The notes under the pieces: generated by a model
Seen by the model: only the letters and a program-made list of their open reading frames with translations
Database searches by the model: none
What the model was told of the DNA's origin: nothing
Position numbers and translations under genes: made by a program
Shown here: piece after piece, positions 1 to 64,000 of the stretch
Position numbering within the stretch: position 1 is the stretch's first letter
Layout: every line of letters begins with the position of its first letter
DNA from: Methylobacterium organophilum
Lineage (GTDB): Bacteria > Pseudomonadota > Alphaproteobacteria > Rhizobiales > Beijerinckiaceae
Reading direction: 5' to 3'
Length of the DNA stretch: 64,000 nucleotides
Assembly: GCF_022179465.1 (NCBI RefSeq)
Contig: NZ_BPQV01000004.1
Location: 248,001 to 312,000 of the forward strand

Positions 1-3000
1 GACCGCCCTGGATCAGGGTGAGCCGGTCGGCCGAGCCGCGCAGCAGGCCGCGGGAGACGATGGTCGAGGCGGCCGGAGTCGCCTTGCCGGCCTCGCGGGT
101 GGTGTCGCCCTCGCCGCCGCCGAGCACCGTGCCGCCGATCTCGGACGGGTTAACGTGGGCGAGATCCGTGCGGCCGAGATAGGACACGGCGAGCTCGCGG
201 AACACGTAGTCGAGCAGCGAGGTCGCGTTCTTGATCGCGTCGTTGCCCTGCACGAAGCCCGCCGGCTCGAAGCGGGTGAAGGTGAAGGCCTCGACATATT
301 CCTCCAGCGGCACGCCGTATTGGAGGCCGAGCGAGATCGCGATGGCGAAGTTGTTCATCAGGCTGCGGAAGGTCGCGCCTTCCTTGTGCATGTCGATGAA
401 GATCTCGCCGAGGCGGCCGTCCTCGTACTCGCCGGTGCGCAGGTAGACCTTGTGGCCGCCCACCACCGCCTTCTGGGTGTAGCCCTTGCGACGGTCGGGC
501 ATCTTCTCCCGCGAGCGGATGCGCTCGACGCGCTCGATCACCCGCTCGACGATCTTCTCCGCGGCCGCCGCCGCCTTGGCCGCGGCCGGGGCCTGGATCA
601 GCGCCTCGACCACGTCGTCGGCCTCCTCCTCGTCATCCGCGATCAGGGCGGCGTTGAGGGGCTGCGAGAGCTTGGAGCCGTCGCGGTAGAGGGCGTTGGC
701 CTTGAGGGCGAGGCGCCAGGACAGCAGATAGGCCGCCTTGCAATCCTCCACCGTGGCGTCGTTGGGCATGTTGATGGTCTTGGAGATCGCCCCCGAGATG
801 AAGGGCTGCGCCGCCGCCATCATGCGGATGTGGCTCTCGACCGAGAGGTAGCGCTTGCCGAGCCGGCCGCAGGGATTGGCGCAGTCGAAGACCGGGTAAT
901 GCTCGGTCTTCAGGTGCGGCGCGCCCTCGAGCGTCATCGCCCCGCAGACATGGGTGTTGGCGGCCTCGATCTCCTTCTTCGAGAAGCCGAGGAACGGCAG
1001 CAGCTCGAAGGTCGGGTCGGCGAGTTTTTCCGCCGGGACCTTGAGGGTGTCCTTCAGGAAGTCGTCACCGAGCGTCCAGCGGTTGAACACGAACTTGATG
1101 TCGAAGGCCGATTTCAGGCCCGCCTCCACCGCCGCGATCTTGTCGTCGGTGAAGCCTTTGGCCCGGAGCGAGCCCGGATTGACCGCGGGAGCCTGGCCCA
1201 TGGAGCCGTGACCGACCGCGTAGGCCTCGATCTCGGCGATCTCGGCCTCCCGGTAGCCGAGCGCCCGCAGGGCGTCCGGCACGGCGCGGTTGATGATCTT
1301 GAAGTAGCCGCCGCCGGCAAGCTTCTTGAACTTCACCAGGGCGAAGTCGGGCTCGATGCCGGTGGTGTCGCAATCCATCACGAGGCCGATCGTGCCGGTG
1401 GGCGCGATCACCGTGGCCTGGGCGTTGCGGTAGCCGTGCTCCTCGCCGAGCGCCAGGGCCCGGTCCCAGGCCGCCTTGGCATGGGCGCCGAGATCGGCCT
1501 GCGGGATGTTGGCGTGGTCGAGGGGGACGGGGGTGACGTTGAGGAACTCGTAGCCCGCGGCCTCGCCATGGGCCGCCCGGCGATGGTTGCGGATCACCCG
1601 CAGCATCGCGTCGGCATTGTCCTCATAGGCCGCGAAGGTGCCGAGCTCGGCCGCCATCTCGGCGGAGGTGGCATAGGCCACGCCCGTCATGATCGCGGTC
1701 AGCGCCCCGGCCAGCGCCCGGCCCTCGGCGGAGTCGTAGGGCAGGCCCATGGTCATCAGCAGGCCGCCGATATTGGCGTAGCCGAGGCCGAGGGTGCGGT
1801 ACTTGTAGGACAGCTCCGCGATCTCCTTGGACGGGAACTGCGCCATCATCACCGAGATCTCGAGCACCACCGTCCAGAGCCGGTTCAGGTGCTCGAAGGC
1901 CTCCACGTCGAAGCGCTTCGTCTCCCGGTCGTACATCGTCAGGAGGTTGGCCGAGGCGAGATTGCAGGCCGTGTCGTCGAGGAACATGTACTCGGAGCAC
2001 GGGTTCGAGGCCCGGATCCGCCCGCCCGTCGGGCAGGTGTGCCAGTCGTTCATCGTCGTGTTGAAGTGCAGGCCCGGATCTGCCGAGGCCCAGGCCGCCT
2101 CGCCGATCTTCTCCCAGAGCTCGCGGGCCTTCACCGTCTTGGCGATCTTGCCCGAGGTGCGGGCGGTCAGGTTCCAGTCGCGGTCGGCCTCGACCGCCCG
2201 CAGGAAGTCGTCGGTGAGCGAGACGGAGTTGTTGGAGTTCTGGCCGGCGACGGTGAGATAGGCCTCCGAATCCCAGTCGGTGTCGAAGACCGGGAACTCG
2301 ATCTTGGTGAAGCCCTGGCGCGCGAACTGCACGACGCGCTTGATATAGGCGTCGGGCACCATCGCCTTGCGGGCGGCCTTGATCTCGCGCTTGAGCGCCG
2401 GGTTGCGCTCCGCGTCGAAGCAGGCGTCACCCTCGGCCTCGCACTGGATGCAGGCCTTCATCACAGCGGTGAGGTGCTTCGAGACGACCTTGGAGCCGGT
2501 CACCAGGGCGGCGACCTTCTGCTCCTCCTTCACCTTCCAGTCGATGAAGGCCTCGATATCGGGGTGGTCGATGTCGACGATCACCATCTTGGCGGCGCGC
2601 CGGGTGGTGCCGCCCGACTTGATCGCGCCCGCCGCCCGGTCGCCGATCTTGAGGAAGGACATCAGGCCCGACGACTTGCCGCCGCCGCCGAGCTTCTCGT
2701 TCTCGGCCCGCAGCATCGAGAAGTTGGAGCCGGTACCGGAGCCGTACTTGAACAGGCGCGCCTCGCGCACCCAGAGGTCCATGATGCCGCCCTCGTTGAC
2801 GAGGTCGTCGGCGACCGACTGGATGAAGCAGGCATGCGGCTGCGGATGCTCGTAGGCCGAAGCAGACTTGGTCAGCGCACCGGTCTTCCAGTCGCAGTAG
2901 AAATGGCCCTGGCCGGGGCCGTCGATGCCATAGGCCCAGTGCAGGCCGGTGTTGAACCATTGCGGCGAGTTCGGCGCCACCATCTGCCGGGCGAGCATGA

Positions 3001-3424
3001 AGCGCAGCTCGTCGAGGAAGGCGGAGGCATCCTCCTCCGAGGAGAAATAGCCACCCTTCCAGCCCCAGTAGGTCCAGCAGCCGGCGAGCCGGTCGAAGAC
3101 CTGGGTGGAGGAGCTCTCCGAGACGTAGCGCTCGTCCTCGGGCAGCGCGGCCAGTGCCGTCTCGTCGGCGACGGAGCGCCACAGAAAGCTCGGAACGTCG
3201 TTCTCCTCGACCTTCCGGAGGCGCGCGGGCACGCCGGCCTTACGGAAATACTTCTGCGCCAGCACGTCGGCGGCGACCTGGCTCCAGCTCTCCGGCACGG
3301 AGATGCCGTCGAGCCGGAAGACGATCGAACCGTCCGGGTTGCGGATCTCGCTCACCGCCTCGCGGAAGGCGATCGTCGCGTAGGGCGACTGTCCAGCCGT
3401 GGTGTAGCGCCGCTCGAACCGCAT
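1..3424 (-). CDS. nrdJ: Adenosylcobalamin-dependent ribonucleotide reductase (class II), 3' end beyond window
   Basis: This gene makes deoxyribonucleotides from ribonucleotides using coenzyme B12, so it needs no oxygen and no separate radical-generating subunit. About 1140 codons are visible, starting [16 protein letters not shown], and the frame runs off the left edge, so the C-terminus is missing. Recognisable family segments include [12 protein letters not shown] near residue 145, the glycine-rich GSGTGSNFS stretch, the [16 protein letters not shown] active-site segment, and CNPCGRLG-type cysteines further on. The ATG at 3424 is preceded by GGAGAGGGA on the coding strand. It is transcribed alone and divergently from the complex I gene. 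A promoter with two NrdR-like boxes lies about 210 nt upstream, which implies dNTP-responsive repression. Length and motifs fit bacterial NrdJ of roughly 1200 residues. Confidence 0.95.
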
Positions 3425-3630
3425 GAATCCCTCTCCGTACGGGGCGGACGCCCCGGCCGCCGGCGTCCTGCGCCGGGCCTCGTGACACGTTTCGGAACTC
3501 TGCCCCGACCGACCGGCGGTCCGTACCGGACCTTCCGCGACCTTACGATTCCGCGCCAGCGGGCGGAGCCGAGGCCCCGCTTGCGGCCGTCCGAAGCAGT
3601 GAGGGAAGACTACTGCCCACCCCGTTCATG

Positions 3631-3675
3631 CGTCAATAACTAGTGCCGAGGGGGCGTGTTCCCGACTAGATGTGG
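3631..3675 (-). promoter_or_regulatory. nrdJ promoter with two NrdR-like boxes
   Basis: Two sequences resemble the NrdR repressor box (consensus C-W-A-T-A-T-A-T-W-G-T-G). One is CAATAACTAGTG at 3634-3645, read on the plus strand. The other is CCACATCTAGTC at 3664-3675, read on the minus strand. Their centres are exactly 30 bp apart, about three helical turns, which is the spacing known for tandem NrdR sites. The first box overlaps a minus-strand -35 element TTGACG (3636-3631), and 17 nt further is a weak -10 GTAGTC (3613-3608). NrdR control of ribonucleotide reductase genes is established; its action here is inferred from the match, spacing and overlap with the -35. Confidence 0.55.
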
Positions 3676-4090
3676 TAGGAGTGGCGCGTTTCCTGTGGAT
3701 ATCCTCAACGATCCGCTAACCCCTCTTCCGCCCTCGGCGATTTCCGCCGGGAAAATTTTTCGCACACAGCCTGACGGGCCCCGGAGCGGGGGCAGGCGGC
3801 CGAAGCGGCCCCCGGGGCGCCGCGCGTGGCGCCGCCCCGTGACTCCCGCGCAACAGGCGGCGGGGGAGGGCGGCCCTTCGGGCCGGCGCCCGTGCGGCGG
3901 CGGTGCGGCGCAACGCGGCGCTGGACTTGACCGCCGCCTCTCTCCATAAACCGGGCGGCATCCGACGCCGCCTGATCCGGCCTTCCCCGCGCTCGACACG
4001 GGATCCGGGCCAGCCAAGTCCGCGCGGCGCTTGAGCGAGACCCGGACCCGCATCCCCCCTCAGGGACGCGGATCGGACATGAGAGGAACC
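3676..4090. other. Intergenic region between divergent nrdJ and NDUFA12 genes
   Basis: About 415 bases without a convincing gene. The part near nrdJ contains an unusually AT-containing stretch (ATTTTTCGCACAC around 3755); the rest is very GC-rich, with several short GC-rich self-complementary patches. The promoter of the downstream gene probably lies here, but I cannot pick out clear -35 and -10 boxes. Confidence 0.5.
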
Positions 4091-4507
4091 ATGGCCCTCA
4101 AGGACACGCTGCTGCGGATCTTCACCTGGTGGAACGGGCAGACGACCTCGCTCGCGCTCTACACGGCGCGCAGCGGCCAGTTCGTCGGGTCGGACGAGCT
4201 CGGCAACAAGTACTACAAGGCGCTCGGGCCGCTGATCGACCGCTCGGTCGGGCCGGAGCGGCGCTGGGTGGTCTATAACGGCTATGCCGATGCCTCCCGC
4301 GTGCCCCCGGGCTGGCGCGCCTGGCTCTGCCACAACGGCGACGTGCCCCCGAGCGAGGAGGATTACGTCCCGCGCGAGTGGCAGAAGCCGCACGAGGAGA
4401 ACCTCACCGGCACGGCTCAGGCCTACCGGCCGAAGGGCTCCCAGCTCTCCTGGGGCGCCCGCCCCGCCGCGACCGGCGATTACGTGCCGTGGTCGCCGGG
4501 GCAGTGA
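4091..4507 (+). CDS. NADH:ubiquinone oxidoreductase NDUFA12 / B17.2 family subunit
   Basis: A supernumerary subunit of respiratory complex I found in alphaproteobacteria and mitochondria, located at the matrix/cytoplasm-facing peripheral arm. The 138-residue product has the family hallmarks TWWNGQTTSLALYT at residues 13-26, VGSDELGNKYY, the RRWVVYNGYADASRVPPGW core and WLCHNGDVPPSE. The ATG at 4091 is chosen because GAGAGG lies just upstream; an in-frame upstream ATG at 4031 would add 20 non-conserved residues. It stands apart from any nuo operon, as usual for this subunit, and is followed by secreted proteins of unrelated function. The gene is of normal length and intact. Confidence 0.9.
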   Translation: MALKDTLLRIFTWWNGQTTSLALYTARSGQFVGSDELGNKYYKALGPLIDRSVGPERRWVVYNGYADASRVPPGWRAWLCHNGDVPPSEEDYVPREWQKPHEENLTGTAQAYRPKGSQLSWGARPAATGDYVPWSPGQ

Positions 4508-4589
4508 GCGCGGCCAACCGCCCCCGACCCTGAACCTCCCGGCCTAGAAAGGCATTTCCCACCGTCAGCCTGTGATGACGGGGAATGCG

Positions 4590-5699
4590 ATGCGAACGAT
4601 CCTGCCGGCGCTGGGCGCCGCGCTTCTGGCTGCCCTTCTCGGCACGGCCGCGCAGGCCCAGGAGGACGTCGCCACCGCCCCGGCGCAGCTCACCCCGGCG
4701 CTGCGCTCCGACAGCCTCGTCTTCAACGGCATCACCCGCTCCCGGGACGGGCGGCTGTTCTCCCCGTTTCAGCGCCAGCAGAAGGACCGGGGGATCGAGC
4801 TCGGCGAATGGGTCGACGGCAAGCCGGTCGCCTATCCCGACGCCGCCTGGAATTCCTGGAAGCCGGGAGAGGACCCGGCAAGCGGCTTCGTCGGCGTCAA
4901 TGCGATCCGGATCGGGCCGGACGGGGCGCTCTGGGTGGTCGACAAGGGCGCGGCCGGCCTGGGCGAGGCGCCGCTGCCCGGCGGGCCGAAGCTCGTGCAC
5001 ATCGACCTCTCCACGAACAGGATCGCCAAGACCTATCCCCTCGAGGCGGCCACCACCGCCAAGAGTTTCATCGACGATTTCCGCTTCAACGGCCGCAAGG
5101 TCTACCTGACCGATGCCGGCCAGCCGGGGCTGATCGTGCTCGACCTCGACGACGGTTCGCTCCGGCGGGTCCTCGACGGGCATCCCTCCACGGTGGCGCA
5201 GCGCCCGCTCACCGGCGAGAACAAGGTGATCCTCGGCGAGGACGGCAAGCCGATCGCGATCCATGCCGATCAGCTCGAAGTCTCCCCGGACGGAAGATGG
5301 CTCTACTACCAGGCCTGCACCGGCCCGCTCTACCGGATCGAGACCAAGTGGCTCGACGACGCGGCGGCGAGCGACGAGGAACGGGGCCGCCATGTCGAAC
5401 TCTTCGCCGCCACCGTCTCCACCGGCGGCACCGCCATCGACGCGGACGGGACGATCTACGCCTCCGACATCGACAACCTGCGCATCCTGACGATCGCGCC
5501 GGACGGGCGCATCGGCACCCTGGTGCAGGATCCGGCCCTGGTCTGGGGCGACGCGATGTGGATCGACGAGGAGGGCGGCCTCTGGATCCCGGCGGCGCAG
5601 ATGAACCGCTCCAGCGCCATGAACGGCGGCAAGGCCGCGATCCGCTTCCCGACCACGATCTACCGGCTGGAGATCGGCGCCAAACCGATCAGGAACTGA
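4590..5699 (+). CDS. Secreted major royal jelly protein (MRJP/yellow) family beta-propeller
   Basis: A 369-residue protein with an N-terminal signal peptide (MRTILPALGAALLAALLG, cleavage probably after AQA). The mature part resembles the MRJP/yellow family, sometimes annotated as L-dopachrome tautomerase-related. Propeller-blade repeats are visible as GPDGALWVVDKG, VYLTDAGQPGLIVLDLDDGS, VSPDGRWLYYQACTGPLYR and TAIDADGTIYASDIDN. ATG 4590 has GGGG about six bases upstream, a better site than GTG 4572 or ATG 4575. The substrate is unknown; bacterial members are periplasmic or extracellular and may bind or modify small aromatic or lactone compounds. It is probably monocistronic, 82 nt after the complex I gene. 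Family assignment is secure, function is not. Confidence 0.8.
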   Translation: MRTILPALGAALLAALLGTAAQAQEDVATAPAQLTPALRSDSLVFNGITRSRDGRLFSPFQRQQKDRGIELGEWVDGKPVAYPDAAWNSWKPGEDPASGFVGVNAIRIGPDGALWVVDKGAAGLGEAPLPGGPKLVHIDLSTNRIAKTYPLEAATTAKSFIDDFRFNGRKVYLTDAGQPGLIVLDLDDGSLRRVLDGHPSTVAQRPLTGENKVILGEDGKPIAIHADQLEVSPDGRWLYYQACTGPLYRIETKWLDDAAASDEERGRHVELFAATVSTGGTAIDADGTIYASDIDNLRILTIAPDGRIGTLVQDPALVWGDAMWIDEEGGLWIPAAQMNRSSAMNGGKAAIRFPTTIYRLEIGAKPIRN

Positions 5700-5842
5700 G
5701 GGGAGGGCCCTCGGGACGCGCATCGCCCTTTTTCGACCACCCTTCCGGTGTTAACCGCAGGGCGCGCGCTTCGGCCGTTCGGCCGGGGCTTGGAGCCCCG
5801 GGGCTCGGCCGGCGCGCCACGGGTTTCGAACAGGGGCGCGCC

Positions 5843-6502
5843 TTGAGCCGCAGGACAGCCGCTTTCCTCAGCCGGGCGCTTCTGGCCGCCGCCGTGATCG
5901 GCGCCGCCGCCATCCCCGCGCGGGCCGACAAGATCAAGAACCCGACCGCCGTGTTCTCCGGGCTCGACAAGATCACCGGCCGGATCGTGTCCTTCGAGGT
6001 CGCCATCGACGAGACCGTGCAGTTCGGCGCCCTGCAACTGACGCCGCGGGTCTGCTACTCGCGCCCGCCGACCGAGACGCCCAAGACCACGACCTTCCTC
6101 GAGGTCGACGAGGTGACCCTCGACAACAAGTACCGGCGCATCTTCACGGGCTGGATGTTCGCCTCGAGCCCGGGCCTGCACGCCATCGAGCACCCGATCT
6201 ACGACGTGTGGCTGACCGAGTGCAAAGGCGGCTCCGACGTGATCGCGGAGGCCCGCGAGCAGGAGGACATGCCCGCGCTCGCCGCCAAGCCGGAGAAGAA
6301 GAAGCGCGGCGGCGACCCGACCAAGACCGCCCAGCAGATCAACCCGGAGGGCCAGGTGGACGTCGAAGCGCCCCGAGGCGTCCCGGTGCAGCCCAAGCAG
6401 AAGCCCTCGCGTAAGTTCTTCCCGAACAACGCCGGCCCCGCAGCCGCTCCGCCGCCCCAGCCCCGCGAACCCCAAAACCTCTTCGACGCCCTCTTCCGGT
6501 AA
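5843..6502 (+). CDS. DUF2155 domain protein, exported
   Basis: A 219-residue protein with a signal peptide (LSRRTAAFLSRALLAAAVIG then AIPARA). It is followed by the DUF2155 core: VFSGLDKITGRIVSFEVAIDE, the TPRVCYSRPPTETPKTTTF segment with a conserved Cys, and IYDVWLTECKG with a second Cys. The pair suggests a periplasmic disulphide-stabilised domain. The C-terminal 70 residues are Lys/Pro-rich and low complexity. No ATG fits; a TTG at 5843 preceded by AGGGG is the likely start, placing the signal peptide at the N-terminus. DUF2155 proteins are alphaproteobacterial and of unknown role. I see no operon partner. Confidence 0.8.
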   Translation: MSRRTAAFLSRALLAAAVIGAAAIPARADKIKNPTAVFSGLDKITGRIVSFEVAIDETVQFGALQLTPRVCYSRPPTETPKTTTFLEVDEVTLDNKYRRIFTGWMFASSPGLHAIEHPIYDVWLTECKGGSDVIAEAREQEDMPALAAKPEKKKRGGDPTKTAQQINPEGQVDVEAPRGVPVQPKQKPSRKFFPNNAGPAAAPPPQPREPQNLFDALFR

Positions 6503-6534
6503 TCGGACGATCGTCGACCGAGCGAGGACCCGTC

Positions 6535-7029
6535 CTAGGCAGCGAGGCGCTGGCGCGAGCTCATGAAGGGGCCGATTGGTGCCCGTGCGGGGGCGAAGGA
6601 CCCGAGCCCGATGGGCCTCGGCATGCCGAGATAGATCGCCTCCATCCCGCCCTGCAGCCGGTAGGCCTCGTGCCAGAAGCCGGAACCGGCGGGATCCTTT
6701 GCGAAGTCGCGCCACCAGGTCTTGTGCGGCTCGGAGCGGGTGAAGGCCTCCAGGCTCTCCAGGTCCCGCCAGTACTGGCGCATCCCGATATGGTTGAGGC
6801 CGTAGAGCAGGTTCTCGTGGGCGAGCAGCCCCTCGGGCTTGTGGCGCTGGATCTCGCCCAGGCCCCGTCCGATGCCAAGGAGGGCCTTGAGGCCCCGCCA
6901 GGTGCCGACCCGGAAGCCGAGATAGACCACCACGAGCCCGGGATAATCCGACAGGTCGATCGAGTGCCGCGGGGTTCCGCCTTCCCCTCGGGGGGCGGGG
7001 TCCGGGGTGGCGTGCGCGTCGGCTTGCAT
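6535..7029 (-). CDS. DUF4188 family protein (monooxygenase-like)
   Basis: A 164-residue product matching DUF4188, an alpha/beta-barrel family related to small heme-free monooxygenases. Segments seen are YPGLVVVYLGFRVGTWRG near residue 30, the HENLLYGLNHIGMRQYWRD region near 72-90, WHEAYRLQGGMEAIYLGMPRP near 120, and a short tail. It is divergent from a TetR regulator with only 38 bp between start codons, and an operator-like palindrome lies in that gap. It is therefore probably the regulator's target. Substrate unknown. The start ATG at 7029 is the first possible one; MQADAHATPDPAPRGEGG at the N-terminus is non-conserved. Confidence 0.75.
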   Translation of the reverse strand: MQADAHATPDPAPRGEGGTPRHSIDLSDYPGLVVVYLGFRVGTWRGLKALLGIGRGLGEIQRHKPEGLLAHENLLYGLNHIGMRQYWRDLESLEAFTRSEPHKTWWRDFAKDPAGSGFWHEAYRLQGGMEAIYLGMPRPIGLGSFAPARAPIGPFMSSRQRLAA

Positions 7030-7044
7030 AAGGGCACCCTCCGA

Positions 7045-7057
7045 TTTACACCGTAAA
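7045..7057. promoter_or_regulatory. Operator-like palindrome between DUF4188 and TetR genes
   Basis: TTTACACCGTAAA is a perfect inverted repeat (TTTAC/GTAAA with a 3-nt centre) in the 38-bp divergent gap. A degenerate second copy, TTACAGTGTCAA at 7072-7083, overlaps the first codons of the TetR gene. TTTACANTGTAAA-like palindromes are typical TetR-family operators, so autoregulation and control of the DUF4188 gene are inferred. Confidence 0.55.
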
Positions 7058-7067
7058 CATACGCGGG

Positions 7068-7682
7068 ATGATTACAGTGTCAACATCTGATCGCGCCGAA
7101 GCGCCCGCGAAACCGGGCTATCACCATGGCGGCCTGCGCGAGGCGCTGGTCGCGGCGGGTCTCGCCATCCTGGAGGAGGGGGGCAGCCCCGCCAGCCTCG
7201 GCCTGCGCGAGGCGGCCCGGCGGGCGGGGGTCTCGGCCATGGCACCCTACCGGCATTTCCCCGACAAGGACGCCCTGCTCGCCGCCGTGGCCGTGGTGGG
7301 GTTCGAGCGGCTGCGGGCGGCGCTCGCGGCGGCGGACGGGGCGGGACGGGGAAGCGAGGCCCTGATCGGGCAGGGGGTGGCCTATGTCGGCTTCGCCTGT
7401 GCGAACCCGGCCCTGTTCCGGCTGATGTTCGGCCCTTGGCCCGGCGGCAAGCCGCCGGCCTTGGTCGCGGCGGCGCAGGCGAGCCACGCGGTGCTGGCCG
7501 AACGGGTCGCGGCCCTGGTCCCGGCGAAGAGCGCGGCGGACTGGACCCTGCGCTGCTGGGCCCTGGTGCACGGCTTGGCCGACCTCGCCCTCGATGGCCA
7601 GATCGGCGGGGAGGACGCGGGAACGGCGGCGGCGCTGGCCGAGCGCCTCCTGCATCTCGATCCGATTCTGAAGCCCTGCTGA
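7068..7682 (+). CDS. TetR/AcrR family regulator with WHG-type C-terminal domain
   Basis: A 204-residue repressor. Residues 18-75 form the TetR DNA-binding domain: YHHGGLREALVAAGLAILEE, then ASLGLREAARRAGVSAMAPYRHF with the recognition helix at APYRHFPDKDALLAAVA. Residues 90-200 are the ligand-binding domain of the WHG class (YVGFACANPALFRLMFG and CWALVHGLADLALDGQ). It is divergent from the DUF4188 gene and likely represses both genes through the palindrome in the shared 38-bp spacer. The ATG at 7068 is used; GTG 7077 is an alternative, because an operator half overlaps the first codons. The ligand is unknown. Confidence 0.88.
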   Translation: MITVSTSDRAEAPAKPGYHHGGLREALVAAGLAILEEGGSPASLGLREAARRAGVSAMAPYRHFPDKDALLAAVAVVGFERLRAALAAADGAGRGSEALIGQGVAYVGFACANPALFRLMFGPWPGGKPPALVAAAQASHAVLAERVAALVPAKSAADWTLRCWALVHGLADLALDGQIGGEDAGTAAALAERLLHLDPILKPC

Positions 7683-7690
7683 GGGCGGCC

Positions 7691-8368
7691 TCACGCCTGC
7701 GTGGCCGTCTCCGGCCCCAGGGCGGCGAGGATCGCCGCGCCGGCCACGGGCGTGGCGGGCGGCCAGACCGTCCAGCGCGCCGGCCGGGCGATCGCCTCGG
7801 CGAGGCGGCGCTTGTAGACGTGGCGCGGCACCTCCTCGACGCCGAACTGGCTGAGATGGTCGGTGAGGAACTGGGTGTCGGCGAGGCGGTAGCCGCCGGC
7901 GCGCAGCCGGGCGACGAGATGCACGAGGGCGACCTTCGAGGCATCCCGCGCCTCGTGGAACATGCTCTCGCCGAAGAAGGCGGCGCCCAGCGAGACGCCG
8001 TAGAGGCCGCCCACCAACCGGCCGCCGGCATAGACCTCGACGGTGTGGCAATGGCCGAGATCGAACAGGGCCCCGTAGAGCGCCCGGATGCGGCCGTTGA
8101 TCCAGGTCCGGGCGGTGTCGCGGCGCGGGGCGGCGCAGCCGTCGATCACCGCCTCGAAGTCGCGATCGGAGACCACCTCGAACACGTCGGAGCGCACGGT
8201 GCGGGCGAGGCGGCGCGGCACGTGGAAACGGTCGAGGGGCAGCACGCCCCGGGCCCGCGGCTCGACCCAGTAGATGGTCGGGTCGTCCGCATCCTCCGCC
8301 ATCGGGAAGATGCCCGCGGCATAGGCCTTCAGCAGGATCTCGGGCGTGATGTCCAACGGGGTGTCCAA
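7691..8368 (-). CDS. aat: Leucyl/phenylalanyl-tRNA--protein transferase
   Basis: This enzyme transfers Leu or Phe from aminoacyl-tRNA to N-terminal Arg or Lys of proteins, marking them for ClpS/ClpAP (N-degron pathway, cytosol). Family signatures are complete: [91 protein letters not shown] and [13 protein letters not shown]. The start is uncertain. TTG at 8368 gives about 225 residues, close to family length. An upstream ATG at 8437 would add 23 unconserved residues, and no site has a good Shine-Dalgarno. It lies tail to tail with the TetR gene (8 bp apart) and appears monocistronic. Confidence 0.93.
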
Positions 8369-8605
8369 GCGGGACCGACAGGGCGTCCCGTTGTGGCGCT
8401 TGCGCGATCCCGACGCCAGAGGGCAGGGGCCATCCACAGGCGCCGGAGGCCGTCGGGGCCGGGCGGGGGGAGAACCCGACGCCAGCCCCCTTGCCGCCTC
8501 CGACGGTTAAGCTATCTCCCTCGGGCCTGAACCCCCATCAAGGTGAGGCAGCGACTTGGGGCGCACCGGAAACGGCGCGCCTCCCTTCGTTTCGGGCTCC
8601 TTTTC

Positions 8606-9178
8606 TCACGGCTCCGGGACGGCGGAGGCCGCCTTGGGCGCCGAAGCCGGCTTCGGGGCGGCCTTGGCCGGCTTCGGAGCGGCGGAAGCGGGGGCTTCGG
8701 AGGCCGGCACCATCGCCGCCTGCTGGTTCACGTCCGGCACCCGGGTCCAGGTCTGCGAGCCGCACAGGACCTTGAGCAGGCAGCCCTGGACGCTGAGCTC
8801 GGCCTCGCTCTCGCGCTCCAGGCTGACCTGGTACATCTTGCCTTCCTCGGCGTTGTAGATCTCGCCGGAGAACTTCTCGTCCTCGGGGGCGAGCTTGTCG
8901 AGGAGCGTGAGCCCGATCACCGGGCGGCCGCGCTTCGTCGGGTCGGGATTCTTGATGTCGGTGCGCGGCGTGCCGGCGGGGGAATTCGGCGACTTCAGCC
9001 ACACCACCTTGCCGCAGGCATGGGCCGCGTTCGGGCCGCAGCGGTCGATGCGGATCTTCGCGCGACCGTCCTCGGTGAGCCAGGTGCCGCTCGGATCCTT
9101 CGGCGCCGCGACGGCGGCGGTGGTGCCGAGCGAGGCGGCCAGCACGGAGAACAGCACGGGGAGGCGGGCGAAACGCAT
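8606..9178 (-). CDS. DUF2147 family exported protein
   Basis: A 190-residue protein with a signal peptide ([18 protein letters not shown], cleavage near AVAA). The DUF2147 beta-barrel core follows: [67 protein letters not shown] with a typical GxxYxxxxGK pattern, and [20 protein letters not shown]. The C-terminal 45 residues are Ala/Pro/Lys-rich repeats ([19 protein letters not shown]), probably a cell-wall-spanning or flexible tail. ATG 9178 is preceded by AAGGAGACTCC, an excellent ribosome binding site, so the longer upstream frame is rejected. Function unknown; it is divergent from ndk. Confidence 0.85.
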
Positions 9179-9328
9179 AACGGAGTCTCCTTGGCTCGGC
9201 CTGGGGGCAGGCGGTGCGGGAAGGGGGGCAGGCGCGTCGTCGTGTCGTCGCGCACAGGACATCGCCGCAATCGGGCGAATTTTCGGCAGTGTGGCGCAGA
9301 AGCCATGGCACCGCTTCCGCCCGGCCGG

Positions 9329-9357
9329 TTGAGGCGGCGGGATCGCGCCGCTATAAG
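9329..9357 (+). promoter_or_regulatory. Probable sigma70 promoter of ndk
   Basis: TTGAGG at 9329-9334 and TATAAG at 9352-9357 are separated by exactly 17 bp, giving a near-consensus housekeeping promoter. Transcription would start about 52 nt before the ndk ATG. Confidence 0.6.
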
Positions 9358-9416
9358 CCCGCCGCGACAGCCGTTTTCGGCTCTCTCCATCTCTTCAGAA
9401 AAAAGTCGGGACGATC

Positions 9417-9839
9417 ATGGCGACCGAGCGCACCTTCTCCATCCTCAAGCCCGACGCCACCCGGCGGAACCTGACGGGCGCGGTCAACGCGGTCATCGAG
9501 AAGGCGGGCCTGCGCATCGTCGGCCAGCGCCGCATCCGCATGAGCCGCGCGCAGGCGGAGAAGTTCTACGAGGTCCACAAGGAGCGCCCGTTCTTCGGCG
9601 AGCTCGTGGAGTTCATGACCTCCGGCCCGGTCGTGGTGCAGGTGCTCGAGGGCGAGAACGCCGTGGCCAAGTACCGTGAGGTGATGGGCGCGACGAACCC
9701 GGCCCAGGCCGCCGAGGGCACCATCCGCAAGCTCTTCGCGGAATCCGTCGGCGAGAACACCGTGCACGGCTCGGACAGCGCCGAGAACGCGCAGATCGAG
9801 ATCGCCCAGTTCTTCACGGATGCCGACATCGCCGGCTGA
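9417..9839 (+). CDS. ndk: Nucleoside diphosphate kinase
   Basis: A 140-residue cytosolic enzyme that transfers the gamma phosphate between nucleoside tri- and diphosphates through a phosphohistidine. The protein begins [18 protein letters not shown]. It contains the [19 protein letters not shown] segment and the active-site histidine in [13 protein letters not shown] near residue 117. Length is exactly that of bacterial tetrameric or hexameric Ndk. A strong promoter-like TTGAGG/TATAAG pair lies 60-90 nt upstream; the Shine-Dalgarno is weak (CGGGA). It is next to a small lipoprotein gene and purN/purM, consistent with a nucleotide-metabolism neighbourhood. Confidence 0.97.
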
Positions 9840-9975
9840 TCCGGCCCGCGCGGCGGTCCGGCGACGGGCCGCCCGCATTCGCTGAATCGGTGTGTCTCCG
9901 GCGCCATTGCGCCGGACTCACCGCGGCCCGAAGGAAGGTTCGTTTCCGAATCTCCTTTGCGGACAAATCACCCCC

Positions 9976-10359
9976 ATGCGCTCCAGCCTTCCGCGCACAG
10001 CCCGGCTCCTCCTCGGCGCCGGCCTCCTCTCCCTGCTCGCCGCCTGCAATGCCGGCAAGTCGGTCCCGACCGCGAACGCCTCCCTCGAAGGCTACACGCC
10101 GGATCCGGCGCTGAAGACCGCGCCGAAGAGCAACCTGGTCGCCCGCGTGCAGAACGCCTGCACCATCGTCCAGGGCCGCCAGCAGAAGGTCGAGCCGGCC
10201 GCCCTCGCCGCCCCCTGCGGCTGCTACGCCAAGCAGACCGTGCGCGCGATGACCCCGGCGGAGATCGCCGCCTACCGCAGCACCGGCTACTTCAACGACA
10301 CCGCCACCGCGAAGGCCTACGAGGCGCTCGACGCCTGCAAGCTGCCGCGTCCGGTCTGA
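9976..10359 (+). CDS. Small lipoprotein of unknown function
   Basis: A 127-residue protein with a type II signal peptide: MRSSLPRTARLLLGAGLLSL followed by the lipobox LAAC, so Cys 24 would be lipidated. The mature part has three more cysteines in a pattern NACTIVQGR..APCGCYAKQTVRAM, then the motif EIAAYRSTGYFNDTATAKAYEALDACKL. The regular helix-like spacing of cysteines suggests disulphides in the periplasm. ATG 9976 is chosen because it puts the signal peptide at the N-terminus. It sits between ndk and the convergent purN gene and ends at a strong hairpin. I do not recognise a named family. Confidence 0.7.
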   Translation: MRSSLPRTARLLLGAGLLSLLAACNAGKSVPTANASLEGYTPDPALKTAPKSNLVARVQNACTIVQGRQQKVEPAALAAPCGCYAKQTVRAMTPAEIAAYRSTGYFNDTATAKAYEALDACKLPRPV

Positions 10360-10371
10360 TCACGGGAACAG

Positions 10372-10405
10372 GGCCGCGCCGGCGCCCGAGGCGCCCGGCG
10401 CGGCC
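10372..10405. terminator. Bidirectional hairpin between lipoprotein gene and purN
   Basis: A GC-only inverted repeat (GGCCGCGCCGGCGCC paired with GGCGCCCGGCGCGGCC, one-base bulge, 3-nt loop) lies between two convergent genes. No T-run follows on either side, so termination is inferred from position and stem strength. Confidence 0.5.
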
Positions 10406-10408
10406 GGA

Positions 10409-11071
10409 TCAGAGCGAGAGGAGGGCGCCCTCGGCGCCCTTCGTGCCGTCCGAGAACACCACACGCCCCCCGTCGAGGCGCACCTTGCCCTCGGCGATGA
10501 GACGCAGGGCGGCGGGATAGAGCCGGTGCTCCTGCACCAGGATCCGGCCGGCCAGGGCGTCGGCATCGTCCCCCGGCAGCACCGGCACCGCGGCCTGCGC
10601 GATGATCGGCCCCGCATCGAGCTCCGGCACCACGTAATGCACCGTGCAGCCATGCAGCCGCACCCCGGCGGCGAGCGCCTGCTCGTGGGTGTGGGTGCCG
10701 CGGAACAGCGGCAGCAGGGAGGGGTGGATGTTGATCATCCGGCCCGCCCAGGCCTCGACGAAGCCGTCGGTCAGGATGCGCATGAAGCCGGCGAGGCAGA
10801 CCAGATCGACCTGCGCCGCCCGCAATGCCGCATCCAGCGCCGCGTCGAAGGCGGCGCGGCTGCCATAGGCCCGGTGGTCGAGGGCGCGGGCCGGCAGGCC
10901 GGCCTGCCGCGCCCGGTCGAGCCCCCCGGCCTCGGGCCGGTTCGACAGCACCAGCACGATCTCGACGGGAAAATCCGGCGCCGCCGCGGCCTCGATCAGC
11001 GAGACCATGTTGGAGCCGCGCCCCGAGATCAGGATCGCGACGCGCAGGGGCCGGCCCGGGGCGGCGCTCAC
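10409..11071 (-). CDS. purN: Phosphoribosylglycinamide formyltransferase
   Basis: This enzyme catalyses the third step of de novo purine synthesis, moving a formyl group from 10-formyl-THF to GAR. The 220-residue product starts with GTG and has the Rossmann-like [14 protein letters not shown] near residue 10, [24 protein letters not shown], the catalytic [20 protein letters not shown] segment (Asn and His) and [13 protein letters not shown] (Asp). Its GTG start overlaps the purM stop in GTGA, so the two are translationally coupled as in most proteobacteria. It ends facing the lipoprotein gene. Confidence 0.96.
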
Positions 11072-12135
11072 AGGGCGAGGGACCCGGTGAAGGTGACGGG
11101 CTGGGCCCCGCGGGGGGTGATCCGGCCGAGCCGCACCGGCGCCTCGCCGGCGGCGGCGAGGGCGTCGCAGACCGCCTCCGCCGCGTCGGCATCGGCCACC
11201 ACGACCATGCCGATGCCGCAGTTGAAGGTGCGCAGCATCTCCGCCTCCGCCACGCCGCCCTCGCGGGCGAGCCAGCCGAAGACCGGCGGCACGGCGACCG
11301 CGTCGAGATCGACCTCGATGCCGACGCCCTCGGGCAGGACCCGGGGCAGGTTGTCGGGGAAGCCGCCGCCGGTGATGTGGGCCAGCGCCTTGATGCCGCC
11401 CGCCTGCTTCAGGGCGGCGAGCAGCGGTTTCACGTAGATCCGGGTCGGGGCGAGCAGGGCCTCGCCGAGGCTCTTGCCCGGGGCAAAGGGGGCGGGGGCG
11501 TCGTAGCCGAGCCCGGCGCGCTCGACGATGCGGCGCACCAGCGAGAAGCCGTTCGAATGCACGCCGGAGGAGGGCAGGCCGATCGCCACGTCGCCCGGGG
11601 CGATGCCCGGCCGCGGCAGCAGCGTGCCGCGCTCGGCCGCGCCGACGGCGAAGCCGGCGAGGTCGTAATCGGCGCCGTCGTAGAGGCCGGGCATCTCCGC
11701 GGTCTCGCCGCCGATCAGGGCGCAGCCCGCCTGCCGGCAGCCCTCGGCGATGCCGCGCACGATGTCGGCGCCGACGCCCGGCACCAGCTTGGCCGTCGCG
11801 TAATAGTCGAGGAAGAACAGGGGCTCGGCGCCCTGGACGATGATGTCGTTCACGCACATCGCCACGAGGTCGATGCCGATCGTGTCGTGGCGCCCGGTCA
11901 GGATGGCGATCTTCACCTTGGTGCCGACGCCGTCATTGGCGGCGACCAGGATCGGGTCCTTGAAGCCCGCCGCCTTGAGGTCGAACAGGCCGCCGAAGCC
12001 GCCGATCTCCGCATCCGCGCCCGGCCGGCGCGTGGACCGCACCAGCGGCTTGATCGTCTCGACCATCGCGTTGCCGGCATCGATGTCGACGCCCGCCTGC
12101 GCGTAGGTCAGCCCCGTCCCGTCCTGCGCCGTCAT
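11068..12135 (-). CDS. purM: Phosphoribosylformylglycinamidine cyclo-ligase (AIR synthetase)
   Basis: The 355-residue enzyme uses ATP to close the imidazole ring of AIR, step five of purine synthesis. Visible features are [18 protein letters not shown] near the N-terminus, [36 protein letters not shown] (metal/ATP binding), [52 protein letters not shown] and [13 protein letters not shown] 12135 begins [13 protein letters not shown]; an earlier in-frame ATG at 12207 adds unconserved residues. It overlaps purN by 4 nt and diverges from the AI-2E permease gene across about 250 bp. Confidence 0.97.
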
Positions 12136-12386
12136 CACTGTCCCATTGTCCGGCTGTCGTCGATCCTGCGCCTTCCGCTGCCACATCGCGGCCGGAATGA
12201 CCACCACCTCCCGCGCCGGGCCACGGCCTCATCCGCCGCGCGCGACGAAGATTCCCGCGGAAAGCGCCACCGTCGGGCCGGCCCCACCTCCAGAGCTGCC
12301 TCCCTGCGAAGCGCGGCCGGTGCCTTGACCGGCGCCCCCGCGCTTCCCACTCTCCCCCGCGACGGACGGCGGCAGAAGGGGACTCG

Positions 12387-13481
12387 ATGCGCGGGCGGGC
12401 AATCATCGGGCTCTCGGTCCTCGCGGTCCTCGTCTTCCTGCTCTATGCCCTGCGCGAGGTCATCCTGCCCTTCGCGGCGGGGCTCGCCCTGGCCTATCTG
12501 CTCGATCCCCTGGCCGACCGGCTGGAGCGCCTCGGCCTCGGGCGGCTCGCCGCCACGCTGCTGATCCTGGCCGCCTTCGTCGTCGGCTTCGTGGTGCTCC
12601 TCATCATCGTGGTGCCCCTTGTCGCGGGCCAGATCGCCGGGCTGGTCAACGCCCTGCCGGGGATGGTGTCGAAGCTCCAGGGCATCCTGGTCGAGCGGGC
12701 CGGGCCGCTCCTCCAGAGGATCGGCGGCAGCGACGTGGTCAGCGAGCTGCAATCCTCGGTGGGCACCCTGGTGGGGCAGGGGGGCACTTGGTTCCTGGCC
12801 TTCCTGAAATCGGTCTGGTCGGGCAGCCAGACCCTGATCTCGATCGCCTCGCTGCTGGTGGTGACGCCGGTCGTCGCCTTCTACCTGCTGCACGACTGGG
12901 ACCGGATGATCGCGGCCCTCGACCGCTGGGTGCCGCCGCGCCACCGCCCGACCGTGCGCCGGCTCGCGGGCGAGATCGACGGGGCGGTGACGGGCTTCGT
13001 GCGCGGGCAGACCCTGGTCTGCCTCATCCTCGGCAGCTTCTACGCGGTGGGCCTGTTCTTCGTCGGGCTGAATTTCGGCGTGCTGATCGGGATGATCGCG
13101 GGCTTCCTCACCTTCATCCCCTATGTCGGCACCCTGACCGGCTTCCTGCTCTCCATCGGCGTCGCCCTGGTGCAATGGTGGCCCAGCGGCGACTGGCTGC
13201 AGATCGGGCTCACCTTCGGCGTCTTCGTGGTCGGCCAGTTCCTCGAGGGCAACATCATCTCGCCCAAGCTGGTGGGCGATTCGGTCGGCCTGCACCCGGT
13301 CTGGCTGATGTTCGCCCTGCTCGCCTTCGGCTCCCTGTTCGGCTTCCTCGGCCTGCTGATCGCCGTGCCCATCGCCGCCTCGATCGGCGTGATCGTGCGC
13401 TTCGGCGTGGAGCGCTACCTGCAGAGCCGGCTCTATCTCGAGGGGGACTCGCCGGTGCTGCTGCCGGAGCGCGAGGTGTGA
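12387..13481 (+). CDS. AI-2E / PerM family transporter
   Basis: A 364-residue inner-membrane protein with about eight membrane helices. An N-terminal pair lies near residues 5-45, strongly hydrophobic ATLLILAAFVVGFVVLLII follows, then a central soluble stretch with GLVNALPGMVSKLQGIL, and a C-terminal bundle with GMIAGFLTFIPYVGTLTG and the conserved PKLVGDSVGLHPVWLMFALLAFG. Members export AI-2 or act as Na+/H+ antiporters; substrate here is unknown. ATG 12387 has AAGGGGA upstream. It shares a GTGA overlap with the next gene, so the two form an operon. An AI-2E permease between purMN and hdaA is a common alphaproteobacterial arrangement. Confidence 0.9.
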   Translation: MRGRAIIGLSVLAVLVFLLYALREVILPFAAGLALAYLLDPLADRLERLGLGRLAATLLILAAFVVGFVVLLIIVVPLVAGQIAGLVNALPGMVSKLQGILVERAGPLLQRIGGSDVVSELQSSVGTLVGQGGTWFLAFLKSVWSGSQTLISIASLLVVTPVVAFYLLHDWDRMIAALDRWVPPRHRPTVRRLAGEIDGAVTGFVRGQTLVCLILGSFYAVGLFFVGLNFGVLIGMIAGFLTFIPYVGTLTGFLLSIGVALVQWWPSGDWLQIGLTFGVFVVGQFLEGNIISPKLVGDSVGLHPVWLMFALLAFGSLFGFLGLLIAVPIAASIGVIVRFGVERYLQSRLYLEGDSPVLLPEREV

Positions 13482-14296
13482 CGGGGCCGGGGACGACCGG
13501 CCTGCGGCTCCTCACCTACAACATCCGCCATTGCCGGGGCACGGATGGCCGGGTCGATCCCGACCGGGTCGCGGCGGTGATCGCCGACGCGAGACCCGAC
13601 GTGGTGGCCCTGCAGGAGGTCGATGTCGGCCGGGCCCGCACCGGCGGGCACGACCAGGCCGAGACCCTCGCCCGCATCCTGCGGATGACGCACCATTTCC
13701 ACCCGGCCCTGCATGTGGAGGAGGAGCGCTACGGCGACGCGATCCTGACCGCCTTGCCCTCGCGCCTCGTGCGGGCGGGGGCGCTGCCGGGGCTGCACCG
13801 GCGGCCCGGCCTGGAGCCGCGGGGGGCGCTCTGGATCGAGATCGCCACCGCGGCCGGCCCGGTGCAGGTGCTCACCACCCATCTCGGCCTGCTCGGCGGC
13901 GAGCGGATCGCCCAGGCCGAGGAACTCCTCGGGCCGGACTGGCTCGGCGCGCCCGCCTGCCGGGGGCCGACCGTGCTGCTCGGCGACTTCAACGCGACGC
14001 GCTGGTCGCGGGCCTATCGCCGCCTGACCGGCCGGCTCGACGATGCCGGGCGCCTTGCCGGCAACCGCGGGGAGGCGACCTTCCCGAGCCGCTGCCCGAT
14101 CCTGCGGATCGACCACGTCTTCGTGGGCGGCGGCCTCGGCGTGGGACGGGTGCGGGTGCTGCGGGGGCGGGGGCCGCGCCGGGCCTCCGACCACCTGCCG
14201 CTCCTGGCGGAGATCCGCGTCCCCGCCTCGGCGCGCCCCGCCGCCGCGGCGGCGGCGGGCGGGACGGTGACGGCCTCCGGCGGTCAGGCCGCCTGA
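13478..14296 (+). CDS. Endonuclease/exonuclease/phosphatase family protein
   Basis: A 272-residue DNase I-fold metal-dependent phosphodiesterase. Signature residues occur in order: LLTYNIRHCRGTDG near residue 8 (Asn), VVALQEVDVGRART near 38 (Glu), YGDAILTALP, LTTHLGLLGGERIAQAEEL, LLGDFNATRW near 170 (Asp and Asn), LRIDHVFV near 208 (Asp-His) and ASDHLPLLAEI near 236 (catalytic His). No signal peptide is seen. It begins with GTG inside the stop of the AI-2E permease gene (GTGA), implying coupling. Family members cleave DNA, sphingomyelin or phosphoinositides. The neighbouring PLD and VTT genes suggest a phospholipid-related role, which is inference. Confidence 0.88.
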   Translation: MTGPGTTGLRLLTYNIRHCRGTDGRVDPDRVAAVIADARPDVVALQEVDVGRARTGGHDQAETLARILRMTHHFHPALHVEEERYGDAILTALPSRLVRAGALPGLHRRPGLEPRGALWIEIATAAGPVQVLTTHLGLLGGERIAQAEELLGPDWLGAPACRGPTVLLGDFNATRWSRAYRRLTGRLDDAGRLAGNRGEATFPSRCPILRIDHVFVGGGLGVGRVRVLRGRGPRRASDHLPLLAEIRVPASARPAAAAAAGGTVTASGGQAA

Positions 14297-14387
14297 CGGG
14301 CCGGAGACGAGCGCGGCCAGGTCGGGCTTGGGCCCGCTCGGGTGCGCGGGGAGGCGGGCCCGGTGGCCCCCGTCTGACGGGGAGAGC

Positions 14388-15869
14388 CTAATCCGGCGCC
14401 CGGCGCAGGGCCTGCGGGCGGCGCCAGGGCCGCCAGGCATCGGCGGCCCCGACGGGATCGCCGAGATGCCAGCCCTCGACGAAGCGCGCCAGCGGCCCGC
14501 GCCGGGAGGGGACCACCCGGCAGAGCCGCCCGGGCGCGGCCGCGAGGCGGTCGTCGAGCACCTGCCTCAGGCTGCCCCGCGCGGCGACGGCGGCGGAGAA
14601 GACCTCGCGCTCCAGGCCCGCATGATGGGCGAGCAGGCCGTGCAGCACCTGCGTGATCCGCGCCGCGCCCTCCGGGATCTCGAGGGCGAGGTCGCATTCG
14701 GTGTCGTAGCCCAGGGAGCGGTTGTTCAGGTTGGTCGAGCCGACGCGCAGGATCCGGTCGTCGAAGATCGCGACCTTGGAATGCATCAGGATCGGCCGGG
14801 ACCGGGCGGTGTGCGGCGAGACGATGCGCAGGCGGTCGAAGCGGTCGGCCCGGCGCAGGCGCAGGATCAGGCCGCGGCGGGCGCTGTCCATGGTGAGCCG
14901 GTCGAAGGCGTTGGGGCTGTGCTCGGAGACGACGACGACCACCTCCGGCCCGTCCGGCTCGGCGAGCCGCGCGGCCAGCGCCGCGCCGATGGCCGGCGCC
15001 GTGAAGTACTGGTTCTCGAGATAGATCACCCGCCGGGCGGCGGCGATCGCCGCCTGGTAGAGCGCCGCGCTCTCGAGGAGGGCCGGGCCCCCGCCGCGCG
15101 CCGGCACGGTGCGCGCCACGGCGACCGCGACATCCTCCAGGGCCGGGGCGAGCCCCTCCGGCCAGGGATCGTCCTCCGGGCCGGGCGGCGGCGCGGCCGG
15201 GGCCAGGACCTCGCCGGTGCCCTCCTGCCAGCGCTGCCGGGCGAGGGCGGCGAGCAGCCGGGCGGCCGGCCCGTCCACCGCCATCATCACGTCGTGCCGG
15301 GGCGGATAGCCCTCGCCGCTGGGCAGGCGCCGGCGGGCGTCGCGGTCGCGATGGGCCGGCGTGTCCCAGCGGTTGGCCTCGAAGTCGCTGCCGCCGCAGA
15401 AGGCGAGCCGGTCGTCGATCAGCAGGATCTTCTGGTGCTGGCAGGCGCCGAAGGGCAGGCTCGCATCGGGCCGGTAGTCGATGCCGGGGCCGAGCAGGGC
15501 GCGGATCCGGTCCGGCTTCATCTCGTTGCCGAGGGAGAAGGCCCAGGGCATCCGCCAGATCAGCAGGCGGATCGCCAGCTCCGGCCGCGCGGCCTTCAGG
15601 CCCTGCAGGAAGGCCGCCAGGGTCTCCTGCCCGGCCGCGCCCGCCGCGTCGGGCGTCAGGCGCACCCGCGGATCGAGGCTCCAGCCGATCAGGGTGATGG
15701 AGGCGCGCGCCCGCAGCATCGCCGCGCGGGCGGCCCGGAAATAGGCCGCCCCGTCATGGAGCAGGGCGACCCGCCCGGCCCGCGCCATGCGCCAGCAGGT
15801 CTCGCCGGGCCGCAGGATCCCGCTCGGCCCGGCCGGCCCTTCGGCGAAGAGGTCGCGCTCCATCCTCAT
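14388..15869 (-). CDS. Phospholipase D-like protein (two HKD motifs)
   Basis: A 493-residue phospholipase D superfamily enzyme. Two HxKxxxxD motifs are complete: HQKILLIDDRLAFCGGSDFE near residue 150 and MHSKVAIFDDRILRVGSTNL near 372, each followed by the conserved G-G/S and N/D-E residues. The start ITLIGWSLDPRVRL near 55 is also typical. Such enzymes are transphosphatidylases or cardiolipin synthase-like. No leading membrane helices are visible, so this is the eukaryote-like PLD type rather than ClsA. Its ATG overlaps the stop of the VTT-domain gene in ATGA, so both are co-translated. It converges on the endonuclease/phosphatase gene. Confidence 0.9.
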   Translation of the reverse strand: MRMERDLFAEGPAGPSGILRPGETCWRMARAGRVALLHDGAAYFRAARAAMLRARASITLIGWSLDPRVRLTPDAAGAAGQETLAAFLQGLKAARPELAIRLLIWRMPWAFSLGNEMKPDRIRALLGPGIDYRPDASLPFGACQHQKILLIDDRLAFCGGSDFEANRWDTPAHRDRDARRRLPSGEGYPPRHDVMMAVDGPAARLLAALARQRWQEGTGEVLAPAAPPPGPEDDPWPEGLAPALEDVAVAVARTVPARGGGPALLESAALYQAAIAAARRVIYLENQYFTAPAIGAALAARLAEPDGPEVVVVVSEHSPNAFDRLTMDSARRGLILRLRRADRFDRLRIVSPHTARSRPILMHSKVAIFDDRILRVGSTNLNNRSLGYDTECDLALEIPEGAARITQVLHGLLAHHAGLEREVFSAAVAARGSLRQVLDDRLAAAPGRLCRVVPSRRGPLARFVEGWHLGDPVGAADAWRPWRRPQALRRAPD

Positions 15870-16552
15870 GCCCGCGCCCCGATCGCCCGGGCCCGCAGCT
15901 TGGCCTGGACCCGCCGCCGGGTCAGCACCACCGCCGCGACCGTGGCCGCGAGCCCGAGGCCGAGCATCAGCCAGTGGGTCGGCTCGTCGCTGCCGGCGGC
16001 GCGGCCGATCACGCCGAGATAGACGCAGACCACGGTGCCCGGCAGCATCCCCACCATGGTGGAGACGAGATAGGCCCCCGTCGTGATCCCGGTCGCACCG
16101 AGCGCGTAGTTCTGCGCGTTGAAGGGCACGAAGGGGCTGAGCCGCATCAGGGTGAGGAGCCGCCAGTCGCCGTCCCCCACCGCCTCGAGGGTGGCGCGCA
16201 GCGCCGGCTTGCGCGCCACCAGGCGGCGCACCCGCTCGCGGAAGAGGTGGCGCCCCGCCACGAAGGCGAGCCAGGAGGCGAGGGTGGCCGAAGCGAGCGT
16301 GATCGGCAGCGCCCACCAGCCGAAGGCCAGGGCCCCGGCGATGGTCAGCGGCGTGCAGGGGATCACGAGCAGGGTCGCGGCCACGAAGAGGCCGGCATAG
16401 ACCGCCGGCCCGAGGGGCCCGAGCCCCCGGGCCCAGTGGCCGAAGGCCCGGAACCACTCCTCGACCGGGAGCAGGAACCAGGCGGCGAGCGTTGCGGCGA
16501 CGGCGGCCCCCACGAGCAGCCCGTATCGAAGGTCGTCGCCGGCCAATCGCAC
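15866..16552 (-). CDS. TVP38/TMEM64 (VTT/DedA-like) membrane protein
   Basis: An integral membrane protein of about 228 residues with five to six helices: YGLLVGAAVAATLAAWFLL, AVYAGLFVAATLLVIPCTPL, ALAFGWWALPITLASATLAS and a C-terminal helix. The VTT hallmarks TPLTIAGALAFGWW, FVAGRHLFRERVRR and MRLSPFVPFNAQNYALGATGI are all present. VTT/DedA proteins have been linked to lipid translocation. GTG 16552 is used; TTG 16546, seven bases after GGAG, is equally possible. Longer starts are unlikely because a TTGACA promoter element lies inside them. It overlaps the PLD gene by four bases, a pairing that supports a phospholipid role. Confidence 0.85.
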   Translation of the reverse strand: MRLAGDDLRYGLLVGAAVAATLAAWFLLPVEEWFRAFGHWARGLGPLGPAVYAGLFVAATLLVIPCTPLTIAGALAFGWWALPITLASATLASWLAFVAGRHLFRERVRRLVARKPALRATLEAVGDGDWRLLTLMRLSPFVPFNAQNYALGATGITTGAYLVSTMVGMLPGTVVCVYLGVIGRAAGSDEPTHWLMLGLGLAATVAAVVLTRRRVQAKLRARAIGARA

Positions 16553-16573
16553 ACTCCAGACGGGAAGATTTCT

Positions 16574-16602
16574 GAATCTTTCGCTCTCCCGGCGTCTGTC
16601 AA
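16574..16602 (-). promoter_or_regulatory. Possible promoter of the VTT-PLD operon
   Basis: A perfect -35 hexamer TTGACA lies at 16602-16597 on the minus strand, followed after 16-17 nt by a weak -10 (AAGATT/AGATTC). It is about 45 nt upstream of the chosen GTG. The other strand of this spacer must hold the hdaA promoter. Confidence 0.4.
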
Positions 16603-16710
16603 CGCATCGGACCGCAAGCTTGGCACCGATCAGGGGGTACGGGTGAATTGCGCGGAACGCGCGGCTCGGCGGGCTCGAAATCTTCACCGCCCGGGATGTA
16701 TGATTCGCCC

Positions 16711-17433
16711 ATGCGCGAAATCGCCCTCCCGAAGCAGCTCGCCTTCGAGCTGCCCCTCGATCCCCGCTACGGCCGGGAGGATTTCCTGGTCAGCCCCTCG
16801 AACGAGGTCGCCTATGGCCTGATCGAGGCCTGGCCCGACTGGCCCGACACCGTGTTCCTGCTCTCCGGCCCGCCCGGCAGCGGCAAGAGCCATCTCGCCT
16901 CGATCTGGGCGAGCCGCGCCCGGGCCTGGACGGTCACCGCCGCGGAGGTGAGCGCGGGCCGGGTCACGCATCTGATCTCCAACGGCGCCCTGGTGATCGA
17001 GGATGTGGACCGGCCGGAGGGCCGCGACGAGGCCGCCCTGTTCCATCTGCTCAACCTCGCCCGGGAGCGGCGCTGCCCGGTGCTGCTCACCGCGGGCGGC
17101 CCCGTGGACGGCTTCGGCCTGCAGGTGCCGGATCTGCGCTCGCGACTGCGGCTCGCCCCCGGCGCCAGCATCCTGCCCCCCGACGACGCGCTGCTGCGGG
17201 CGGTGATCGTGAAGCTCTTCGTCGACCGCCAGCTCGTGGTCGACCTGCGCGTGATCGATGCCCTCGCCCTGCGGATCGACCGTTCCCTCGCCCGCGCCCG
17301 GGAGGTGGTGGCCGAGCTCGACCGGGACGCCCTGCAGCGCCGCCGCCGCATCACCCGGCCCCTGGCCCTCGACGTGCTCGCCCGGCTCCCCGGCGCGGTC
17401 GCCGCCGACGAGGATCCCGATGACGGAGAGTAA
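16711..17433 (+). CDS. hdaA: HdaA, DnaA-related replication regulator
   Basis: A 240-residue DnaA-paralogue that promotes hydrolysis of DnaA-bound ATP together with the beta clamp, limiting re-initiation. The N-terminal [10 protein letters not shown] is a clamp-binding-type QL-F motif. The AAA+ core has [18 protein letters not shown] (Walker A) near residue 48, [11 protein letters not shown] near 92 (Walker B) and [19 protein letters not shown] (sensor/arginine finger region). An all-alpha lid follows, ending at [11 protein letters not shown] 16711 follows a second in-frame ATG at 16696; either could be used. It precedes ppk and ppx as in many alphaproteobacteria. Confidence 0.9.
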
Positions 17434-17477
17434 GCCCCGACCCGCCGCGCCGGGCGGAGGTTTACGAACAGGGAACA

Positions 17478-17495
17478 CCGTCACGAAAACGTCAA
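17478..17495 (+). promoter_or_regulatory. Candidate PhoB (Pho) box upstream of ppk
   Basis: CCGTCAC and ACGTCAA are imperfect 7-bp direct repeats separated by 4 nt (GAAA), giving the 11-bp period of a PhoB box (consensus CTGTCAT-N4-CTGTCAT). It lies about 60 nt before the TTG start chosen for ppk. Phosphate control of ppk is known in other bacteria; here it is inferred from a moderate match. Confidence 0.35.
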
Positions 17496-17557
17496 ACGGC
17501 ACGGCGGCGCCTGTGCTAGGGAGCCGCCCCCGCAGGCGGAAGACTGGAGGATCGGCG

Positions 17558-19918
17558 TTGCAGGACACGGAAGCGGATGCGCCCTTGAACGAGAGGGAGA
17601 CCGCCGAGGTCGAGGAGACGAGCCTCGCCACCGAGCGTGGCGTGCGCAGCGAGACCGCCCGCGCCCGCACGGCCCGTGCCGCGCGCATCCTCGCCGCCGA
17701 GAAGGCCGCCGAGCCCGCCCCCGCCGCGTCGGAGCGCGGCACCGCCGGGGAGGCCGCCCGCGAGCCGGTGATCGAGGCGGGGCGCCATCTGCGCCACTCG
17801 CCCGAGCGCTTCGTGAACCGCGAATTGTCCTGGCTCCAGTTCAACCGCCGGGTGCTGGAGGAGGCCTCCAACCCGAATCACCCGCTGCTCGAGCAGCTGC
17901 GCTTCCTCTCGATCTCGGCGAACAATCTCGACGAGTTCTTCATGGTGCGCGTGGCCGGCCTGCACGACCAGGTCCGGGCCGGGCTGACCGTGCCCTCCCA
18001 GGACGGCCTCTCCCCCTCCGAGCAGCTCGCCCGCATCGCCAGCGAGGTCTCCCGCCTGGCCCTCGACCAGCAGGAGCGCTGGCGCAGCCTGCGCGTCGAC
18101 CTGCAGGGCGCCGGCATCGAGCTCGTCGATCCGAACGACCTCTCCGAGGCCCATGCCGCCTGGCTCGACGACTACTTCCTGCAGCACGTGCTGCCGGTGC
18201 TGACCCCGCTGGCCATCGACCCGGCCCATCCCTTCCCCTTCATCCCGAATCTCGGCTCGACCGTCGCGCTGATGCTGTCGCGGCCCCGGGACGGGCGCAC
18301 CCTGCGGGCGCTGATCCGCCTGCCGGCCCTGCTGGAGCGCTTCGTGCGCCTTCCGGAGGTGGAGGGCGACCCCACCGCCCGCTTCCTCGCCATCGAGCAG
18401 GTGATCGTGAAGTTCGTCGGCCGGCTCTTCCCCGGCTACACGGTGAAGGGGCAGGGCGCCTTCCGCGTCGTGCGCGATTCCGATCTCGAGATCGAGGAGG
18501 AGGCCGAGGACCTCGTCCTGCATTTCGAATCCGCCCTGAAGCGGCGCCGGCGCGGCGTCGTCATCCGCCTGGAGATCGAGGCGGGCATGGCGGAGGAGCT
18601 GCGCGCCTTCGTGATCGACGAGCTGGAGATCGCCGCCGACGCGGTCTTCCTGGTGGAGGGCATGCTCGCGCTCAACGAGCTCTCCCAGATCGTCGGGATC
18701 GACCGGGCCGACCTCAAGTTCAAGCCCTACAACCCGCGCTTCCCCGAGCGCATCCGCGAATCCGGCGGCGACGTCTTCGCGGCGATCCGCCAGAAGGACT
18801 TCATCGTCCACCACCCCTACGAGTCCTTCGACTCGGTGGTGCAGTTCCTGGCCCAGGCCGCCCGCGACCCGAACGTGGTCGCGATCAAGCAGACGCTCTA
18901 CCGCACCTCCTCCAACTCGCCGATCGTGGCGGCTTTGGCCGAGGCCGCGGAGGCCGGCAAGTCGGTCACCGCCCTCGTCGAGCTGAAGGCCCGCTTCGAC
19001 GAGGAGGCCAATATTCGCTGGGCGCGCAACCTCGAGAAGGCGGGCGCGCAGGTGGTGTTCGGCTTCGTCGAGCTGAAGACCCACGCCAAGCTGTCGATGG
19101 TGGTGCGCCGCGAGGGCGACCGTCTCGTCACCTACTGCCACGTGGGCACGGGCAACTATCACCCGATCACCGCGCGCATCTACACGGACCTGTCCTTCTT
19201 CACCGCCGACCCGGCCATCGCCCGGGACGTGTCGCGCATCTTCAACTTCATCACCGGCTACGCCGAGCCGGCCGAGCTCGAGCGCATGTCGGTCTCGCCG
19301 CTCACCCTGAAGGCGAAGCTGCTGCAGCATATCGAGGACGAGATCCTGCATGCCCGGGCCGGGCGGCCGGCGGCGATCTGGATCAAGTGCAACTCGCTGG
19401 TCGACCCGCAGATCATCGACGCGCTCTACGATGCCAGCGCGGAGGGCGTGCAGATCGACTGCGTGGTGCGCGGCATCTGCTGCCTCCGGCCCGGCATCCC
19501 CGGCCTGTCGGAGACGATCCGGGTGAAGTCGATCGTCGGGCGCTTCCTGGAGCACGGGCGCATCTACGCCTTCGGCAACGGCGCCGGCCTGCCCCACCCC
19601 AAGGCCATCGTCTACATCTCCTCCGCCGACCTGATGAGCCGCAACCTCGACCGGCGCGTCGAGGCGCTGCTGCCGATCCTCAATCCGACCGTGCACCAGC
19701 AGGTGCTCGACCAGATCATGCTCGCCAATCTCCTCGACAACCGGCAGAGCTGGCGTGTACTGGCGTCGGGCGCCAGCGAACGGATCATCCCCGCCGAGGG
19801 CGAAGAGCCGTTCAACGCGCACAAGTACTTCATGACGAATCCGAGCCTGTCCGGGCGCGGCAAGTCGTCGAAGAAGTCGAGCCCCCGCGCGCTCAGCCGC
19901 CGTGCGCAGCGCGCCTGA
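17558..19918 (+). CDS. ppk: Polyphosphate kinase 1
   Basis: This enzyme reversibly polymerises the ATP gamma phosphate into inorganic polyphosphate at the inner membrane. The conserved enzyme begins around [19 protein letters not shown] and includes [61 protein letters not shown] with the autophosphorylated histidine, and [21 protein letters not shown] near the C-terminus. About 85 extra charged, Ala/Glu/Arg-rich residues precede the core. TTG 17558 is chosen because GGAGG lies seven bases upstream. ATG 17420 overlapping hdaA is possible but would bury the Pho-like box in coding sequence. ppx follows 85 bp later. Confidence 0.95.
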
Positions 19919-20003
19919 TCCAACGGCGAGGCGGACCATGGCAGCCGACGCGACCCGCAGGCGTGACCCCCGCCTGCCCTGCGGCCCCCTCCTCGGCTAG
20001 GCC

Positions 20004-21551
20004 ATGCCCATGGGACAGACCCGCCCCCACCTCGCCCTCGCCCATCTTTCCGAAGAGCCGGCCGCCTTGCGCATCGCTCCCGTCGCGATTGTCGATATCG
20101 GTTCCAACTCGGTCCGCCTCGTCGCCTATGACGGGCTCACGCGGGCCCCCGCCCCGCTCTACAACGAGAAAGTGCTGTGCGGCCTGGGCCGCAACGTGCT
20201 CTCGACGGGCCGCCTGAACGGGGAGGCGGTGAAGCGGGCGCTCGCGGCGCTGGCCCGCTTCCGGGTGCTGTGCGACACGATGAAGGTCGGACAGCTCTTC
20301 GTGCTCGCCACCGCCGCCGCCCGCGACGCGGAGAACGGGCCCGCCTTCATCGAGGCGGCGGAGGCCGCGATCGGCTGCCCCATCGAGCTGCTCTCCGGCC
20401 GGCGCGAGGCCGAGCTCTCGGCCCTCGGCGTCGTCTCCGGCTTCCACGCCCCGGACGGGGTGGTGGGCGATATGGGCGGCGGCTCCCTGGAGCTCGTCGA
20501 CGTGCGCGGCGCCACGGTGGGGCAGGGGGTGACGATGCCGCTCGGCGGCCTCGCCCTGCAGGACCTCTCCGGCGGCTCCCTCAAGAAGGCCACCAAGATC
20601 GTCCGCGAGAACCTGAAGAAGGCCGAGCCGCAGCTCGAGACCCTGCGCGGGCGCTCCTTCTACGCGGTGGGCGGCACCTGGCGGGCGCTGGCCCGGCTGC
20701 ACATGGCCGCCCGCGGCTATCCGCTCCACGTCATGCACGGCTACAGCGTCGAGCCCTCGGACGAGTTGAGCTTCCTGGAGATCGTCGAGCGGGTCGATGC
20801 CGCCCAGCTCCAGGACGTGGACGCCATCTCCGAGGCGCGCCGGCCGCTGCTCGCCTACGGCGCCGTGGTGCTGGAGGAGATCATCCGGGCCGGGCGCCCG
20901 CGGGAGGTGGCGATCTCGGCCACCGGCGTGCGCGAGGGCCTGCTCTACGAGCGGCTCGACCGGGATGCCCGCGCCCTCGACACCCTGATCGTCTCCGCGC
21001 AGGAGCTGAACCGCCAGCGCGCGCGCTCCCCGGGCCACGGCGAGGAGCTGCGGGCCTGGACCGACGCCTTCGTCGCCACCCTCGACGGGCCGGAGACCGC
21101 CGACGAGCGCCGCCTGCGCCACGCCGCCTGCCTGCTCTCGGACATCAGCTGGCGCGCCCATCCCGATTACCGGGGCGAGCAGGGGCTCAACGTCATCGCC
21201 AACGCCACCTTCACCGGCATCGACCATCCGGGCCGGGCCTATCTCGCCCTGTCCGGCTTCTTCCGGCACGAGGGCATCGCCCCGGAAAAGGCGAGCGCGA
21301 CCCTGCGCGCCATGGCCGGCCCCCGCCTGTTCGAGCGGGCGCGGCTGATCGGCGGCCTCCTGCGGGTCGCCTTCCCGATCTCCGCCGGGATGGAGGGGAC
21401 CCTGAGCCGCATCCAGCTGACGATCGAGGACGGCAAGGTGGTCCTGCGCCTGCCCGCGGAATGGCGCGCCCTCTCCGGCGAGCGCCTGCTCAACCGGGTG
21501 CGGGGCCTCGGCCGCGTGGTCGGCCTGGACGGACGCGTCGACATCGCGTGA
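20004..21551 (+). CDS. ppx: Ppx/GppA family exopolyphosphatase
   Basis: A 515-residue phosphatase that trims polyphosphate (and possibly pppGpp). The actin-like ATPase fold shows IVDIGSNSVRLVAYD near residue 28 (phosphate 1), ATAAARDAENGPAF, LLSGRREAELSALG, GDMGGGSLELVDV near 155 (phosphate 2), YAVGGTWRALARLHM near 220 and ISATGVREGLLYERL near 300. A C-terminal HD-like region follows (LLSDISWRAHPDYRG). It lies downstream of ppk, giving opposing polyphosphate synthesis and breakdown. The usual next genes rnd and aspS are not here but 14-17 kb further on. Confidence 0.93.
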   Translation: MPMGQTRPHLALAHLSEEPAALRIAPVAIVDIGSNSVRLVAYDGLTRAPAPLYNEKVLCGLGRNVLSTGRLNGEAVKRALAALARFRVLCDTMKVGQLFVLATAAARDAENGPAFIEAAEAAIGCPIELLSGRREAELSALGVVSGFHAPDGVVGDMGGGSLELVDVRGATVGQGVTMPLGGLALQDLSGGSLKKATKIVRENLKKAEPQLETLRGRSFYAVGGTWRALARLHMAARGYPLHVMHGYSVEPSDELSFLEIVERVDAAQLQDVDAISEARRPLLAYGAVVLEEIIRAGRPREVAISATGVREGLLYERLDRDARALDTLIVSAQELNRQRARSPGHGEELRAWTDAFVATLDGPETADERRLRHAACLLSDISWRAHPDYRGEQGLNVIANATFTGIDHPGRAYLALSGFFRHEGIAPEKASATLRAMAGPRLFERARLIGGLLRVAFPISAGMEGTLSRIQLTIEDGKVVLRLPAEWRALSGERLLNRVRGLGRVVGLDGRVDIA

Positions 21552-21778
21552 CCGGCGGGGGCAGCCCCGCCGCCCCGCCGGATGATTTTGAATAATCCGA
21601 AAATTCGAACAGCTTCGCGCATTTCTCTCAGAACGAATTGCAAGATCGCGCGTTCAGCGAGCGCACAATGCTCGGCCCGGGGCCCCACGCTCCCGGCCGC
21701 CGGCATTCGGGCGCTCCGGGGGCGCGATCCCGCCCCTCCGGCCGCCCGGTCCTGACGATCCGACTGGGAGTTCGTTCT

Positions 21779-22657
21779 TTGGCTGTCTCAACACCCCTCG
21801 CCCCGGCCGCGGAGACGCGCCTGCCCCTGATGCATTCGGTCTCCTGGGGAGCCATCTTCGCCGGCGCGGCCACGGCCCTCGTCGCGCAGATCGTCATCAA
21901 CCTCGCCGGCGTCGGGCTCGGCCTGTCCGCCCTCGACGTGGACGGCGGCGGCAATCCGAGCGCCGGCACCGCCTCCCTCGCGGCGGCGGGCTGGTGGGTC
22001 GGCTCGGGCATCGTCGCGGCGCTGATCGGCGGCTACCTGGCCGGGCGCCTCTCCGGCCGCCCCTCGGCCTCGACCGCGGCCTATCACGGCCTGGTCTCCT
22101 GGGCGGTGACGACGCTCTTCGTGCTCTACCTCCTGACCTCGGCCTTGAGCGGCCTCGTCGGCGGCGCCTTCGGCACCCTCGGCAGCGTGCTGGGCGGAGC
22201 CGGCCAGGCGGTCGGCGGCACGGTGCAGACGGCGGCCCAGGCCGCGGCCCCCTCCCTGTCCAAGATCTCGAACCCGATCGAGAGCATCGAGCAGCAGGTG
22301 CGCCAGCAGGCCGCCGGCCAGGATCCGCAGGCCGCCCGCGACGCTGCGGTGAGCGCCATCCGCGCCCTGCTCACCGGCGACCAGGCCCAGAAGCAGCAGG
22401 CCGAGGACCGGGCCGCCGACGCCCTCGCCAAGGCCCAGAACATCCCGGTCGATCAGGCCAAGACCCAGATCCAGACCTACGAGAAGCAGTACGCGCAGGC
22501 CCTGGCCGACGCCAAGCAGAAGGCCAAGACCACGGCCGAGGAGACCCGCCGCGCCGCCGCGCAGGGCGCCCTCTACGCCGCCCTCGCCCTGGTGCTCGGC
22601 GCGCTGGCCGCCTTCTTCGGCGGCTTCCTGGGCACGGTGCGCAGGCTCCACGCCTGA
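21779..22657 (+). CDS. PhnA-like multi-helix membrane protein
   Basis: A 292-residue membrane protein of a family often labelled PhnA-like in rhizobia, without an established role. Helices are visible at residues 25-48 (WGAIFAGAATALVAQIVINL), 65-90, 105-135 (VTTLFVLYLLTSALSGLVGG) and a final one near 265-285 (LYAALALVLGALAAFFGGFL). Between them is a Gln/Ala-rich amphipathic region (DQAQKQQAEDRAADALAKAQ) that may form a coiled coil. No ATG fits the conserved start; TTG 21779, eight bases after GGGAG, is preferred. It follows ppx after 227 bp that include an AT-richer patch, and ends at a strong palindrome. Confidence 0.6.
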   Translation: MAVSTPLAPAAETRLPLMHSVSWGAIFAGAATALVAQIVINLAGVGLGLSALDVDGGGNPSAGTASLAAAGWWVGSGIVAALIGGYLAGRLSGRPSASTAAYHGLVSWAVTTLFVLYLLTSALSGLVGGAFGTLGSVLGGAGQAVGGTVQTAAQAAAPSLSKISNPIESIEQQVRQQAAGQDPQAARDAAVSAIRALLTGDQAQKQQAEDRAADALAKAQNIPVDQAKTQIQTYEKQYAQALADAKQKAKTTAEETRRAAAQGALYAALALVLGALAAFFGGFLGTVRRLHA

Positions 22658-22693
22658 GAGCGCCCCGCCTCACGCCCCGTCACGCTTCGCGCG

Positions 22694-22718
22694 GCCCCCG
22701 GATCCCGGATCCGGGGGC
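22694..22718. terminator. Bidirectional hairpin between convergent genes
   Basis: GCCCCCGGATCC and GGATCCGGGGGC form a 12-bp perfect inverted repeat around a single central C, lying between the convergent PhnA-like and MctP-type genes. There is no T-run, so it is called from position and stem. Confidence 0.55.
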
Positions 22719-22727
22719 TGTCGCGTC

Positions 22728-24227
22728 TCAGGCGGTTTCCGCAACGGGCATCGCCTCCGGCAGGCGTGACGCTGGCGAGGCCGTCGCGAACAGGGCATCG
22801 AGCCGCGCCCGCTCCGCCCGGTCGTTCGGCAGCCAGAGCGCCGCCGCGAGATAGATCGCGAGATTGACGACGAGCCCGACGAAGCCGGAGGTCAGCCCGT
22901 AGGCCCAGGGGATGCCGACCGGATAGAGCCCCTGCAGCAGGGCGACCGTGACGATGCCCGCGACCATGCCGGCGAGTGCCCCCGCCGCGCTGCCGAGGCG
23001 GGAGAAGATGCCGAGATAGAGCGGCACTGCGATCTGCACCATCACCTGGAACGCGAACAGGGCGATCGAGAACAGGGAGGGCAGGGGCAGGCAGGCGATC
23101 AGCGCCGAGATCCCGGTGATCGCCGCCATCGCCCCTTGCGAGACGCGCACCAGCCCGCGCTCGCTCAAGGCCCGGTAGGGGGCGACCACGTCGTTGGCGA
23201 TCTGCGCGCCCATCGACTGCACGGTGGCGTCGATATTGCCCATGGAGGCGGCGAAGACCACGACGCCGGCGAAGGCCAGCAGGGGCACGCCGCCGGCCGC
23301 GCGGTTGAGGGTGAACCAGGCGGTCTCCGGGCTCGCCAGCACGTCCGGGCGGGTCGAGGCGAGCAGAGCCAGGAAGCCGAGGCTCGTCACGAAGACCAGG
23401 GCGAGGGGCGCGCAATAGGCCGAGGAGCGCTTCACCGCCTCGATGCCCGAACCGGTATAGAGCCGGATGAACAGGTCCGGCCAGCACAGGGAGCAGAGGA
23501 GCGGCAGCAGGGTCAGGGAGAAGAACAGCAGCGGCTGGTCCGTGCCCAGATCCGGCAGGGCGAGCTTCTCGGCGGGCAGCGCGTCGAGGGAGGCGCCGGT
23601 GGCGAAGAGCCAGGCGATCAGCCCGATCATCAGGGCGCTGCCGGCGAGATAGGCCACCGCGCCCTGGAAGACGTCGGAAATGACGATGCCGCGCATGCCC
23701 ATGCGGATCGTCCAGACCTGGCGCACCGACATCACCACGACCCCGAGCACCACGGCGGCGGTGAAGCCGAGATACCCGAGGGACAGGGCGTGGAACACCG
23801 CCCCCAGGGACTGCATGCCGAGCACCATCCAGGGGAACAGCCCGAGCACGCCGATCAGCGCGGCGACGACGCGGATGCCGCGCGAGCGGTAGCGCAGGGC
23901 CATCAGGTCGGGCTGGGTCTTGAGGTCGTGGGTCGCGCCCCAGGTCCAGACCCGGGCGGCCATCAGATACATCACCACCGGGGCGAGCAGCGTCGAGACG
24001 CCGAGGCCGACCACGCCGCTGCCGACGATGAAGCCGAAGGCGCCGAGGAAGACCGTGCCCGGCTGGTAGGTGTTGAAGAAGGCCATGGCCTGGAAGAAGC
24101 CGCCGAAGGAGCGGCCGGCCACGGTGAAATCGGAAAAGTCCCGGTCGGCGACGTAGGAGCGCTGCAGGATCAGCACGACCAGGGCGAAGAACAGCGCCAG
24201 GGCACCGTAGGTGACGAGGAGACCCAT
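22728..24227 (-). CDS. Sodium:solute symporter, MctP-like monocarboxylate permease
   Basis: A 499-residue SSS-family symporter with about 13 helices. Landmarks are VADRDFSDFTVAGRSFGGFF near residue 28, the GTVFLGAFGFIVGSGVVGLG helix, GMRGIVISDVFQGAVAYLAG near 160, CWPDLFIRLYTGSGIEAVKRS near 235 and ASMGNIDATVQSMGAQIANDV near 330, the last resembling the SSS Na+ signature region. A DUF3311 gene is 2 nt upstream, and a two-component system is divergent. This matches the rhizobial MctP/MctSR layout for lactate, pyruvate and other monocarboxylates. The substrate is inferred from that context. Confidence 0.82.
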   Translation of the reverse strand: MGLLVTYGALALFFALVVLILQRSYVADRDFSDFTVAGRSFGGFFQAMAFFNTYQPGTVFLGAFGFIVGSGVVGLGVSTLLAPVVMYLMAARVWTWGATHDLKTQPDLMALRYRSRGIRVVAALIGVLGLFPWMVLGMQSLGAVFHALSLGYLGFTAAVVLGVVVMSVRQVWTIRMGMRGIVISDVFQGAVAYLAGSALMIGLIAWLFATGASLDALPAEKLALPDLGTDQPLLFFSLTLLPLLCSLCWPDLFIRLYTGSGIEAVKRSSAYCAPLALVFVTSLGFLALLASTRPDVLASPETAWFTLNRAAGGVPLLAFAGVVVFAASMGNIDATVQSMGAQIANDVVAPYRALSERGLVRVSQGAMAAITGISALIACLPLPSLFSIALFAFQVMVQIAVPLYLGIFSRLGSAAGALAGMVAGIVTVALLQGLYPVGIPWAYGLTSGFVGLVVNLAIYLAAALWLPNDRAERARLDALFATASPASRLPEAMPVAETA

Positions 24228-24229
24228 GC

Positions 24230-24433
24230 TCAGGCCTCCCGCCGCTCGGCGAGATAGGCGGCGACCGTGCTCGCGGCGATGAACAGGCTCGTGCCCCAGA
24301 GATAGGCGAGCACCGGCGGCAGGCCGAGGACGGGGGCGGCCCCGTTCAGGCGCCAGTGCAGGGGCGGGGCCAGCGCCAGCACCACGTCGAGGGCGAACCA
24401 GAGCCGGAGGAATCCGGGCAGGCGGGCGGGCAT
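24230..24433 (-). CDS. DUF3311 small membrane protein
   Basis: A 67-residue protein with two membrane helices (FLRLWFALDVVLALAPPLHW and AYLWGTSLFIAASTVAAYLA), the YhdT/DUF3311 arrangement typically encoded just before an SSS symporter. The stop is 2 nt before the permease ATG and AGGAG lies eight bases upstream of its own ATG, so both are made from one message. It is probably an accessory subunit of the permease; that role is inferred. Confidence 0.8.
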   Translation of the reverse strand: MPARLPGFLRLWFALDVVLALAPPLHWRLNGAAPVLGLPPVLAYLWGTSLFIAASTVAAYLAERREA

Positions 24434-24515
24434 CGGCGGTCTCCTCACGGTGTCGAGACCGGGGAGGATCGGCGGCGCGCGCGGCCCCCGCACGGGCAGC
24501 GCGCCCGGAAGAGGC

Positions 24516-24530
24516 CGGGCAATTTGCCCG
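24516..24530. promoter_or_regulatory. Palindromic operator between permease and two-component genes
   Basis: CGGGCAATTTGCCCG is a perfect 15-bp palindrome, with seven-base arms, in the 174-bp divergent spacer. It is a good candidate binding site for the LuxR-type response regulator encoded next door. Confidence 0.5.
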
Positions 24531-24607
24531 AGCGCCGCGATCGGCGCTTGCCAAGCCCGCACGGCCCGGCTCCAACTTCCCCGAAAGAGACCGGGAGGAC
24601 CGCGCCG

Positions 24608-26020
24608 ATGCGCCTGCTCGCCCACCTGATCCTGCGCCTCGTCGGCGTGGTGCTGCTCTGCCTCGCCTGCGCGATCGGCTGGATCGTCTACGAGGCGGAC
24701 CGGGGCATCCGGGCGGAGACTCAGGCCTCCGCCGCGCGGGTGACCCGCGACCTCGCCAATCTCTACTGGCGCGACCTGCTCTGGCGCGACGGGCTCGACC
24801 GCCGCACGATCCTGCCGCGGCCGGACTGGCAGACGGTCTCGACCCTGCGGGTCGTCTCCCCGGGCATCTGCGTCACCTTCGCGGTTCAGGGCCGCGACCC
24901 CGCTCCCCTGTGCAGCCAGGTCGAGGGCCTCGGCGCGGCGCCGCCGGACTGGTTCGCCACCCTCTACGGCGCCGCCTTCGGCGCGCATCCCGCGGTGAGC
25001 CTGCCGCTCACCGTGCGCCAGCGCCGGTCCGGCACGGTCAGCGCCGCGCCGGACCGGGACGCCGCCCTGCGCCAGGTCTGGGGGCAGGTGCGCATCGTGG
25101 TCGGCCTCGCCGGCGCCATGGCGGCGGGCATCGCGCTGCTCGCCGCGCTCCTGATCGGGCAGGCGGTGATGCCGGCCCGGACCATCGTGCGGGCCCTGCG
25201 CCGGCTGGAGACGGGGGATTACGCCGCGCGCCTGCCGCGCTTCGCCGGGGAGGAGTTCCGGCACATCGCCCGCGCCGTGGAGGACCTCGCCGAGCGGCTG
25301 GCCCGCACCACGGCCGAGCGGGCGGCGCTGACCAAGCGCCTGTTCCAGGTGCAGGAGGAGGAGCGCCGGGCGCTCGCCCGCGATCTGCACGACGAGTTCG
25401 GTCAATGCCTCACCGCCAGCGCGGCGCTGGCCGCGGCGATCGAGGCGGGCGCCGAGGAAGGGCGGCCGGACCTCGCCGCCCAGGCCCGCTCGATCTCCCG
25501 GGTCACCGCACGGATGATGGGCAGCCTGAAGGAGGCACTGGCCCGGCTGCGCAGCCAGGATCTCGACGAGCTCGGCCTGGAGGCGAGCCTCGCCCAGCTC
25601 GTCGCCGGCTGGAACGCCCGCGACGCCAAGCGCTCGGTCTACCGCCTGGACGTGGCCGGCAATCTCGGCGCGGTGCCGGCGCAGGCGGCCCTGAGCGTCT
25701 ACCGCATCGCCCAGGAATGCCTGACCAACGCCGCCCGCCACGGCCGGCCGCGGGCGGACGGGCGCCCGGCGGAGGTGCGGCTGCGGGTGGAGCATGCGGG
25801 CCAGGGCCTGCCCCAGATCCGCCTCACCGTCGAGGACGAGGGCGGCGGCGACCCGGCCCGGGTCGAGGGCGGGGGCGGCCACGGCATCCTCGGCATCCGC
25901 GAGCGCATCGCGGCGCTCGGCGGCTCGCTCGCCATCGGCCGGGCCGAGCGCGGCCTGCGCATCGCCGCCATCATCCCACTGGCCGGCCCCCGGCTGGTGC
26001 CCCAGGTCGCCGCCGCGTGA
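24608..26020 (+). CDS. Sensor histidine kinase (HisKA_3, NarX/UhpB type)
   Basis: A 470-residue membrane kinase. One N-terminal helix is followed by a periplasmic loop of about 140 residues with two cysteines (SPGICVTFAVQGRDPAPLCS). A second helix at 160-190 leads into a HAMP segment (RALRRLETGDYAARLPRF). The dimerisation domain carries the phospho-accepting histidine in EERRALARDLHDEFGQCL near residue 260. A short ATPase domain shows YRIAQECLTNAARHG (N box), EDEGGG and GGHGILGIRERIAALGG (G box). It overlaps nothing but is 10 nt before its response regulator. It is divergent from the permease operon, so it probably senses the permease substrate. Confidence 0.9.
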   Translation: MRLLAHLILRLVGVVLLCLACAIGWIVYEADRGIRAETQASAARVTRDLANLYWRDLLWRDGLDRRTILPRPDWQTVSTLRVVSPGICVTFAVQGRDPAPLCSQVEGLGAAPPDWFATLYGAAFGAHPAVSLPLTVRQRRSGTVSAAPDRDAALRQVWGQVRIVVGLAGAMAAGIALLAALLIGQAVMPARTIVRALRRLETGDYAARLPRFAGEEFRHIARAVEDLAERLARTTAERAALTKRLFQVQEEERRALARDLHDEFGQCLTASAALAAAIEAGAEEGRPDLAAQARSISRVTARMMGSLKEALARLRSQDLDELGLEASLAQLVAGWNARDAKRSVYRLDVAGNLGAVPAQAALSVYRIAQECLTNAARHGRPRADGRPAEVRLRVEHAGQGLPQIRLTVEDEGGGDPARVEGGGGHGILGIRERIAALGGSLAIGRAERGLRIAAIIPLAGPRLVPQVAAA

Positions 26021-26030
26021 GGCCGGAGCG

Positions 26031-26678
26031 ATGAGCCTCGCGATCCTCCTCGTCGACGACCATCCGGTGGTGCGCGAGGGCTACCGCCTGCTCCTGGAGC
26101 GCCAGCCCGGCTATCGGGTGGTGGCGGAGGCCGAGGACGCGGCCGGCGCCTACCGCGCCTACAAGGCGGCCAAGCCCGACCTCGTCGTCATGGACATCGC
26201 CATGCCCGGCCCGAGCGGGATCGAGGCCCTGCGCCACATCCGGCAATGGGACCCGCAGGCCCGCATCCTCGTCTTCAGCATGCATGGCGGCGCGGCCTTC
26301 GCCCTCAAGGCCTTCGAGGCCGGCGCCTCCGGCTACGTGACCAAGAGCAGCGCACCCTCCGAGCTGGTGCGGGCGGTGGGCACCGTCGCCCGCGGCGGAC
26401 GGGCGCTCAGCGAGGACATCGCCCGCGAGATCGCCGCCGACCGCCTGTCGAGCGGCTACGACGCGATCCGCGACCTCGGCCCCCGGGAGGTCGAGATCCT
26501 GCGCCTGGTCGCCTCCGGCCAGACCAGCGACCGCATCGCCCGGGCGCTCAACCTCAGCCAGAAGACGGTGCAGAACTACCATTACGCCATCAAGGCCAAG
26601 ATCGGCGCCCGCACCGACGCCCATCTCGTCTGGCTCGCCATCGGCGCCGGCCTCCTGGCGATCGAGCCGGCGCCGTGA
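26031..26678 (+). CDS. LuxR/NarL-family response regulator
   Basis: A 215-residue regulator. The receiver domain shows LLVDDHPVVREGYRLLLE (acidic pair), the phospho-acceptor Asp in DLVVMDIAMPGPSG near residue 54 and the switch Lys in ASGYVTKSSAPSEL. The C-terminal helix-turn-helix is LGPREVEILRLVASGQTSDR followed by IARALNLSQKTVQNY. It follows the kinase by 10 nt with GGAG in front. It likely controls the divergent DUF3311/permease operon through the spacer palindrome. Confidence 0.92.
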   Translation: MSLAILLVDDHPVVREGYRLLLERQPGYRVVAEAEDAAGAYRAYKAAKPDLVVMDIAMPGPSGIEALRHIRQWDPQARILVFSMHGGAAFALKAFEAGASGYVTKSSAPSELVRAVGTVARGGRALSEDIAREIAADRLSSGYDAIRDLGPREVEILRLVASGQTSDRIARALNLSQKTVQNYHYAIKAKIGARTDAHLVWLAIGAGLLAIEPAP

Positions 26679-26693
26679 GGGCGCAGCCCCATC

Positions 26694-26785
26694 CCCCTCC
26701 GGTCGATCCCTTCGGGAGGGCGGAGGGGGCTTCGCTCAAGGGCCGCGCCGGCTTGCCGTTTCGCTCGCGTCCGAGCGGAAACGGC
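26694..26785. terminator. Tandem hairpins after the response regulator gene
   Basis: Two inverted repeats lie in this convergent spacer. CCCCCTCC with GGAGGGGG (about 26695-26730) encloses an imperfect hairpin. Then GCCGTTTCGCTCG (26755-26767) pairs with CGAGCGGAAACGGC (26772-26785) with one bulged base. They probably terminate transcription from both sides. Confidence 0.5.
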
Positions 26786-26786
26786 C

Positions 26787-27287
26787 TCACTCGCCCTCGG
26801 CCCGCTCCAGGGTGACGATGCTGCGGGTCTCCCCGTGCTGGGCCCAGTTCGGCATGATCCGCCAGGGGGTCAGCACGCGCAGGCGCTTGCCGTCGAGGGT
26901 GAAGCGGCGGGTCTGGGCGGTGCCGACCCAGGCCGGGTTCCAGGCCACGTCGAGCTTGGCCGTCCAGCTGTCGCCCTCGGTGGTGAAGGTGCCCGTATAG
27001 GCGACCATGGTGTCGAGGAGCTTCGCCCGCCCGGCCTCGTCGCCGGCCGGCTTGCGGCCCTCGCCGGTGAGATTGAAGAACACCCGGCCCTCCGGGGTGA
27101 AATAGGCGTAGCCGGTCGGGTGCTCGCCCATCACCGGTTCGGTCTTGCCGGTCTCCTTCACCTCCACGACGTAGGAGACGAGCTTCCACAGCCCGGTGAG
27201 CCGCGCATCCCCCGCCGCCAGGGCCGGCCCCGGAAGCAGCGCGAGCGCCACAAGCGCCGCGGCGCCACGGCTGATCGTCCTCGTCAT
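26787..27287 (-). CDS. Exported lipocalin-like domain protein
   Basis: A 166-residue protein with a signal peptide (MTRTISRGAAALVALALLPG, cleavage near ALAA) followed by a lipocalin-like domain (Lipocalin_5 type). Visible segments are LTGLWKLVSYVVEVKETGK, GEHPTGYAYFTPEGRVFFNL, YTGTFTTEGDSWTAKLDVAWNP and GTAQTRRFTLDGKRL RVLTPW, matching the usual order of strands. ATG 27287 is chosen for the signal peptide, with GGGGAA upstream. Ligand unknown. It is monocistronic and converges on the response regulator gene across hairpins. Confidence 0.78.
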   Translation of the reverse strand: MTRTISRGAAALVALALLPGPALAAGDARLTGLWKLVSYVVEVKETGKTEPVMGEHPTGYAYFTPEGRVFFNLTGEGRKPAGDEAGRAKLLDTMVAYTGTFTTEGDSWTAKLDVAWNPAWVGTAQTRRFTLDGKRLRVLTPWRIMPNWAQHGETRSIVTLERAEGE

Positions 27288-27462
27288 CGACAGTTCCCCG
27301 TTCCCACCGCCTCCCGTCGGGCGGTGAGGCATGATGGACCGGACGCGGGACAAGTCATCGACCGGACGTGACAATCCGGCCCGGTCTGTCGGCGCTTCGA
27401 GCCCGGCAGGGCAGGGGGCGAGGAGAATACACGGCGACGGCTTCCCGCATCCGGAAGCGGCC

Positions 27463-28524
27463 TCACTCCTGCGGCGGATCGACGAGGTCGGTCAGCACGT
27501 CGAAGGGCACGAGCACTTCGTTGGAGACCCTGTACACGAAGCGCGTCCCCCGCCGGTTGACGATGTCGATGATCTGGGCGGGGACGCCGCGGCGGATCAG
27601 GAAGGCGTCCGTCGGCACATCGATCAGCGCCGCCTCGAGATCGTAGCCGAACAGCACCAGCCGCTCGCTCCGCGCCCGGATGTCGGAGCGCGCATGGAAG
27701 CCGAGGGTGCTCCCCTTCGGCGCCAGGCGGCGCGTCCCGCCCATCAGCACGACGATGCAGCCGCTGTCGCAGGTCTCGCCCGCCACCACCGTGGCGCCGG
27801 GGCGCTGCTCGATGGCGAGGGCCGCCTCCAGCGCCTCGCCGGCGAGGCCGCCGGGGCTGTCGATCTCGATCCGCACCGGGTCGGGCGCCCGGTCGAGGGC
27901 CTGTCGCATCGCCCGGCCGAAGCCGCGGCCGATCACGCCCCTGACCACGATCCGCGACGGATCGGGCCCGGTCTCGATCGTGTAGGCCTCCGCCCCGAAG
28001 GCGGTGGCGTCCTGCGGCAGCAGCGCGGTCGCGCCGATCAGGCCGCCGCCCAGCAGGACGGCGCACATCACGGCGACGCCCGTCCCCAGGCGGAGGGCCC
28101 GCGCCGCTCCCGGACGGCCCCGCAGGCGCGCCGCGCAGAGGCGGCCGAGGCGGCACAGGGCGAGGGCCACCGCGACGATCACCAGGGCCTCGCCGACCAG
28201 GGCCGCGCGCGGCAGCCAGGTCGCGGCCGGCGCGACGGCCTCGGCGAAGGCGACGAGGCTGCCCATCTGCAAGCCCGCGAAGACCATCGCGCCGAAGGCG
28301 AGGGCCGCGACGGCCAGGGCGAGCAGGGGAGGCCGGGTGGCGCGGTCACCGTCGAGGAGCGGCGTCCGTTCGAGCGCCGCCCAGGCGCCGGTCTGCGCCG
28401 ACCAGACCGGATCCGCGCACCAGATCCGGCCGCGGCGCAGCAGCGCCCGGATCTCCGCGGCGAGGAAAGGCCCCTCGGGGTGCCCGTCCGGCCCGATCCG
28501 CCACCAGACACCTTCGTTCGTCAT
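27463..28524 (-). CDS. GYF_2 domain plus ClpP-like (COG3904) membrane protein
   Basis: A 353-residue protein of unusual architecture. Residues 5-50 form a GYF_2 (DUF4339) domain: VWWRIGPDGHPEGPFLAAEI. Three membrane helices occupy roughly 65-170. The last 170 residues resemble the ClpP/crotonase-fold COG3904 group: EIDSPGGLAGEALEAALAIE, ETCDSGCIVVLMGG (putative nucleophile Ser) and STLGFHARSD (possible catalytic His). The fold suggests a periplasm- or cytoplasm-facing serine hydrolase, but activity is not established. Its ATG overlaps the stop of the upstream RDD gene (ATGA), so the two are coupled. Confidence 0.72.
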   Translation of the reverse strand: MTNEGVWWRIGPDGHPEGPFLAAEIRALLRRGRIWCADPVWSAQTGAWAALERTPLLDGDRATRPPLLALAVAALAFGAMVFAGLQMGSLVAFAEAVAPAATWLPRAALVGEALVIVAVALALCRLGRLCAARLRGRPGAARALRLGTGVAVMCAVLLGGGLIGATALLPQDATAFGAEAYTIETGPDPSRIVVRGVIGRGFGRAMRQALDRAPDPVRIEIDSPGGLAGEALEAALAIEQRPGATVVAGETCDSGCIVVLMGGTRRLAPKGSTLGFHARSDIRARSERLVLFGYDLEAALIDVPTDAFLIRRGVPAQIIDIVNRRGTRFVYRVSNEVLVPFDVLTDLVDPPQE

Positions 28525-29264
28525 CGCAGCAGGGCCGTGATCTGGAGGAGGGCGAGGGGAAGGATGACGGCGAGCCAGAGCGCGATGGCCCAGTCCCGCG
28601 GACGGTGATGCACCGTCAGGGCCTGGGCCTCGTCCCAGGCCGTGCGGCCCGTCTTCTTCAGGCGCCGATAGGCCAGCGCCATGGCCACCCCGTCGAGGAC
28701 GGGCAGGCCGACCGCCTGCCCCCGCAGCGCGACGGAGAGCTCCCGGCGCAGGGCCGTGCCGCGATCGATCCGCCGCCCGTCCCGCAGCACGCGGAGGCCG
28801 AGCACCGCCTTGCCGGGCGTCGCGCCGAACCGGGCCAGGAGCTCGGCATTCAGCGGGATCGTCAGAACGAGCGCCGCGAACCCGATGAGGAAGCCGCCGG
28901 CCTTCGTGCCCGCGAAGGCCTTCAGCGCCGCGAAGCGATCGGGGCCGAGCAGCACCGACACCGCCAGGAGCAGGAGCAGGAGACAGACCGCGGCGAGGTT
29001 GAAGTCGAGGAGGCGGGCCGCGTAGCGCCGCCAGGGATGGGGGCTCGTGTCCCGGAAATCGAGGCGGGCCGGCAGGCTGTCCGGCGGCGGCCGCTGGAAC
29101 AGGGCGGGCAGGAGCTCGCCGGCCGGGCTGCCCGCCGTCCCGCCCGGCGGGACGAGCAGGGTGTCGGGCCCGATGCGTTTCTCGCGGACGCCGCGCGGCA
29201 GGTCGTCCGCATCGAGGGGGGCGGCAGGGCCGGCCTCCGCGAAGGCCCAGGCGGCGCCGGTCAC
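28521..29264 (-). CDS. RDD family membrane protein
   Basis: A 247-residue protein. After a soluble N-terminus of about 75 residues comes the RDD signature [20 protein letters not shown] (Arg and Asp of RDD near residue 80-90). Helices and the conserved [21 protein letters not shown] segment near 150 follow, with further helices and a C-terminal hydrophobic stretch. RDD proteins are poorly characterised and some transport ions. It overlaps the GYF/ClpP-like gene by 4 nt, implying a joint membrane complex, which is inference from coupling only. Confidence 0.82.
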
Positions 29265-29419
29265 GGCCGGCCCGGCGCCAGGACGGGATCCCTACCGAAC
29301 GCGGAGCCTGCGCGAAGCATGATCGACCGATTCGCTTTTCGAGGGCGGGACCTCAGCTTATTGCGGCGCACACAAGCGGCAAGCCTGAGTCTGCGCGGAT
29401 CCCGCCCCGAAGCGTCGGA

Positions 29420-31753
29420 TTACTCCGAGATCGGCCCCGCCCCCGGCTCGGCGGCGTCGGTCAGGAGGGCGGTATCGCTCGCCTGGGCCTCCACCACCGC
29501 CGCCGCCGTGACGTTGACGATGCCGCGGGCCGTCACCGAGGGGGTGAGGATGTGGGCGGGCTTGGCCGGCCCGATCAGCAGCGGGCCGACCGGCAGGGCA
29601 TCGGCCAGCACCTTGGCGAACTGGAAGGAGATGTTGGCCGAGTCGAGGTTGGGGAAGATCAGCACGTTGGCCGCTCCCTTCAGGTTCGAATTCGGCAGCA
29701 CCCGGTCGCGGATCAGCTCGGACAGGGCACAATCGGCCTGCATCTCGCCCTCCGCCTGGAGCTGGGGCGCGCGGGTACGGATCAGGTCGAGGGCGCTGCG
29801 CATCTTGCGGGCCGACTCGCTGTCCGACTGGCCGAAATCCGAGTGGCTGAGCAGCGCGATCTTCGGCGTCAGCCCGAAGCGGGTGACGTGGTCGGCGCAG
29901 GCGACGGCCACGTCCGCGATCTCCTCCGCCGAGGGGTTCGGGCGGACATGGGTGTCGGCGAGGAAATAGGCGCCCTTCTTCGTCACGATCAGGCTCATCG
30001 CGGCGAAGTCGAGCACGCCCGGGCTCAGGCCGATGATGTCGCGGATCACCCGCAGGCGCGTCTCGAACCGGCCCTCCAGGCCGCAGATCAGGGCATCCGC
30101 CTCGCCGCGGCGCACGGCCAGGGCGCCGATCACCGTGTTGTTGGTGCGCACCAGGGTGCGGGCGAGATCCGGGGTGATGCCGCGCCGGCCGGCGACCTCG
30201 AGATAGGTCGCGACATAGGCGCGGTAGCGGGGATCGTCCTCGGGATCGATCAGGTCGAAATGCTCGCCCTGGCGCAGGGACAGGCCGAAGCGCTTGATCC
30301 GGGTCTCGATCACCCGGGGACGGCCGACCAGGATGGGCTTGGCCACCCCGTCCTCGACCACCACCTGCGCCGCGCGCAGCACGCGCTCGTCCTCGCCCTC
30401 GGCGTAGATGACCCGCTTCGGGGCCTCCTTCGCCTTGGAGAAGAGCGGCTTCATGATGAAGCCGGAGCGGTGCACGAAGCGGTCGAGCGACTCGGTATAG
30501 GCCTGGATGTTCTCGAGCGGGCGCCCGGCGACGCCGGACTCCATCGCGGCCTTGGCCACGGCGGGGGCGATGCGCAGGATCAGGCGCGGGTCGAACGGGC
30601 TCGGGATCAGCGAGCGGGGGCCGAAGGGCCGGGCCTCGCCGCCATAGGCGCGGGCGACCACGTCCGAGGGCGTCTCGCGGGCGAGCGCGGCGATCGCCTT
30701 CACCGCCGCCTTCTTCATCTCCTCGTTGATCTTGCTCGCGCCGACATCGAGCGCGCCGCGGAAGATGTAGGGGAAGCAGAGGACGTTGTTGACCTGGTTC
30801 GGGAAATCCGAGCGCCCGGTGCAGATCATCGCGTCCGGGCGGGCCTTCTCGGCCAGATCCGGCATGATCTCCGGATAGGGGTTGGCGAGCGCCATTATCA
30901 GCGGCTTCTCGGCCATCTTCTCCAGGTATTCGGGCTTGAGCACGCCGCCCGCCGAGAGGCCGATGAAGATGTCGGCCCCGGGGATCACCTCGGCCAGCGT
31001 CCGCGCCTCGGTCTCCTTGGCGTAGACGTCCTTCCAGCGGTCCATCAGCTCGGGCCGGCCCTTGTAGACCACGCCCTTGATGTCGGTGACGGTGATGTTC
31101 TCGACCCGGGCGCCGAGGGAGACGAGCAGGTTGAGGCAGGCCAGCGCCGCCGCGCCCGCGCCGGAGGTGACGATCTTGGCGTCCTCCAGTTTCTTGCCCG
31201 CGAACTCGAGGCCGTTGAGGACGGCCGCCGCCACGATGATCGCCGTGCCGTGCTGGTCGTCGTGGAAGACCGGGATGTTCATCCGCTCCCGGCAGCGCTC
31301 CTCCACCTCGAAGCACTCGGGGGCCTTGATGTCCTCCAGGTTGATGCCGCCGAAGGTCGGCTCCAGGGCGCAGACGACGTCGACGAGCTTGTCGACCTCC
31401 TTCTCGTTCACCTCGATGTCGAACACGTCGATGCCGGCGAACTTCTTGAAGAGGACGGCCTTGCCCTCCATCACCGGCTTCGAGGCCAGCGGGCCGATAT
31501 CGCCGAGGCCGAGCACCGCGGTGCCGTTCGAGAGCACGGCGACGAGGTTCTGGCGGATGGTGAGGGTCGCGGCCTCCTGCGGGTCGTCGTGGATCGCCAT
31601 GCAGGCGGCGGCCACCCCCGGGGAATAGGCGAGGGCGAGGTCGCGCTGGTTGCCCAGGGGCTTCGTCGCCTGGATCTCGAGCTTCCCGGGCTTCGGCAGG
31701 CGGTGGTAGACGAGCGCGCCGGATTTCAGGTCCTCGGACATGTTTTCGGCCAT
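29420..31753 (-). CDS. maeB: NADP-dependent malic enzyme with phosphotransacetylase-like domain
   Basis: The enzyme oxidatively decarboxylates malate to pyruvate, making NADPH. The 777-residue product has the malic enzyme half first: [60 protein letters not shown] (metal/substrate) and [20 protein letters not shown] (NADP Rossmann). From about residue 430 there is a phosphotransacetylase-like half ([53 protein letters not shown]). That half is typically regulatory and inactive as PTA. ATG 31753 (MAENMSED) is chosen; ATG 31741 is also possible. The multi-domain length is normal for MaeB. Confidence 0.95.
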
Positions 31754-31819
31754 CGCTTCGGCATCCTCTCCGGGTCGTGCGCCTGCGCCGGCCCTGCGCT
31801 CAAGGCGGGACCCGCATCG

Positions 31820-32437
31820 TTGAAGGCTCTGTTGCAACGCCTGAAGCGGGGGCGCAACCCGCACAACGAGACGCGGCGGCATCTCGAAAAACTCGCCAAG
31901 CGCTGGAATTTCTCAATCGGCGCTTATTCTTACGGCTGTCCGAAGGTGCGTTTCCCCGAATCGGGGCGCCGCCTGACGATCGGCCGCTATTGTTCCATCG
32001 CCGACAAGGTCGAGATCCTGCTCGGCGGCGACCACCGCCTGGACTGGGTCTCGACCTATCCCTTCGCGGCGATGCGCGGGCTCTGGCCGGAGGCGCAGGC
32101 GCCCGAGGATTACCATGCCTCCCGGGGCGACGTGACGATCGGGAACGACGTCTGGCTCGGCTCGGGCTGCATGATCCTGTCCGGCGTCACCATCGGCCAC
32201 GGCGCCGTGGTGGCGGCCCGGGCCGTCGTCACCCGCGACGTGCCGGCCTATGCGGTGGTGGCCGGCAACCCCGCCCGGGTGGTGCGGATGCGCTTCGACC
32301 CGGCGACGGTGGCGGCCCTGGTCGAGACGGCCTGGTGGGCGTTTCCGCACGAGACGGTGACGCGCTGGGTCCCGCTGCTCCAGAGCGGACGGGTGGAGGA
32401 GGTCGTCGCGGCGGCGCGGGCGGCGAGGGCAACGTAA
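31820..32437 (+). CDS. CatB-related O-acetyltransferase (hexapeptide repeat)
   Basis: A protein of about 205 residues with a left-handed beta-helix of the xenobiotic/VatD-like acetyltransferase class. Seen are [16 protein letters not shown] near residue 35, [20 protein letters not shown] with the [11 protein letters not shown] motif typical of CatB relatives, [20 protein letters not shown] and [17 protein letters not shown]. Such proteins transfer acetyl groups from acetyl-CoA to sugars or antibiotics; the acceptor is unknown. No ATG precedes the conserved region. TTG 31820, some ten bases after AAGGCGGGA, is the best start. It is divergent from maeB with only about 65 bp between. Confidence 0.8.
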
Positions 32438-32475
32438 GAGCCTGGCCCGCGGGGCGGCGTCACGCGCCCCTCATC

Positions 32476-32901
32476 TCATGCCTCGGCTTTCCAGGGATCG
32501 ACGACTCTCACCCCGGCGGCCTCGAATGGGCTCGTGTCGCGGCTGGCGACGATGAAGCCCCGTGCCGCGGCGATGGCCGCGATGTGGCCGTCTGCCTGGA
32601 CAATTGCCCGTCCCGCCGTCTGCGCCTGCGCCATGAAGTCCGCGTAATGCCGCGCGGCATCGAGGTCGAAGGGAAGCACGCGACCGGCAAAGGCAGGCAG
32701 CACCTCCCGCTCCAGCCGATCCCGATAGGTCCTCTGCCGCTTGCCGGCCGACATCACCGCGATGCCGAGACGGAGTTCGGCAACGGTGACGGCCGAGAGG
32801 TAGAGGGTCTCGACGACCTGGGCATCGATCCAAGCCCGCACGGCGGGATCGGGCACCACCCTCCACAATTCGGAAATGACGTTGGTGTCGAGGACGATCA
32901 T
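32476..32901 (-). CDS. FitB/VapC-type PIN domain toxin
   Basis: A 141-residue PIN nuclease. The acidic residues of the fold are present: Asp in MIVLDTNVISELWR, Glu in VTVAELRLGIAVMS near residue 43, Asp in DLDAARHYADFMAQA and the final ADGHIAAIAAARGFIVASRD block. This is the toxin half of a type II toxin-antitoxin pair, cleaving RNA when freed from its antitoxin. Its ATG overlaps the antitoxin stop (ATGA), the standard coupling. It lies within the accessory stretch between ppx and aspS. Confidence 0.9.
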   Translation of the reverse strand: MIVLDTNVISELWRVVPDPAVRAWIDAQVVETLYLSAVTVAELRLGIAVMSAGKRQRTYRDRLEREVLPAFAGRVLPFDLDAARHYADFMAQAQTAGRAIVQADGHIAAIAAARGFIVASRDTSPFEAAGVRVVDPWKAEA

Positions 32902-33155
32902 TCGAAGCGGAGCGGCTCGACCGGCTTCCTGTCGCGAAGCTGATCGAAATTCTCCGCCTCTTCCTCCGACAAGGGTCCGGCCTCGCGGGCGATGGAGGTC
33001 AGCAGCGAACCGAGTTTCAGGCGGCCTTCGGGCTTGGCCGCCTGCTCGAGGATGTCCCGGATCTCGGCCTCGGTGCTGCGCCCGTGCCGCGCGGCCCGGA
33101 CCCGCAGCGCACGGTGGACGTCCTCGGGAATATTGCGAATGGTGACGGAGCGCAT
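32898..33155 (-). CDS. FitA-like ribbon-helix-helix antitoxin
   Basis: An 85-residue protein. The N-terminal MRSVTIRNIPEDVHRALRVR with RAARHGRSTEAEIRDILEQA is a FitA/Arc-type ribbon-helix-helix that binds DNA. The C-terminal 35 residues (EEEAENFDQLRDRKPVEPLR) are acidic and likely wrap around the PIN toxin. ATG 33155 is chosen, eight bases after GGGA; ATG 33164 is an alternative. It precedes and overlaps the toxin gene. Such pairs repress their own promoter. Confidence 0.88.
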   Translation of the reverse strand: MRSVTIRNIPEDVHRALRVRAARHGRSTEAEIRDILEQAAKPEGRLKLGSLLTSIAREAGPLSEEEAENFDQLRDRKPVEPLRFE

Positions 33156-33187
33156 CGATGGCATCCCGGCGCGAGGACAGCCATGCC

Positions 33188-33228
33188 ATCATAGCAGCCG
33201 ATCGATATCAAGATCGCGACGCCTGCCC
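33188..33228 (-). promoter_or_regulatory. Possible promoter/operator of the toxin-antitoxin operon
   Basis: A good -10 hexamer TATGAT lies at 33193-33188 on the minus strand. Just upstream (about 33209-33227) is an imperfect inverted repeat, CGATC-GATATCAA-GATCG, positioned where a FitAB complex could block RNA polymerase. The -35 is weak. Confidence 0.35.
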
Positions 33229-33298
33229 CCGAGCGGCATTGCCCGTCCGGCTCGATTGCCGTAACCGGCCGGCTCGTCCGCCAGGAAGTCACGCCGCC

Positions 33299-33550
33299 AT
33301 GTCCGACACGCCCCCCGACCGCCTCTCGGTGAACCCGAACAGCCCCTTCTACGACGAGGCCGCGCTGGCCCGCGGGGTCGGCATCCGCTTCAAGGGCGTC
33401 GAGAAGACCAATGTCGAGGAATATTGCGTCAGCGAGGGCTGGGTGCGCCTCTCCGCCGGCAAGGCCCTCGACCGGGCCGGCAACCCGATGACGGTGAAGC
33501 TGAAGGGCAGCGTCGAGCCCTATTTCCGGGACGATTCCGCGGAGGCCTGA
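33299..33550 (+). CDS. DUF3297 family protein
   Basis: An 83-residue protein with the conserved DUF3297 string: RLSVNPNSPFYDEAALARGV, IRFKGVEKTNVEEYCVSEGW and GNPMTVKLKGSVEPYF. Members are widespread in proteobacteria, always small and of unknown function. The ATG at 33299 begins MSDTPPDRLS. Its 3' end overlaps the 3' end of a convergent hypothetical gene by 31 nt. No partner gene is evident. Confidence 0.85.
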   Translation: MSDTPPDRLSVNPNSPFYDEAALARGVGIRFKGVEKTNVEEYCVSEGWVRLSAGKALDRAGNPMTVKLKGSVEPYFRDDSAEA

Positions 33551-33852
33551 TCGGCCGGCGCGCTCCTTCGGAGCCGCATCGCGGAAAAATCGCGGATCGC
33601 GGCGGCGACCATCGCTGCGACCTGCGGCGCGGTCTTGGGCGTGCGCAGGATCAGGCTCGCCAGCACCTCGGGATGGCCGCGCCGCTGCTTCGGCCGGCGC
33701 GCATGGTTCGAGACGCGCAGGGACCAGTCCTCGCCGGGGCGGGTCAGGTAAAGGCTGTCGCCGCGCTCGTTGCGGGCGGCGAGGGCGAAGCCCTCGGCTT
33801 CGAGGAGGCGCAGGGCCAGCGCCCGCGCGGCCTCCGGGGACAGGGCGCTCAC
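33520..33852 (-). CDS. Hypothetical protein, possibly hydrolase-free DNA/RNA-binding domain
   Basis: A 110-residue product starting at GTG 33852 (ALSPEAARALALRLLEAEGF). It reads as an N-terminal amphipathic helix, then ALAARNERGDSLYLTRPGEDWSLRVSNHARR in a beta-strand pattern, then a basic patch (RRPKQRRGHPEV) and a helix (PQVAAMVAAAIRDFSAMRLR). The pattern suggests a compact alpha-beta fold, and similar small proteins occur in Methylobacteriaceae. I do not recognise a named family. It overlaps the DUF3297 gene tail by 31 nt and ends only 10 nt after the acyltransferase stop side, so it is packed between real genes. Confidence 0.5.
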   Translation of the reverse strand: MSALSPEAARALALRLLEAEGFALAARNERGDSLYLTRPGEDWSLRVSNHARRPKQRRGHPEVLASLILRTPKTAPQVAAMVAAAIRDFSAMRLRRSAPADQASAESSRK

Positions 33853-33862
33853 GGGCCTCGCC

Positions 33863-34936
33863 TCACGGCCCGGCCGGCTCGATCGTGCCGAGGGTGCGCC
33901 GGCCCATGGCGCGGGCCTTGATCCGCAGGGCCGGCTTCTCGACCGCATACCAGGACAGGGCCGCGACGAGCAGGGCGAGGACCAGCGAGGGCCCGAGCAG
34001 GACGGAGGCGGACAGGGCCGGGACCAGGGCGTGCAGCGTCTGCTGGATCGGCCAGCCGTAGAGATAGACCCCGTAGGAGAGGTCGGCCGGCGGGTCGAGG
34101 AGGGCGCGGCCGAGGAAGGGCGCGAGGCCGAGCCAGATCGCCGCGTAGCTCTCCGCCAGGAACAGGGTCGCCCGGTAGAACGGCGTTCCCTGGAGCAGCG
34201 GGGCGAGGGCGAGCAGGAGCAGGGGCCAGGCGACGAGCCGGACTCTGGCGCGCCAGAGATAGAGGGCGGCGCCCGCGGCGAAGATCAAGGGCAGGCGCAG
34301 GCTCGTCTCGATGTGCTTGGGAAGGTCCGGATAAGCGATCTCGGCCCCGACGAGCCCCAGGGCGAGGCCAGCCGCCAGCAGGGCCACGGGCCAGCGGGCC
34401 CTGAACGCGCCGAGGAGCCCCGCGGCGAGCACGCCGCAATAGCAGATCACCTCGTATTTCAGGGTCCAGACCGTGCCGAGGGGGCTGCGATAGGGATTGC
34501 CCTCGAACACCCCCGGCAGGGCGGTGTTGCTCTTGAGGCTGAGGAGGGTGCCTGTGAGGAAGCGGCGCAGGTCCGGCGCGGCGAGGTACTCGCCCACCGG
34601 CAGCCGCGTCATGGCGGGGCCGAGGACGAGGCCGGCGACGAGCGTCGCCGCCACCAGGCCCGGCAGGATGCGCAAGGCCCGGGCGAAGACGTAGTCGCGC
34701 CAGCCCCGCCGGTCGAAGCTCATGGTGACGAGGAAGCCCGAGACGGCGAAGAAGCCGTTCACCGCATGCTCGCCGAGGGTGAAGCCGGTGGAGCGCGCCA
34801 GGGGCTCGTCGAGGCCGATCCCCGTGGTCACGCTGAAGGCGTGGGAGACGACGACGGCGAGCGCCAGGGCGAGGCGCAGGGCGGAGAAGCCGTTATGCGG
34901 CCGGGCGAGCGCCTCCGCGACGGTCTCAGCGCGCAT
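33863..34936 (-). CDS. Acyltransferase 3 family membrane protein
   Basis: A 357-residue integral membrane acyltransferase with about ten helices. Family marks are FSALRLALALAVVVSHAFSV near residue 18 (catalytic His), NGFFAVSGFLVTMSFDRRGW near 60, YVFARALRILPGLVAATLVA and TVWTLKYEVICYCGVLAAG near 155. Such enzymes O-acetylate polysaccharides, LPS or exported glycans. Its ATG lies 11 nt inside the end of the upstream glycosyltransferase gene, so the two act in one operon, likely in cell-surface glycan synthesis. Confidence 0.87.
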   Translation of the reverse strand: MRAETVAEALARPHNGFSALRLALALAVVVSHAFSVTTGIGLDEPLARSTGFTLGEHAVNGFFAVSGFLVTMSFDRRGWRDYVFARALRILPGLVAATLVAGLVLGPAMTRLPVGEYLAAPDLRRFLTGTLLSLKSNTALPGVFEGNPYRSPLGTVWTLKYEVICYCGVLAAGLLGAFRARWPVALLAAGLALGLVGAEIAYPDLPKHIETSLRLPLIFAAGAALYLWRARVRLVAWPLLLLALAPLLQGTPFYRATLFLAESYAAIWLGLAPFLGRALLDPPADLSYGVYLYGWPIQQTLHALVPALSASVLLGPSLVLALLVAALSWYAVEKPALRIKARAMGRRTLGTIEPAGP

Positions 34937-35801
34937 GGTCAAGCCCCTCCCGGGCCAGCGCCCCCCGGCCGCGCAGGGCCGCCAGCGCCCCGGCCGCCGA
35001 GCCGCCGTAGCGTTCCATGCCGGCCCGCCGCAGCACCAGCGCCGAGAGCGCGGCCTTGGGCGCGTTGACCGCGAGCATGCCGAGGCTCGGGTCCGGCAGC
35101 CCGTATTTGCGCGACACGTAGGCCCGCGACCAGGCCTGATGCCAGCGGCTGCGGAAGACCCGGCCGGGCTCCGGCGCCGAGGAGCGCCCGCGCCCGTGCA
35201 GGGCCACCGCCCCGTGGACATGGACCAAAGCGCGCCCCGCCTCCGCCACCCGCCGGCAGAGGTCGTCATCCTCGTAGAACAGGAAGATCGCCTCGTCGAA
35301 GCCGCCGAGATCGAGGAAGAAGGCGCGCTCCGCCATCAGGCAGGCACCGGACAGGAAGGGCGCGCAGGCATCGCCCTCGGGATAGGCCCGAACCCCCTTC
35401 GGGTTGGTGAGGTAGGGGGCGAGCAGGGAGCGCGGCTGGTAGAAGAAACGCCCGTCCGGCTCGTGGATGCGCGGGGCCAGCAGCCCGGCATCGGGCCAGG
35501 CGGCCGCGGCGGCGCGGAGGGCGGCGGCGGCGCCCGGCTGCAGCACGAGATCCGGGTTCAGGATGAGGACGTGGCTCGCCCCCTCGGCGGCGCGCACGCC
35601 GCGATTGTTGGCCCGGCCATAGCCCTCGTTGCGGTCGTTGCGGATCACCCGCGCGCCGTGCGCCCGCGCCACCGCCACCGAGCCGTCGCGGCTCGCATTG
35701 TCGACGACGATGGCCGGGATCTCTTCGCGGGCGAGGGCGCCGAGGCAGTCCGGCAGGACCTCGGCGCTGTCATGGGCGACGACGATGGCGGTGAGGGACA
35801 T
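34926..35801 (-). CDS. Family 2 glycosyltransferase (rhamnosyltransferase-like)
   Basis: A 291-residue GT-A enzyme. It shows LTAIVVAHDSAEVLPDCLGA at the N-terminus, IVVDNASRDGSVAVAR (nucleotide sugar binding), RNDRNEGYGRANNRGVRAA, LILNPDLVLQPG (DxD-like position), FLSGACLMAERAFFLDLGGF and FYEDDDLCRRVAEAG (catalytic acidic triplet). This ED-D-L pattern is typical of WcaE/rhamnosyl-type transferases. It overlaps the acyltransferase gene by 11 nt. Donor and acceptor are unknown. Confidence 0.88.
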   Translation of the reverse strand: MSLTAIVVAHDSAEVLPDCLGALAREEIPAIVVDNASRDGSVAVARAHGARVIRNDRNEGYGRANNRGVRAAEGASHVLILNPDLVLQPGAAAALRAAAAAWPDAGLLAPRIHEPDGRFFYQPRSLLAPYLTNPKGVRAYPEGDACAPFLSGACLMAERAFFLDLGGFDEAIFLFYEDDDLCRRVAEAGRALVHVHGAVALHGRGRSSAPEPGRVFRSRWHQAWSRAYVSRKYGLPDPSLGMLAVNAPKAALSALVLRRAGMERYGGSAAGALAALRGRGALAREGLDHAR

Positions 35802-35971
35802 GCCGGGGTCTCCTGGCCGCACCGGTCGATCCCTCCCCCTTCCGGGGCTCTCGGGGTCAGGCTCTGCGCCGTGCTGGATGGAGCGCCTCTCCTCGCCCCC
35901 CGGGCGAGGGGGAGGAAAGGCCCGCCGGGATCGAACCGGTCGACCGGAACCGCGGGGGAGGGCTTCCGGGA
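35802..35971. repeat. Intergenic C/G-tract hairpins before the aspS stop
   Basis: The 170-bp spacer has a strong imperfect hairpin near 35888-35916 (CTCCTCGCCC with GGGCGAGGGGGAG) and a 12-bp palindrome CCGGTCGACCGG around 35935-35946. The latter lies about 25 nt after the aspS stop and may help termination. Similar C/G-tract hairpins occur at 26.7, 48.1 and 50.6 kb. Confidence 0.4.
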
Positions 35972-37786
35972 CTACCCCTTCTTCTCGGGCAGGTTCAGGC
36001 GGATATGCAGCTCGCGCAGCTGCTTCGGGGTCGCCTCGGAGGGCGCGCCCATCATCAGGTCCTCGGCGCGCTGGTTCATCGGGTAGAGCACGACCTCGCG
36101 GATGTTGGGCTCGTGGCAAAGCAGCATCACGATGCGGTCGACGCCGGGCGCGATGCCGCCGTGGGGCGGGGCGCCCATGCGCAGGGCGTTCAGCATGCCG
36201 CCGAACTTCGCCTCGAGCACGTCACGTCCGTAGCCGGCGATGGCGAAGGCCTTCTCCATCACGTCGGGGCGATGGTTCCGGATCGCGCCCGAGGAGAGCT
36301 CGATGCCGTTGCAGACGATGTCGTACTGGAACGCCTTGATGCCGAGGATCTTTTCCGCATCCTCCTCGCCGAGGGCCAGGAAGGCGTCCCGGTCGAAATT
36401 CGGCATCGAGAACGGGTTGTGGGAGAAGTCGATCCGCTTCTCGTCCTCGTTCCACTCGTACATCGGGAAGTCGGTGATCCAGCAGAAGGCGAACTGGTCC
36501 TTGTCGCACAGGCCTAGATCGTCGCCGATGCGGATGCGGGCCTTGCCGGCCAGCGCCGCCGCCTTGGCCTCGGGGCCGGCGGCGAAGAACACCGCGTCGC
36601 CCGCCTTGGCGCCGGCCTTGGCCGCGATCCGGGCCTGGATCTCCGCGGGGATGAACTTGGCGATCGGGCCCTTGCCGGTGAGCTGGCCGCCCTCCTCCTC
36701 GAAGACGACGTAGCCGAGCCCCGGGGCGCCCTCGGAGCGCGCCCAGTCGTTGAGCTTGTCGAAGAAGGAGCGGGGCTGGCTGGCCGCGCCGGTGGCGGGG
36801 ATCGCGCGGACCACGCCGCCCGACTTGATCACGCCCTTGAACGCCTTGAACTCGACCGCGTCCTCGCCGAACTCGTCCGTCACGTCGGCGATGATGAGGG
36901 GGTTGCGCAGGTCCGGCTTGTCGACGCCGTATTTCAGCATGGCCTCGGCATAGGGGATGCGCGGGAATGCCTTGGTCACCCGCCAGCCGTCGGCGAATTC
37001 CTCGAACACGCCGCGCAAAACCGGCTCCACCGCCTGGAACACGTCCTCCTGCGTGACGAAGCTCATCTCGATGTCGAGCTGGTAGAACTCGCCCGGGGAG
37101 CGGTCGGCGCGGGCATCCTCGTCGCGGAAGCAGGGCGCGATCTGGAAATAGCGGTCGAAGCCCGCGATCATCGTCAGCTGCTTGAACTGCTGCGGGGCCT
37201 GCGGCAGCGCGTAGAATTTTCCGGGGTGGACGCGGGAGGGGACCAGATAGTCGCGCGCGCCCTCGGGGCTCGACGCGGTCAGGATCGGCGTCTGGAACTC
37301 GAAGAAGCCGCCCTCGCGCATGCGGCGGCGGAGCGAGTCGATGATCGCGCCGCGCTTCATGATGTTGGCGTGCAGCTTCTCCCGGCGCAGGTCCAGGAAG
37401 CGGTACTTGAGCCGCGTCTCCTCCGGATATTCCTGATCGCCGAAGACCGGCAGGGGCAGTTCGCCCGCGGGGCCGAGCACCTCGATCTCGTCGAGATAGA
37501 CCTCGATCTGGCCGGTCGGCAGTTCCGGGTTCTCGGTGCCGGCGGGGCGCTGGCGCACGCGGCCGTCGAGGCGGATCACCCATTCCGAGCGCACGGTCTC
37601 GGCCAGCGGGAAGGCCTTGGAATCGGAATCCACCACGCACTGCGTCAGACCGTAATGGTCGCGCAGGTCGATGAACAGCACGCCGCCATGATCGCGGATG
37701 CGGTGGCACCAGCCGGAGAGGCGGACGGTCTGCCCGACATCGGACGGGCGGAGCGCCCCGCAGGTGTGGGAACGGTAACGGTGCAT
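35972..37786 (-). CDS. aspS: Aspartyl-tRNA synthetase
   Basis: A class II synthetase of 604 residues that charges tRNA-Asp (and possibly tRNA-Asn in bacteria lacking AsnRS). The N-terminal OB anticodon domain is [20 protein letters not shown]. The catalytic core has motif 1 near [19 protein letters not shown], motif 2 [19 protein letters not shown], the bacterial GAD insertion (roughly 290-420) and motif 3 [13 protein letters not shown] near residue 555. ATG 37786 ([10 protein letters not shown]) is the conserved start. In related genomes aspS follows ppx and rnd. Here it and rnd lie together but on opposite strands and far from ppx. Confidence 0.97.
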
Positions 37787-37985
37787 GACGGGCTCTCGGA
37801 AACGAGGCCGGCACCATTCACGGGAGGGCGGGCAAGTCAACCGGCAAGTCAACCCAGAGCTTCAGGGCAGGCTTGCGGAGGGCCTCCCGCCGGGTGGCCG
37901 AGGCGGCGCCCGGGCCGGCGGAGGAGGGTGTCGGAAGACGACGGCCGCGCTTGTGACGGAGGGTGAGAATCCCCATATCAAACGC

Positions 37986-38366
37986 ATGAAATTCCACGAT
38001 TTTCTCAACGTCTCCGGGCTGCCGTCCCCCGGTGCCCGCGCCGCCCCGGCGGGCTGGCAGGCTCTCCCCCTCGAAGGCCTCTTCGAGATCGTCTACGAGG
38101 ATTCCCGCGGCGCCTGGAGCACGCGTCTCCTCGACGCGCGCGAGCTCAAGCTCGGGCCGGGGCGCACCCTGCTCGGCGGCATCGACCGGCGCCACGGGCT
38201 CTACCGGGGCCTGCGGGCCGACCGGATCCGCCGCCTCGTCGAGCCGGAGACCGGGACGCGGCTGGAGACGGGCATCCTCGACTGGCTGCTCGCCCGGGCC
38301 CGGGCCCAGCGCCGCCGCCGGAAGCCTGCCGCGCCCCCGCAGGCGCCGGCGCGGCAGGCTGCGTGA
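37986..38366 (+). CDS. Stand-alone WYL-like domain protein
   Basis: A 126-residue protein with no recognised annotation. The central part reads like a WYL domain: LFEIVYEDSRGAWSTRLLDA, then GPGRTLLGGIDRRHGLYRGL and [14 protein letters not shown]. This reproduces the usual strand pattern and the terminal R-x-D-R-I motif of that ligand-binding fold. No helix-turn-helix precedes it; a basic, Pro/Ala-rich tail follows (RRRRKPAAPPQAPARQA). It lies between divergent aspS and co-oriented rnd. The ATG at 37986 is close behind a CATATC -10-like box. A sensor or nucleic-acid-binding accessory role is inferred from fold only. Confidence 0.6.
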   Translation: MKFHDFLNVSGLPSPGARAAPAGWQALPLEGLFEIVYEDSRGAWSTRLLDARELKLGPGRTLLGGIDRRHGLYRGLRADRIRRLVEPETGTRLETGILDWLLARARAQRRRRKPAAPPQAPARQAA

Positions 38367-38439
38367 GAGACATGACGAATTCCGGTGATCGCTGCGCGCA
38401 AACCTCGCGACGGCGCGAAACCTTCGGTATAGCCGGGGC

Positions 38440-39591
38440 ATGAATCTGATCTCGACCACGCAGGCCCTGGCGGAAGCCTGTGCAGGTTTCGCCGCCCAGC
38501 CCTTCGTGACCGTCGACACGGAGTTCATGCGCGAGACGACCTATTATCCCAAGCTCTGCCTGATCCAGATGGCGGGGCCGGACGGGTCGGCCGCCCTGGT
38601 GGATCCGCTGGCGCCGGGCATCGACCTCAAGCCCTTCGTGGACCTGATGGCGCATGAGGGCACCGTGAAGGTGTTCCACTCGGCCCGGCAGGATCTCGAG
38701 ATCGTCTGGATGCTGGGCGGGCTGCTGCCGCACCCGTTCTTCGACACGCAGGTCGCGGCCATGGTCTGCGGCTACGGGGATTCGGTCTCCTACGAGCAGC
38801 TCGTCAACGACCTGGCCAAGGCCAAGATCGACAAGTCCTCCCGCTTCACCGACTGGTCGCGCCGCCCCCTCACCGACGCGCAGCTGGAATACGCCCTCTC
38901 CGACGTCACCCATCTCGTGAAGATCTACGAGGTGCTCGCCGGCGAGCTGCTGCGGACCGACCGCGGCCTCTGGCTCGACGAGGAGATGGCGGTACTGACC
39001 TCGCCCGACACCTACCGGGCCGATCCCGCCGATGCCTGGAAGCGCCTCTCCGGCCGCCTGCGCAAGCCGCGGGAGATCGCGGTGCTGATGGAGGTCGCCG
39101 GCTGGCGCGAGGCGGAGGCCCAGGGCCGCAACGTGCCCCGCGGGCGCATCCTCAAGGACGAGGCGGTGATCGACATCGCCTCCAGCCTGCCCCGCAGCGT
39201 CGAGGCGCTGGGACGCCTGCGCAGCATCCCGGCGGGCTTCGAGCGCTCGCGCACGGGCAGCGAGATCCTCGCCGCGGTGGAGCGCGGCATGGCGCGGGAC
39301 CTCGCCGGCATCCGCCTGCCGGAGCGCGGCCGGGCCCGGGGCAACAACGGCGCCGTGACCGAGCTCCTGAAGGTGCTGCTCAAGGCGGTGGCCGAGGCCG
39401 AGGGCGTCGCGCCCAAGATCATCGCCACGGTGGACGACCTCGAGGCGGTGGCCGACGACGACGCGGCCGACGTGCCGCTGCTGCACGGCTGGCGCCGCAC
39501 CCTGTTCGGCGAGAAGGCCCTCGCCCTCAAGGCGGGGCGGCTCGCGCTCTCGACCGAGCGCGGCAAGGTGGTGGTGCGGGAGCTGGCCTGA
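38440..39591 (+). CDS. rnd: Ribonuclease D
   Basis: A 383-residue 3'-5' exoribonuclease that trims tRNA precursors. DEDD catalytic residues are visible: Asp and Glu in [18 protein letters not shown], Asp in [17 protein letters not shown] near 85, and Tyr/Asp in [20 protein letters not shown] near 155. HRDC-type helical domains follow ([20 protein letters not shown]). ATG 38440 follows a TATAGC box by only a few bases, so the message may have a very short leader. Rnd next to aspS is conserved in alphaproteobacteria. Confidence 0.95.
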
Positions 39592-39596
39592 TCCGG

Positions 39597-39613
39597 GGCC
39601 GCCTCAGGCGGCC
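39597..39613. terminator. Hairpin between rnd and cupin genes
   Basis: GGCCGCC-TCA-GGCGGCC is a perfect 7-bp stem between convergent genes and includes the cupin gene stop codon. No T-run follows. Confidence 0.4.
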
Positions 39614-40074
39614 GCGGCCGGCGGCCCGCCGAGGCTGAAGTACTTCTTCACCGGCCTCCGCACGTCCCAGGTGCCGGAAAAACCCGCGGGCGTCACGAAG
39701 GCGTCGCCGGCCCGGTAGGTCTTGGCCCGGCCGTCCCCGTCGGTGACCACCACCTCGCCCTCCAGGATGTGCACGAACTCGTCCTGCTTGAAATCGATGC
39801 GCCACTTGCCCGGCTGGCAGGTCCAGATGCCCGCCGAGACGCTGCCATCCGCGTTCCGGTAGACGAAGCTGACCGTCTGGGCCGGATCGCCGGAGAGGAT
39901 GCGCGCCGGCTCGGGCCGGTAGGGCCGGCACGGGGGCGGGGCGTCGGCGAAATCGACGGTGCACCTGTCCCGGCCGAGCCCCGGCATCAGGCGCCCCGCC
40001 GCGCGCAGGCCCACCCCGCCGAACAGGGCCAGCACCGGCGCGCCGAACATGTGCAGCAACCGGGCGATCTCCAT
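39604..40074 (-). CDS. Cupin domain protein (DUF861 / EutQ-like)
   Basis: A 156-residue protein. A hydrophobic N-terminus (MEIARLLHMFGAPVLALFGG) may be a membrane anchor. The cupin_3 barrel follows: SAGIWTCQPGKWRIDFKQDE, FVHILEGEVVVTDGDGRAKT and YRAGDAFVTPAGFSGTWDV. Here the HILEGE and GDAF-PAGF motifs mark the two halves of the barrel. DUF861 cupins are linked to glyoxylate or ethanolamine metabolism, but no such genes are close. ATG 40074 has GGAGGG upstream. Function unknown. Confidence 0.78.
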   Translation of the reverse strand: MEIARLLHMFGAPVLALFGGVGLRAAGRLMPGLGRDRCTVDFADAPPPCRPYRPEPARILSGDPAQTVSFVYRNADGSVSAGIWTCQPGKWRIDFKQDEFVHILEGEVVVTDGDGRAKTYRAGDAFVTPAGFSGTWDVRRPVKKYFSLGGPPAAAA

Positions 40075-40226
40075 CGCATCCCTCCCTCGCGAACCGTCCG
40101 AAACCGGCGCGGTCCCGAGGCCGCCCGACAGAACAAGGACGATCCCGGACAGGGACGCATTCCGCGGCATGAGGCGAGACGTCGAAAGACGGTTAAGGCG
40201 CGGGACGAAGCGGGCCGCGCCCGCGG

Positions 40227-42683
40227 TCAGGCCGCCTGCAGCCGCCGGATCTCGTGGATCGCCGCGCGCCGGGTCGCGTGCAGGCGCTCGACCAGCGCGC
40301 CGTAATCGGCCCCCGAGACGCAGGCGGTCTCGACCTCGCGGCAGAGCTGCGCCAGTTCCCGGAAGCCGAGCAGGCCGGTCGCCGAGACCATGGCATGGGC
40401 GCCGTAGGCGAGGAGCGCGCGATCGGGCAGGGCACCCTCCTCGCCGAGGCGCTTCTGCAATTCCTCCGCGAGGGTGCCGAGCAGGCGGTTGACCTGCTCC
40501 CGCCCCATCATCTCGGCCACCTCGTCGAAGACGCCGCGATCGAGCTGGCTGCGCGGCGCGGCGGCCGCTTCGGGCCGCTTCAGCGCCCAGCGCGCGACGA
40601 TGGCGTGGAGGGCGTCGCGCTTGAACGGCTTGCCGATATGGTCCTGCATGCCGGCCTCGCGGATCGCCGCGATCTCCTCCGGCAGCACGTTCGCCGTCAT
40701 CGCGACGATGGGGAGGCCGGCGCTCGGATGGGCCAGGGCGCGGATGGCGCGGGTCGCCGCCATGCCGTTCATGCCGGGCATCTGCACGTCCATCAGGACG
40801 AGGTCGTAGGCGCGCGCCTGCACCGCGGCGATCGCCGCGGCGCCGCTCGCGGCGACGTCGACCGTGTGTCCGGCGAGTTCGAGGACCGCCAGCGCCAGTT
40901 CCTGGTTCAGGGGATTGTCCTCGACGAGGAGCAGGCGGCGGCATGCCGGCGCCGTGGCCCGCCCCGAGGCGGCGGGCGCGGCCAGCGCGCGCGCCGCGAG
41001 CGGCAGGGCGAGCTCGAACCAGAAGGTCGAGCCCCGGCCCTCGCGGCTGTCGACGCCGATCCGGCCGCCCATCCGCTCGATCAGCCGCTTGGAGATGGCG
41101 AGGCCGAGGCCGGTGCCGCCATATTCCCGCTGGATGGTGCCGTCGACCTGGCTGAAGCGCTCGAAGAGCAGGTGCTGCTTGGCCGCGGGCACGCCGATGC
41201 CGGTATCCTGCACGCAGAAGCGCAGCCACGCCCGGCCGTCCCCGTCGCCCGCGGCGGTGGCCGTCGCGGAGAGCAGGACGCCGCCCGCGGGCGTGAACTT
41301 GATGGCGTTGTTGAGCAGGTTCAGCAGCACCTGGCGCAGCCGGTCCCGGTCGCCGAGGAAGCCGGCGGTGCGGAGGGCGGGGTCGATCTCGACCCGGGCG
41401 GTCAGGCCGAGCCCCTTGCGCTCGGCCCCGGTGCGCACGATCGCCGCCGCCTCGTCGACGAGCTTGCCGAGGGCGAAGGGCTCGCAGACGAGGTCGATCC
41501 GGCCGGCCTCGACCCGCGAGAAGTCGAGGATGTCGTTGACGATGGTGAGCAGGGCGGAGCCCGCCGCCTGGATGCGCTCGCCGTGGCGGCGCACCGCCTC
41601 CGAGAGGCCGGGCTCCTCCAGCAGGAGGTCGGTATAGCCGAGGATGCCGTTCAGGGGCGTGCGGATCTCGTGGCTCATCGTGGCCAGGAAGTCGGATTTG
41701 GCGCGGCTCGCCGCCTCGGCGACGGCCTGGGCCGCCTGCGCCTCGCGGGTGCGCGCGGCGACCCGCTCGGCCAGCGTCGCGTTCAGGTCGCGCAGGTCGC
41801 GCTCCGCCGCCTCCCGCCGGGTGTCGTCGCGCAGGGTCAGCACGGCGCCGACCTGGGCGCCGGCCCCGTCCCGCAAGGGCTGCGCCGAGCCGATGGCCAG
41901 CACCTCGGTGCCGTCCGGGCGCAGGATGCGCCAGCGGGCATCCCGCACGGTCTCGCCCCGCACCGCGCGGGCGAGGGGCAGGTCGAGGGCCGGGTAGGGC
42001 CGGCCGTCCTCGGTGTAGAGGTGGTAGGTGTCGCTATAGGCGTCGGGCTCGATGTCGAGGCGCAGGACGCCGTGGATGGCCGCGGCGGCCTCGTTGACGA
42101 AGGAGATGCTGCCGGCCGCGTCGGTGACGATCACGCCCTCGGCGAGCTGCCCGAGGATGGCGGCGTGCCGCGCGGCGGCCTCCTGCGCCCCGGCGGCATT
42201 GGCCTCGTAGAGCTTCAGATGGGCGACGACGACGCTCGCCATGTCCTGCAATTGCCGGCGCTCGGCCTCGGAGAAGCGGCGGGGCCGGGTGTCGATGACG
42301 CAGAGCGTGCCCAGGCGCAGGCCGGGCGCGAGGCTGAGGGGCGCGCCCGCGTAGAAGCGGAGATGGGGCGCCCCCGTCACCAGCGGGTTGTCGGCGAAGC
42401 GCGGATCCGCCTGCGCATCCTCGATCACCAGGACCTCGTCCGCGAGGATCGTGTGGGCGCAGAGGGCGACCTCCCGGGGATCGCCGTCGCCGCTCACGCC
42501 GCATTTCGCCTTGAACCATTGCCGGTCCGCGTCGACCAGCGTCACCGTGGCGATCGGAACCGAGAACAGGGCCGCCACCGTCCGGCAGACCGCGTCGAAA
42601 TGCGGTTCCGGCGGCGTGCCGAGGATGCACAGGCTGCGCAGCACCGCGAGCCGTTCAGCCTCGTTGGGCGGGAGGGGGGCCAT
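40227..42683 (-). CDS. Hybrid histidine kinase: GAF-PAS-HK-receiver-Hpt
   Basis: An 818-residue cytosolic sensor with the phosphorelay on one chain. The GAF domain spans about 25-155 (LFSVPIATVTLVDADRQWFK, CAHTILADEVLVIEDAQADP). A PAS domain spans about 175-300 (GQLAEGVIVTDAAGSISFVN). A coiled coil precedes the HisKA domain, with the phospho-His in FLATMSHEIRTPLNGILGY near 340. The ATPase domain has NLLNNAIKFTPAGG and GGTGLGLAISKRLIERMGG. The receiver has the acceptor Asp in YDLVLMDVQMPGMNG, and an Hpt-like C-terminus shows YGAHAMVSATGLLGFRELAQ. ATG 42683 is preferred over an upstream TTG at 42704. No cognate output gene is adjacent. Confidence 0.92.
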   Translation of the reverse strand: MAPLPPNEAERLAVLRSLCILGTPPEPHFDAVCRTVAALFSVPIATVTLVDADRQWFKAKCGVSGDGDPREVALCAHTILADEVLVIEDAQADPRFADNPLVTGAPHLRFYAGAPLSLAPGLRLGTLCVIDTRPRRFSEAERRQLQDMASVVVAHLKLYEANAAGAQEAAARHAAILGQLAEGVIVTDAAGSISFVNEAAAAIHGVLRLDIEPDAYSDTYHLYTEDGRPYPALDLPLARAVRGETVRDARWRILRPDGTEVLAIGSAQPLRDGAGAQVGAVLTLRDDTRREAAERDLRDLNATLAERVAARTREAQAAQAVAEAASRAKSDFLATMSHEIRTPLNGILGYTDLLLEEPGLSEAVRRHGERIQAAGSALLTIVNDILDFSRVEAGRIDLVCEPFALGKLVDEAAAIVRTGAERKGLGLTARVEIDPALRTAGFLGDRDRLRQVLLNLLNNAIKFTPAGGVLLSATATAAGDGDGRAWLRFCVQDTGIGVPAAKQHLLFERFSQVDGTIQREYGGTGLGLAISKRLIERMGGRIGVDSREGRGSTFWFELALPLAARALAAPAASGRATAPACRRLLLVEDNPLNQELALAVLELAGHTVDVAASGAAAIAAVQARAYDLVLMDVQMPGMNGMAATRAIRALAHPSAGLPIVAMTANVLPEEIAAIREAGMQDHIGKPFKRDALHAIVARWALKRPEAAAAPRSQLDRGVFDEVAEMMGREQVNRLLGTLAEELQKRLGEEGALPDRALLAYGAHAMVSATGLLGFRELAQLCREVETACVSGADYGALVERLHATRRAAIHEIRRLQAA

Positions 42684-42907
42684 GCAGGAAATGTCCCGGA
42701 ACAATCGGCGGCGATCGCGGCGGCGGCGATTCGGTTCTTAACGAGGACAACTTACCGTCGCGTGAAGCGGCCGACACGCGCCAACCAGATCCGGCGAGGC
42801 CGGAGGCGCGGGGCCCCAGATCGCAATCTCAGGTATTTTCACTCGCAAAGAATCTCGGGTCGACGCGCCAATAGATACGATCTCCAGTTGTCATCCCGGT
42901 CGTCGCG

Positions 42908-44005
42908 TCAGGCCGCCCTGCGCCGCTCCGGATAGAGGGCGAGCAAGCCTTCTGCGCTGGCCGGGCAGACGCCGCGCTCGGTGATGAGGCCGGTGACGAG
43001 GCGGGCCGGCGTCACGTCGAAGGCGGGGTTCGCCACGGGGCTGCCGGGGGAGACCACCTGGATCGTGGCGAAGCCGCCTCCGTCGAGCCGGCCGGTGAGA
43101 TGGGTGACCTCCCGGGCCGCGCGCTCCTCGATCGGGATCCCGGCGACGCCATCGTCGAGCGTCCAGTCGATCGTCGAGAAGGGCAGGGCGGCGTAGAAGG
43201 GCACGGCGTTGTCGCGGGCGGCGAGGGCCTTCAGATAGGTGCCGATCTTGTTGCAGACGTCGCCCGAGGCCGTGGTCCGGTCCGAGCCGACGATGCAGGC
43301 ATCGATCTCGCCGTGCTGCATCAGGTGGCCGCCGGCATTGTCGGCGATCACGGTGTGGGGCACCCCGTGGGCGTTGAGCTCGAAGGCGGTGAGCGCCGCG
43401 CCCTGGTTGCGGGGCCGGGTCTCGTCCACGAAGACATGGACCGGCACGCCGGCATCGTGGGCCACGTAGATCGGCGCCAGGGCGGTGCCCCAGTCGACGG
43501 TGGCGAGCCAGCCGGCATTGCAATGGGTCAGCACGTTGATCCGCCCGCCCTTCGCCTGCGCGAGTTCGGCGAGGAGCCGGGCGCCGTGCTCGCCGATGGC
43601 GCGGCAGCTCGCCACGTCCTCCTCGGCGATGCGGCCGGCCTCGGCATAGGCATGGGCGGCGCGCTGGCCCGGGGGGAGGGGGCGGAGATGGGCCGCGACC
43701 CGGTCGAGGGCCCAGCGCAGGTTGATCGCGGTCGGGCGGGTGGCCGTCAGCGTCGCCACCGCCTGGTCGAGCCCGGCATCGGAGGCGTCGGCGCGCAGGG
43801 CCAGGGCCAGCCCGTAGGCGGCGGTGACGCCGATCAGCGGGGCGCCGCGCACCACCATGGTGCGGATCGCATCCGCCGCCTCGTCCAGGGTGGCGAGGCG
43901 CTTCAGTTCGAAGGCGAAGGGCAGGCGGGTCTGGTCGATCACCTGGACCGAGACGCCGTCGGCATCGGGAAAGATGGTGCGGTAGGGGGTGCCGTCGATC
44001 TTCAT
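42908..44005 (-). CDS. mtnA: Methylthioribose-1-phosphate isomerase
   Basis: A 365-residue enzyme of the methionine salvage pathway that isomerises MTR-1-P to methylthioribulose-1-P; it belongs to the eIF2B alpha-like family. The signatures are [18 protein letters not shown] near residue 52, [18 protein letters not shown] (catalytic Cys) near 160, [14 protein letters not shown], and [20 protein letters not shown] with [10 protein letters not shown] (catalytic Asp) near 240. No other salvage genes (mtnK, mtnB, mtnC) lie nearby. It is divergent from a DUF2853 gene across about 270 bp. Confidence 0.93.
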
Positions 44006-44273
44006 GGGGCGGGTGTCGCACGAAGCGTCCGGGCGGGCCAGTCCCGCGCCGCCGCGCCCCGCCCGCCCCGGTCGCCACGTCCTCCCATGCTGGCTGCACG
44101 CTGTGCTGGTGCTTCCCCGGCCGGGGAGCCGGAAAGTCAGTCCTGGGCGAGGGCGGGCCGATCTATTGTGGAAGAACCGCCCGGCCTCTGCCATACAGCC
44201 AAGAATTGTATCATTCTGGAACGGCCGCCCGCGAGGACAGGCTCGCCCCACGGCTGAGAAGGAGGACGCCGCG

Positions 44274-44588
44274 ATGTCGGACCATCTCGAGGATGTCAAG
44301 AAATACGCGAAGAAGCCGGTCAACGAGGCCGCCGTGGCCGGCCTGGAGAAGACGTACCGACTCGTCCTGTCGAAGCCCGACACGCGCTACGTCGCCTGCT
44401 CCGACAAGGCGGAGCTGGAGACCGTGCGCAAGAACTTCCTGGAGAAGAAGCTCGGCCTGTCCGGCGACGGCCTCGACGCCTCGATCAAGTCCGTCTGCGA
44501 GGCGATGAAGGCGAGCCGGGCCAAGTCGCGGCTCACCTTCTACTACCTGCTCGCCGAGCATCACGGGAAGCTCGACGCCCTCGCCTGA
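44274..44588 (+). CDS. DUF2853 family protein
   Basis: A 104-residue helical protein with the DUF2853 pattern: [53 protein letters not shown] and [19 protein letters not shown]. It is soluble and all-alpha by inspection. GAAGGAGG lies eight bases before the ATG, a strong ribosome binding site. The upstream spacer contains a TATCAT -10-like box (44209-44214) within an AGAAT/ATTCT inverted repeat (44202-44217). Function unknown. Confidence 0.85.
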
Positions 44589-44627
44589 CGCGCCGTCCCG
44601 GGGGCGGTGCCCGCCGCCCCCGCGCGC

Positions 44628-44831
44628 TCAGCGGGTGACCCGCTCGACGAAGACGTCGATATAGGCGTCGGGCGCGAGGCCGAGCAGGTCGCGGACATTG
44701 CCCGGCAGGTCGCACATCAGCGCCTGCATCGTCGGCCCCTGCGCGGCGAGCCCGGGCAGGGACGAATCGGACACGACGTAGAGGCCCGCCGCCTCGTCCC
44801 AGGCGCAGCGAACGGTGACACGGCATCCCAT
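44628..44831 (-). CDS. DUF1902 (HicB-like fold) small protein
   Basis: A 67-residue protein: GCRVTVRCAWDEAAGLYVVS, then SLPGLAAQGPTMQALMCDLP, resembling the partial RNase H fold of HicB antitoxins (DUF1902). No HicA-like toxin or DNA-binding tail is present, so it is an orphan. GAGGAGG lies five bases before ATG 44831; an adjacent ATG at 44834 is also possible. It is convergent with the DUF2853 gene and about 100 nt after serA. Confidence 0.75.
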   Translation of the reverse strand: MGCRVTVRCAWDEAAGLYVVSDSSLPGLAAQGPTMQALMCDLPGNVRDLLGLAPDAYIDVFVERVTR

Positions 44832-44934
44832 CATGGCCTCCTCGGGCTCGGGGGTGGGGGCGGGCGGCGCGGCCTCGGTCGCGCCGTCGGGGTCGGGCCG
44901 GCCGTCGGGGCCAGCGGCGGGTGCCGTGCGCGGC

Positions 44935-46527
44935 TCAGAACTGGACGGGTCGAACACGCTTCACCTGCGGGATCGCCTCGATCGCCTTGAGCACGTCGTC
45001 GGAGACGGGTCCGTCCACCGCCACGAAGGCGATGGCGTTGCCGCCCTCCGCCTCGCGGCCGAGGGCGAAGGTCGCGACGTTGACGCCGGCCTCGCCCAGC
45101 ACCGAGCCGAAGCGGCCGATGAAGCCCGGCTTGTCGTGGTTGCGCACGTAGAGCATGTGCGGCGCGAAGGCGGCGTCGATGTCGATGCCGCGGACCTCGA
45201 TGACCCGGGGCTTGCCGTCGTGGAAGACGGTGCCGGCGGCGTCCCGCGGCATGTCCTCGGCATCGACGATGATGCGCACGACCGATTCGTAGTCGCTCGC
45301 CCCGCCCTCGCGCTTGACCTCCTCGACGACGATGCCCCGCTCCTTCGCGATCACCGGCGCGGAGACCATGTTCACGTCCTGGAGGATCGGGCGCAGCACG
45401 CCGGTCACCGCCGCGGAGGTGAGCGCCCGGGTGTTCATGGCCGCGACCGTGCCCTCGTAGGTGATGCGGATGCCCTTGATCGGCGCCTCGGTGAGTTGGC
45501 CGAGGAAGGAGCCGAGCTTTTCGCAGAGCGCGACGAAGGGCTTGAGCCGGGGCGCCTCCTCCGCCGAGATCGAGGGGAAGTTGATCGCGTTGGTGATGGC
45601 GCCTGAGAGCAGGTAATCGGCCATCTGCTCGGCGACCTGCAGGGCCACGTTCTCCTGCGCTTCGGAGGTCGAGGCGCCGAGATGGGGCGTGCAGATCACG
45701 TTGGGGTGGCCGAAGAGCGGGTTCTCGGTGGCCGGCTCGGTCACGAACACGTCGAAGGCCGCCCCCGCCACGTGCCCGGATTCGAGCGCCGCGCGCAGGG
45801 CGACCTCGTCGACGAGGCCGCCGCGGGCGCAATTGACGATGCGCACGCCGCGCTTCGTCTTGGCGAGGTTCTCGGCCGAGAGGATGTTGCGGGTCTTGTC
45901 CGTCATCGGCACGTGCAGGGTGATGATGTCGGCCCGGGCCAGCAGCGGGTCGAGCTCCACCTTCTCGACGCCGATCTCCAGCGCCCGCTCCGGGGTGAGG
46001 TAGGGGTCGTAGGCGATCACCTTCAGCTTCAGGCCGATCGCCCGCTCGGCGACGATGGCGCCGATATTGCCGCAGCCGATCACGCCGAGGGTCTTGCCGG
46101 TGAGCTCGACGCCCATGAACCGGTTCTTCTCCCACTTGCCGGCCTGGGTGGAGGCGTCGGCCTGCGGGATCTGGCGGGCGAGCGCGAACATCATGGCGAT
46201 GGCGTGCTCGGCGGTGGTGATGGAATTGCCGAAGGGCGTGTTCATCACGATCACGCCGCGCGCCGTCGCGGCCGGCACGTCGACATTGTCGACGCCGATG
46301 CCGGCGCGGCCGATCACCTTGAGGTTGGCGGCCTCCGCCAGCAGCTTGGCGGTCGCCTTGGTGGCCGAGCGGATGGCGAGGCCATCGTACCGGCCGATGA
46401 CCTTGGCCAGCGCCTCTTTGTCCTTGCCGAGGTCCGGCTGGAAGTCGACGTCGATGCCGCGATCCCGGAAGATCTGCACGGCGGCGTCGGAGAGGGCGTC
46501 GGAGATGAGGACTTTGGGTTGAGCCAT
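44935..46527 (-). CDS. serA: D-3-phosphoglycerate dehydrogenase
   Basis: This 530-residue enzyme commits 3-phosphoglycerate to serine synthesis by NAD-dependent oxidation. The substrate domain begins PKVLISDALSDAAVQIF. The Rossmann motif is LGVIGCGNIGAIVAERAIGL near residue 145, RIVNCARGGLVDEVALRAAL follows, and ICTPHLGASTSEAQENVALQ has the catalytic His near 280. The C-terminal ASB/intervening domain and ACT domain (HMLYVRNHDKPGFIGRFGSV) allow allosteric control by serine. It lies 152 nt downstream of serC, but a hairpin followed by T residues separates them, so it may be only partly co-transcribed. Confidence 0.97.
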   Translation of the reverse strand: MAQPKVLISDALSDAAVQIFRDRGIDVDFQPDLGKDKEALAKVIGRYDGLAIRSATKATAKLLAEAANLKVIGRAGIGVDNVDVPAATARGVIVMNTPFGNSITTAEHAIAMMFALARQIPQADASTQAGKWEKNRFMGVELTGKTLGVIGCGNIGAIVAERAIGLKLKVIAYDPYLTPERALEIGVEKVELDPLLARADIITLHVPMTDKTRNILSAENLAKTKRGVRIVNCARGGLVDEVALRAALESGHVAGAAFDVFVTEPATENPLFGHPNVICTPHLGASTSEAQENVALQVAEQMADYLLSGAITNAINFPSISAEEAPRLKPFVALCEKLGSFLGQLTEAPIKGIRITYEGTVAAMNTRALTSAAVTGVLRPILQDVNMVSAPVIAKERGIVVEEVKREGGASDYESVVRIIVDAEDMPRDAAGTVFHDGKPRVIEVRGIDIDAAFAPHMLYVRNHDKPGFIGRFGSVLGEAGVNVATFALGREAEGGNAIAFVAVDGPVSDDVLKAIEAIPQVKRVRPVQF

Positions 46528-46637
46528 GGGGGCACCTGTCGGGCAGGCGCGCAGGATCTCCGGCCATTCACGGGCGCGACCGGTCGCAACGGTACGGAGG
46601 GACCGGCGGATCGCTGAACGCGCAGGCAGATAAGGAA

Positions 46638-46663
46638 ACGGCCGGTCACGCGGGACCGGCCGT
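46638..46663 (-). terminator. Intrinsic terminator or attenuator between serC and serA
   Basis: ACGGCCGGTC and GACCGGCCGT form a 10-bp stem with a 6-nt loop. On the minus (coding) strand it is followed by TTTCCTTAT, giving a classic intrinsic terminator just after the serC stop and before serA. Confidence 0.65.
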
Positions 46664-46679
46664 CGAGATCACGGGACGA

Positions 46680-47855
46680 TCAGGCCGCCGCGGCGGCGAG
46701 CGCCGCCTTTTCCTGGGCGAAGGCCCAGTCGAGCCAGGGCGTGAGCGCCGCGAGGTCCGAGGCCTCCACCGTGGCGCCGCACCAGATCCGCAGGCCGGCC
46801 GGGGCGTCGCGATAGGCCCCGAAGTCGAAGGCGACGCCCTCGTTCTCCAGGCGCGAGACGATGCCCGCGGCGACCTTCTTGACCACCGCGTCGCCCTTGG
46901 CGAGGACGTCCGGATCCGTGAGCACGAGGCAGACGCCCGTGTTCGAATAGGTCGACGGGTCGACGGCGAGATGCCCGATCCAGGAGGTGCGGGCGACCCA
47001 GTCGTGGATCACCTTGGCATTGGCGTCCGCACGGGCGTGCAGGGCGTCGAGGCCGCCGATGGACTGGCCCCACTTGAGGGTGTCGAGATAGTCCTCGACC
47101 GCGAGCATCGAGGGCGTGTTGATGGTGTCGCCCTTGAAGATGCCCTCGATCAGCTTGCCGTCCTTGGCGAGGCGGAACACCTTCGGGATCGGCCAGGCCG
47201 GCGTATGGCTCTCGATGCGCGCCACGGCGCGGGGCGAGAGGATCAGCATGCCGTGCGCGGCCTCGCCGCCCATCACCTTCTGCCAGGAATAGGTGACGAC
47301 ATCGAGCTTGTCCCACGGCAGCGGCATCGCGAAGGCGGCCGAGGTCGCGTCGCAGATGGTGACGCCCTCGCGGTCGTCGGCGATCCAGTCGCTGTGCGGG
47401 ATCTTCACGCCGGCGGTGGTGCCGTTCCAGGTGAAGACGACGTCGTTGTGCTTGGTGTCGATCGCGTCCAGCGCCGGCAGGATGCCGTGCTCGGTGGTGC
47501 GGACGATCGGCTCGATCTTCAGCTCGGTGAGGGCGTCGGTGACCCACTCGGCCCCGAAGGAATCCCAGGCCATGACCTCGACGGGCTTCGGGCCGAGCAT
47601 CGACCACATCGCCATCTCGACGGCGCCGGTATCCGAGCCGGGAACGATGCCGATGCGGTAATCGGCGGGCATGCGCAGGACCTTGCGGGTCAGCTCGATG
47701 GCCTCGGCGAGCTTGGCCTTGCCGGCGGCGGAGCGGTGCGAGCGGCCGAGGGCGGCGCCGGACAGGGCGTCGAGGGTCCAGCCGGGACGCTTGGTCGTGG
47801 GGCCGGACGAGAAATTGGGCACGCGCGGGCGCGCGGTGGGCTTCTGAGCCGTCAT
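46680..47855 (-). CDS. serC: Phosphoserine aminotransferase
   Basis: This PLP enzyme converts 3-phosphohydroxypyruvate to phosphoserine, the second step of serine synthesis. The 391-residue product is of the longer alphaproteobacterial type. It shows VPNFSSGPTTKRPGWTLDAL near residue 10, GIVPGSDTGAVEMAMWSML near 75, FTWNGTTAGVKIPHS, and VVTYSWQKVMGGEAAHGML with the PLP-binding Lys near 200. ATG 47855 lies nine bases after GGAAGG; ATG 47864 is too close to it. A two-hairpin leader resembling the alphaproteobacterial serC RNA motif precedes it. Confidence 0.94.
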   Translation of the reverse strand: MTAQKPTARPRVPNFSSGPTTKRPGWTLDALSGAALGRSHRSAAGKAKLAEAIELTRKVLRMPADYRIGIVPGSDTGAVEMAMWSMLGPKPVEVMAWDSFGAEWVTDALTELKIEPIVRTTEHGILPALDAIDTKHNDVVFTWNGTTAGVKIPHSDWIADDREGVTICDATSAAFAMPLPWDKLDVVTYSWQKVMGGEAAHGMLILSPRAVARIESHTPAWPIPKVFRLAKDGKLIEGIFKGDTINTPSMLAVEDYLDTLKWGQSIGGLDALHARADANAKVIHDWVARTSWIGHLAVDPSTYSNTGVCLVLTDPDVLAKGDAVVKKVAAGIVSRLENEGVAFDFGAYRDAPAGLRIWCGATVEASDLAALTPWLDWAFAQEKAALAAAAA

Positions 47856-47879
47856 GTCAACCATCCTTCCAGATGAGCG

Positions 47880-47932
47880 CCTCCCGTTGGGGGGAGGTGT
47901 CCCGCCGCGGGGAATGACGGATCGCGCGGCGG
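47880..47932 (-). ncRNA. Candidate serC leader RNA motif
   Basis: Directly upstream of serC, the minus-strand transcript can form two hairpins. One is CCGCCGCG/CGCGGCGG at 47902-47932. The other is CCTCCC/GGGAGG at 47880-47897, just before the ribosome binding site. The position, hairpin pair and AACGGGAGGCG sequence agree with what I recall of the alphaproteobacterial serC RNA motif, a conserved element of unknown mechanism in serC 5' leaders. A covariance-model match has not been run. Confidence 0.55.
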
Positions 47933-48140
47933 AACGCAAGGACTTTTCGACACCACCGCAGGACGCCGGCACATCAATAGAGCGCCAGTAGAAGAGTGTT
48001 CTTTGCTTCCGCCGCCCGAGAACACACGCTCCGGTTTCATCACGATCCGTTGAGGCCCCGTTCCCTCCGCAGCGCCTCTCCGCGGCCCTGGGGCGAGAAG
48101 AACCGCGCGCAGCGCGGTCGAGGGGGGGGGAAGGCGGCGC

Positions 48141-48863
48141 CTACCGCTCGTCGCCGCCCAGCAGATCCGGGCGTCGCTCGCGCGTGATCCGCTCGGCCTC
48201 CGCCTGCCGCCAGCGGGCGATGGCGGCGTGGTTGCCGCCCATCAGCACCGCGGGGATGGCGCGGCCCTCCCAGTCCCGCGGCCGGGTGTAATGGGGGTAT
48301 TCGAGGCGGCCGCCCTCGAAGCTCTCCTCGACCCCGGATTCGTGCTTGCCCATCACCCCGGGCAGCAGGCGCACGCAGGCATCCATCAGCACCAGGGCCG
48401 CGATCTCGCCGCCGGAGAGCACGTAGTCGCCGATCGAGACCTCCTCCAGGCCGCGCCCCTCGATCACCCGCTCGTCGACGCCCTCGAAGCGCCCGCACAC
48501 GATCACCACGCCCGGCCCCGCGCCGAGGGCGCGCACCCGCGCCTGCGTCAGCGGCGTGCCGCGGGGCGACATCAGCAGGCGGGGGCGGGGATCACCCGGG
48601 GGCGCGGCGGCGTCGATGGCCGGCCCGAGCACGTCGCAGCGCAGCACCATGCCGGCGCCGCCCCCGGCGGGCGTGTCGTCCACGCTGCGGTGGCGGCCGA
48701 GGCCGTGCTCGCGGATCTGCCGCGCCTCCAGGCTCCAGGCGCCGCGGGCGAGCGCGTCGCCCGACAGCGACAGGCCGAGGGGCCCGGGAAACATCTCCGG
48801 ATAGAGGGTCAGGACGGTGGCCCGCCAGGGTGAGGCCGCACCGGGCAGAGGGCTGTCGCGCAT
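48141..48863 (-). CDS. trmD: tRNA (guanine-N1)-methyltransferase
   Basis: This 240-residue SPOUT methyltransferase makes m1G37 in tRNA, preventing frameshifts. It shows [20 protein letters not shown] near the start, [20 protein letters not shown] near 60, [17 protein letters not shown] near 115 and the trefoil-knot SAM loop [20 protein letters not shown] near 135. ATG 48863 is the conserved start. In most proteobacteria it directly follows rimM; here 1.0 kb with an opposite-strand gene intervenes. rplS, its usual downstream partner, is not next to it. Confidence 0.96.
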
Positions 48864-49064
48864 GCCGCTTGATGACGGGGCCGGCCGGTCCGGTCAACGC
48901 AGCCGTGACCGGGGCGCGGTACGATGCGGCCTCCGCCGGATCCGGGATGGCCGGTGGCTCGGCCGGTTCGGCGTCTCTCCTGGGGAGGGACCGGGGCGCC
49001 TTTACCGAATGGGAACGGGCGCAACGTCACGTAGCGGGCCGTTCCTGCTCCGATCGATCCTGCG

Positions 49065-49859
49065 ATGTTCCTCAGCTTCTGGCTCAACCAACCGGTCTGG
49101 TTGATGTTCACCCTCCTGACGGGGGGCTTCCTGGCGTTCTGCGGGCTCCTGATCCTGCTCACCGTCCTTCCCCGGACGCGGTCCGTCATTCGTCGGGTCG
49201 CGCCCGGCATCGTGCCGACCTACATCAGCATCATTCCCGTGCTGCTCTCCCTGCTGACCGGCTTCGTCGCCAGCGATGCCTGGGAGCGCCAGCGTCAGGC
49301 GGGGCGCGTGGTTCTGGCCGAGCGGACCCACGCCTTCGCCATCTTCGATCTGAGCATCGCCGCGGCGCCGGACATGAGCCAGCTGCGCGCCCAGCTCTTC
49401 GCCTATCTCGATGCGGTGGTGAAGGACGAATGGCCGTCCATGGCCAAGACCGGGGCCGCCTCGCCCCTGGCGGGCGACGCCATCGGCCGCCTGCTCCAGG
49501 CGGCGGCGGCGCCGGGCATCGCCGCGGAGGCGGGCCAGGCCACCCATGCGGCCCTGCTCGAAGCGGTGATGCAGCTGCGCTCGGCCCGGAGCGAGCGTCT
49601 GGCGCTGAGCGCCGCCCGGAGCGACGAGACCAAGTGGCTGACCCTGCTGGTCCTGGCCGCGCTGACGCTGACGGCGCTCGCCCTGGTCCATTGGGAATCC
49701 CCGCTGGCGCAGACCGCGACGCTCGCCCTGTTCTCCATCGCGATCGTGACCACGCTCGGGGTGATCGCGCTGCACGAGCGTCCCTTCGACGGGCCGCTGG
49801 CGCTGTCCTCCGATCCGATCCGGCTCGCCCACGTCACGATGGTCTCGCACGGCCCCTGA
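49065..49859 (+). CDS. DUF4239-like membrane protein
   Basis: A 264-residue membrane protein inserted head to head with trmD and tail to tail with rimM. An N-terminal pair of helices (WLMFTLLTGGFLAFCGLLIL and ISIIPVLLSLLTGFVASDAW) and a C-terminal pair (LLVLAALTLTALALVH, ATLALFSIAIVTTLGVIAL) flank a soluble helical domain with VLAERTHAFAIFDLSIAAAP and LEAVMQLRSARSERLALSAA. The final LHERPFDGPLALSSDP matches the short conserved tail of DUF4239 proteins. Function unknown. ATG 49065 lacks a clear ribosome binding site. Confidence 0.65.
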   Translation: MFLSFWLNQPVWLMFTLLTGGFLAFCGLLILLTVLPRTRSVIRRVAPGIVPTYISIIPVLLSLLTGFVASDAWERQRQAGRVVLAERTHAFAIFDLSIAAAPDMSQLRAQLFAYLDAVVKDEWPSMAKTGAASPLAGDAIGRLLQAAAAPGIAAEAGQATHAALLEAVMQLRSARSERLALSAARSDETKWLTLLVLAALTLTALALVHWESPLAQTATLALFSIAIVTTLGVIALHERPFDGPLALSSDPIRLAHVTMVSHGP

Positions 49860-49894
49860 CCGGCCGCCCGGGGGGCCGGCGGCCCGAGGCAGGG

Positions 49895-50575
49895 TCAGGC
49901 CGGCTCGTCGGCGGGCTTCGGCCCGGGCGGGGCGAAGAGGTCGTCGGGCGCGGCGACCACGACATGGCCCTCGGCCAGCGCCAGCACCGGCACGAAGGCC
50001 TTGGTAAAGGGCAGGAGCGCGGTGGCGCCGCCGGATGCGGGCCGGATCTCCAGAAGGTCGCCGCCGCCGTAATTCGGCACGGCGACGATGGTGCCGAGGG
50101 TCACGCCGCCGCCGTCGCGGACGGACAGGCCGATCAGGTCGGCGAGGAAGACCTCGTCCTCATCCGCCGCCGCGCCGAGGCGCGCCCGGGGAATGGCGAG
50201 GGTGACGCGGTTCAGGGCTTCCGCGCCGGTGCGGTCGGAGACGCCCTTCACCCGGGCGATCAGCAGGTCGGCGGCGCTGCCCGGGGCGGGGCGGACCTCC
50301 GCGAGTTCGAGCGTGCGCCCGTCGGAGGCGTGCAGGGGGCCGTAGCCCGCGATGGCGAGGGGATCGCCGGTATAGGATTTCAGCCGCACCTCGCCGTGCA
50401 GCCCGTGCGGCCGGCCGAACTCGCCGAGCAGGACGAGGCCCGGATCGGGGGAGGCGGGCGGCGGGGCCTTCGCGGCTTTGGCGGCGTCCGGCTTTCGGGC
50501 CGAGGTGACGGCCTCGGGGCCGAGCGGCTCGGGCCGCGCGGGTCCGCGCGATGAGGATCCGGGGCGGCGGGCCAT
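49895..50575 (-). CDS. rimM: 16S rRNA processing protein RimM
   Basis: An assembly factor for the 30S head that binds ribosomal protein S19. The 226-residue product has the RimM N-domain ([20 protein letters not shown] and [20 protein letters not shown]) and a C-terminal PRC-barrel ([34 protein letters not shown]). About 45 disordered residues rich in Pro, Ala and Arg extend the N-terminus; the true start could be later than ATG 50575. It lies 87 nt downstream of rpsP with C/G-tract hairpins between. Confidence 0.93.
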
Positions 50576-50604
50576 GCGGTGCCTGTCGATCTCCGCGAAA
50601 GAAA

Positions 50605-50655
50605 TGCCCTCCCCCCGGGCGGGGGAGGGCAGCCCTCCCCGCAAGGGGGAGGGGG
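50605..50655 (-). repeat. C/G-tract hairpins between rpsP and rimM
   Basis: Two back-to-back inverted repeats are seen: CCCTCCCCCGCCCGGGGGGAGG, an imperfect stem near 50608-50630, and CCCTCC-CCGCAAGG-GGGAGG near 50631-50652. They may stabilise or attenuate the rpsP-rimM message. Similar tracts occur in other spacers of this window. Confidence 0.45.
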
Positions 50656-50662
50656 GGACGGA

Positions 50663-51025
50663 TCAGGCCGCGGCGTCTTCGGCCGGGGCGGCGGCCTTCT
50701 CGGCACGCTTGGCGGCACGCTCCTTGGCCTTGTCGCCGGGCTCGGCCTTCTTCGGGTTGTTACGGGCCGGGCGCTTGGCCAGGCCGGCGGCGTCGAGGAA
50801 GCGCAGGACGCGGTCGGTCGGCTGGGCGCCCTTGGCGAGCCAGGACTGGATCTTCTCGTTGTCGAGCACGATGCGGGCCGGATCGTCCTTGGCCTTCATC
50901 GGATCGTAGGCGCCGACCTTCTCGATGAAGCGGCCGTCGCGCGGGGCGCGGGCGTCGGCGACGACGATGCGGTAATAGGGGCGCTTCTTGGCGCCGCCGC
51001 GGGTGAGGCGGATCTTGAGGGACAT
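50663..51025 (-). CDS. rpsP: 30S ribosomal protein S16
   Basis: A 120-residue ribosomal protein. The conserved domain is [40 protein letters not shown] and [20 protein letters not shown]. It is followed by a 35-residue Lys/Ala-rich tail typical of alphaproteobacteria. Its ATG immediately follows the TAG of the chorismate mutase gene (TAGATG, zero spacing), so translation is probably coupled. Part of the ffh-CM-rpsP-rimM group. Confidence 0.97.
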
Positions 51026-51361
51026 CTAGTCTTTCCTTTCGGTCTGTTTCTGGAGATCGGCGTTCAACGCGATCGTCTGGTGGTGCCGGATGACTTCCCG
51101 CACCACGAAGGCGAGGAATTTTTCGGCGAAATCGGGGTCGAGCTTGGCCTCGACCGCGAGATTCCTCAGGCGCTTGACCTGACGCGCCTCCCGGTCCGGA
51201 TCGGAGGGAGGCAGGCCCTTGCGGGCCTTCAGCTCGCCGACCCGCTGCGTGCAGCGGAAGCGCTCGGCGAGCAGATGGATCAGCGCGGCATCGAAGTTGT
51301 CGATGCTGTCGCGCAGGCGGGCGAGCTCGGGGTCGACCCCTTGTGCGGAGAGGATCGTCAT
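51026..51361 (-). CDS. Chorismate mutase (AroQ class)
   Basis: A 111-residue all-helical chorismate mutase that converts chorismate to prephenate. It shows LARLRDSIDNFDAALIHLLA, ERFRCTQRVGELKARKGLPP (catalytic Arg/Lys), DPDREARQVKRLRNLAVE and FLAFVVREVIRHHQTIA. Length and order match the AroQ-gamma-free minimal domain. Its ATG overlaps the ffh stop (ATGA) and its stop abuts rpsP. A metabolic gene inside this translation operon is a known alphaproteobacterial arrangement. Confidence 0.93.
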   Translation of the reverse strand: MTILSAQGVDPELARLRDSIDNFDAALIHLLAERFRCTQRVGELKARKGLPPSDPDREARQVKRLRNLAVEAKLDPDFAEKFLAFVVREVIRHHQTIALNADLQKQTERKD

Positions 51362-52920
51362 TTCTTCTTGCCCGGCAGGAAGCCGCTCAGGCCCGGCAGC
51401 TTCGGCGCGCCGAGGCCCGGAAGGCCCGGCATCTTGCCCCCGCCGAGACCCGGCGGCATCGGCGGCAGCTTGCCGCCGAACTGCTTCTCGATCTGCGCGA
51501 TCTGCTCCGGCGTCGGCTCGGGCATGCCCGGGGGCAGCTTCATGCCGCCCGGCAAGCCGCCGGGCATGCCGCCGCCGAGACCGAACATGTTGCCGAGCGC
51601 CTGGCCGATGCCGCCGCGCTTGCCCGAGCCCATGGCCTTCATCATGTCGGCCATGGTCCGGTGCATCTTGAGGAGCTTGTTGATCTCCTCGACCTTCACG
51701 CCGGCGCCCGCCGCGATGCGCTTCTTGCGGCTGTTCTTGAGGAGGTCGGGGTTCCTGCGCTCCTGCGGCGTCATCGAGGAGATGATCGCCCGCTGGCGCT
51801 TGAACATCTTCTCGTCGAGATTGGCGCCCTCGACCTGCTTCTTGATCTGGCCCATGCCGGGCAGCATGCCCATCAGGCCGCCGATGCCGCCCATCTTCTC
51901 CATCTGGGCGAGTTGCATGGACAGGTCCTCGAGGTCGAACTTGCCCTTGCGCATCTTCTCGGCGGTGCGCATCGCCTGCTCGGCGTCGATGGTCTCCGCC
52001 GCCTTCTCGACGAGGGAGACGATGTCGCCCATGCCGAGGATGCGGTTGGCCACGCGCGCCGGGTGGAACTCCTCCAGGGCGTCGACCTTCTCGCCGACGC
52101 CGACGAGCTTGATCGGCTTGCCGGTGACCGCGCGCATGGAGAGCGCCGCGCCGCCGCGGGAATCGCCGTCCATGCGGGTGAGCACGATGCCGGTGACGCC
52201 GATGCGGCTGTCGAAGGCGCGGGCGGTGTTGACCGCGTCCTGGCCGGTCAGCGCGTCGGCGACGAGGAGCACCTCGTGCGGGTTGGTCGCCGCCTTCACC
52301 TCGGCGGCCTCGGCCATCAGGGCCTCGTCCACCGTGGTGCGGCCGGCGGTGTCGAGCATCACCACGTCGAAGCCGCCGAGGCGGGCCGCCTCCATGGCGC
52401 GCCGGGCGATCTGCACCGCCGACTGGCCGGCGACGATCGGCAGGCTCTCGACCTCGACCTGCCGGGCCAGGACCGCGAGCTGCTCCATCGCCGCGGGGCG
52501 GCGCGTGTCGAGGGAGGCGAGCAGGACGCGGCGGCGGTCGCGCTGGTTGAGGCGCCGGGCGATCTTGGCGGTGGTGGTGGTCTTGCCCGAGCCCTGCAGG
52601 CCGACCATCAGGATGGCGACGGGGGCGGGGGCGTTGAGGTCGACGACGCTCGCCTCGGTGCCGAGCATGGCCACGAGCTCGTCGTTGACGATCTTCACGA
52701 CCATCTGGCCGGGGGTCACCGACTTGAGCACGGTGGCGCCCACGGCCTTCTCGCGGACCTTGTCCGTGAAGCCGCGCACCACCTCCAGGGCCACGTCCGC
52801 CTCGAGCAGGGCGCGGCGCACCTCGCGCATGGCGGCGGTGACGTCGGCCTCGGTCAGCGCGCCGCGGCGCGTCAGCCCGGAGAGGATGCCGGAAAGGCGG
52901 TCGGACAGGCCTTCGAACAT
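51358..52920 (-). CDS. ffh: Signal recognition particle protein Ffh
   Basis: This 520-residue GTPase binds 4.5S RNA and signal peptides to target membrane proteins. N domain: MFEGLSDRLSGILSGLTRRG. G domain: ILMVGLQGSGKTTTTAKIAR (G1) near 105, VMLDTAGRTTVDEALMAE (G3), GIVLTRMDGDSRGGAALSM (G4) and LVGVGEKVDALEEFHPARVA. The M domain is Met-rich (MLPGMGQIKKQVEGANLDEK, FKRQRAIISSMTPQERRNPD), with a Gly/Pro/Met-rich tail. ATG 52920 is the conserved start. It heads the operon with chorismate mutase, rpsP and rimM. Confidence 0.97.
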   Translation of the reverse strand: MFEGLSDRLSGILSGLTRRGALTEADVTAAMREVRRALLEADVALEVVRGFTDKVREKAVGATVLKSVTPGQMVVKIVNDELVAMLGTEASVVDLNAPAPVAILMVGLQGSGKTTTTAKIARRLNQRDRRRVLLASLDTRRPAAMEQLAVLARQVEVESLPIVAGQSAVQIARRAMEAARLGGFDVVMLDTAGRTTVDEALMAEAAEVKAATNPHEVLLVADALTGQDAVNTARAFDSRIGVTGIVLTRMDGDSRGGAALSMRAVTGKPIKLVGVGEKVDALEEFHPARVANRILGMGDIVSLVEKAAETIDAEQAMRTAEKMRKGKFDLEDLSMQLAQMEKMGGIGGLMGMLPGMGQIKKQVEGANLDEKMFKRQRAIISSMTPQERRNPDLLKNSRKKRIAAGAGVKVEEINKLLKMHRTMADMMKAMGSGKRGGIGQALGNMFGLGGGMPGGLPGGMKLPPGMPEPTPEQIAQIEKQFGGKLPPMPPGLGGGKMPGLPGLGAPKLPGLSGFLPGKKK

Positions 52921-52936
52921 GCGGTCTCGCCCGTCC

Positions 52937-53176
52937 CTACTGGTGGAGGCCGGCCTTGAGGACGCGGCGTGCCCGCAGCGCATCCTCGAAGCCGGCGATG
53001 GCCCGGGCGAACTTGTCCCGGCATTCGGGATTACAGAAGCCCACGACGGCGCCGTTGTAGAGGGTGAGCGAATCCGCGGCGATCGGCTTGCCCGACCACG
53101 GGCACAGCTCGTTCACCGCATCCTCGATGCGCAACGCCGTCGCGTTGTGGGCCGTCTCGGTCTTGGCAGGCGCCAT
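52937..53176 (-). CDS. Small YHS/TRASH-like metal-binding protein
   Basis: A 79-residue protein with a treble-clef-like pattern: LCPWSGKPIAADSLTLYNGA then VVGFCNPECRDKFARAIAGF. The C-P-x-S-G-K-P-I and G-F-C-x-x-x-C-x-x-K-F spacing matches YHS/TRASH domains that bind heavy metals or zinc through cysteines. It lies 16 nt upstream of ffh on the same strand and could be co-transcribed. Function unknown. Confidence 0.68.
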   Translation of the reverse strand: MAPAKTETAHNATALRIEDAVNELCPWSGKPIAADSLTLYNGAVVGFCNPECRDKFARAIAGFEDALRARRVLKAGLHQ

Positions 53177-53527
53177 GCGGGCTCACCTCGGGGTTTTCCA
53201 CGGATCGCGCCAACGCGAAGCACGCCCGAGGGCGCGGACGCGCTGTCGGGCGTTGACCTCCGGTCCCTCGGACCGGTCGGCGGCTCGCATGACGATGGAT
53301 CGTCGGAATGTGGAGGGCGGCGTTAAGCCGGGGACGGGCGCAAGTCAAGGGAGGGCGGCGGCGCGACCCGGCTCCGAGGGCGGCCGGGGCCTGCCGCCCC
53401 GGCGCGCGCGCGGGACGGCCGCGGTGCCGGAGGAGACCAGCCTCGGCCCCGACATTTGCGGCGCCCGGTGCCCGATGCTTGGATGAGCCCGGCCGCGCCG
53501 AATCGGCCGCGCGAGGGAGAAGCCGTC
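53177..53527. other. Intergenic region, divergent promoters
   Basis: About 350 bp between the YHS-like gene (minus) and the VOC gene (plus). It must carry the promoter of the ffh operon. I see only GC-rich patches, including an alternating GCGCGCGCG run near 53402, and no convincing small gene. Confidence 0.45.
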
Positions 53528-54013
53528 ATGGCCGCGAGGAACGCCAAGAACACGATCTGCCTGTGGTACGACAAGGAGGCCGAGGCGGCCGCCCGGTTCT
53601 ACGTCGAGACCTTCCCCGACAGCGCGATGGGAGCCGTCCATCGCGCCCCGACCGACTTCCCGTCCGGGCGGGCGGGCGACGTGCTCACGGTCGCGTTCAC
53701 CGTGGCCGGCATCCCGTGCCTCGGCCTGAACGGCGGCACGGCCTTCCGGCATAGCGAGGCCTTCTCCTTCCAGATCGCCACGGACGACCAGGCGGAGACG
53801 GATCGCCTCTGGCACGCCATCGTCGACCATGGCGGCCAGGAGAGCGCCTGCGGCTGGTGCAAGGACCGCTGGGGCATCTCGTGGCAGATCACGCCGCGCG
53901 TTCTCACCGACGCCCTGGCGGCGGGGGGCGAGGAGGCGAGGCGGGCCTTCACGGCCATGATGACCATGCGAAAGATCGACGTCGCCGCCATCGAGGCGGC
54001 CCGCCGCGGGTGA
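53528..54013 (+). CDS. VOC superfamily protein (3-dmu-9_3-mt / PhnB-like)
   Basis: A 161-residue glyoxalase-fold protein: NTICLWYDKEAEAAARFYVE, TFPDSAMGAV, VLTVAFTVAGIPCLGLNGG near 70, HSEAFSFQIATDDQAETDRL near 90 and CGWCKDRWGISWQITPRVLT near 120. These are the standard blocks of the 3-demethylubiquinone-9 3-methyltransferase-like VOC family, which despite the name is mostly of unknown catalytic role. GGGAG precedes ATG 53528. Monocistronic. Confidence 0.85.
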   Translation: MAARNAKNTICLWYDKEAEAAARFYVETFPDSAMGAVHRAPTDFPSGRAGDVLTVAFTVAGIPCLGLNGGTAFRHSEAFSFQIATDDQAETDRLWHAIVDHGGQESACGWCKDRWGISWQITPRVLTDALAAGGEEARRAFTAMMTMRKIDVAAIEAARRG

Positions 54014-54042
54014 GGATCGGTCTTTAGCCCCGGGGCCCTCCG

Positions 54043-54726
54043 TCACGCCCCGTCCGGGTCGCGCACGAAGAGCAGCCCGGCCAGGACGAGGGCCGGCACG
54101 AGGGCGCACCAGAAGGACCAGGCGGCGACGGCGAACGCCCCCGCCAGGGCCCCCGACGCGAAGGCCAGCACCGCCGAGAGCGTCCGCCGCAGCCGGGCGC
54201 CGGCCTGATCGCCGAGGCGCACGCCGCAGAGGCGATCGGTCAGGTCGATCACGGCCTGGGTGACGTTGACGGTCATGACGGTCGTCGCCGCCAGGTGGCC
54301 GATGACCAGGCGGCCGATCCCGTTCTGGATCCCCATGGCGGCGACGCCGAGCATGCCCACGGCGATCGCCCGCGCGCCGTCCGGCGAGCCGAGGGGAGAC
54401 AGGGCCATGCCCGCGACCGCGAACGCGACCAGGACCGCGGCCTCGAGCGCCAGCAGGGGCCGCAGCGGCCGCGTCCCAGTGCGCTCCAGGAGGCGCGTGA
54501 TCAGCCGGGTGGCGGCCACGGCCAGGACGAAGACGGGCAGGGCGAGCAGCTTGGCGAGGACCCCCGTCGAGGCGGAGACGAGCTCCGCGCCGATCAGGAC
54601 GAAGTTGCCGGTCACATGGGCGGTGAACAGGCCGGTCAGGGCGATGAAGGCCGCGGCGTCCACGAAACCCGCGACGAACGACAGTCCGACGCCGATCAGG
54701 ACATCCCGGTTCGCGGGAAGGGGCAT
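54043..54726 (-). CDS. YoaK/DUF1275 family membrane protein
   Basis: A 227-residue protein with six membrane helices. The family motif region is GLSFVAGFVDAAAFIALTGL then FTAHVTGNFVLIGAELV near residue 35. NGIGRLVIGHLAATTVMTVN then VTQAVIDLTDRL follows near 140. DUF1275 proteins resemble SulP/MFS-like transporters, but their substrate is unknown. It is convergent with the VOC gene. Confidence 0.85.
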   Translation of the reverse strand: MPLPANRDVLIGVGLSFVAGFVDAAAFIALTGLFTAHVTGNFVLIGAELVSASTGVLAKLLALPVFVLAVAATRLITRLLERTGTRPLRPLLALEAAVLVAFAVAGMALSPLGSPDGARAIAVGMLGVAAMGIQNGIGRLVIGHLAATTVMTVNVTQAVIDLTDRLCGVRLGDQAGARLRRTLSAVLAFASGALAGAFAVAAWSFWCALVPALVLAGLLFVRDPDGA

Positions 54727-54896
54727 GGCGTGTCGGTCTCCTCGCCGGCCCGGCGCCGACGGGGCGCGGGTCGCATGACGCGCCCCACCCTCGCGGAAAG
54801 GCCGCGGCTGCCCGATACCGGCACCGCCCGCGACGCGCCAGCGGAGACGGGAGCGAAGGCGCCGGGGCAGCAGAGCGAGAAGGCCGCCCCGACGCC

Positions 54897-55346
54897 TCAG
54901 CGCCGGATCAGCACCACCCCGCCGATCAGCAGCGCCACGCCGATCAGGCGGGGCAGGTCGATCGCGCGCTGGGTGAGGCCGAACAGCCCGAAATGGTCGA
55001 AGGCGATCGAGGCGAGCATCTGGCCGGTCACCAGCAGGGCGAGGAAGGTCGCCGCGCCGAGCTTGGGCACCAGCAGGATCGCGAGCCCGATGAAGAGCGT
55101 GCCGAAGGCGCCGCCGGCCCAGGCCCACCAGGGCACCCGCGCGGCCACGCTCGCCGAGGGGAGGGGATCGCGCAGGGCCAGCGCCAGGGCGGACATGCAG
55201 AGGACGCCGACGAAATAGCTCGCGAAGCCCGCCCAGGTCGCCGAGTCGAGGCTCTCCTTGAGGCTGGAATTGAGCACCTGCTGCGTCACGACGCTCGCCC
55301 CCGCCAGCAGGGCGAGCAGCATGTAGGGCATGGCGCTGAGCATCAC
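54897..55346 (-). CDS. DMT family transporter, YdcZ/DUF606 type
   Basis: A 149-residue, five-helix protein: MPYMLLALLAGASVVTQQVL, LNSSLKESLDSATWAGFASY, WAWAGGAFGTLFIGLAILLV, FLALLVTGQMLASIAFDHFG and PRLIGVALLIGGVVLIRR. These are the conserved repeats of DUF606, a half-size member of the drug/metabolite transporter superfamily that normally dimerises. The start is one of the two adjacent ATGs at 55346 and 55343. Substrate unknown. Confidence 0.85.
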   Translation of the reverse strand: MMLSAMPYMLLALLAGASVVTQQVLNSSLKESLDSATWAGFASYFVGVLCMSALALALRDPLPSASVAARVPWWAWAGGAFGTLFIGLAILLVPKLGAATFLALLVTGQMLASIAFDHFGLFGLTQRAIDLPRLIGVALLIGGVVLIRR

Positions 55347-55565
55347 GGATCCTTCCCGGGCCGTTCCGGAATCGGGTCCCGGGCCGGCCGCGACGGCGTC
55401 GTCCCCGGCCCTGCCCGGCGGCCGCGGAAGGCCATGCCCGGATTTCGGACAGGGTCAAGCCGGCGCCGCCGCCGGGGGCGGCAGCGGGCCCGCAACTCCG
55501 TTAACCTTTACCGATCGTTAAGCATGTTCGGGCGAGATGCGGCCATCTGATCCGAGGACGCCGCC

Positions 55566-56069
55566 ATGTCGGAACCCGCCCGCCAGCACCCCGCGCCGGA
55601 CAGCGCCCCCCGCTCCCCCGGCGCGCCGGGGCCCCTGCGCGACTGGCTCGCCGCCATGCGGGCGGCGGCGGCCGAGCAGCGCGACGCCCCCCAGGCCGCG
55701 CCGTCCCCGGCCAAGCCGCAGCCGCCCGCCCGCGAGATCGGCATGGCCGAATCCGGTTTCGGCGGGGAGCCCGTGCAGAGCCGGCCGCCGCGCCGCGTCA
55801 TCCCGCCGGCGGCCAAGGCGGAGCCGGAGCCCGACGACGAAATCTCCGAGCTGATGGCCGAGAACATGCTGCTGAAGGCGCGCCTGCGCCTGGAGGCGGA
55901 GCGCCAGGACGAGCTGCAGCGCATCCTGGCCCAGGAGATCCGCGAGCTGCGCCAGCACGTCCAGGACGAGATCGCCAAGCTCGACGGCCTGCGCGCCGAG
56001 CGCGACCTCTGGATGGCCCGCTGCGAGGCCCTCGCCACGCCGCTGTTCCAGCCGGGGCCGAAGCGCTGA
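55566..56069 (+). CDS. Hypothetical coiled-coil protein
   Basis: A 167-residue soluble protein without a recognised family. The first 90 residues are Pro/Ala-rich and likely disordered. Residues 90-155 form a heptad-patterned coiled coil (EISELMAENMLLKARLRLEA, RQDELQRILAQEIRELRQHV, DEIAKLDGLRAERDLWM). An ATG at 55566 follows a run TTAACCTTTACCGATCGTTA upstream that is AT-richer than the surroundings. Transcription ends at the strong hairpin at 56105-56134. Confidence 0.65.
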   Translation: MSEPARQHPAPDSAPRSPGAPGPLRDWLAAMRAAAAEQRDAPQAAPSPAKPQPPAREIGMAESGFGGEPVQSRPPRRVIPPAAKAEPEPDDEISELMAENMLLKARLRLEAERQDELQRILAQEIRELRQHVQDEIAKLDGLRAERDLWMARCEALATPLFQPGPKR

Positions 56070-56104
56070 GCCCCGCCCGGCTTCCACGGCACAGCTGAAA
56101 GACC

Positions 56105-56134
56105 GAAGGGCCGCCCCGGTGGGGGCGGCCCTTC
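56105..56134. terminator. Bidirectional terminator hairpin
   Basis: GAAGGGCCGCCCC and GGGGCGGCCCTTC form a perfect 13-bp stem with a 4-nt loop. It lies between the plus-strand coiled-coil gene and the minus-strand 22-codon gene, so it would serve both; the minus side continues GGTCTTTC. Confidence 0.75.
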
Positions 56135-56186
56135 CATTGTCGAACCGTGTTCGTCCGACGAAACCTGCCGTGATCCTGCGAATGCG

Positions 56187-56255
56187 TCAGGCGCACACGC
56201 CGGAGGCAACGGTCCAGGTCTTGGTCGCCGGCGACGGCTGATGACAATGAGACAC
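56187..56255 (-). CDS. 22-residue peptide gene with full-length anti-16S ribosome binding site
   Basis: A small gene starting with GTG at 56255: residues are M-S-H-C-H-Q-P-S-P-A-T-K-T-W-T-V-A-S-G-V and then C-A, stop. The coding strand just before it reads GAAAGGAGGTGATCCA and continues into G of the GTG. This is complementary to 16-17 nt of the extreme 3' end of 16S rRNA, with the AGGAGG core seven bases from the start. A perfect hairpin terminator lies 50 nt downstream. The peptide has two cysteines and a Trp, no obvious signal sequence or membrane helix. It may be a leader peptide, a regulatory translation decoy or a peptide precursor. The reading frame is short, so confidence rests on the ribosome site and terminator. 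Confidence 0.6.
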   Translation of the reverse strand: MSHCHQPSPATKTWTVASGVCA

Positions 56256-56301
56256 TGGATCACCTCCTTTCGTTCGTTGCGGGAGACCCCAAGGTAGGCA
56301 G

Positions 56302-56321
56302 CCTTTCGCGTCTGCGAAAGG
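56302..56321 (-). terminator. Hairpin between MFS gene and peptide gene
   Basis: CCTTTCGC-AGAC-GCGAAAGG (minus strand) is a perfect 8-bp stem with a 4-nt loop, 45 nt after the MFS stop and about 30 nt before the extended ribosome binding site. It could end the MFS message or form the leader of the peptide message. Confidence 0.45.
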
Positions 56322-56365
56322 GCGTCGGCTGCGCCCTCTCGCCGCAATGCACAGCCGGCTCGGCA

Positions 56366-57637
56366 TCACGCCCCGGCGGGGACGGGCAAGGCCGCCGGGT
56401 CGGGCCGCCGGCCCACGAACAGCGCCATCAGCGCCGCCACGAGGCAGAGCAGCCCCGCCGAGACGAAGGCGGCGAAGTAGTCGCCGGTGCCGGTGCGGAT
56501 CGTCCCCGCCCCCCAGGCCGCGAGCGCCGCGCCGACCTGATGCGCGGCCGCGATCCAGCCGAACATCAGCGCGGCGTTCTCCTCGCCGAAGCTCTTGCCC
56601 GCGAGCGCCACGGTGGGCGGCACGGTCGCGATCCAGTCGAGCCCGTAGAACACGGCGAAGAGCGACAGGCCGTAGAACGACACGTCGAAGGAATAGGGCA
56701 GGAACATCAGCGAGAGCCCGCGCAGGCCGTAATACCAGGCAAGGAGCTTGCGGGCGTCGAAGCGGTCGGTGAGCCAGCCCGAGGCGGTGGTGCCGACGAG
56801 GTCGCACAGGCCCATCAGGGCGAGCAGCCCGGCCGCCGTCACCTCCGGGATGCCGTGGTCGATGCAGGCCGGGATCAGATGCGTGCCGACGAGGCCGTTG
56901 GTCGAGGCGCCGCAGACGAAGAAGGTGCCGGCGAGCAGCCAGAAATCCCGGGAGCGCAGGCCCAGGGCGAGGCCCTGGAGCGCCCGCCGGGCCGGGTTCC
57001 CGGCGGCGGGGGGTGGTTGCAGCTGCGTCTCGCCGTAGCGCGGCAGGCCGAGATCCGACGGCCGGTCCCGCATCAGCCAGGCGACGGGCAGCACCAGGGC
57101 CAGAGCCGCCCCCGCCACGGCGAAGGACACCGCCCGCCAGCCCTGGCTCACCACGAGCTGGGCCAGCACCGGCAGGAAGACGAGTTGCCCGGTGGCGCTG
57201 CTCGCGGTGAGCAGGCCGATCACCAGCCCGCGATGGCGGACGAACCAGCGATTGGCCACGGTGGCGCCGAGGACATTGGCGACCATGCCCGTGCCGAGGC
57301 CGACCACCAGCCCCCAGAGCAGCACCATCTGCCAGGGCGCGCGCATGAAGGCGGTGGCGGCGGTGCCGGCGGCGAGCAGGAGGAGCGCGCCGCAGACCGC
57401 CCGGCGCAGGCCGAAGCGCTCCATCAGCGCCACGGCGAAGGGCCCGACCATGCCGTAGAGGAAGATGTTGACGGCGATGGCGAAGCTGATCGTGGCCGTC
57501 GACCAGCCGAATTCCCGCTCCAGGGGCACGATCAGCACGCCCGGGGCGGCGCGCAGGCCCGCCCCGACCAGCAGCACCAGGAAGGTCATGCCCGCCATGA
57601 TCCATCCGTAATGGATCGGGCCGCGGGGTCTCTGCAT
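56366..57637 (-). CDS. MFS transporter, oxalate/formate antiporter-like
   Basis: A 423-residue, 12-helix major facilitator. It starts RGPIHYGWIMAGMTFLVLLV, shows GMVGPFAVALMERFGLRRAV (motif A region) near 65, WGLVVGLGTGMVANVLGATV near 100, NRWFVRHRGLVIGLLTASSA and a second-half repeat GLCDLVGTTASGWLTDRFDA near 270. The HYGWxM start and R-G-L-x-x-G pattern match the OFA (oxalate/formate antiporter) group. AGGAG lies nine bases before ATG 57637. A palindrome (57716-57731) sharing a 10-bp word with the MarR promoter lies upstream, so the divergent-order MarR gene probably controls it. Substrate unknown. Confidence 0.86.
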   Translation of the reverse strand: MQRPRGPIHYGWIMAGMTFLVLLVGAGLRAAPGVLIVPLEREFGWSTATISFAIAVNIFLYGMVGPFAVALMERFGLRRAVCGALLLLAAGTAATAFMRAPWQMVLLWGLVVGLGTGMVANVLGATVANRWFVRHRGLVIGLLTASSATGQLVFLPVLAQLVVSQGWRAVSFAVAGAALALVLPVAWLMRDRPSDLGLPRYGETQLQPPPAAGNPARRALQGLALGLRSRDFWLLAGTFFVCGASTNGLVGTHLIPACIDHGIPEVTAAGLLALMGLCDLVGTTASGWLTDRFDARKLLAWYYGLRGLSLMFLPYSFDVSFYGLSLFAVFYGLDWIATVPPTVALAGKSFGEENAALMFGWIAAAHQVGAALAAWGAGTIRTGTGDYFAAFVSAGLLCLVAALMALFVGRRPDPAALPVPAGA

Positions 57638-57715
57638 GGCAACGTCTCCTGCGATGGTCCCGGCGGTCTGTCCGGCACGCTTCGGCACTGTCTTCCACGA
57701 TCCTGGCGGGCAGCT

Positions 57716-57731
57716 GCGGGCATATACCCGC
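57716..57731. promoter_or_regulatory. Operator-like palindrome upstream of the MFS gene
   Basis: GCGGGCATATACCCGC has GCGGG/CCCGC arms around an AT core. Its inner word GCATATACCC (57720-57729) recurs exactly at 58204-58213, just before the MarR gene. Confidence 0.5.
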
Positions 57732-57765
57732 TTCACGGCTTGCGAAACCTGTCGGGCGGGGCGGT

Positions 57766-58194
57766 TCAGGGCGCCTCCATCGCGCCGACGCCCTCCACGA
57801 GCACCCGGACCGCCGCCGGCGGCAGCCGCCCGGCGAGGTCCGCCTGCGTGGCCCGCCAGGCGGGGGTGGCGGCCGCCAGGGCGTCGCGGCCGGCCTGGGT
57901 CAGGTGGACGACCCGCACGCGCTGGTCCCTCTCCCCCACCTCCAGCCGCACGAGGCCGCGCCGCTCCAGCGGGTCGAGGTTGCGGCCCATGGTCGAACGG
58001 TCGAGGGCCGCCTCCTCCGCCAGCCGCGTCACCGGCACCGGGCCGAGGCGGGTGAGGATGCGCAGGAGCGAGAACTGGGTGATGCGCAGGCCCGAGGGAC
58101 GCAGGGCCTCGTCATAGGCCGCCGTGACCACGCGGGTCAGCCGCCGCAGCTGGGTGCAGACGCAGGGACCGTCGATGGCGCGCTCGGACGACAT
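57766..58194 (-). CDS. MarR family transcriptional regulator
   Basis: A 142-residue winged-helix repressor: CVCTQLRRLTRVVTAAYDEA, LRPSGLRITQFSLLRILTRL, then PVPVTRLAEEAALDRSTMGR (recognition helix) and NLDPLERRGLVRLEVGERDQ (wing). Two cysteines near residue 11-13 are a common feature of this subgroup and could be redox- or metal-responsive. It lies upstream of the MFS gene on the same strand, 128 nt apart. It shares with it a GCATATACCC word, suggesting autoregulation and control of the transporter. Confidence 0.9.
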   Translation of the reverse strand: MSSERAIDGPCVCTQLRRLTRVVTAAYDEALRPSGLRITQFSLLRILTRLGPVPVTRLAEEAALDRSTMGRNLDPLERRGLVRLEVGERDQRVRVVHLTQAGRDALAAATPAWRATQADLAGRLPPAAVRVLVEGVGAMEAP

Positions 58195-58203
58195 GATTTA
58201 CGT

Positions 58204-58213
58204 GCATATACCC
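58204..58213. promoter_or_regulatory. Second copy of the MarR-site word
   Basis: GCATATACCC, identical to the core at 57720-57729, lies 10 nt upstream of the MarR start codon. Here the palindromic arms are degenerate (GTGCATATACCCTT). Confidence 0.4.
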
Positions 58214-58531
58214 TTTTCTGCGCGCCGCAAGGGGTCGGAGCGATCGCCGGCGCCCTCCATGTCCCGGCAGCGCCTGCCTATTCGCCCAGTGGAGCGGCGC
58301 GTGATCGGGTGTGACGCAGCACCTAACTTCCGTTCAGGCTCGTGCATGACATTCGTGTCGGCAAAACACCGCCGACACCAAGACGAACAAGAGAAAAACA
58401 GATAAATTTTTAAGTAACGAACCGGAAACGATCTTCGCATCCGACAGAACAGCGAAGAGAAACGCTTCCGTAATAGATACAGCTTATCAGACAAGCACAG
58501 ACCAGACGCACCCTATTCGAAGGAGCCGTAC
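58214..58531. other. AT-rich leader region upstream of the duplicated peptide genes
   Basis: About 320 bp without a gene and clearly AT-richer than anything else in the window from 58320 on (for example GATAAATTTTTAAG near 58399). It contains an 8-bp perfect inverted repeat GTGTCGGC/GCCGACAC at 58355-58378. TAATAG and TTATCA -10-like words occur near 58472-58488. The promoter and possibly a 5' regulatory leader of the peptide genes must lie here. Confidence 0.5.
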
Positions 58532-58795
58532 ATGTCTCAGGAAACCTATCCGCTCGACGATGCCGCCCTGGACGCCGTGTCCGCCGCCGGCGGACACTGG
58601 GTCGTCAATGCCAAGGGCATCGGACAGTGGCACTACAACGACGTCGTCGCCTCGGGGAACAACGTCAAGTGCGCGGCTTCGGGCGAGAGCGGCTCCAGCT
58701 CCGTGCGATCCGAGATCCGCGGCAACCAGCGGTACGTGTTCGGCTACGACACCGCCAAGGGCGGAGAGTACCTCAAGGGTATCCGCCCGGTCTGA
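58532..58795 (+). CDS. Putative double-glycine leader peptide precursor, copy 1
   Basis: An 87-residue protein of no family I recognise. The N-terminus SQETYPLDDAALDAVSAAGG looks like a double-glycine bacteriocin/RiPP leader (pattern L-x-D-x-x-L-D-x-V-x-x-x-G-G). Cleavage after Gly 21 would release a 66-residue product. The predicted product is polar, with HWVVNAKGIGQWHYNDVVAS, a single Cys (NNVKCAASGESGSSSVRSEI), and a Tyr/Gly-rich end (YVFGYDTAKGGEYLKGIRPV). GAAGGAG lies seven bases before the ATG. No peptidase-ABC transporter, immunity or modification gene is in the window. An intracellular small protein remains possible. Confidence 0.7.
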   Translation: MSQETYPLDDAALDAVSAAGGHWVVNAKGIGQWHYNDVVASGNNVKCAASGESGSSSVRSEIRGNQRYVFGYDTAKGGEYLKGIRPV

Positions 58796-58876
58796 CCGAT
58801 CACCCCTCGGATCGGCGAACCGGACTCTTCCTCCAACGAACATCCCCCAACCGAAGATCAGTCAAAGGAGATCATC

Positions 58877-59140
58877 ATGTCCCAGGAAACCTACCCGCTC
58901 GACGATGCCGCCCTGGACGCCGTGTCCGCCGCCGGCGGCCACTGGGTCGTCAATGCCAAGGGCATCGGACAGTGGCACTACAACGACGTCGTCGCCTCGG
59001 GGAACAACGTCAAGTGCGCGGCTTCGGGCGAGAGCGGCTCCAGCTCCGTGCGATCCGAGATCCGCGGCAACCAGCGGTACGTGTTCGGCTACGACACCGC
59101 CAAGGGCGGAGAGTACCTCAAGGGTGTCCGCCCGGTCTGA
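58877..59140 (+). CDS. Putative double-glycine leader peptide precursor, copy 2
   Basis: This copy is 98.5% identical in DNA (260 of 264 bases) and differs from copy 1 by one residue, Ile 84 to Val. The four differences are at gene positions 6, 18, 63 and 250; the 186 bases between the last two are identical. Its own ribosome site AAAGGAG precedes the ATG, in a spacer (58796-58876) unrelated to the sequence before copy 1. It is therefore a second complete gene, probably on the same message. The same leader/core reading applies as for copy 1. Confidence 0.7.
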   Translation: MSQETYPLDDAALDAVSAAGGHWVVNAKGIGQWHYNDVVASGNNVKCAASGESGSSSVRSEIRGNQRYVFGYDTAKGGEYLKGVRPV

Positions 59141-59212
59141 CCGGGCACCGCCTCCGAACGGAGAATCCGAGCCGCATCCGATCGCCTAGGGCGGGGGCGG
59201 CTCCGGCATGAG

Positions 59213-59233
59213 GGACCGCCGGCACGGCGGTCC
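59213..59233 (+). terminator. Hairpin after the duplicated genes
   Basis: GGACCGCCG-GCA-CGGCGGTCC is a perfect 9-bp stem with a 3-nt loop. It is followed at once by the AGGAGGGAG ribosome site of the next gene, with no T-run. It may be a terminator, or a structure that occludes that ribosome site. Confidence 0.45.
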
Positions 59234-59253
59234 AAAGAGGAGGGAGATGTCAC

Positions 59254-59625
59254 GTGATGCGTAGGGTACCGGTCGCCGTCCTGTTGCTGCTGTCCGTCTC
59301 GGCCGCCGCCGCGCGCGATCACGGCTGCAGCGACAGGACCCAGAAGGGCAAGGTCGCCCAGGCAAGCTCGCACTACAGCAAGTCCTACCTGGACGAGCAT
59401 CTCGCGGTGCGCGGCAACGGGGATTGCCTGGTCGCCAAGCCGGCCGACAGGCTGACGCGGGGCTATACTACCAACACGGGAAGTTACGTCCTGCCGCATT
59501 ACTCCACCAATCCGGGCGGCGACCCGCCCGGCGCGTCCCAGGGCGGCTTCATGCCCGGCATGGCCTCGGGGGGCCTGCGCAACGAGGGCAATCCCTTCGT
59601 CGGAACCCTGGGCACCCGCCGCTGA
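59254..59625 (+). CDS. Small exported protein, unknown function
   Basis: A 123-residue protein with a signal peptide (MRRVPVAVLLLLSVSAAAA). The mature part has two cysteines (HGCSDRTQKGKVAQASSHYS and VRGNGDCLVAKPADRLTRGY) and a Gly/Pro/Asn-rich, probably extended C-terminus (YSTNPGGDPPGASQGGFMPG). GTG 59254 is placed nine bases after AGGAGGG; ATG 59257 is the adjacent alternative. It follows the duplicated peptide genes on the same strand, behind a hairpin. No family recognised. Confidence 0.65.
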   Translation: MMRRVPVAVLLLLSVSAAAARDHGCSDRTQKGKVAQASSHYSKSYLDEHLAVRGNGDCLVAKPADRLTRGYTTNTGSYVLPHYSTNPGGDPPGASQGGFMPGMASGGLRNEGNPFVGTLGTRR

Positions 59626-59733
59626 CCCGCGGCTAGGACTCGAGGCGGAGCGGGCGAAGCCCCTTCGCCGCATTTCGGTTCCGGGCCGGAGGCGGCTAGA
59701 CAGGCCTTCCGCGGTTCCCGCCCACCCGACGCG

Positions 59734-62700
59734 ATGCCCAGTCCACAGACCGTCTTCACGATCTCCCCCGGCGTGCCGTTCCTGCCGGCCCTGGCCGACG
59801 CCCTGCTCGACGGGCGGCTGGTGGGGCCGGTCGGGACGGATCCCCTCGCCCTCGCGGGCGTGACCCTCTACCTGCCGACCCGGCGGGCGGCCCGGGCCTT
59901 CGGGGCGGTGCTGTCGCGGCGCCTGCCGGGGCGGGCCGCCCTGCTGCCGCGGATGATCCCGCTGGGCGAGGCGGACGAGGCGGAGTTCGACCTCGCCGCG
60001 AACCCGCTGCTCGAAACCGCCGAGGACGTGCTCCACCCGCCGATCCCGCCCCTGGAGCGCCGGCTGATCCTCGCCCGCCTCGTCCAGCGCTGGGCGGAGG
60101 AGGTCGACCGCCGCCTGCTGCCCATCGACGACGACGTGCCCTTCCTGGTGCCCTCCTCACCGGCGGACGCGATCGGGCTCGCGGGCGATCTCGAACGGCT
60201 CATGGACGCGCTGACCGTCGAGGGCCTGCCCTGGGAGGAGATCGGCGCCGCGGTCGAGGCGGAGCATTCCCGCTATTTCGGCCTCACCCTCGACTTCCTG
60301 AAGATCGCCGCCGAGTACTGGCCGAAGATCCTGCACGAGCGCTCCCTGAGCGATCCGGTCTCCCGGGCCCGCGCCCTGATCCTGGCGGAGGCCGAGCGCC
60401 TGCGGCGGGAGCGGCCCGGGGATCCGGTGATCGTGGCGGGCTCGACCGGCTCCGTGCCGGCGACCGCCCGGCTGATCGCGGCCATCGCCGCCCTGCCGCG
60501 GGGCGCCGTGGTCCTGCCCGGGCTCGATCTCGGCCTCGACGCGACCGGTTGGGACGCCATCGAGACGGGGGAGGGGGAGTCCCGCGAGATCGCCCATGGC
60601 CATCCCCAGGCGATCCTGCACCGCCTGCTCGGCCCCGGCTGCCTCGGCCTCGACCGGAGCGCGGTGACGCCGCTCGGCGCCCCCGACGCCCGGGGCGCCG
60701 CCCGGGAGCGCATCCTGTCCGAGGCCCTGCGCCCGGCCGACACGACGGATGCCTGGGCCGAGTTCGACGCGGCGGCGCGGGAACGGCTCGCCGGCGAGGG
60801 CCTGGCCGGGCTCGCCGTGGTGGAGGCGACCGACGAGCGCGAGGAGGCCCTGATCATCGCGCTGGCCCTGCGGGAGACCCTGGAGGACCCGCAGGCCTGC
60901 GCCGCCCTCGTCACCCCCGACCGGGGGCTGGCCCTGCGCGTCTCCGCGGAACTCGCCCGCTGGGGGCTGCGCGCCGAGGACACGGCCGGGGAAGGCCTCG
61001 CCCGCAGCCCGGCCGGACGCCTCGCCCGGCTCGCGGCGGAGCTCGCCGCCGAGCCGGCGCCCGCGCGGGTGCTGGCGCTGCTCGCCCATCCCGATGTCCG
61101 GCTCGGCCTGACCCGCAGCGCGGTCCTGCGCGGGGCGGCGGCCCTGGAGATCGGGGCGTTGCGGGGGCCGGCCCCGAAGCCGGGCTTTGCCGGGATGCGG
61201 GCCGCCGTGGCCGGGGAGCGGGAGGCGCAGGGCCGGGTGCCCCGGGCCAAGCGCCGGCTCACGGCCCTGGACTGGGACCTGGCCGCAGAACTGGTCGACC
61301 GGCTGGAGGCGGCCTTCGCGGGCTTCGCCGACGATCCTGACCAGACCTGCAACCTCGTGGCGGTGGCCGGCGCCCACCGCGTCACCTGCGACCGGCTGCT
61401 CGACGGGCCGGAGCCGGTGGAGGATCCCTCCCTCGATTGCCTCGACGCCCTGTTCGACGAGCTGGCGCTCGCGGGCGAGGAGGCCCTGCCCGGCCGCTTC
61501 GGCGACTATCCGGCCTTCTTCACCGCGCTCACCCGCGAGCGGATCGTGCCCTGCGCCCAGCGCGACGCCCATCCCCGCCTGCGCATCCTCGGCCTCCTGG
61601 AAGCGCGGCTCCTCGGCTTCGACCGGGTGGTGCTCGGCGGCCTCGACGAGGGCGTCTGGCCGATGGCCGCCAGCACCGACGCCTTCCTCAACCGCCCGAT
61701 GCGCGAGCGCGTCGGCCTCAACCCGCCCGAGCGGCGCATCGGCCAGAGCGCCCACGACTTCGTCCAGGCCCTGGGCTGCCGCGACGCGGTGATCACCCGC
61801 GCCGCCAAGCGGGAAGGGGCCCCGACCGTGCCCTCGCGGTTCCTGCAGCGCCTGCGCGCCTTCGTCGGGCCGGCTTCGTGGGACGGGGTTCTTCAGGCAG
61901 GGCTTTCGCTGAGGCGCCTCGGAGCCGGTCTCGAAGCCGCTTCGGAGCCGGCTCCGAGGCGTTCGAGCCAGCCGAAGCCGAAACCGGACCCGGCGCTCTT
62001 CCCGCGCAGACTCAGCGTCACCGAGATCGAGACCCTGGTGCGCGACCCCTACGCGATCTTCGCCAAGCACGTGCTCGGGCTCGAAGCCCTGGAGCCGCTC
62101 GCCGCCCCGCCCGGCGCGAGCGAGCGCGGCACCCTGATCCACGCGATCCTCGGCGCCTTCTGCGAGGCCTATCCCGGCGCCCTTCCCGATCGCGACAAGG
62201 CCCGCCTCACCCTGGCCGAGATCGCCGCCAACGCCTTCGGCGACCTCTCCGACACCTATCCCGAGCTCTATGCGGAGTGGTTCCCGCGCTACGAGCGCAT
62301 GGCCGAGCATTTCCTGGCCTGGGAGGCGGAGCGGCGCGGGCAGCTCGCCGCCGTGCACACGGAGCTATCCGGGCGTTGGACCATCCCCCTCGGCCAGGAG
62401 ACCTTCACCCTGACCGCCCGGGCCGACCGGATCGAGGCGCGCCGGGACGGCAGCTTCTGCATCGTCGACTACAAGACCGGCCAACCCCCGAGCAACAAAG
62501 AGGTTTTCGCGGGCTTCGCGCCGCAGCTCACCCTGGAGGCGGCGATGCTGATGCAGGGGGGCTTCCCCGGCCTCAAGGCGGCGGAGGTGCCGGACCTGCT
62601 CTACGTCCACGCCTCGGGAGGCCGGAAGCCCTTCGAGCCCGCCGAGCTGAAGCCGCCCCGGGGCGAGGCGCGCACCCTCGTCGAGATCGTCGCCGAGCAT

Positions 62701-62859
62701 CAGGCGCGGCTGCGCGGCCTGATCGCCCGCTTCCTCACCGGCGAGGCGGCCTATACCTCGCGGCCCTACGCCAAATACGCCAAGCGCTATTCCGACTACG
62801 ACCACCTCGCCCGGGTGAAGGAATGGTCGCTCGCCGGAGACGGGGAGGGGGAGGCCTGA
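59734..62859 (+). CDS. addB: Double-strand break repair helicase-nuclease subunit AddB (alphaproteobacterial type)
   Basis: The 1041-residue subunit works with AddA to resect DNA ends for RecA. It begins VFTISPGVPFLPALADALLD and has LYLPTRRAARAFGAVLSRRL near 50, VIVAGSTGSVPATARLIAAI near 230 and FDRVVLGGLDEGVWPMAAST near 630. The C-terminal RecB-type nuclease has LSVTEIETLVRDPYAIFAKH near 762 and SFCIVDYKTGQPPSNKEVFA near 906 (catalytic Asp and Lys). Between helicase-like and nuclease parts, residues 725-745 are encoded by a 47-bp near-perfect palindrome. addA, the usual next gene, is absent; an SRAP gene follows after 3 nt. ATG 59734 begins MPSPQTVFTI. Confidence 0.92.
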   Translation: MPSPQTVFTISPGVPFLPALADALLDGRLVGPVGTDPLALAGVTLYLPTRRAARAFGAVLSRRLPGRAALLPRMIPLGEADEAEFDLAANPLLETAEDVLHPPIPPLERRLILARLVQRWAEEVDRRLLPIDDDVPFLVPSSPADAIGLAGDLERLMDALTVEGLPWEEIGAAVEAEHSRYFGLTLDFLKIAAEYWPKILHERSLSDPVSRARALILAEAERLRRERPGDPVIVAGSTGSVPATARLIAAIAALPRGAVVLPGLDLGLDATGWDAIETGEGESREIAHGHPQAILHRLLGPGCLGLDRSAVTPLGAPDARGAARERILSEALRPADTTDAWAEFDAAARERLAGEGLAGLAVVEATDEREEALIIALALRETLEDPQACAALVTPDRGLALRVSAELARWGLRAEDTAGEGLARSPAGRLARLAAELAAEPAPARVLALLAHPDVRLGLTRSAVLRGAAALEIGALRGPAPKPGFAGMRAAVAGEREAQGRVPRAKRRLTALDWDLAAELVDRLEAAFAGFADDPDQTCNLVAVAGAHRVTCDRLLDGPEPVEDPSLDCLDALFDELALAGEEALPGRFGDYPAFFTALTRERIVPCAQRDAHPRLRILGLLEARLLGFDRVVLGGLDEGVWPMAASTDAFLNRPMRERVGLNPPERRIGQSAHDFVQALGCRDAVITRAAKREGAPTVPSRFLQRLRAFVGPASWDGVLQAGLSLRRLGAGLEAASEPAPRRSSQPKPKPDPALFPRRLSVTEIETLVRDPYAIFAKHVLGLEALEPLAAPPGASERGTLIHAILGAFCEAYPGALPDRDKARLTLAEIAANAFGDLSDTYPELYAEWFPRYERMAEHFLAWEAERRGQLAAVHTELSGRWTIPLGQETFTLTARADRIEARRDGSFCIVDYKTGQPPSNKEVFAGFAPQLTLEAAMLMQGGFPGLKAAEVPDLLYVHASGGRKPFEPAELKPPRGEARTLVEIVAEHQARLRGLIARFLTGEAAYTSRPYAKYAKRYSDYDHLARVKEWSLAGDGEGEA
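61915..61961. repeat. 47-bp palindrome inside addB
   Basis: CGCCTCGGAGCCGG (61915-61928) is the exact reverse complement of CCGGCTCCGAGGCG (61948-61961). Inside lies a second inverted pair CGAAGC/GCTTCG around a central C. Only three positions per arm mismatch. It encodes a low-complexity linker (RLGAGLEAASEPAPRRS). Confidence 0.85.
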
Positions 62860-62862
62860 GCC

Positions 62863-63624
62863 ATGTGCGGCCGCTACGTCATCGCCCAGGCGCCGGAGAC
62901 CTACCGGGCCTTCTACGGCTATCCCGAGCGGCCGAATTTCCCGGCCCGCTACAACGTGGCCCCGACCCAGCCCGTGCCGGTGGTGACCGCCGATCACGGC
63001 GCCCGCCACGTCCGCCTGGTCCGCTGGGGCTTCTGGCCCGCCTGGCTCAAGGATCCGCGGGACTTCCCCCTGGTGATCAACGCCCGGGTCGAGACCCTGC
63101 GCGAGAAACCCACCTTCCGCGGCGCCCTGCGCCACCGCCGCTGCGTCTTCCTCGCCGACGGATTCTACGAATGGCGGCGGGACGGGCAGGGCAAAACCGC
63201 CGTGAAGACGCCCTTCGCGATCCGCCGGGCCGACGGCGCCCCGATGGCGCTGGCCGGATTGTGGGAGCCCTGGATGGGGGCGGACGGCTCGGAGGTCGAC
63301 ACCGCGGCCATCGTCACCTGCGGCGCCAACGGCACCCTCGCCGCGATCCACCACCGCATGCCGGCGATCCTCTCGCCGGAGGGCGTCGCCGCCTGGCTCG
63401 ATACCGACCATGTCGACGGGGGCGCGGCGGCCGCCCTGTGCCGGCCCTGCCCGGATGAATGGCTCACCCTCGACGCGGTCAGCGACCGCGTCAACAGCGT
63501 GCGCAACGACGATCCCGATCTCCTCACCCCCGTGGGCACGCCGCAGCCCGAGCCGGCGAAGCGGGCCGACGCGCAGGGGCCGGCCCGCTCCAGCGACGAG
63601 GACGCGCAGGGCCGGCTGTTCTGA
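62863..63624 (+). CDS. SRAP domain protein (YedK/HMCES family)
   Basis: A 253-residue protein that crosslinks to abasic sites in single-stranded DNA through its N-terminal Cys, protecting them until repair. All key residues are seen: Cys 2 in MCGRYVIAQAPETY, Asn in FPARYNVAPTQPVPVV near 30, Glu in FLADGFYEWRRDGQGKT near 100 and His in IHHRMPAILSPEGVAAWLDT near 165. WGFWPAWLKDPRDF and INARVETLREKPTF are also standard. The start lies 3 nt after addB, so the two are surely co-transcribed. The C-terminal 35 residues are variable. Confidence 0.95.
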   Translation: MCGRYVIAQAPETYRAFYGYPERPNFPARYNVAPTQPVPVVTADHGARHVRLVRWGFWPAWLKDPRDFPLVINARVETLREKPTFRGALRHRRCVFLADGFYEWRRDGQGKTAVKTPFAIRRADGAPMALAGLWEPWMGADGSEVDTAAIVTCGANGTLAAIHHRMPAILSPEGVAAWLDTDHVDGGAAAALCRPCPDEWLTLDAVSDRVNSVRNDDPDLLTPVGTPQPEPAKRADAQGPARSSDEDAQGRLF

Positions 63625-63633
63625 TCCCCCGCG

Positions 63634-64000
63634 TCAGGCCGGCGTGAAGCGCAGCGGGAAGGCGCCGGGACGGAACACCACCTTGCGCGGGGCGAAGCGC
63701 CAGAGCCGCTCGGCGCCCGCGACCCGCCCGATCTCCGGCCCGTCGAGGACTACGTCCGCCTCGCCCGTCATCTGGACGAGGTCGCCGGTGGTGAAATCGG
63801 CGAAGACCAGTCCCGCCCGGGGGTTCGCCAGCATGTTGCCCAGCGTGTTGAAGAAGCGGTTGCCGGGATAATCGGGGACCGTGAGCACGCCGTCCTCGTC
63901 GATCCGCACGAAGCCGGCCGGACCGCCGCGATGGGAGACGTCCACCTGCCGGCGCCCGTCCTCCCGGTCGAGAGAACTCGCCACGAAGAAGGTCTCGGCC
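63634..64000 (-). CDS. Pyridoxamine 5'-phosphate oxidase family (FMN split barrel) protein, 5' part beyond window
   Basis: About 120 C-terminal residues are visible and the frame stays open to the right edge. The string AETFFVASSLDREDGRRQVD, VSHRGGPAGFVRI, LTVPDYPGNRFFNTLGNMLA and PRAGLVFADFTTGDLVQMTG with GEADVV is highly typical of FMN-binding split-barrel proteins of the pyridoxamine phosphate oxidase-related group. These often carry a ferredoxin-like oxidoreductase domain elsewhere in the family. It converges on the SRAP gene with 9 bp between. The substrate is unknown and the start is outside the window. Confidence 0.85.
   Translation of the reverse strand, partial: AETFFVASSLDREDGRRQVDVSHRGGPAGFVRIDEDGVLTVPDYPGNRFFNTLGNMLANPRAGLVFADFTTGDLVQMTGEADVVLDGPEIGRVAGAERLWRFAPRKVVFRPGAFPLRFTPA

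Follow-up and report, generated by a model that had tools for sequence, protein, structure and literature searches.

Short-leader peptide genes in tandem in a Methylobacterium genome as candidate cargo of an NHLM-class C39 exporter

Two nearly identical genes of 87 codons stand in tandem within a stretch of 64,000 nucleotides (the window; G000:C4:248001-312000) of a Methylobacterium/Methylorubrum genome of 5.06 Mb in 113 contigs. They probably encode the precursors of a small secreted protein, which would be cut and exported, its core unmodified, by an NHLM-class exporter encoded on another contig (C5). Each precursor is read as a short leader of class II type, about 19 residues long, preceding a polar core. 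A first-pass annotation of the window had proposed a new family of exported peptides in alphaproteobacteria. The new family holds, but the broad spread does not, as profile searches show a narrow distribution; the genes are read as a new cargo family of limited spread, belonging to a class of exporter that is already known.

Both reading frames claimed by that annotation are present on the forward strand, and the ribosome sites it reported lie upstream of the respective ATGs (Table 1). Four of 264 bases distinguish the copies and cause a single amino-acid change (Ile84/Val84), so the tandem copy is either recent or has been kept alike by conversion. The GC content per codon position of copy 1 (0.61/0.49/0.86) is coding-like. 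The pattern L-x4-L-x2-[VI]-x1-3-GG within the first 40 residues is found in two of the 212 small ORFs (40-130 aa) of the window, namely copies 1 and 2, while 20 third-order Markov windows used as a control, with 423-481 such ORFs each, yielded two motif-bearing ORFs in total. Both copies are real genes, since homologues preserve the reading frame as well as the leader. Among named homologues, the closest come from a Methylorubrum populi MAG (62% identity) and from M. zatmanii (66%).

Table 1. Features of the tandem gene pair, in window positions
Feature	Position	Strand	Basis
AT-rich region 5′ of copy 1	58301..58531	+	lowest GC of the 64 kb
Ribosome-binding site, copy 1	58520..58525	+	AAGGAG read in sequence
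Precursor gene, copy 1 (87 codons)	58532..58795	+	ORF and homologues
Putative leader, copy 1, residues 1-19 by register (1-21 if cut past GG)	58532..58588	+	L8/L13/V16
Putative core, copy 1, residues 20-87 (GGHW...), polar, one Cys	58589..58792	+	
Spacer of 81 bases separating copies 1 and 2	58796..58876	+	
Ribosome-binding site, copy 2	58864..58872	+	AAAGGAGAT read in sequence
Precursor gene, copy 2 (87 codons)	58877..59140	+	ORF; 4 bases differ from copy 1
Putative leader, copy 2, residues 1-19	58877..58933	+	as for copy 1
Putative core, copy 2, residues 20-87	58934..59137	+	

The AT-rich character claimed for the upstream region is borne out. All nine of the lowest-GC 120-base segments (n=3194) begin at 58301-58461, with a GC content of 0.41-0.54 against a mean of 0.72 over all 3194. 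The promoter of copy 1 is probably located in this region, where a promoter scan upstream of copy 1 returned 0 sigma-70-like matches. Downstream, a protein of 123 residues that by eye appears to carry a signal peptide is encoded at 59254-59625 on the forward strand, beginning 114 bases past copy 2; it has no family over cut-off and no match among the related loci compared.

The window type of the peptide (type A) is found in the window genome, in the M. populi MAG (L006; G270:C10) and in M. zatmanii (L007; G803). L006 and L007 are mutually syntenic. The window matches them over the gene alone, with one distant 66-base match in L007; as the flanks hold no other matches, the window genes occupy a different genomic place. 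A secure relative, type C, is present in two genomes of another genus (G233 and G321). The cores of types A and C align with an hhalign E of 5.6e-7 (probability 92%), and on an A-core model both C cores score above 2000 of 2000 shuffles. These comparisons place types A and C securely in one family. A second, degraded copy of type C, interrupted by an in-frame stop close to its start, lies away from the exporter on the reverse strand of L044 (1442-1700; G321:C39), a contig omitted from every count.

Type B comprises a further gene with a GG leader in the window genome, its third (G000:C6:84478-84711; L045 8479-8712, forward strand), with the leader LDDAALDAV and a shorter core, and relatives in G239 (two), G803, G270, G818, G370, G384 and G331. 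Types A and B have the leader in common, and both share a layout that runs from GHW/GYW through SVR to a WD or D late in the sequence. Homology between the two cores is nonetheless weak, at an hhalign E of 0.0098 and a probability of 4%. Pairwise shuffles of the C6 core give p values of 0.001-0.008 against type A and 0.38-0.68 against type C; an A+C model on the B cores is reached by 0-256 of 2000 shuffles and a B model on the A cores by 0-392 of 2000. Core homology between types B and C is unsupported in the profile comparison. Type D, from G245, ties to type B (0/2000 shuffles). On these scores, types B and D are probable distant members of the family. The E-type peptides of G829 and G825 adjoin exporters and have a similar layout; since homology of their cores is unsupported, they are not counted in the family.

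Across the taxonomic family, strong matches to profile A2 were found in 4 of 398 genomes, and the wider profile A5 gave nine credible carriers in two genera from the same 398 (10 genomes at E <= 0.01, one dropped). Within the order (397 genomes), profile A3 convincingly matched the window genome alone, with four genomes at E <= 0.02. Matches at E of about 0.0015-0.05 in the genome searches with A2, A3 and A5, mostly in frames that greatly exceed the family in length, were left uncounted; the exception, kept after inspection, is the C6 gene (E 0.0076, A2 search). A literature search covering titles and the starts of abstracts, with most subscription journals outside its scope, gave no description of the family among the papers listed, and the main text of a paper on the M. 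mesophilicum secretome contains neither NHLM nor NHLP (PMC10673610).

The rule for C39 leaders, as outlined in two reports, calls for hydrophobic residues at -12, -7 and -4 and for GG, GA or GS at -2/-1 (PMC6363468, PMC10885120). The C39-type leader claimed for the window genes is supported, with L8, L13 and V16 at these three positions when counted from a cut after Ala19. All 18 tabulated sequences, which include two of E type and one truncated at a contig end, fit L-x4-L-x2-[VIA] and have hydrophobics at -12, -7 and -4 throughout. The in-register -2/-1 pair is G-G or G-A in 14 of the 14 sequences not of window type. It is Ala-Ala in all four of window type, with G-G two residues downstream.

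Cleavage at Gly 21, as first predicted, likewise falls outside the canonical register, and both the register and the relatives favour a cut after Ala19. A cut at Ala19 has the right register and the wrong residue at -2; at Gly21 the residues are right and the register is wrong. Types A and C align gap-free across the site, the GG of type C opposite the AA of type A. Seven of nine type B sequences have a second GG before [HY]W, a few residues after the in-register pair. From the alignment with type C and this second GG, the pair taken by the first-pass annotation as the cleavage motif is attributed to the core (GGHW). The balance leans towards processing after Ala19, with GGHW opening the core.

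The cores of type A are polar and positive, with a gravy of -0.52 to -0.63 and a charge of +2.1 to +2.9. The product had been described as polar with one Cys. Its polarity is confirmed, but no importance can be given to the Cys: neither of the two closest homologues has it, and in three distant relatives a single Cys stands at another position. A structure model of copy 1 has a helix at residues 10-17 and strands thereafter, at a low-confidence pLDDT of 45.7 that is too poor for a fold search. For the members scanned, no family of Pfam or NCBIfam is over cut-off, and weaker matches below cut-off occur. Examples of those left unused are CTB family bacteriocin (0.022, in 2 of 15 members), Bacteriocin_IIc (0.081) and Lactococcin (0.12). 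A match of the C6 paralogue to Ntox6 (E 0.00058; 19.9 bits, cut-off 25; 50 of 279 positions), missing in the other nine proteins scanned, was rejected as chance, as were matches to Neocarzinostatin chains (E 0.45-0.54). A plasmid origin of the window type was rejected on the lack of a match in plasmids, and a viral one on 526 pattern matches in viral contigs with 0 relatives among them.

The proposal that the exporter is encoded elsewhere agrees with a fitting NHLM-type C39 exporter on contig C5, one of two loci in the window genome with a C39 match over cut-off. It is a full NHLM set, with TIGR03794, TIGR03796 and TIGR03797 all over cut-off; the bit scores (cut-offs in brackets) are 960 (853) for the first ABC protein, 811 (709) for the second and 229 (156) for HlyD. 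Its C39 domain has Cys28, His101 and Asp117 of the site. A motif scan and inspection of the intergenic gaps in a 20 kb stretch gave no GG precursor near it. A Nif11 or NHLP precursor was rejected as its cargo, with no match in the genome at E 0.1 (TIGR03793, TIGR03798), and the 87-residue protein itself matches no NHLP or Nif11 leader domain in NCBIfam. The second locus, on contig C3 (L018; 5621-5839 on the reverse strand, 7974-8195 and 8408-11828 on the forward strand), has a C39 ABC gene and a HlyD-like gene, and is flanked by two glycine-rich GG peptides of 72-73 residues. As no GG precursor was seen around the C5 exporter, no Nif11 or NHLP candidate was found and the C3 locus has its own peptides, the best candidate cargo found for C5 consists of the window genes together with the C6 gene. 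The C3 locus resembles a Cdz-type bacteriocin locus, and one of its peptides matches Bacteriocin_IIc below cut-off.

A link between peptide and exporter is also seen among 100 congeners, of which 16 have TIGR03796 over cut-off; lesser ABC-protein matches occur in all 100. Profile A3 at E 0.01 found six genomes in the same set (G000, G239, G245, G270, G803 and G818), and all six are among the 16, which bears out co-occurrence with a C39 exporter. The hypergeometric probability is 6.7e-6 for the six carriers and 0.0035 for the three of A type, values uncorrected for relatedness and with the window genome part of the profile. Ten of the 16 exporter-bearing congeners are without an A3 match, which counts against the link.

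A member of the family stands beside the exporter in nine of the 11 carrier genomes found, the exceptions being the window genome and G270. Type C genes are convergent with the second ABC gene at 129 bp and 130 bp (G233 and G321), type B genes lie 51-919 bp from exporter genes in G239, G818, G803, G384, G331 and G370, and the type D gene is 1540 bp from a gene in the HlyD position, named by position and without a score. On the plasmid CBMB27-p2 of M. phyllosphaerae, a type B gene with 71% identity to the C6 gene follows, after 1459 bp, a gene annotated as an NHLP bacteriocin export ABC subunit. A gene of window type adjoins the exporter in none of its three carrier genomes, which again counts against the link, as does the fact that most cases of adjacency come from types B and D, with their weak core homology to the window type. 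For G370, G384, G331 and G321, identification of the exporter relied on motifs, gene order and place in the tree, not on TIGR03796 scores.

A tree of 25 C39-ABC proteins, built by a quick method with SH-aLRT as its only support and with long branches flagged, groups the exporters of the 11 carriers (the window genome among them) in a branch of 15 (support 95). It also holds the exporters of two genomes that have E-type peptides and of two that have other peptides. A separate branch (support 99) is formed by seven further NHLM exporters; near four of these are other GG peptides, of LNPQPLPP type in L078, L082 and L083 and Nif11-like (by eye) in L080. Such exporters have competing cargo in other GG peptides and in Nif11-like ones in G233 and G245, the latter below cut-off.

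It is proposed that the leader helix, of C39 type and about 19 residues, would be recognised by the C5 exporter, made up of a HlyD-like adaptor, a C39 peptidase/ABC subunit and a second ABC subunit. The peptidase would remove the leader, and an unmodified polar core of about 66-68 residues would pass through the HlyD-type adaptor and then an outer-membrane channel. Within the cargo family, the window genes would form a branch that has been separated from the exporter and duplicated in tandem; the remaining branches adjoin that exporter in related genomes.

The peptides might instead be cargo of the C3 exporter, which is in the same genome and whose neighbouring peptides have similar leaders (L-x4-L-x2-V, then GGG); G270 likewise carries both exporters. 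This is judged improbable, as the C3 exporter already has peptides adjoining it and, at 473 bits, falls short of the NHLM cut-off (853), and the relatives of the window genes adjoin the NHLM type in nine of 11 carrier genomes. Little credence is likewise given to the idea, raised with the leader in the first-pass annotation, that these are precursors of modified peptides (RiPPs), here with the enzyme encoded elsewhere. Modified NHLP and Nif11 peptides are linked to NHLM exporters, and enzymes and precursors are at times encoded far apart, Methylobacterium included (PMC2887384). This reading is disfavoured by cores that are conserved rather than variable, by a Cys that is not conserved and by the neighbours of the exporters: as the annotation had noted for the window, neither a modification enzyme nor an immunity gene was recognised in its flanks or among the selected neighbour proteins scanned at the window and exporter loci.

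Very unlikely is a cytoplasmic protein with a merely leader-like N-terminus. The in-register Ala-Ala of the window type, its separation from the exporter and a leader-like stretch conserved to the same degree as the remainder would suit it. The same N-terminus nevertheless occurs in exporter-adjacent relatives, 14 of 18 sequences have G-G or G-A in register, and peptide and exporter co-occur among the 100 congeners. Export by the C5 exporter remains the preferred reading.

NHLM exporters are defined through NHLP and Nif11 precursors. The present system has the same three-gene exporter as these (N11P) systems, but the window leader has about 20 residues and neither domain, and no modification enzyme was recognised nearby. 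Already known are the NHLM exporter and precursors distant from the machinery, including in Methylobacterium (Haft et al. 2010, PMC2887384). Apparently new are a conserved, seemingly unmodified short-leader cargo family associated with a single exporter clade and the shift between Ala-Ala and Gly-Gly in the window type. Class II bacteriocins and microcins with double-glycine leaders share the short -12/-7/-4 leader, the C39 exporter and the lack of a recognised modification enzyme; they differ from the window type, in which G-G/G-A/G-S is out of register and no immunity gene is recognised in the flanks. The Cdz bacteriocins of Caulobacter (PMC5380434) are likewise small alphaproteobacterial proteins with an N-terminal leader and type I export (putative here). 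In contrast to these glycine-zipper bacteriocins, the window core is polar (gravy -0.54) with no glycine zipper by eye, and the Cdz-like candidate of this genome is the C3 locus, not the window genes.

By analogy with class II microcins, a role in antagonism between bacteria is tentatively placed ahead of signalling or a surface role. More doubtful is a wider proposal, that NHLM exporters of methylotrophs serve dispersed, small, conserved, unmodified secreted proteins from several loci per exporter, and that one branch moved its site from Gly-Gly to Ala-Ala, with GG now at the mature N-terminus (GGHW). If true, a change in C39 site use would be traceable inside one cargo family. An exporter of plant-associated bacteria that has no visible neighbour peptide gains a concrete and testable candidate cargo, and natural relatives that differ in having Ala-Ala or Gly-Gly allow the site rule of C39 peptidases to be tested.

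Other genes were observed at the exporter loci. Very short GG-leader peptides with the common core start GGLNPQPLPP are encoded at L078 5159-5422, L082 7002-7145 and L083 4957-5136. The exporter locus of G384 (L104 2566-11558) has five small GG/GA-leader genes, a glycine-rich one of which precedes the HlyD gene. Beta-lactamase-family (PF00144) proteins are near the exporter in three genomes (L103 11577-12788, L069 5814-7025 and L072 6827-8146), and Lnb_N-like proteins are just over cut-off in L069 and just below in L103. A subtilase (S8 family), possibly a second processing protease, is encoded close to the exporter in G239 (L070 690-4097, an autotransporter) and on the M. phyllosphaerae plasmid (L106 7579-11229).
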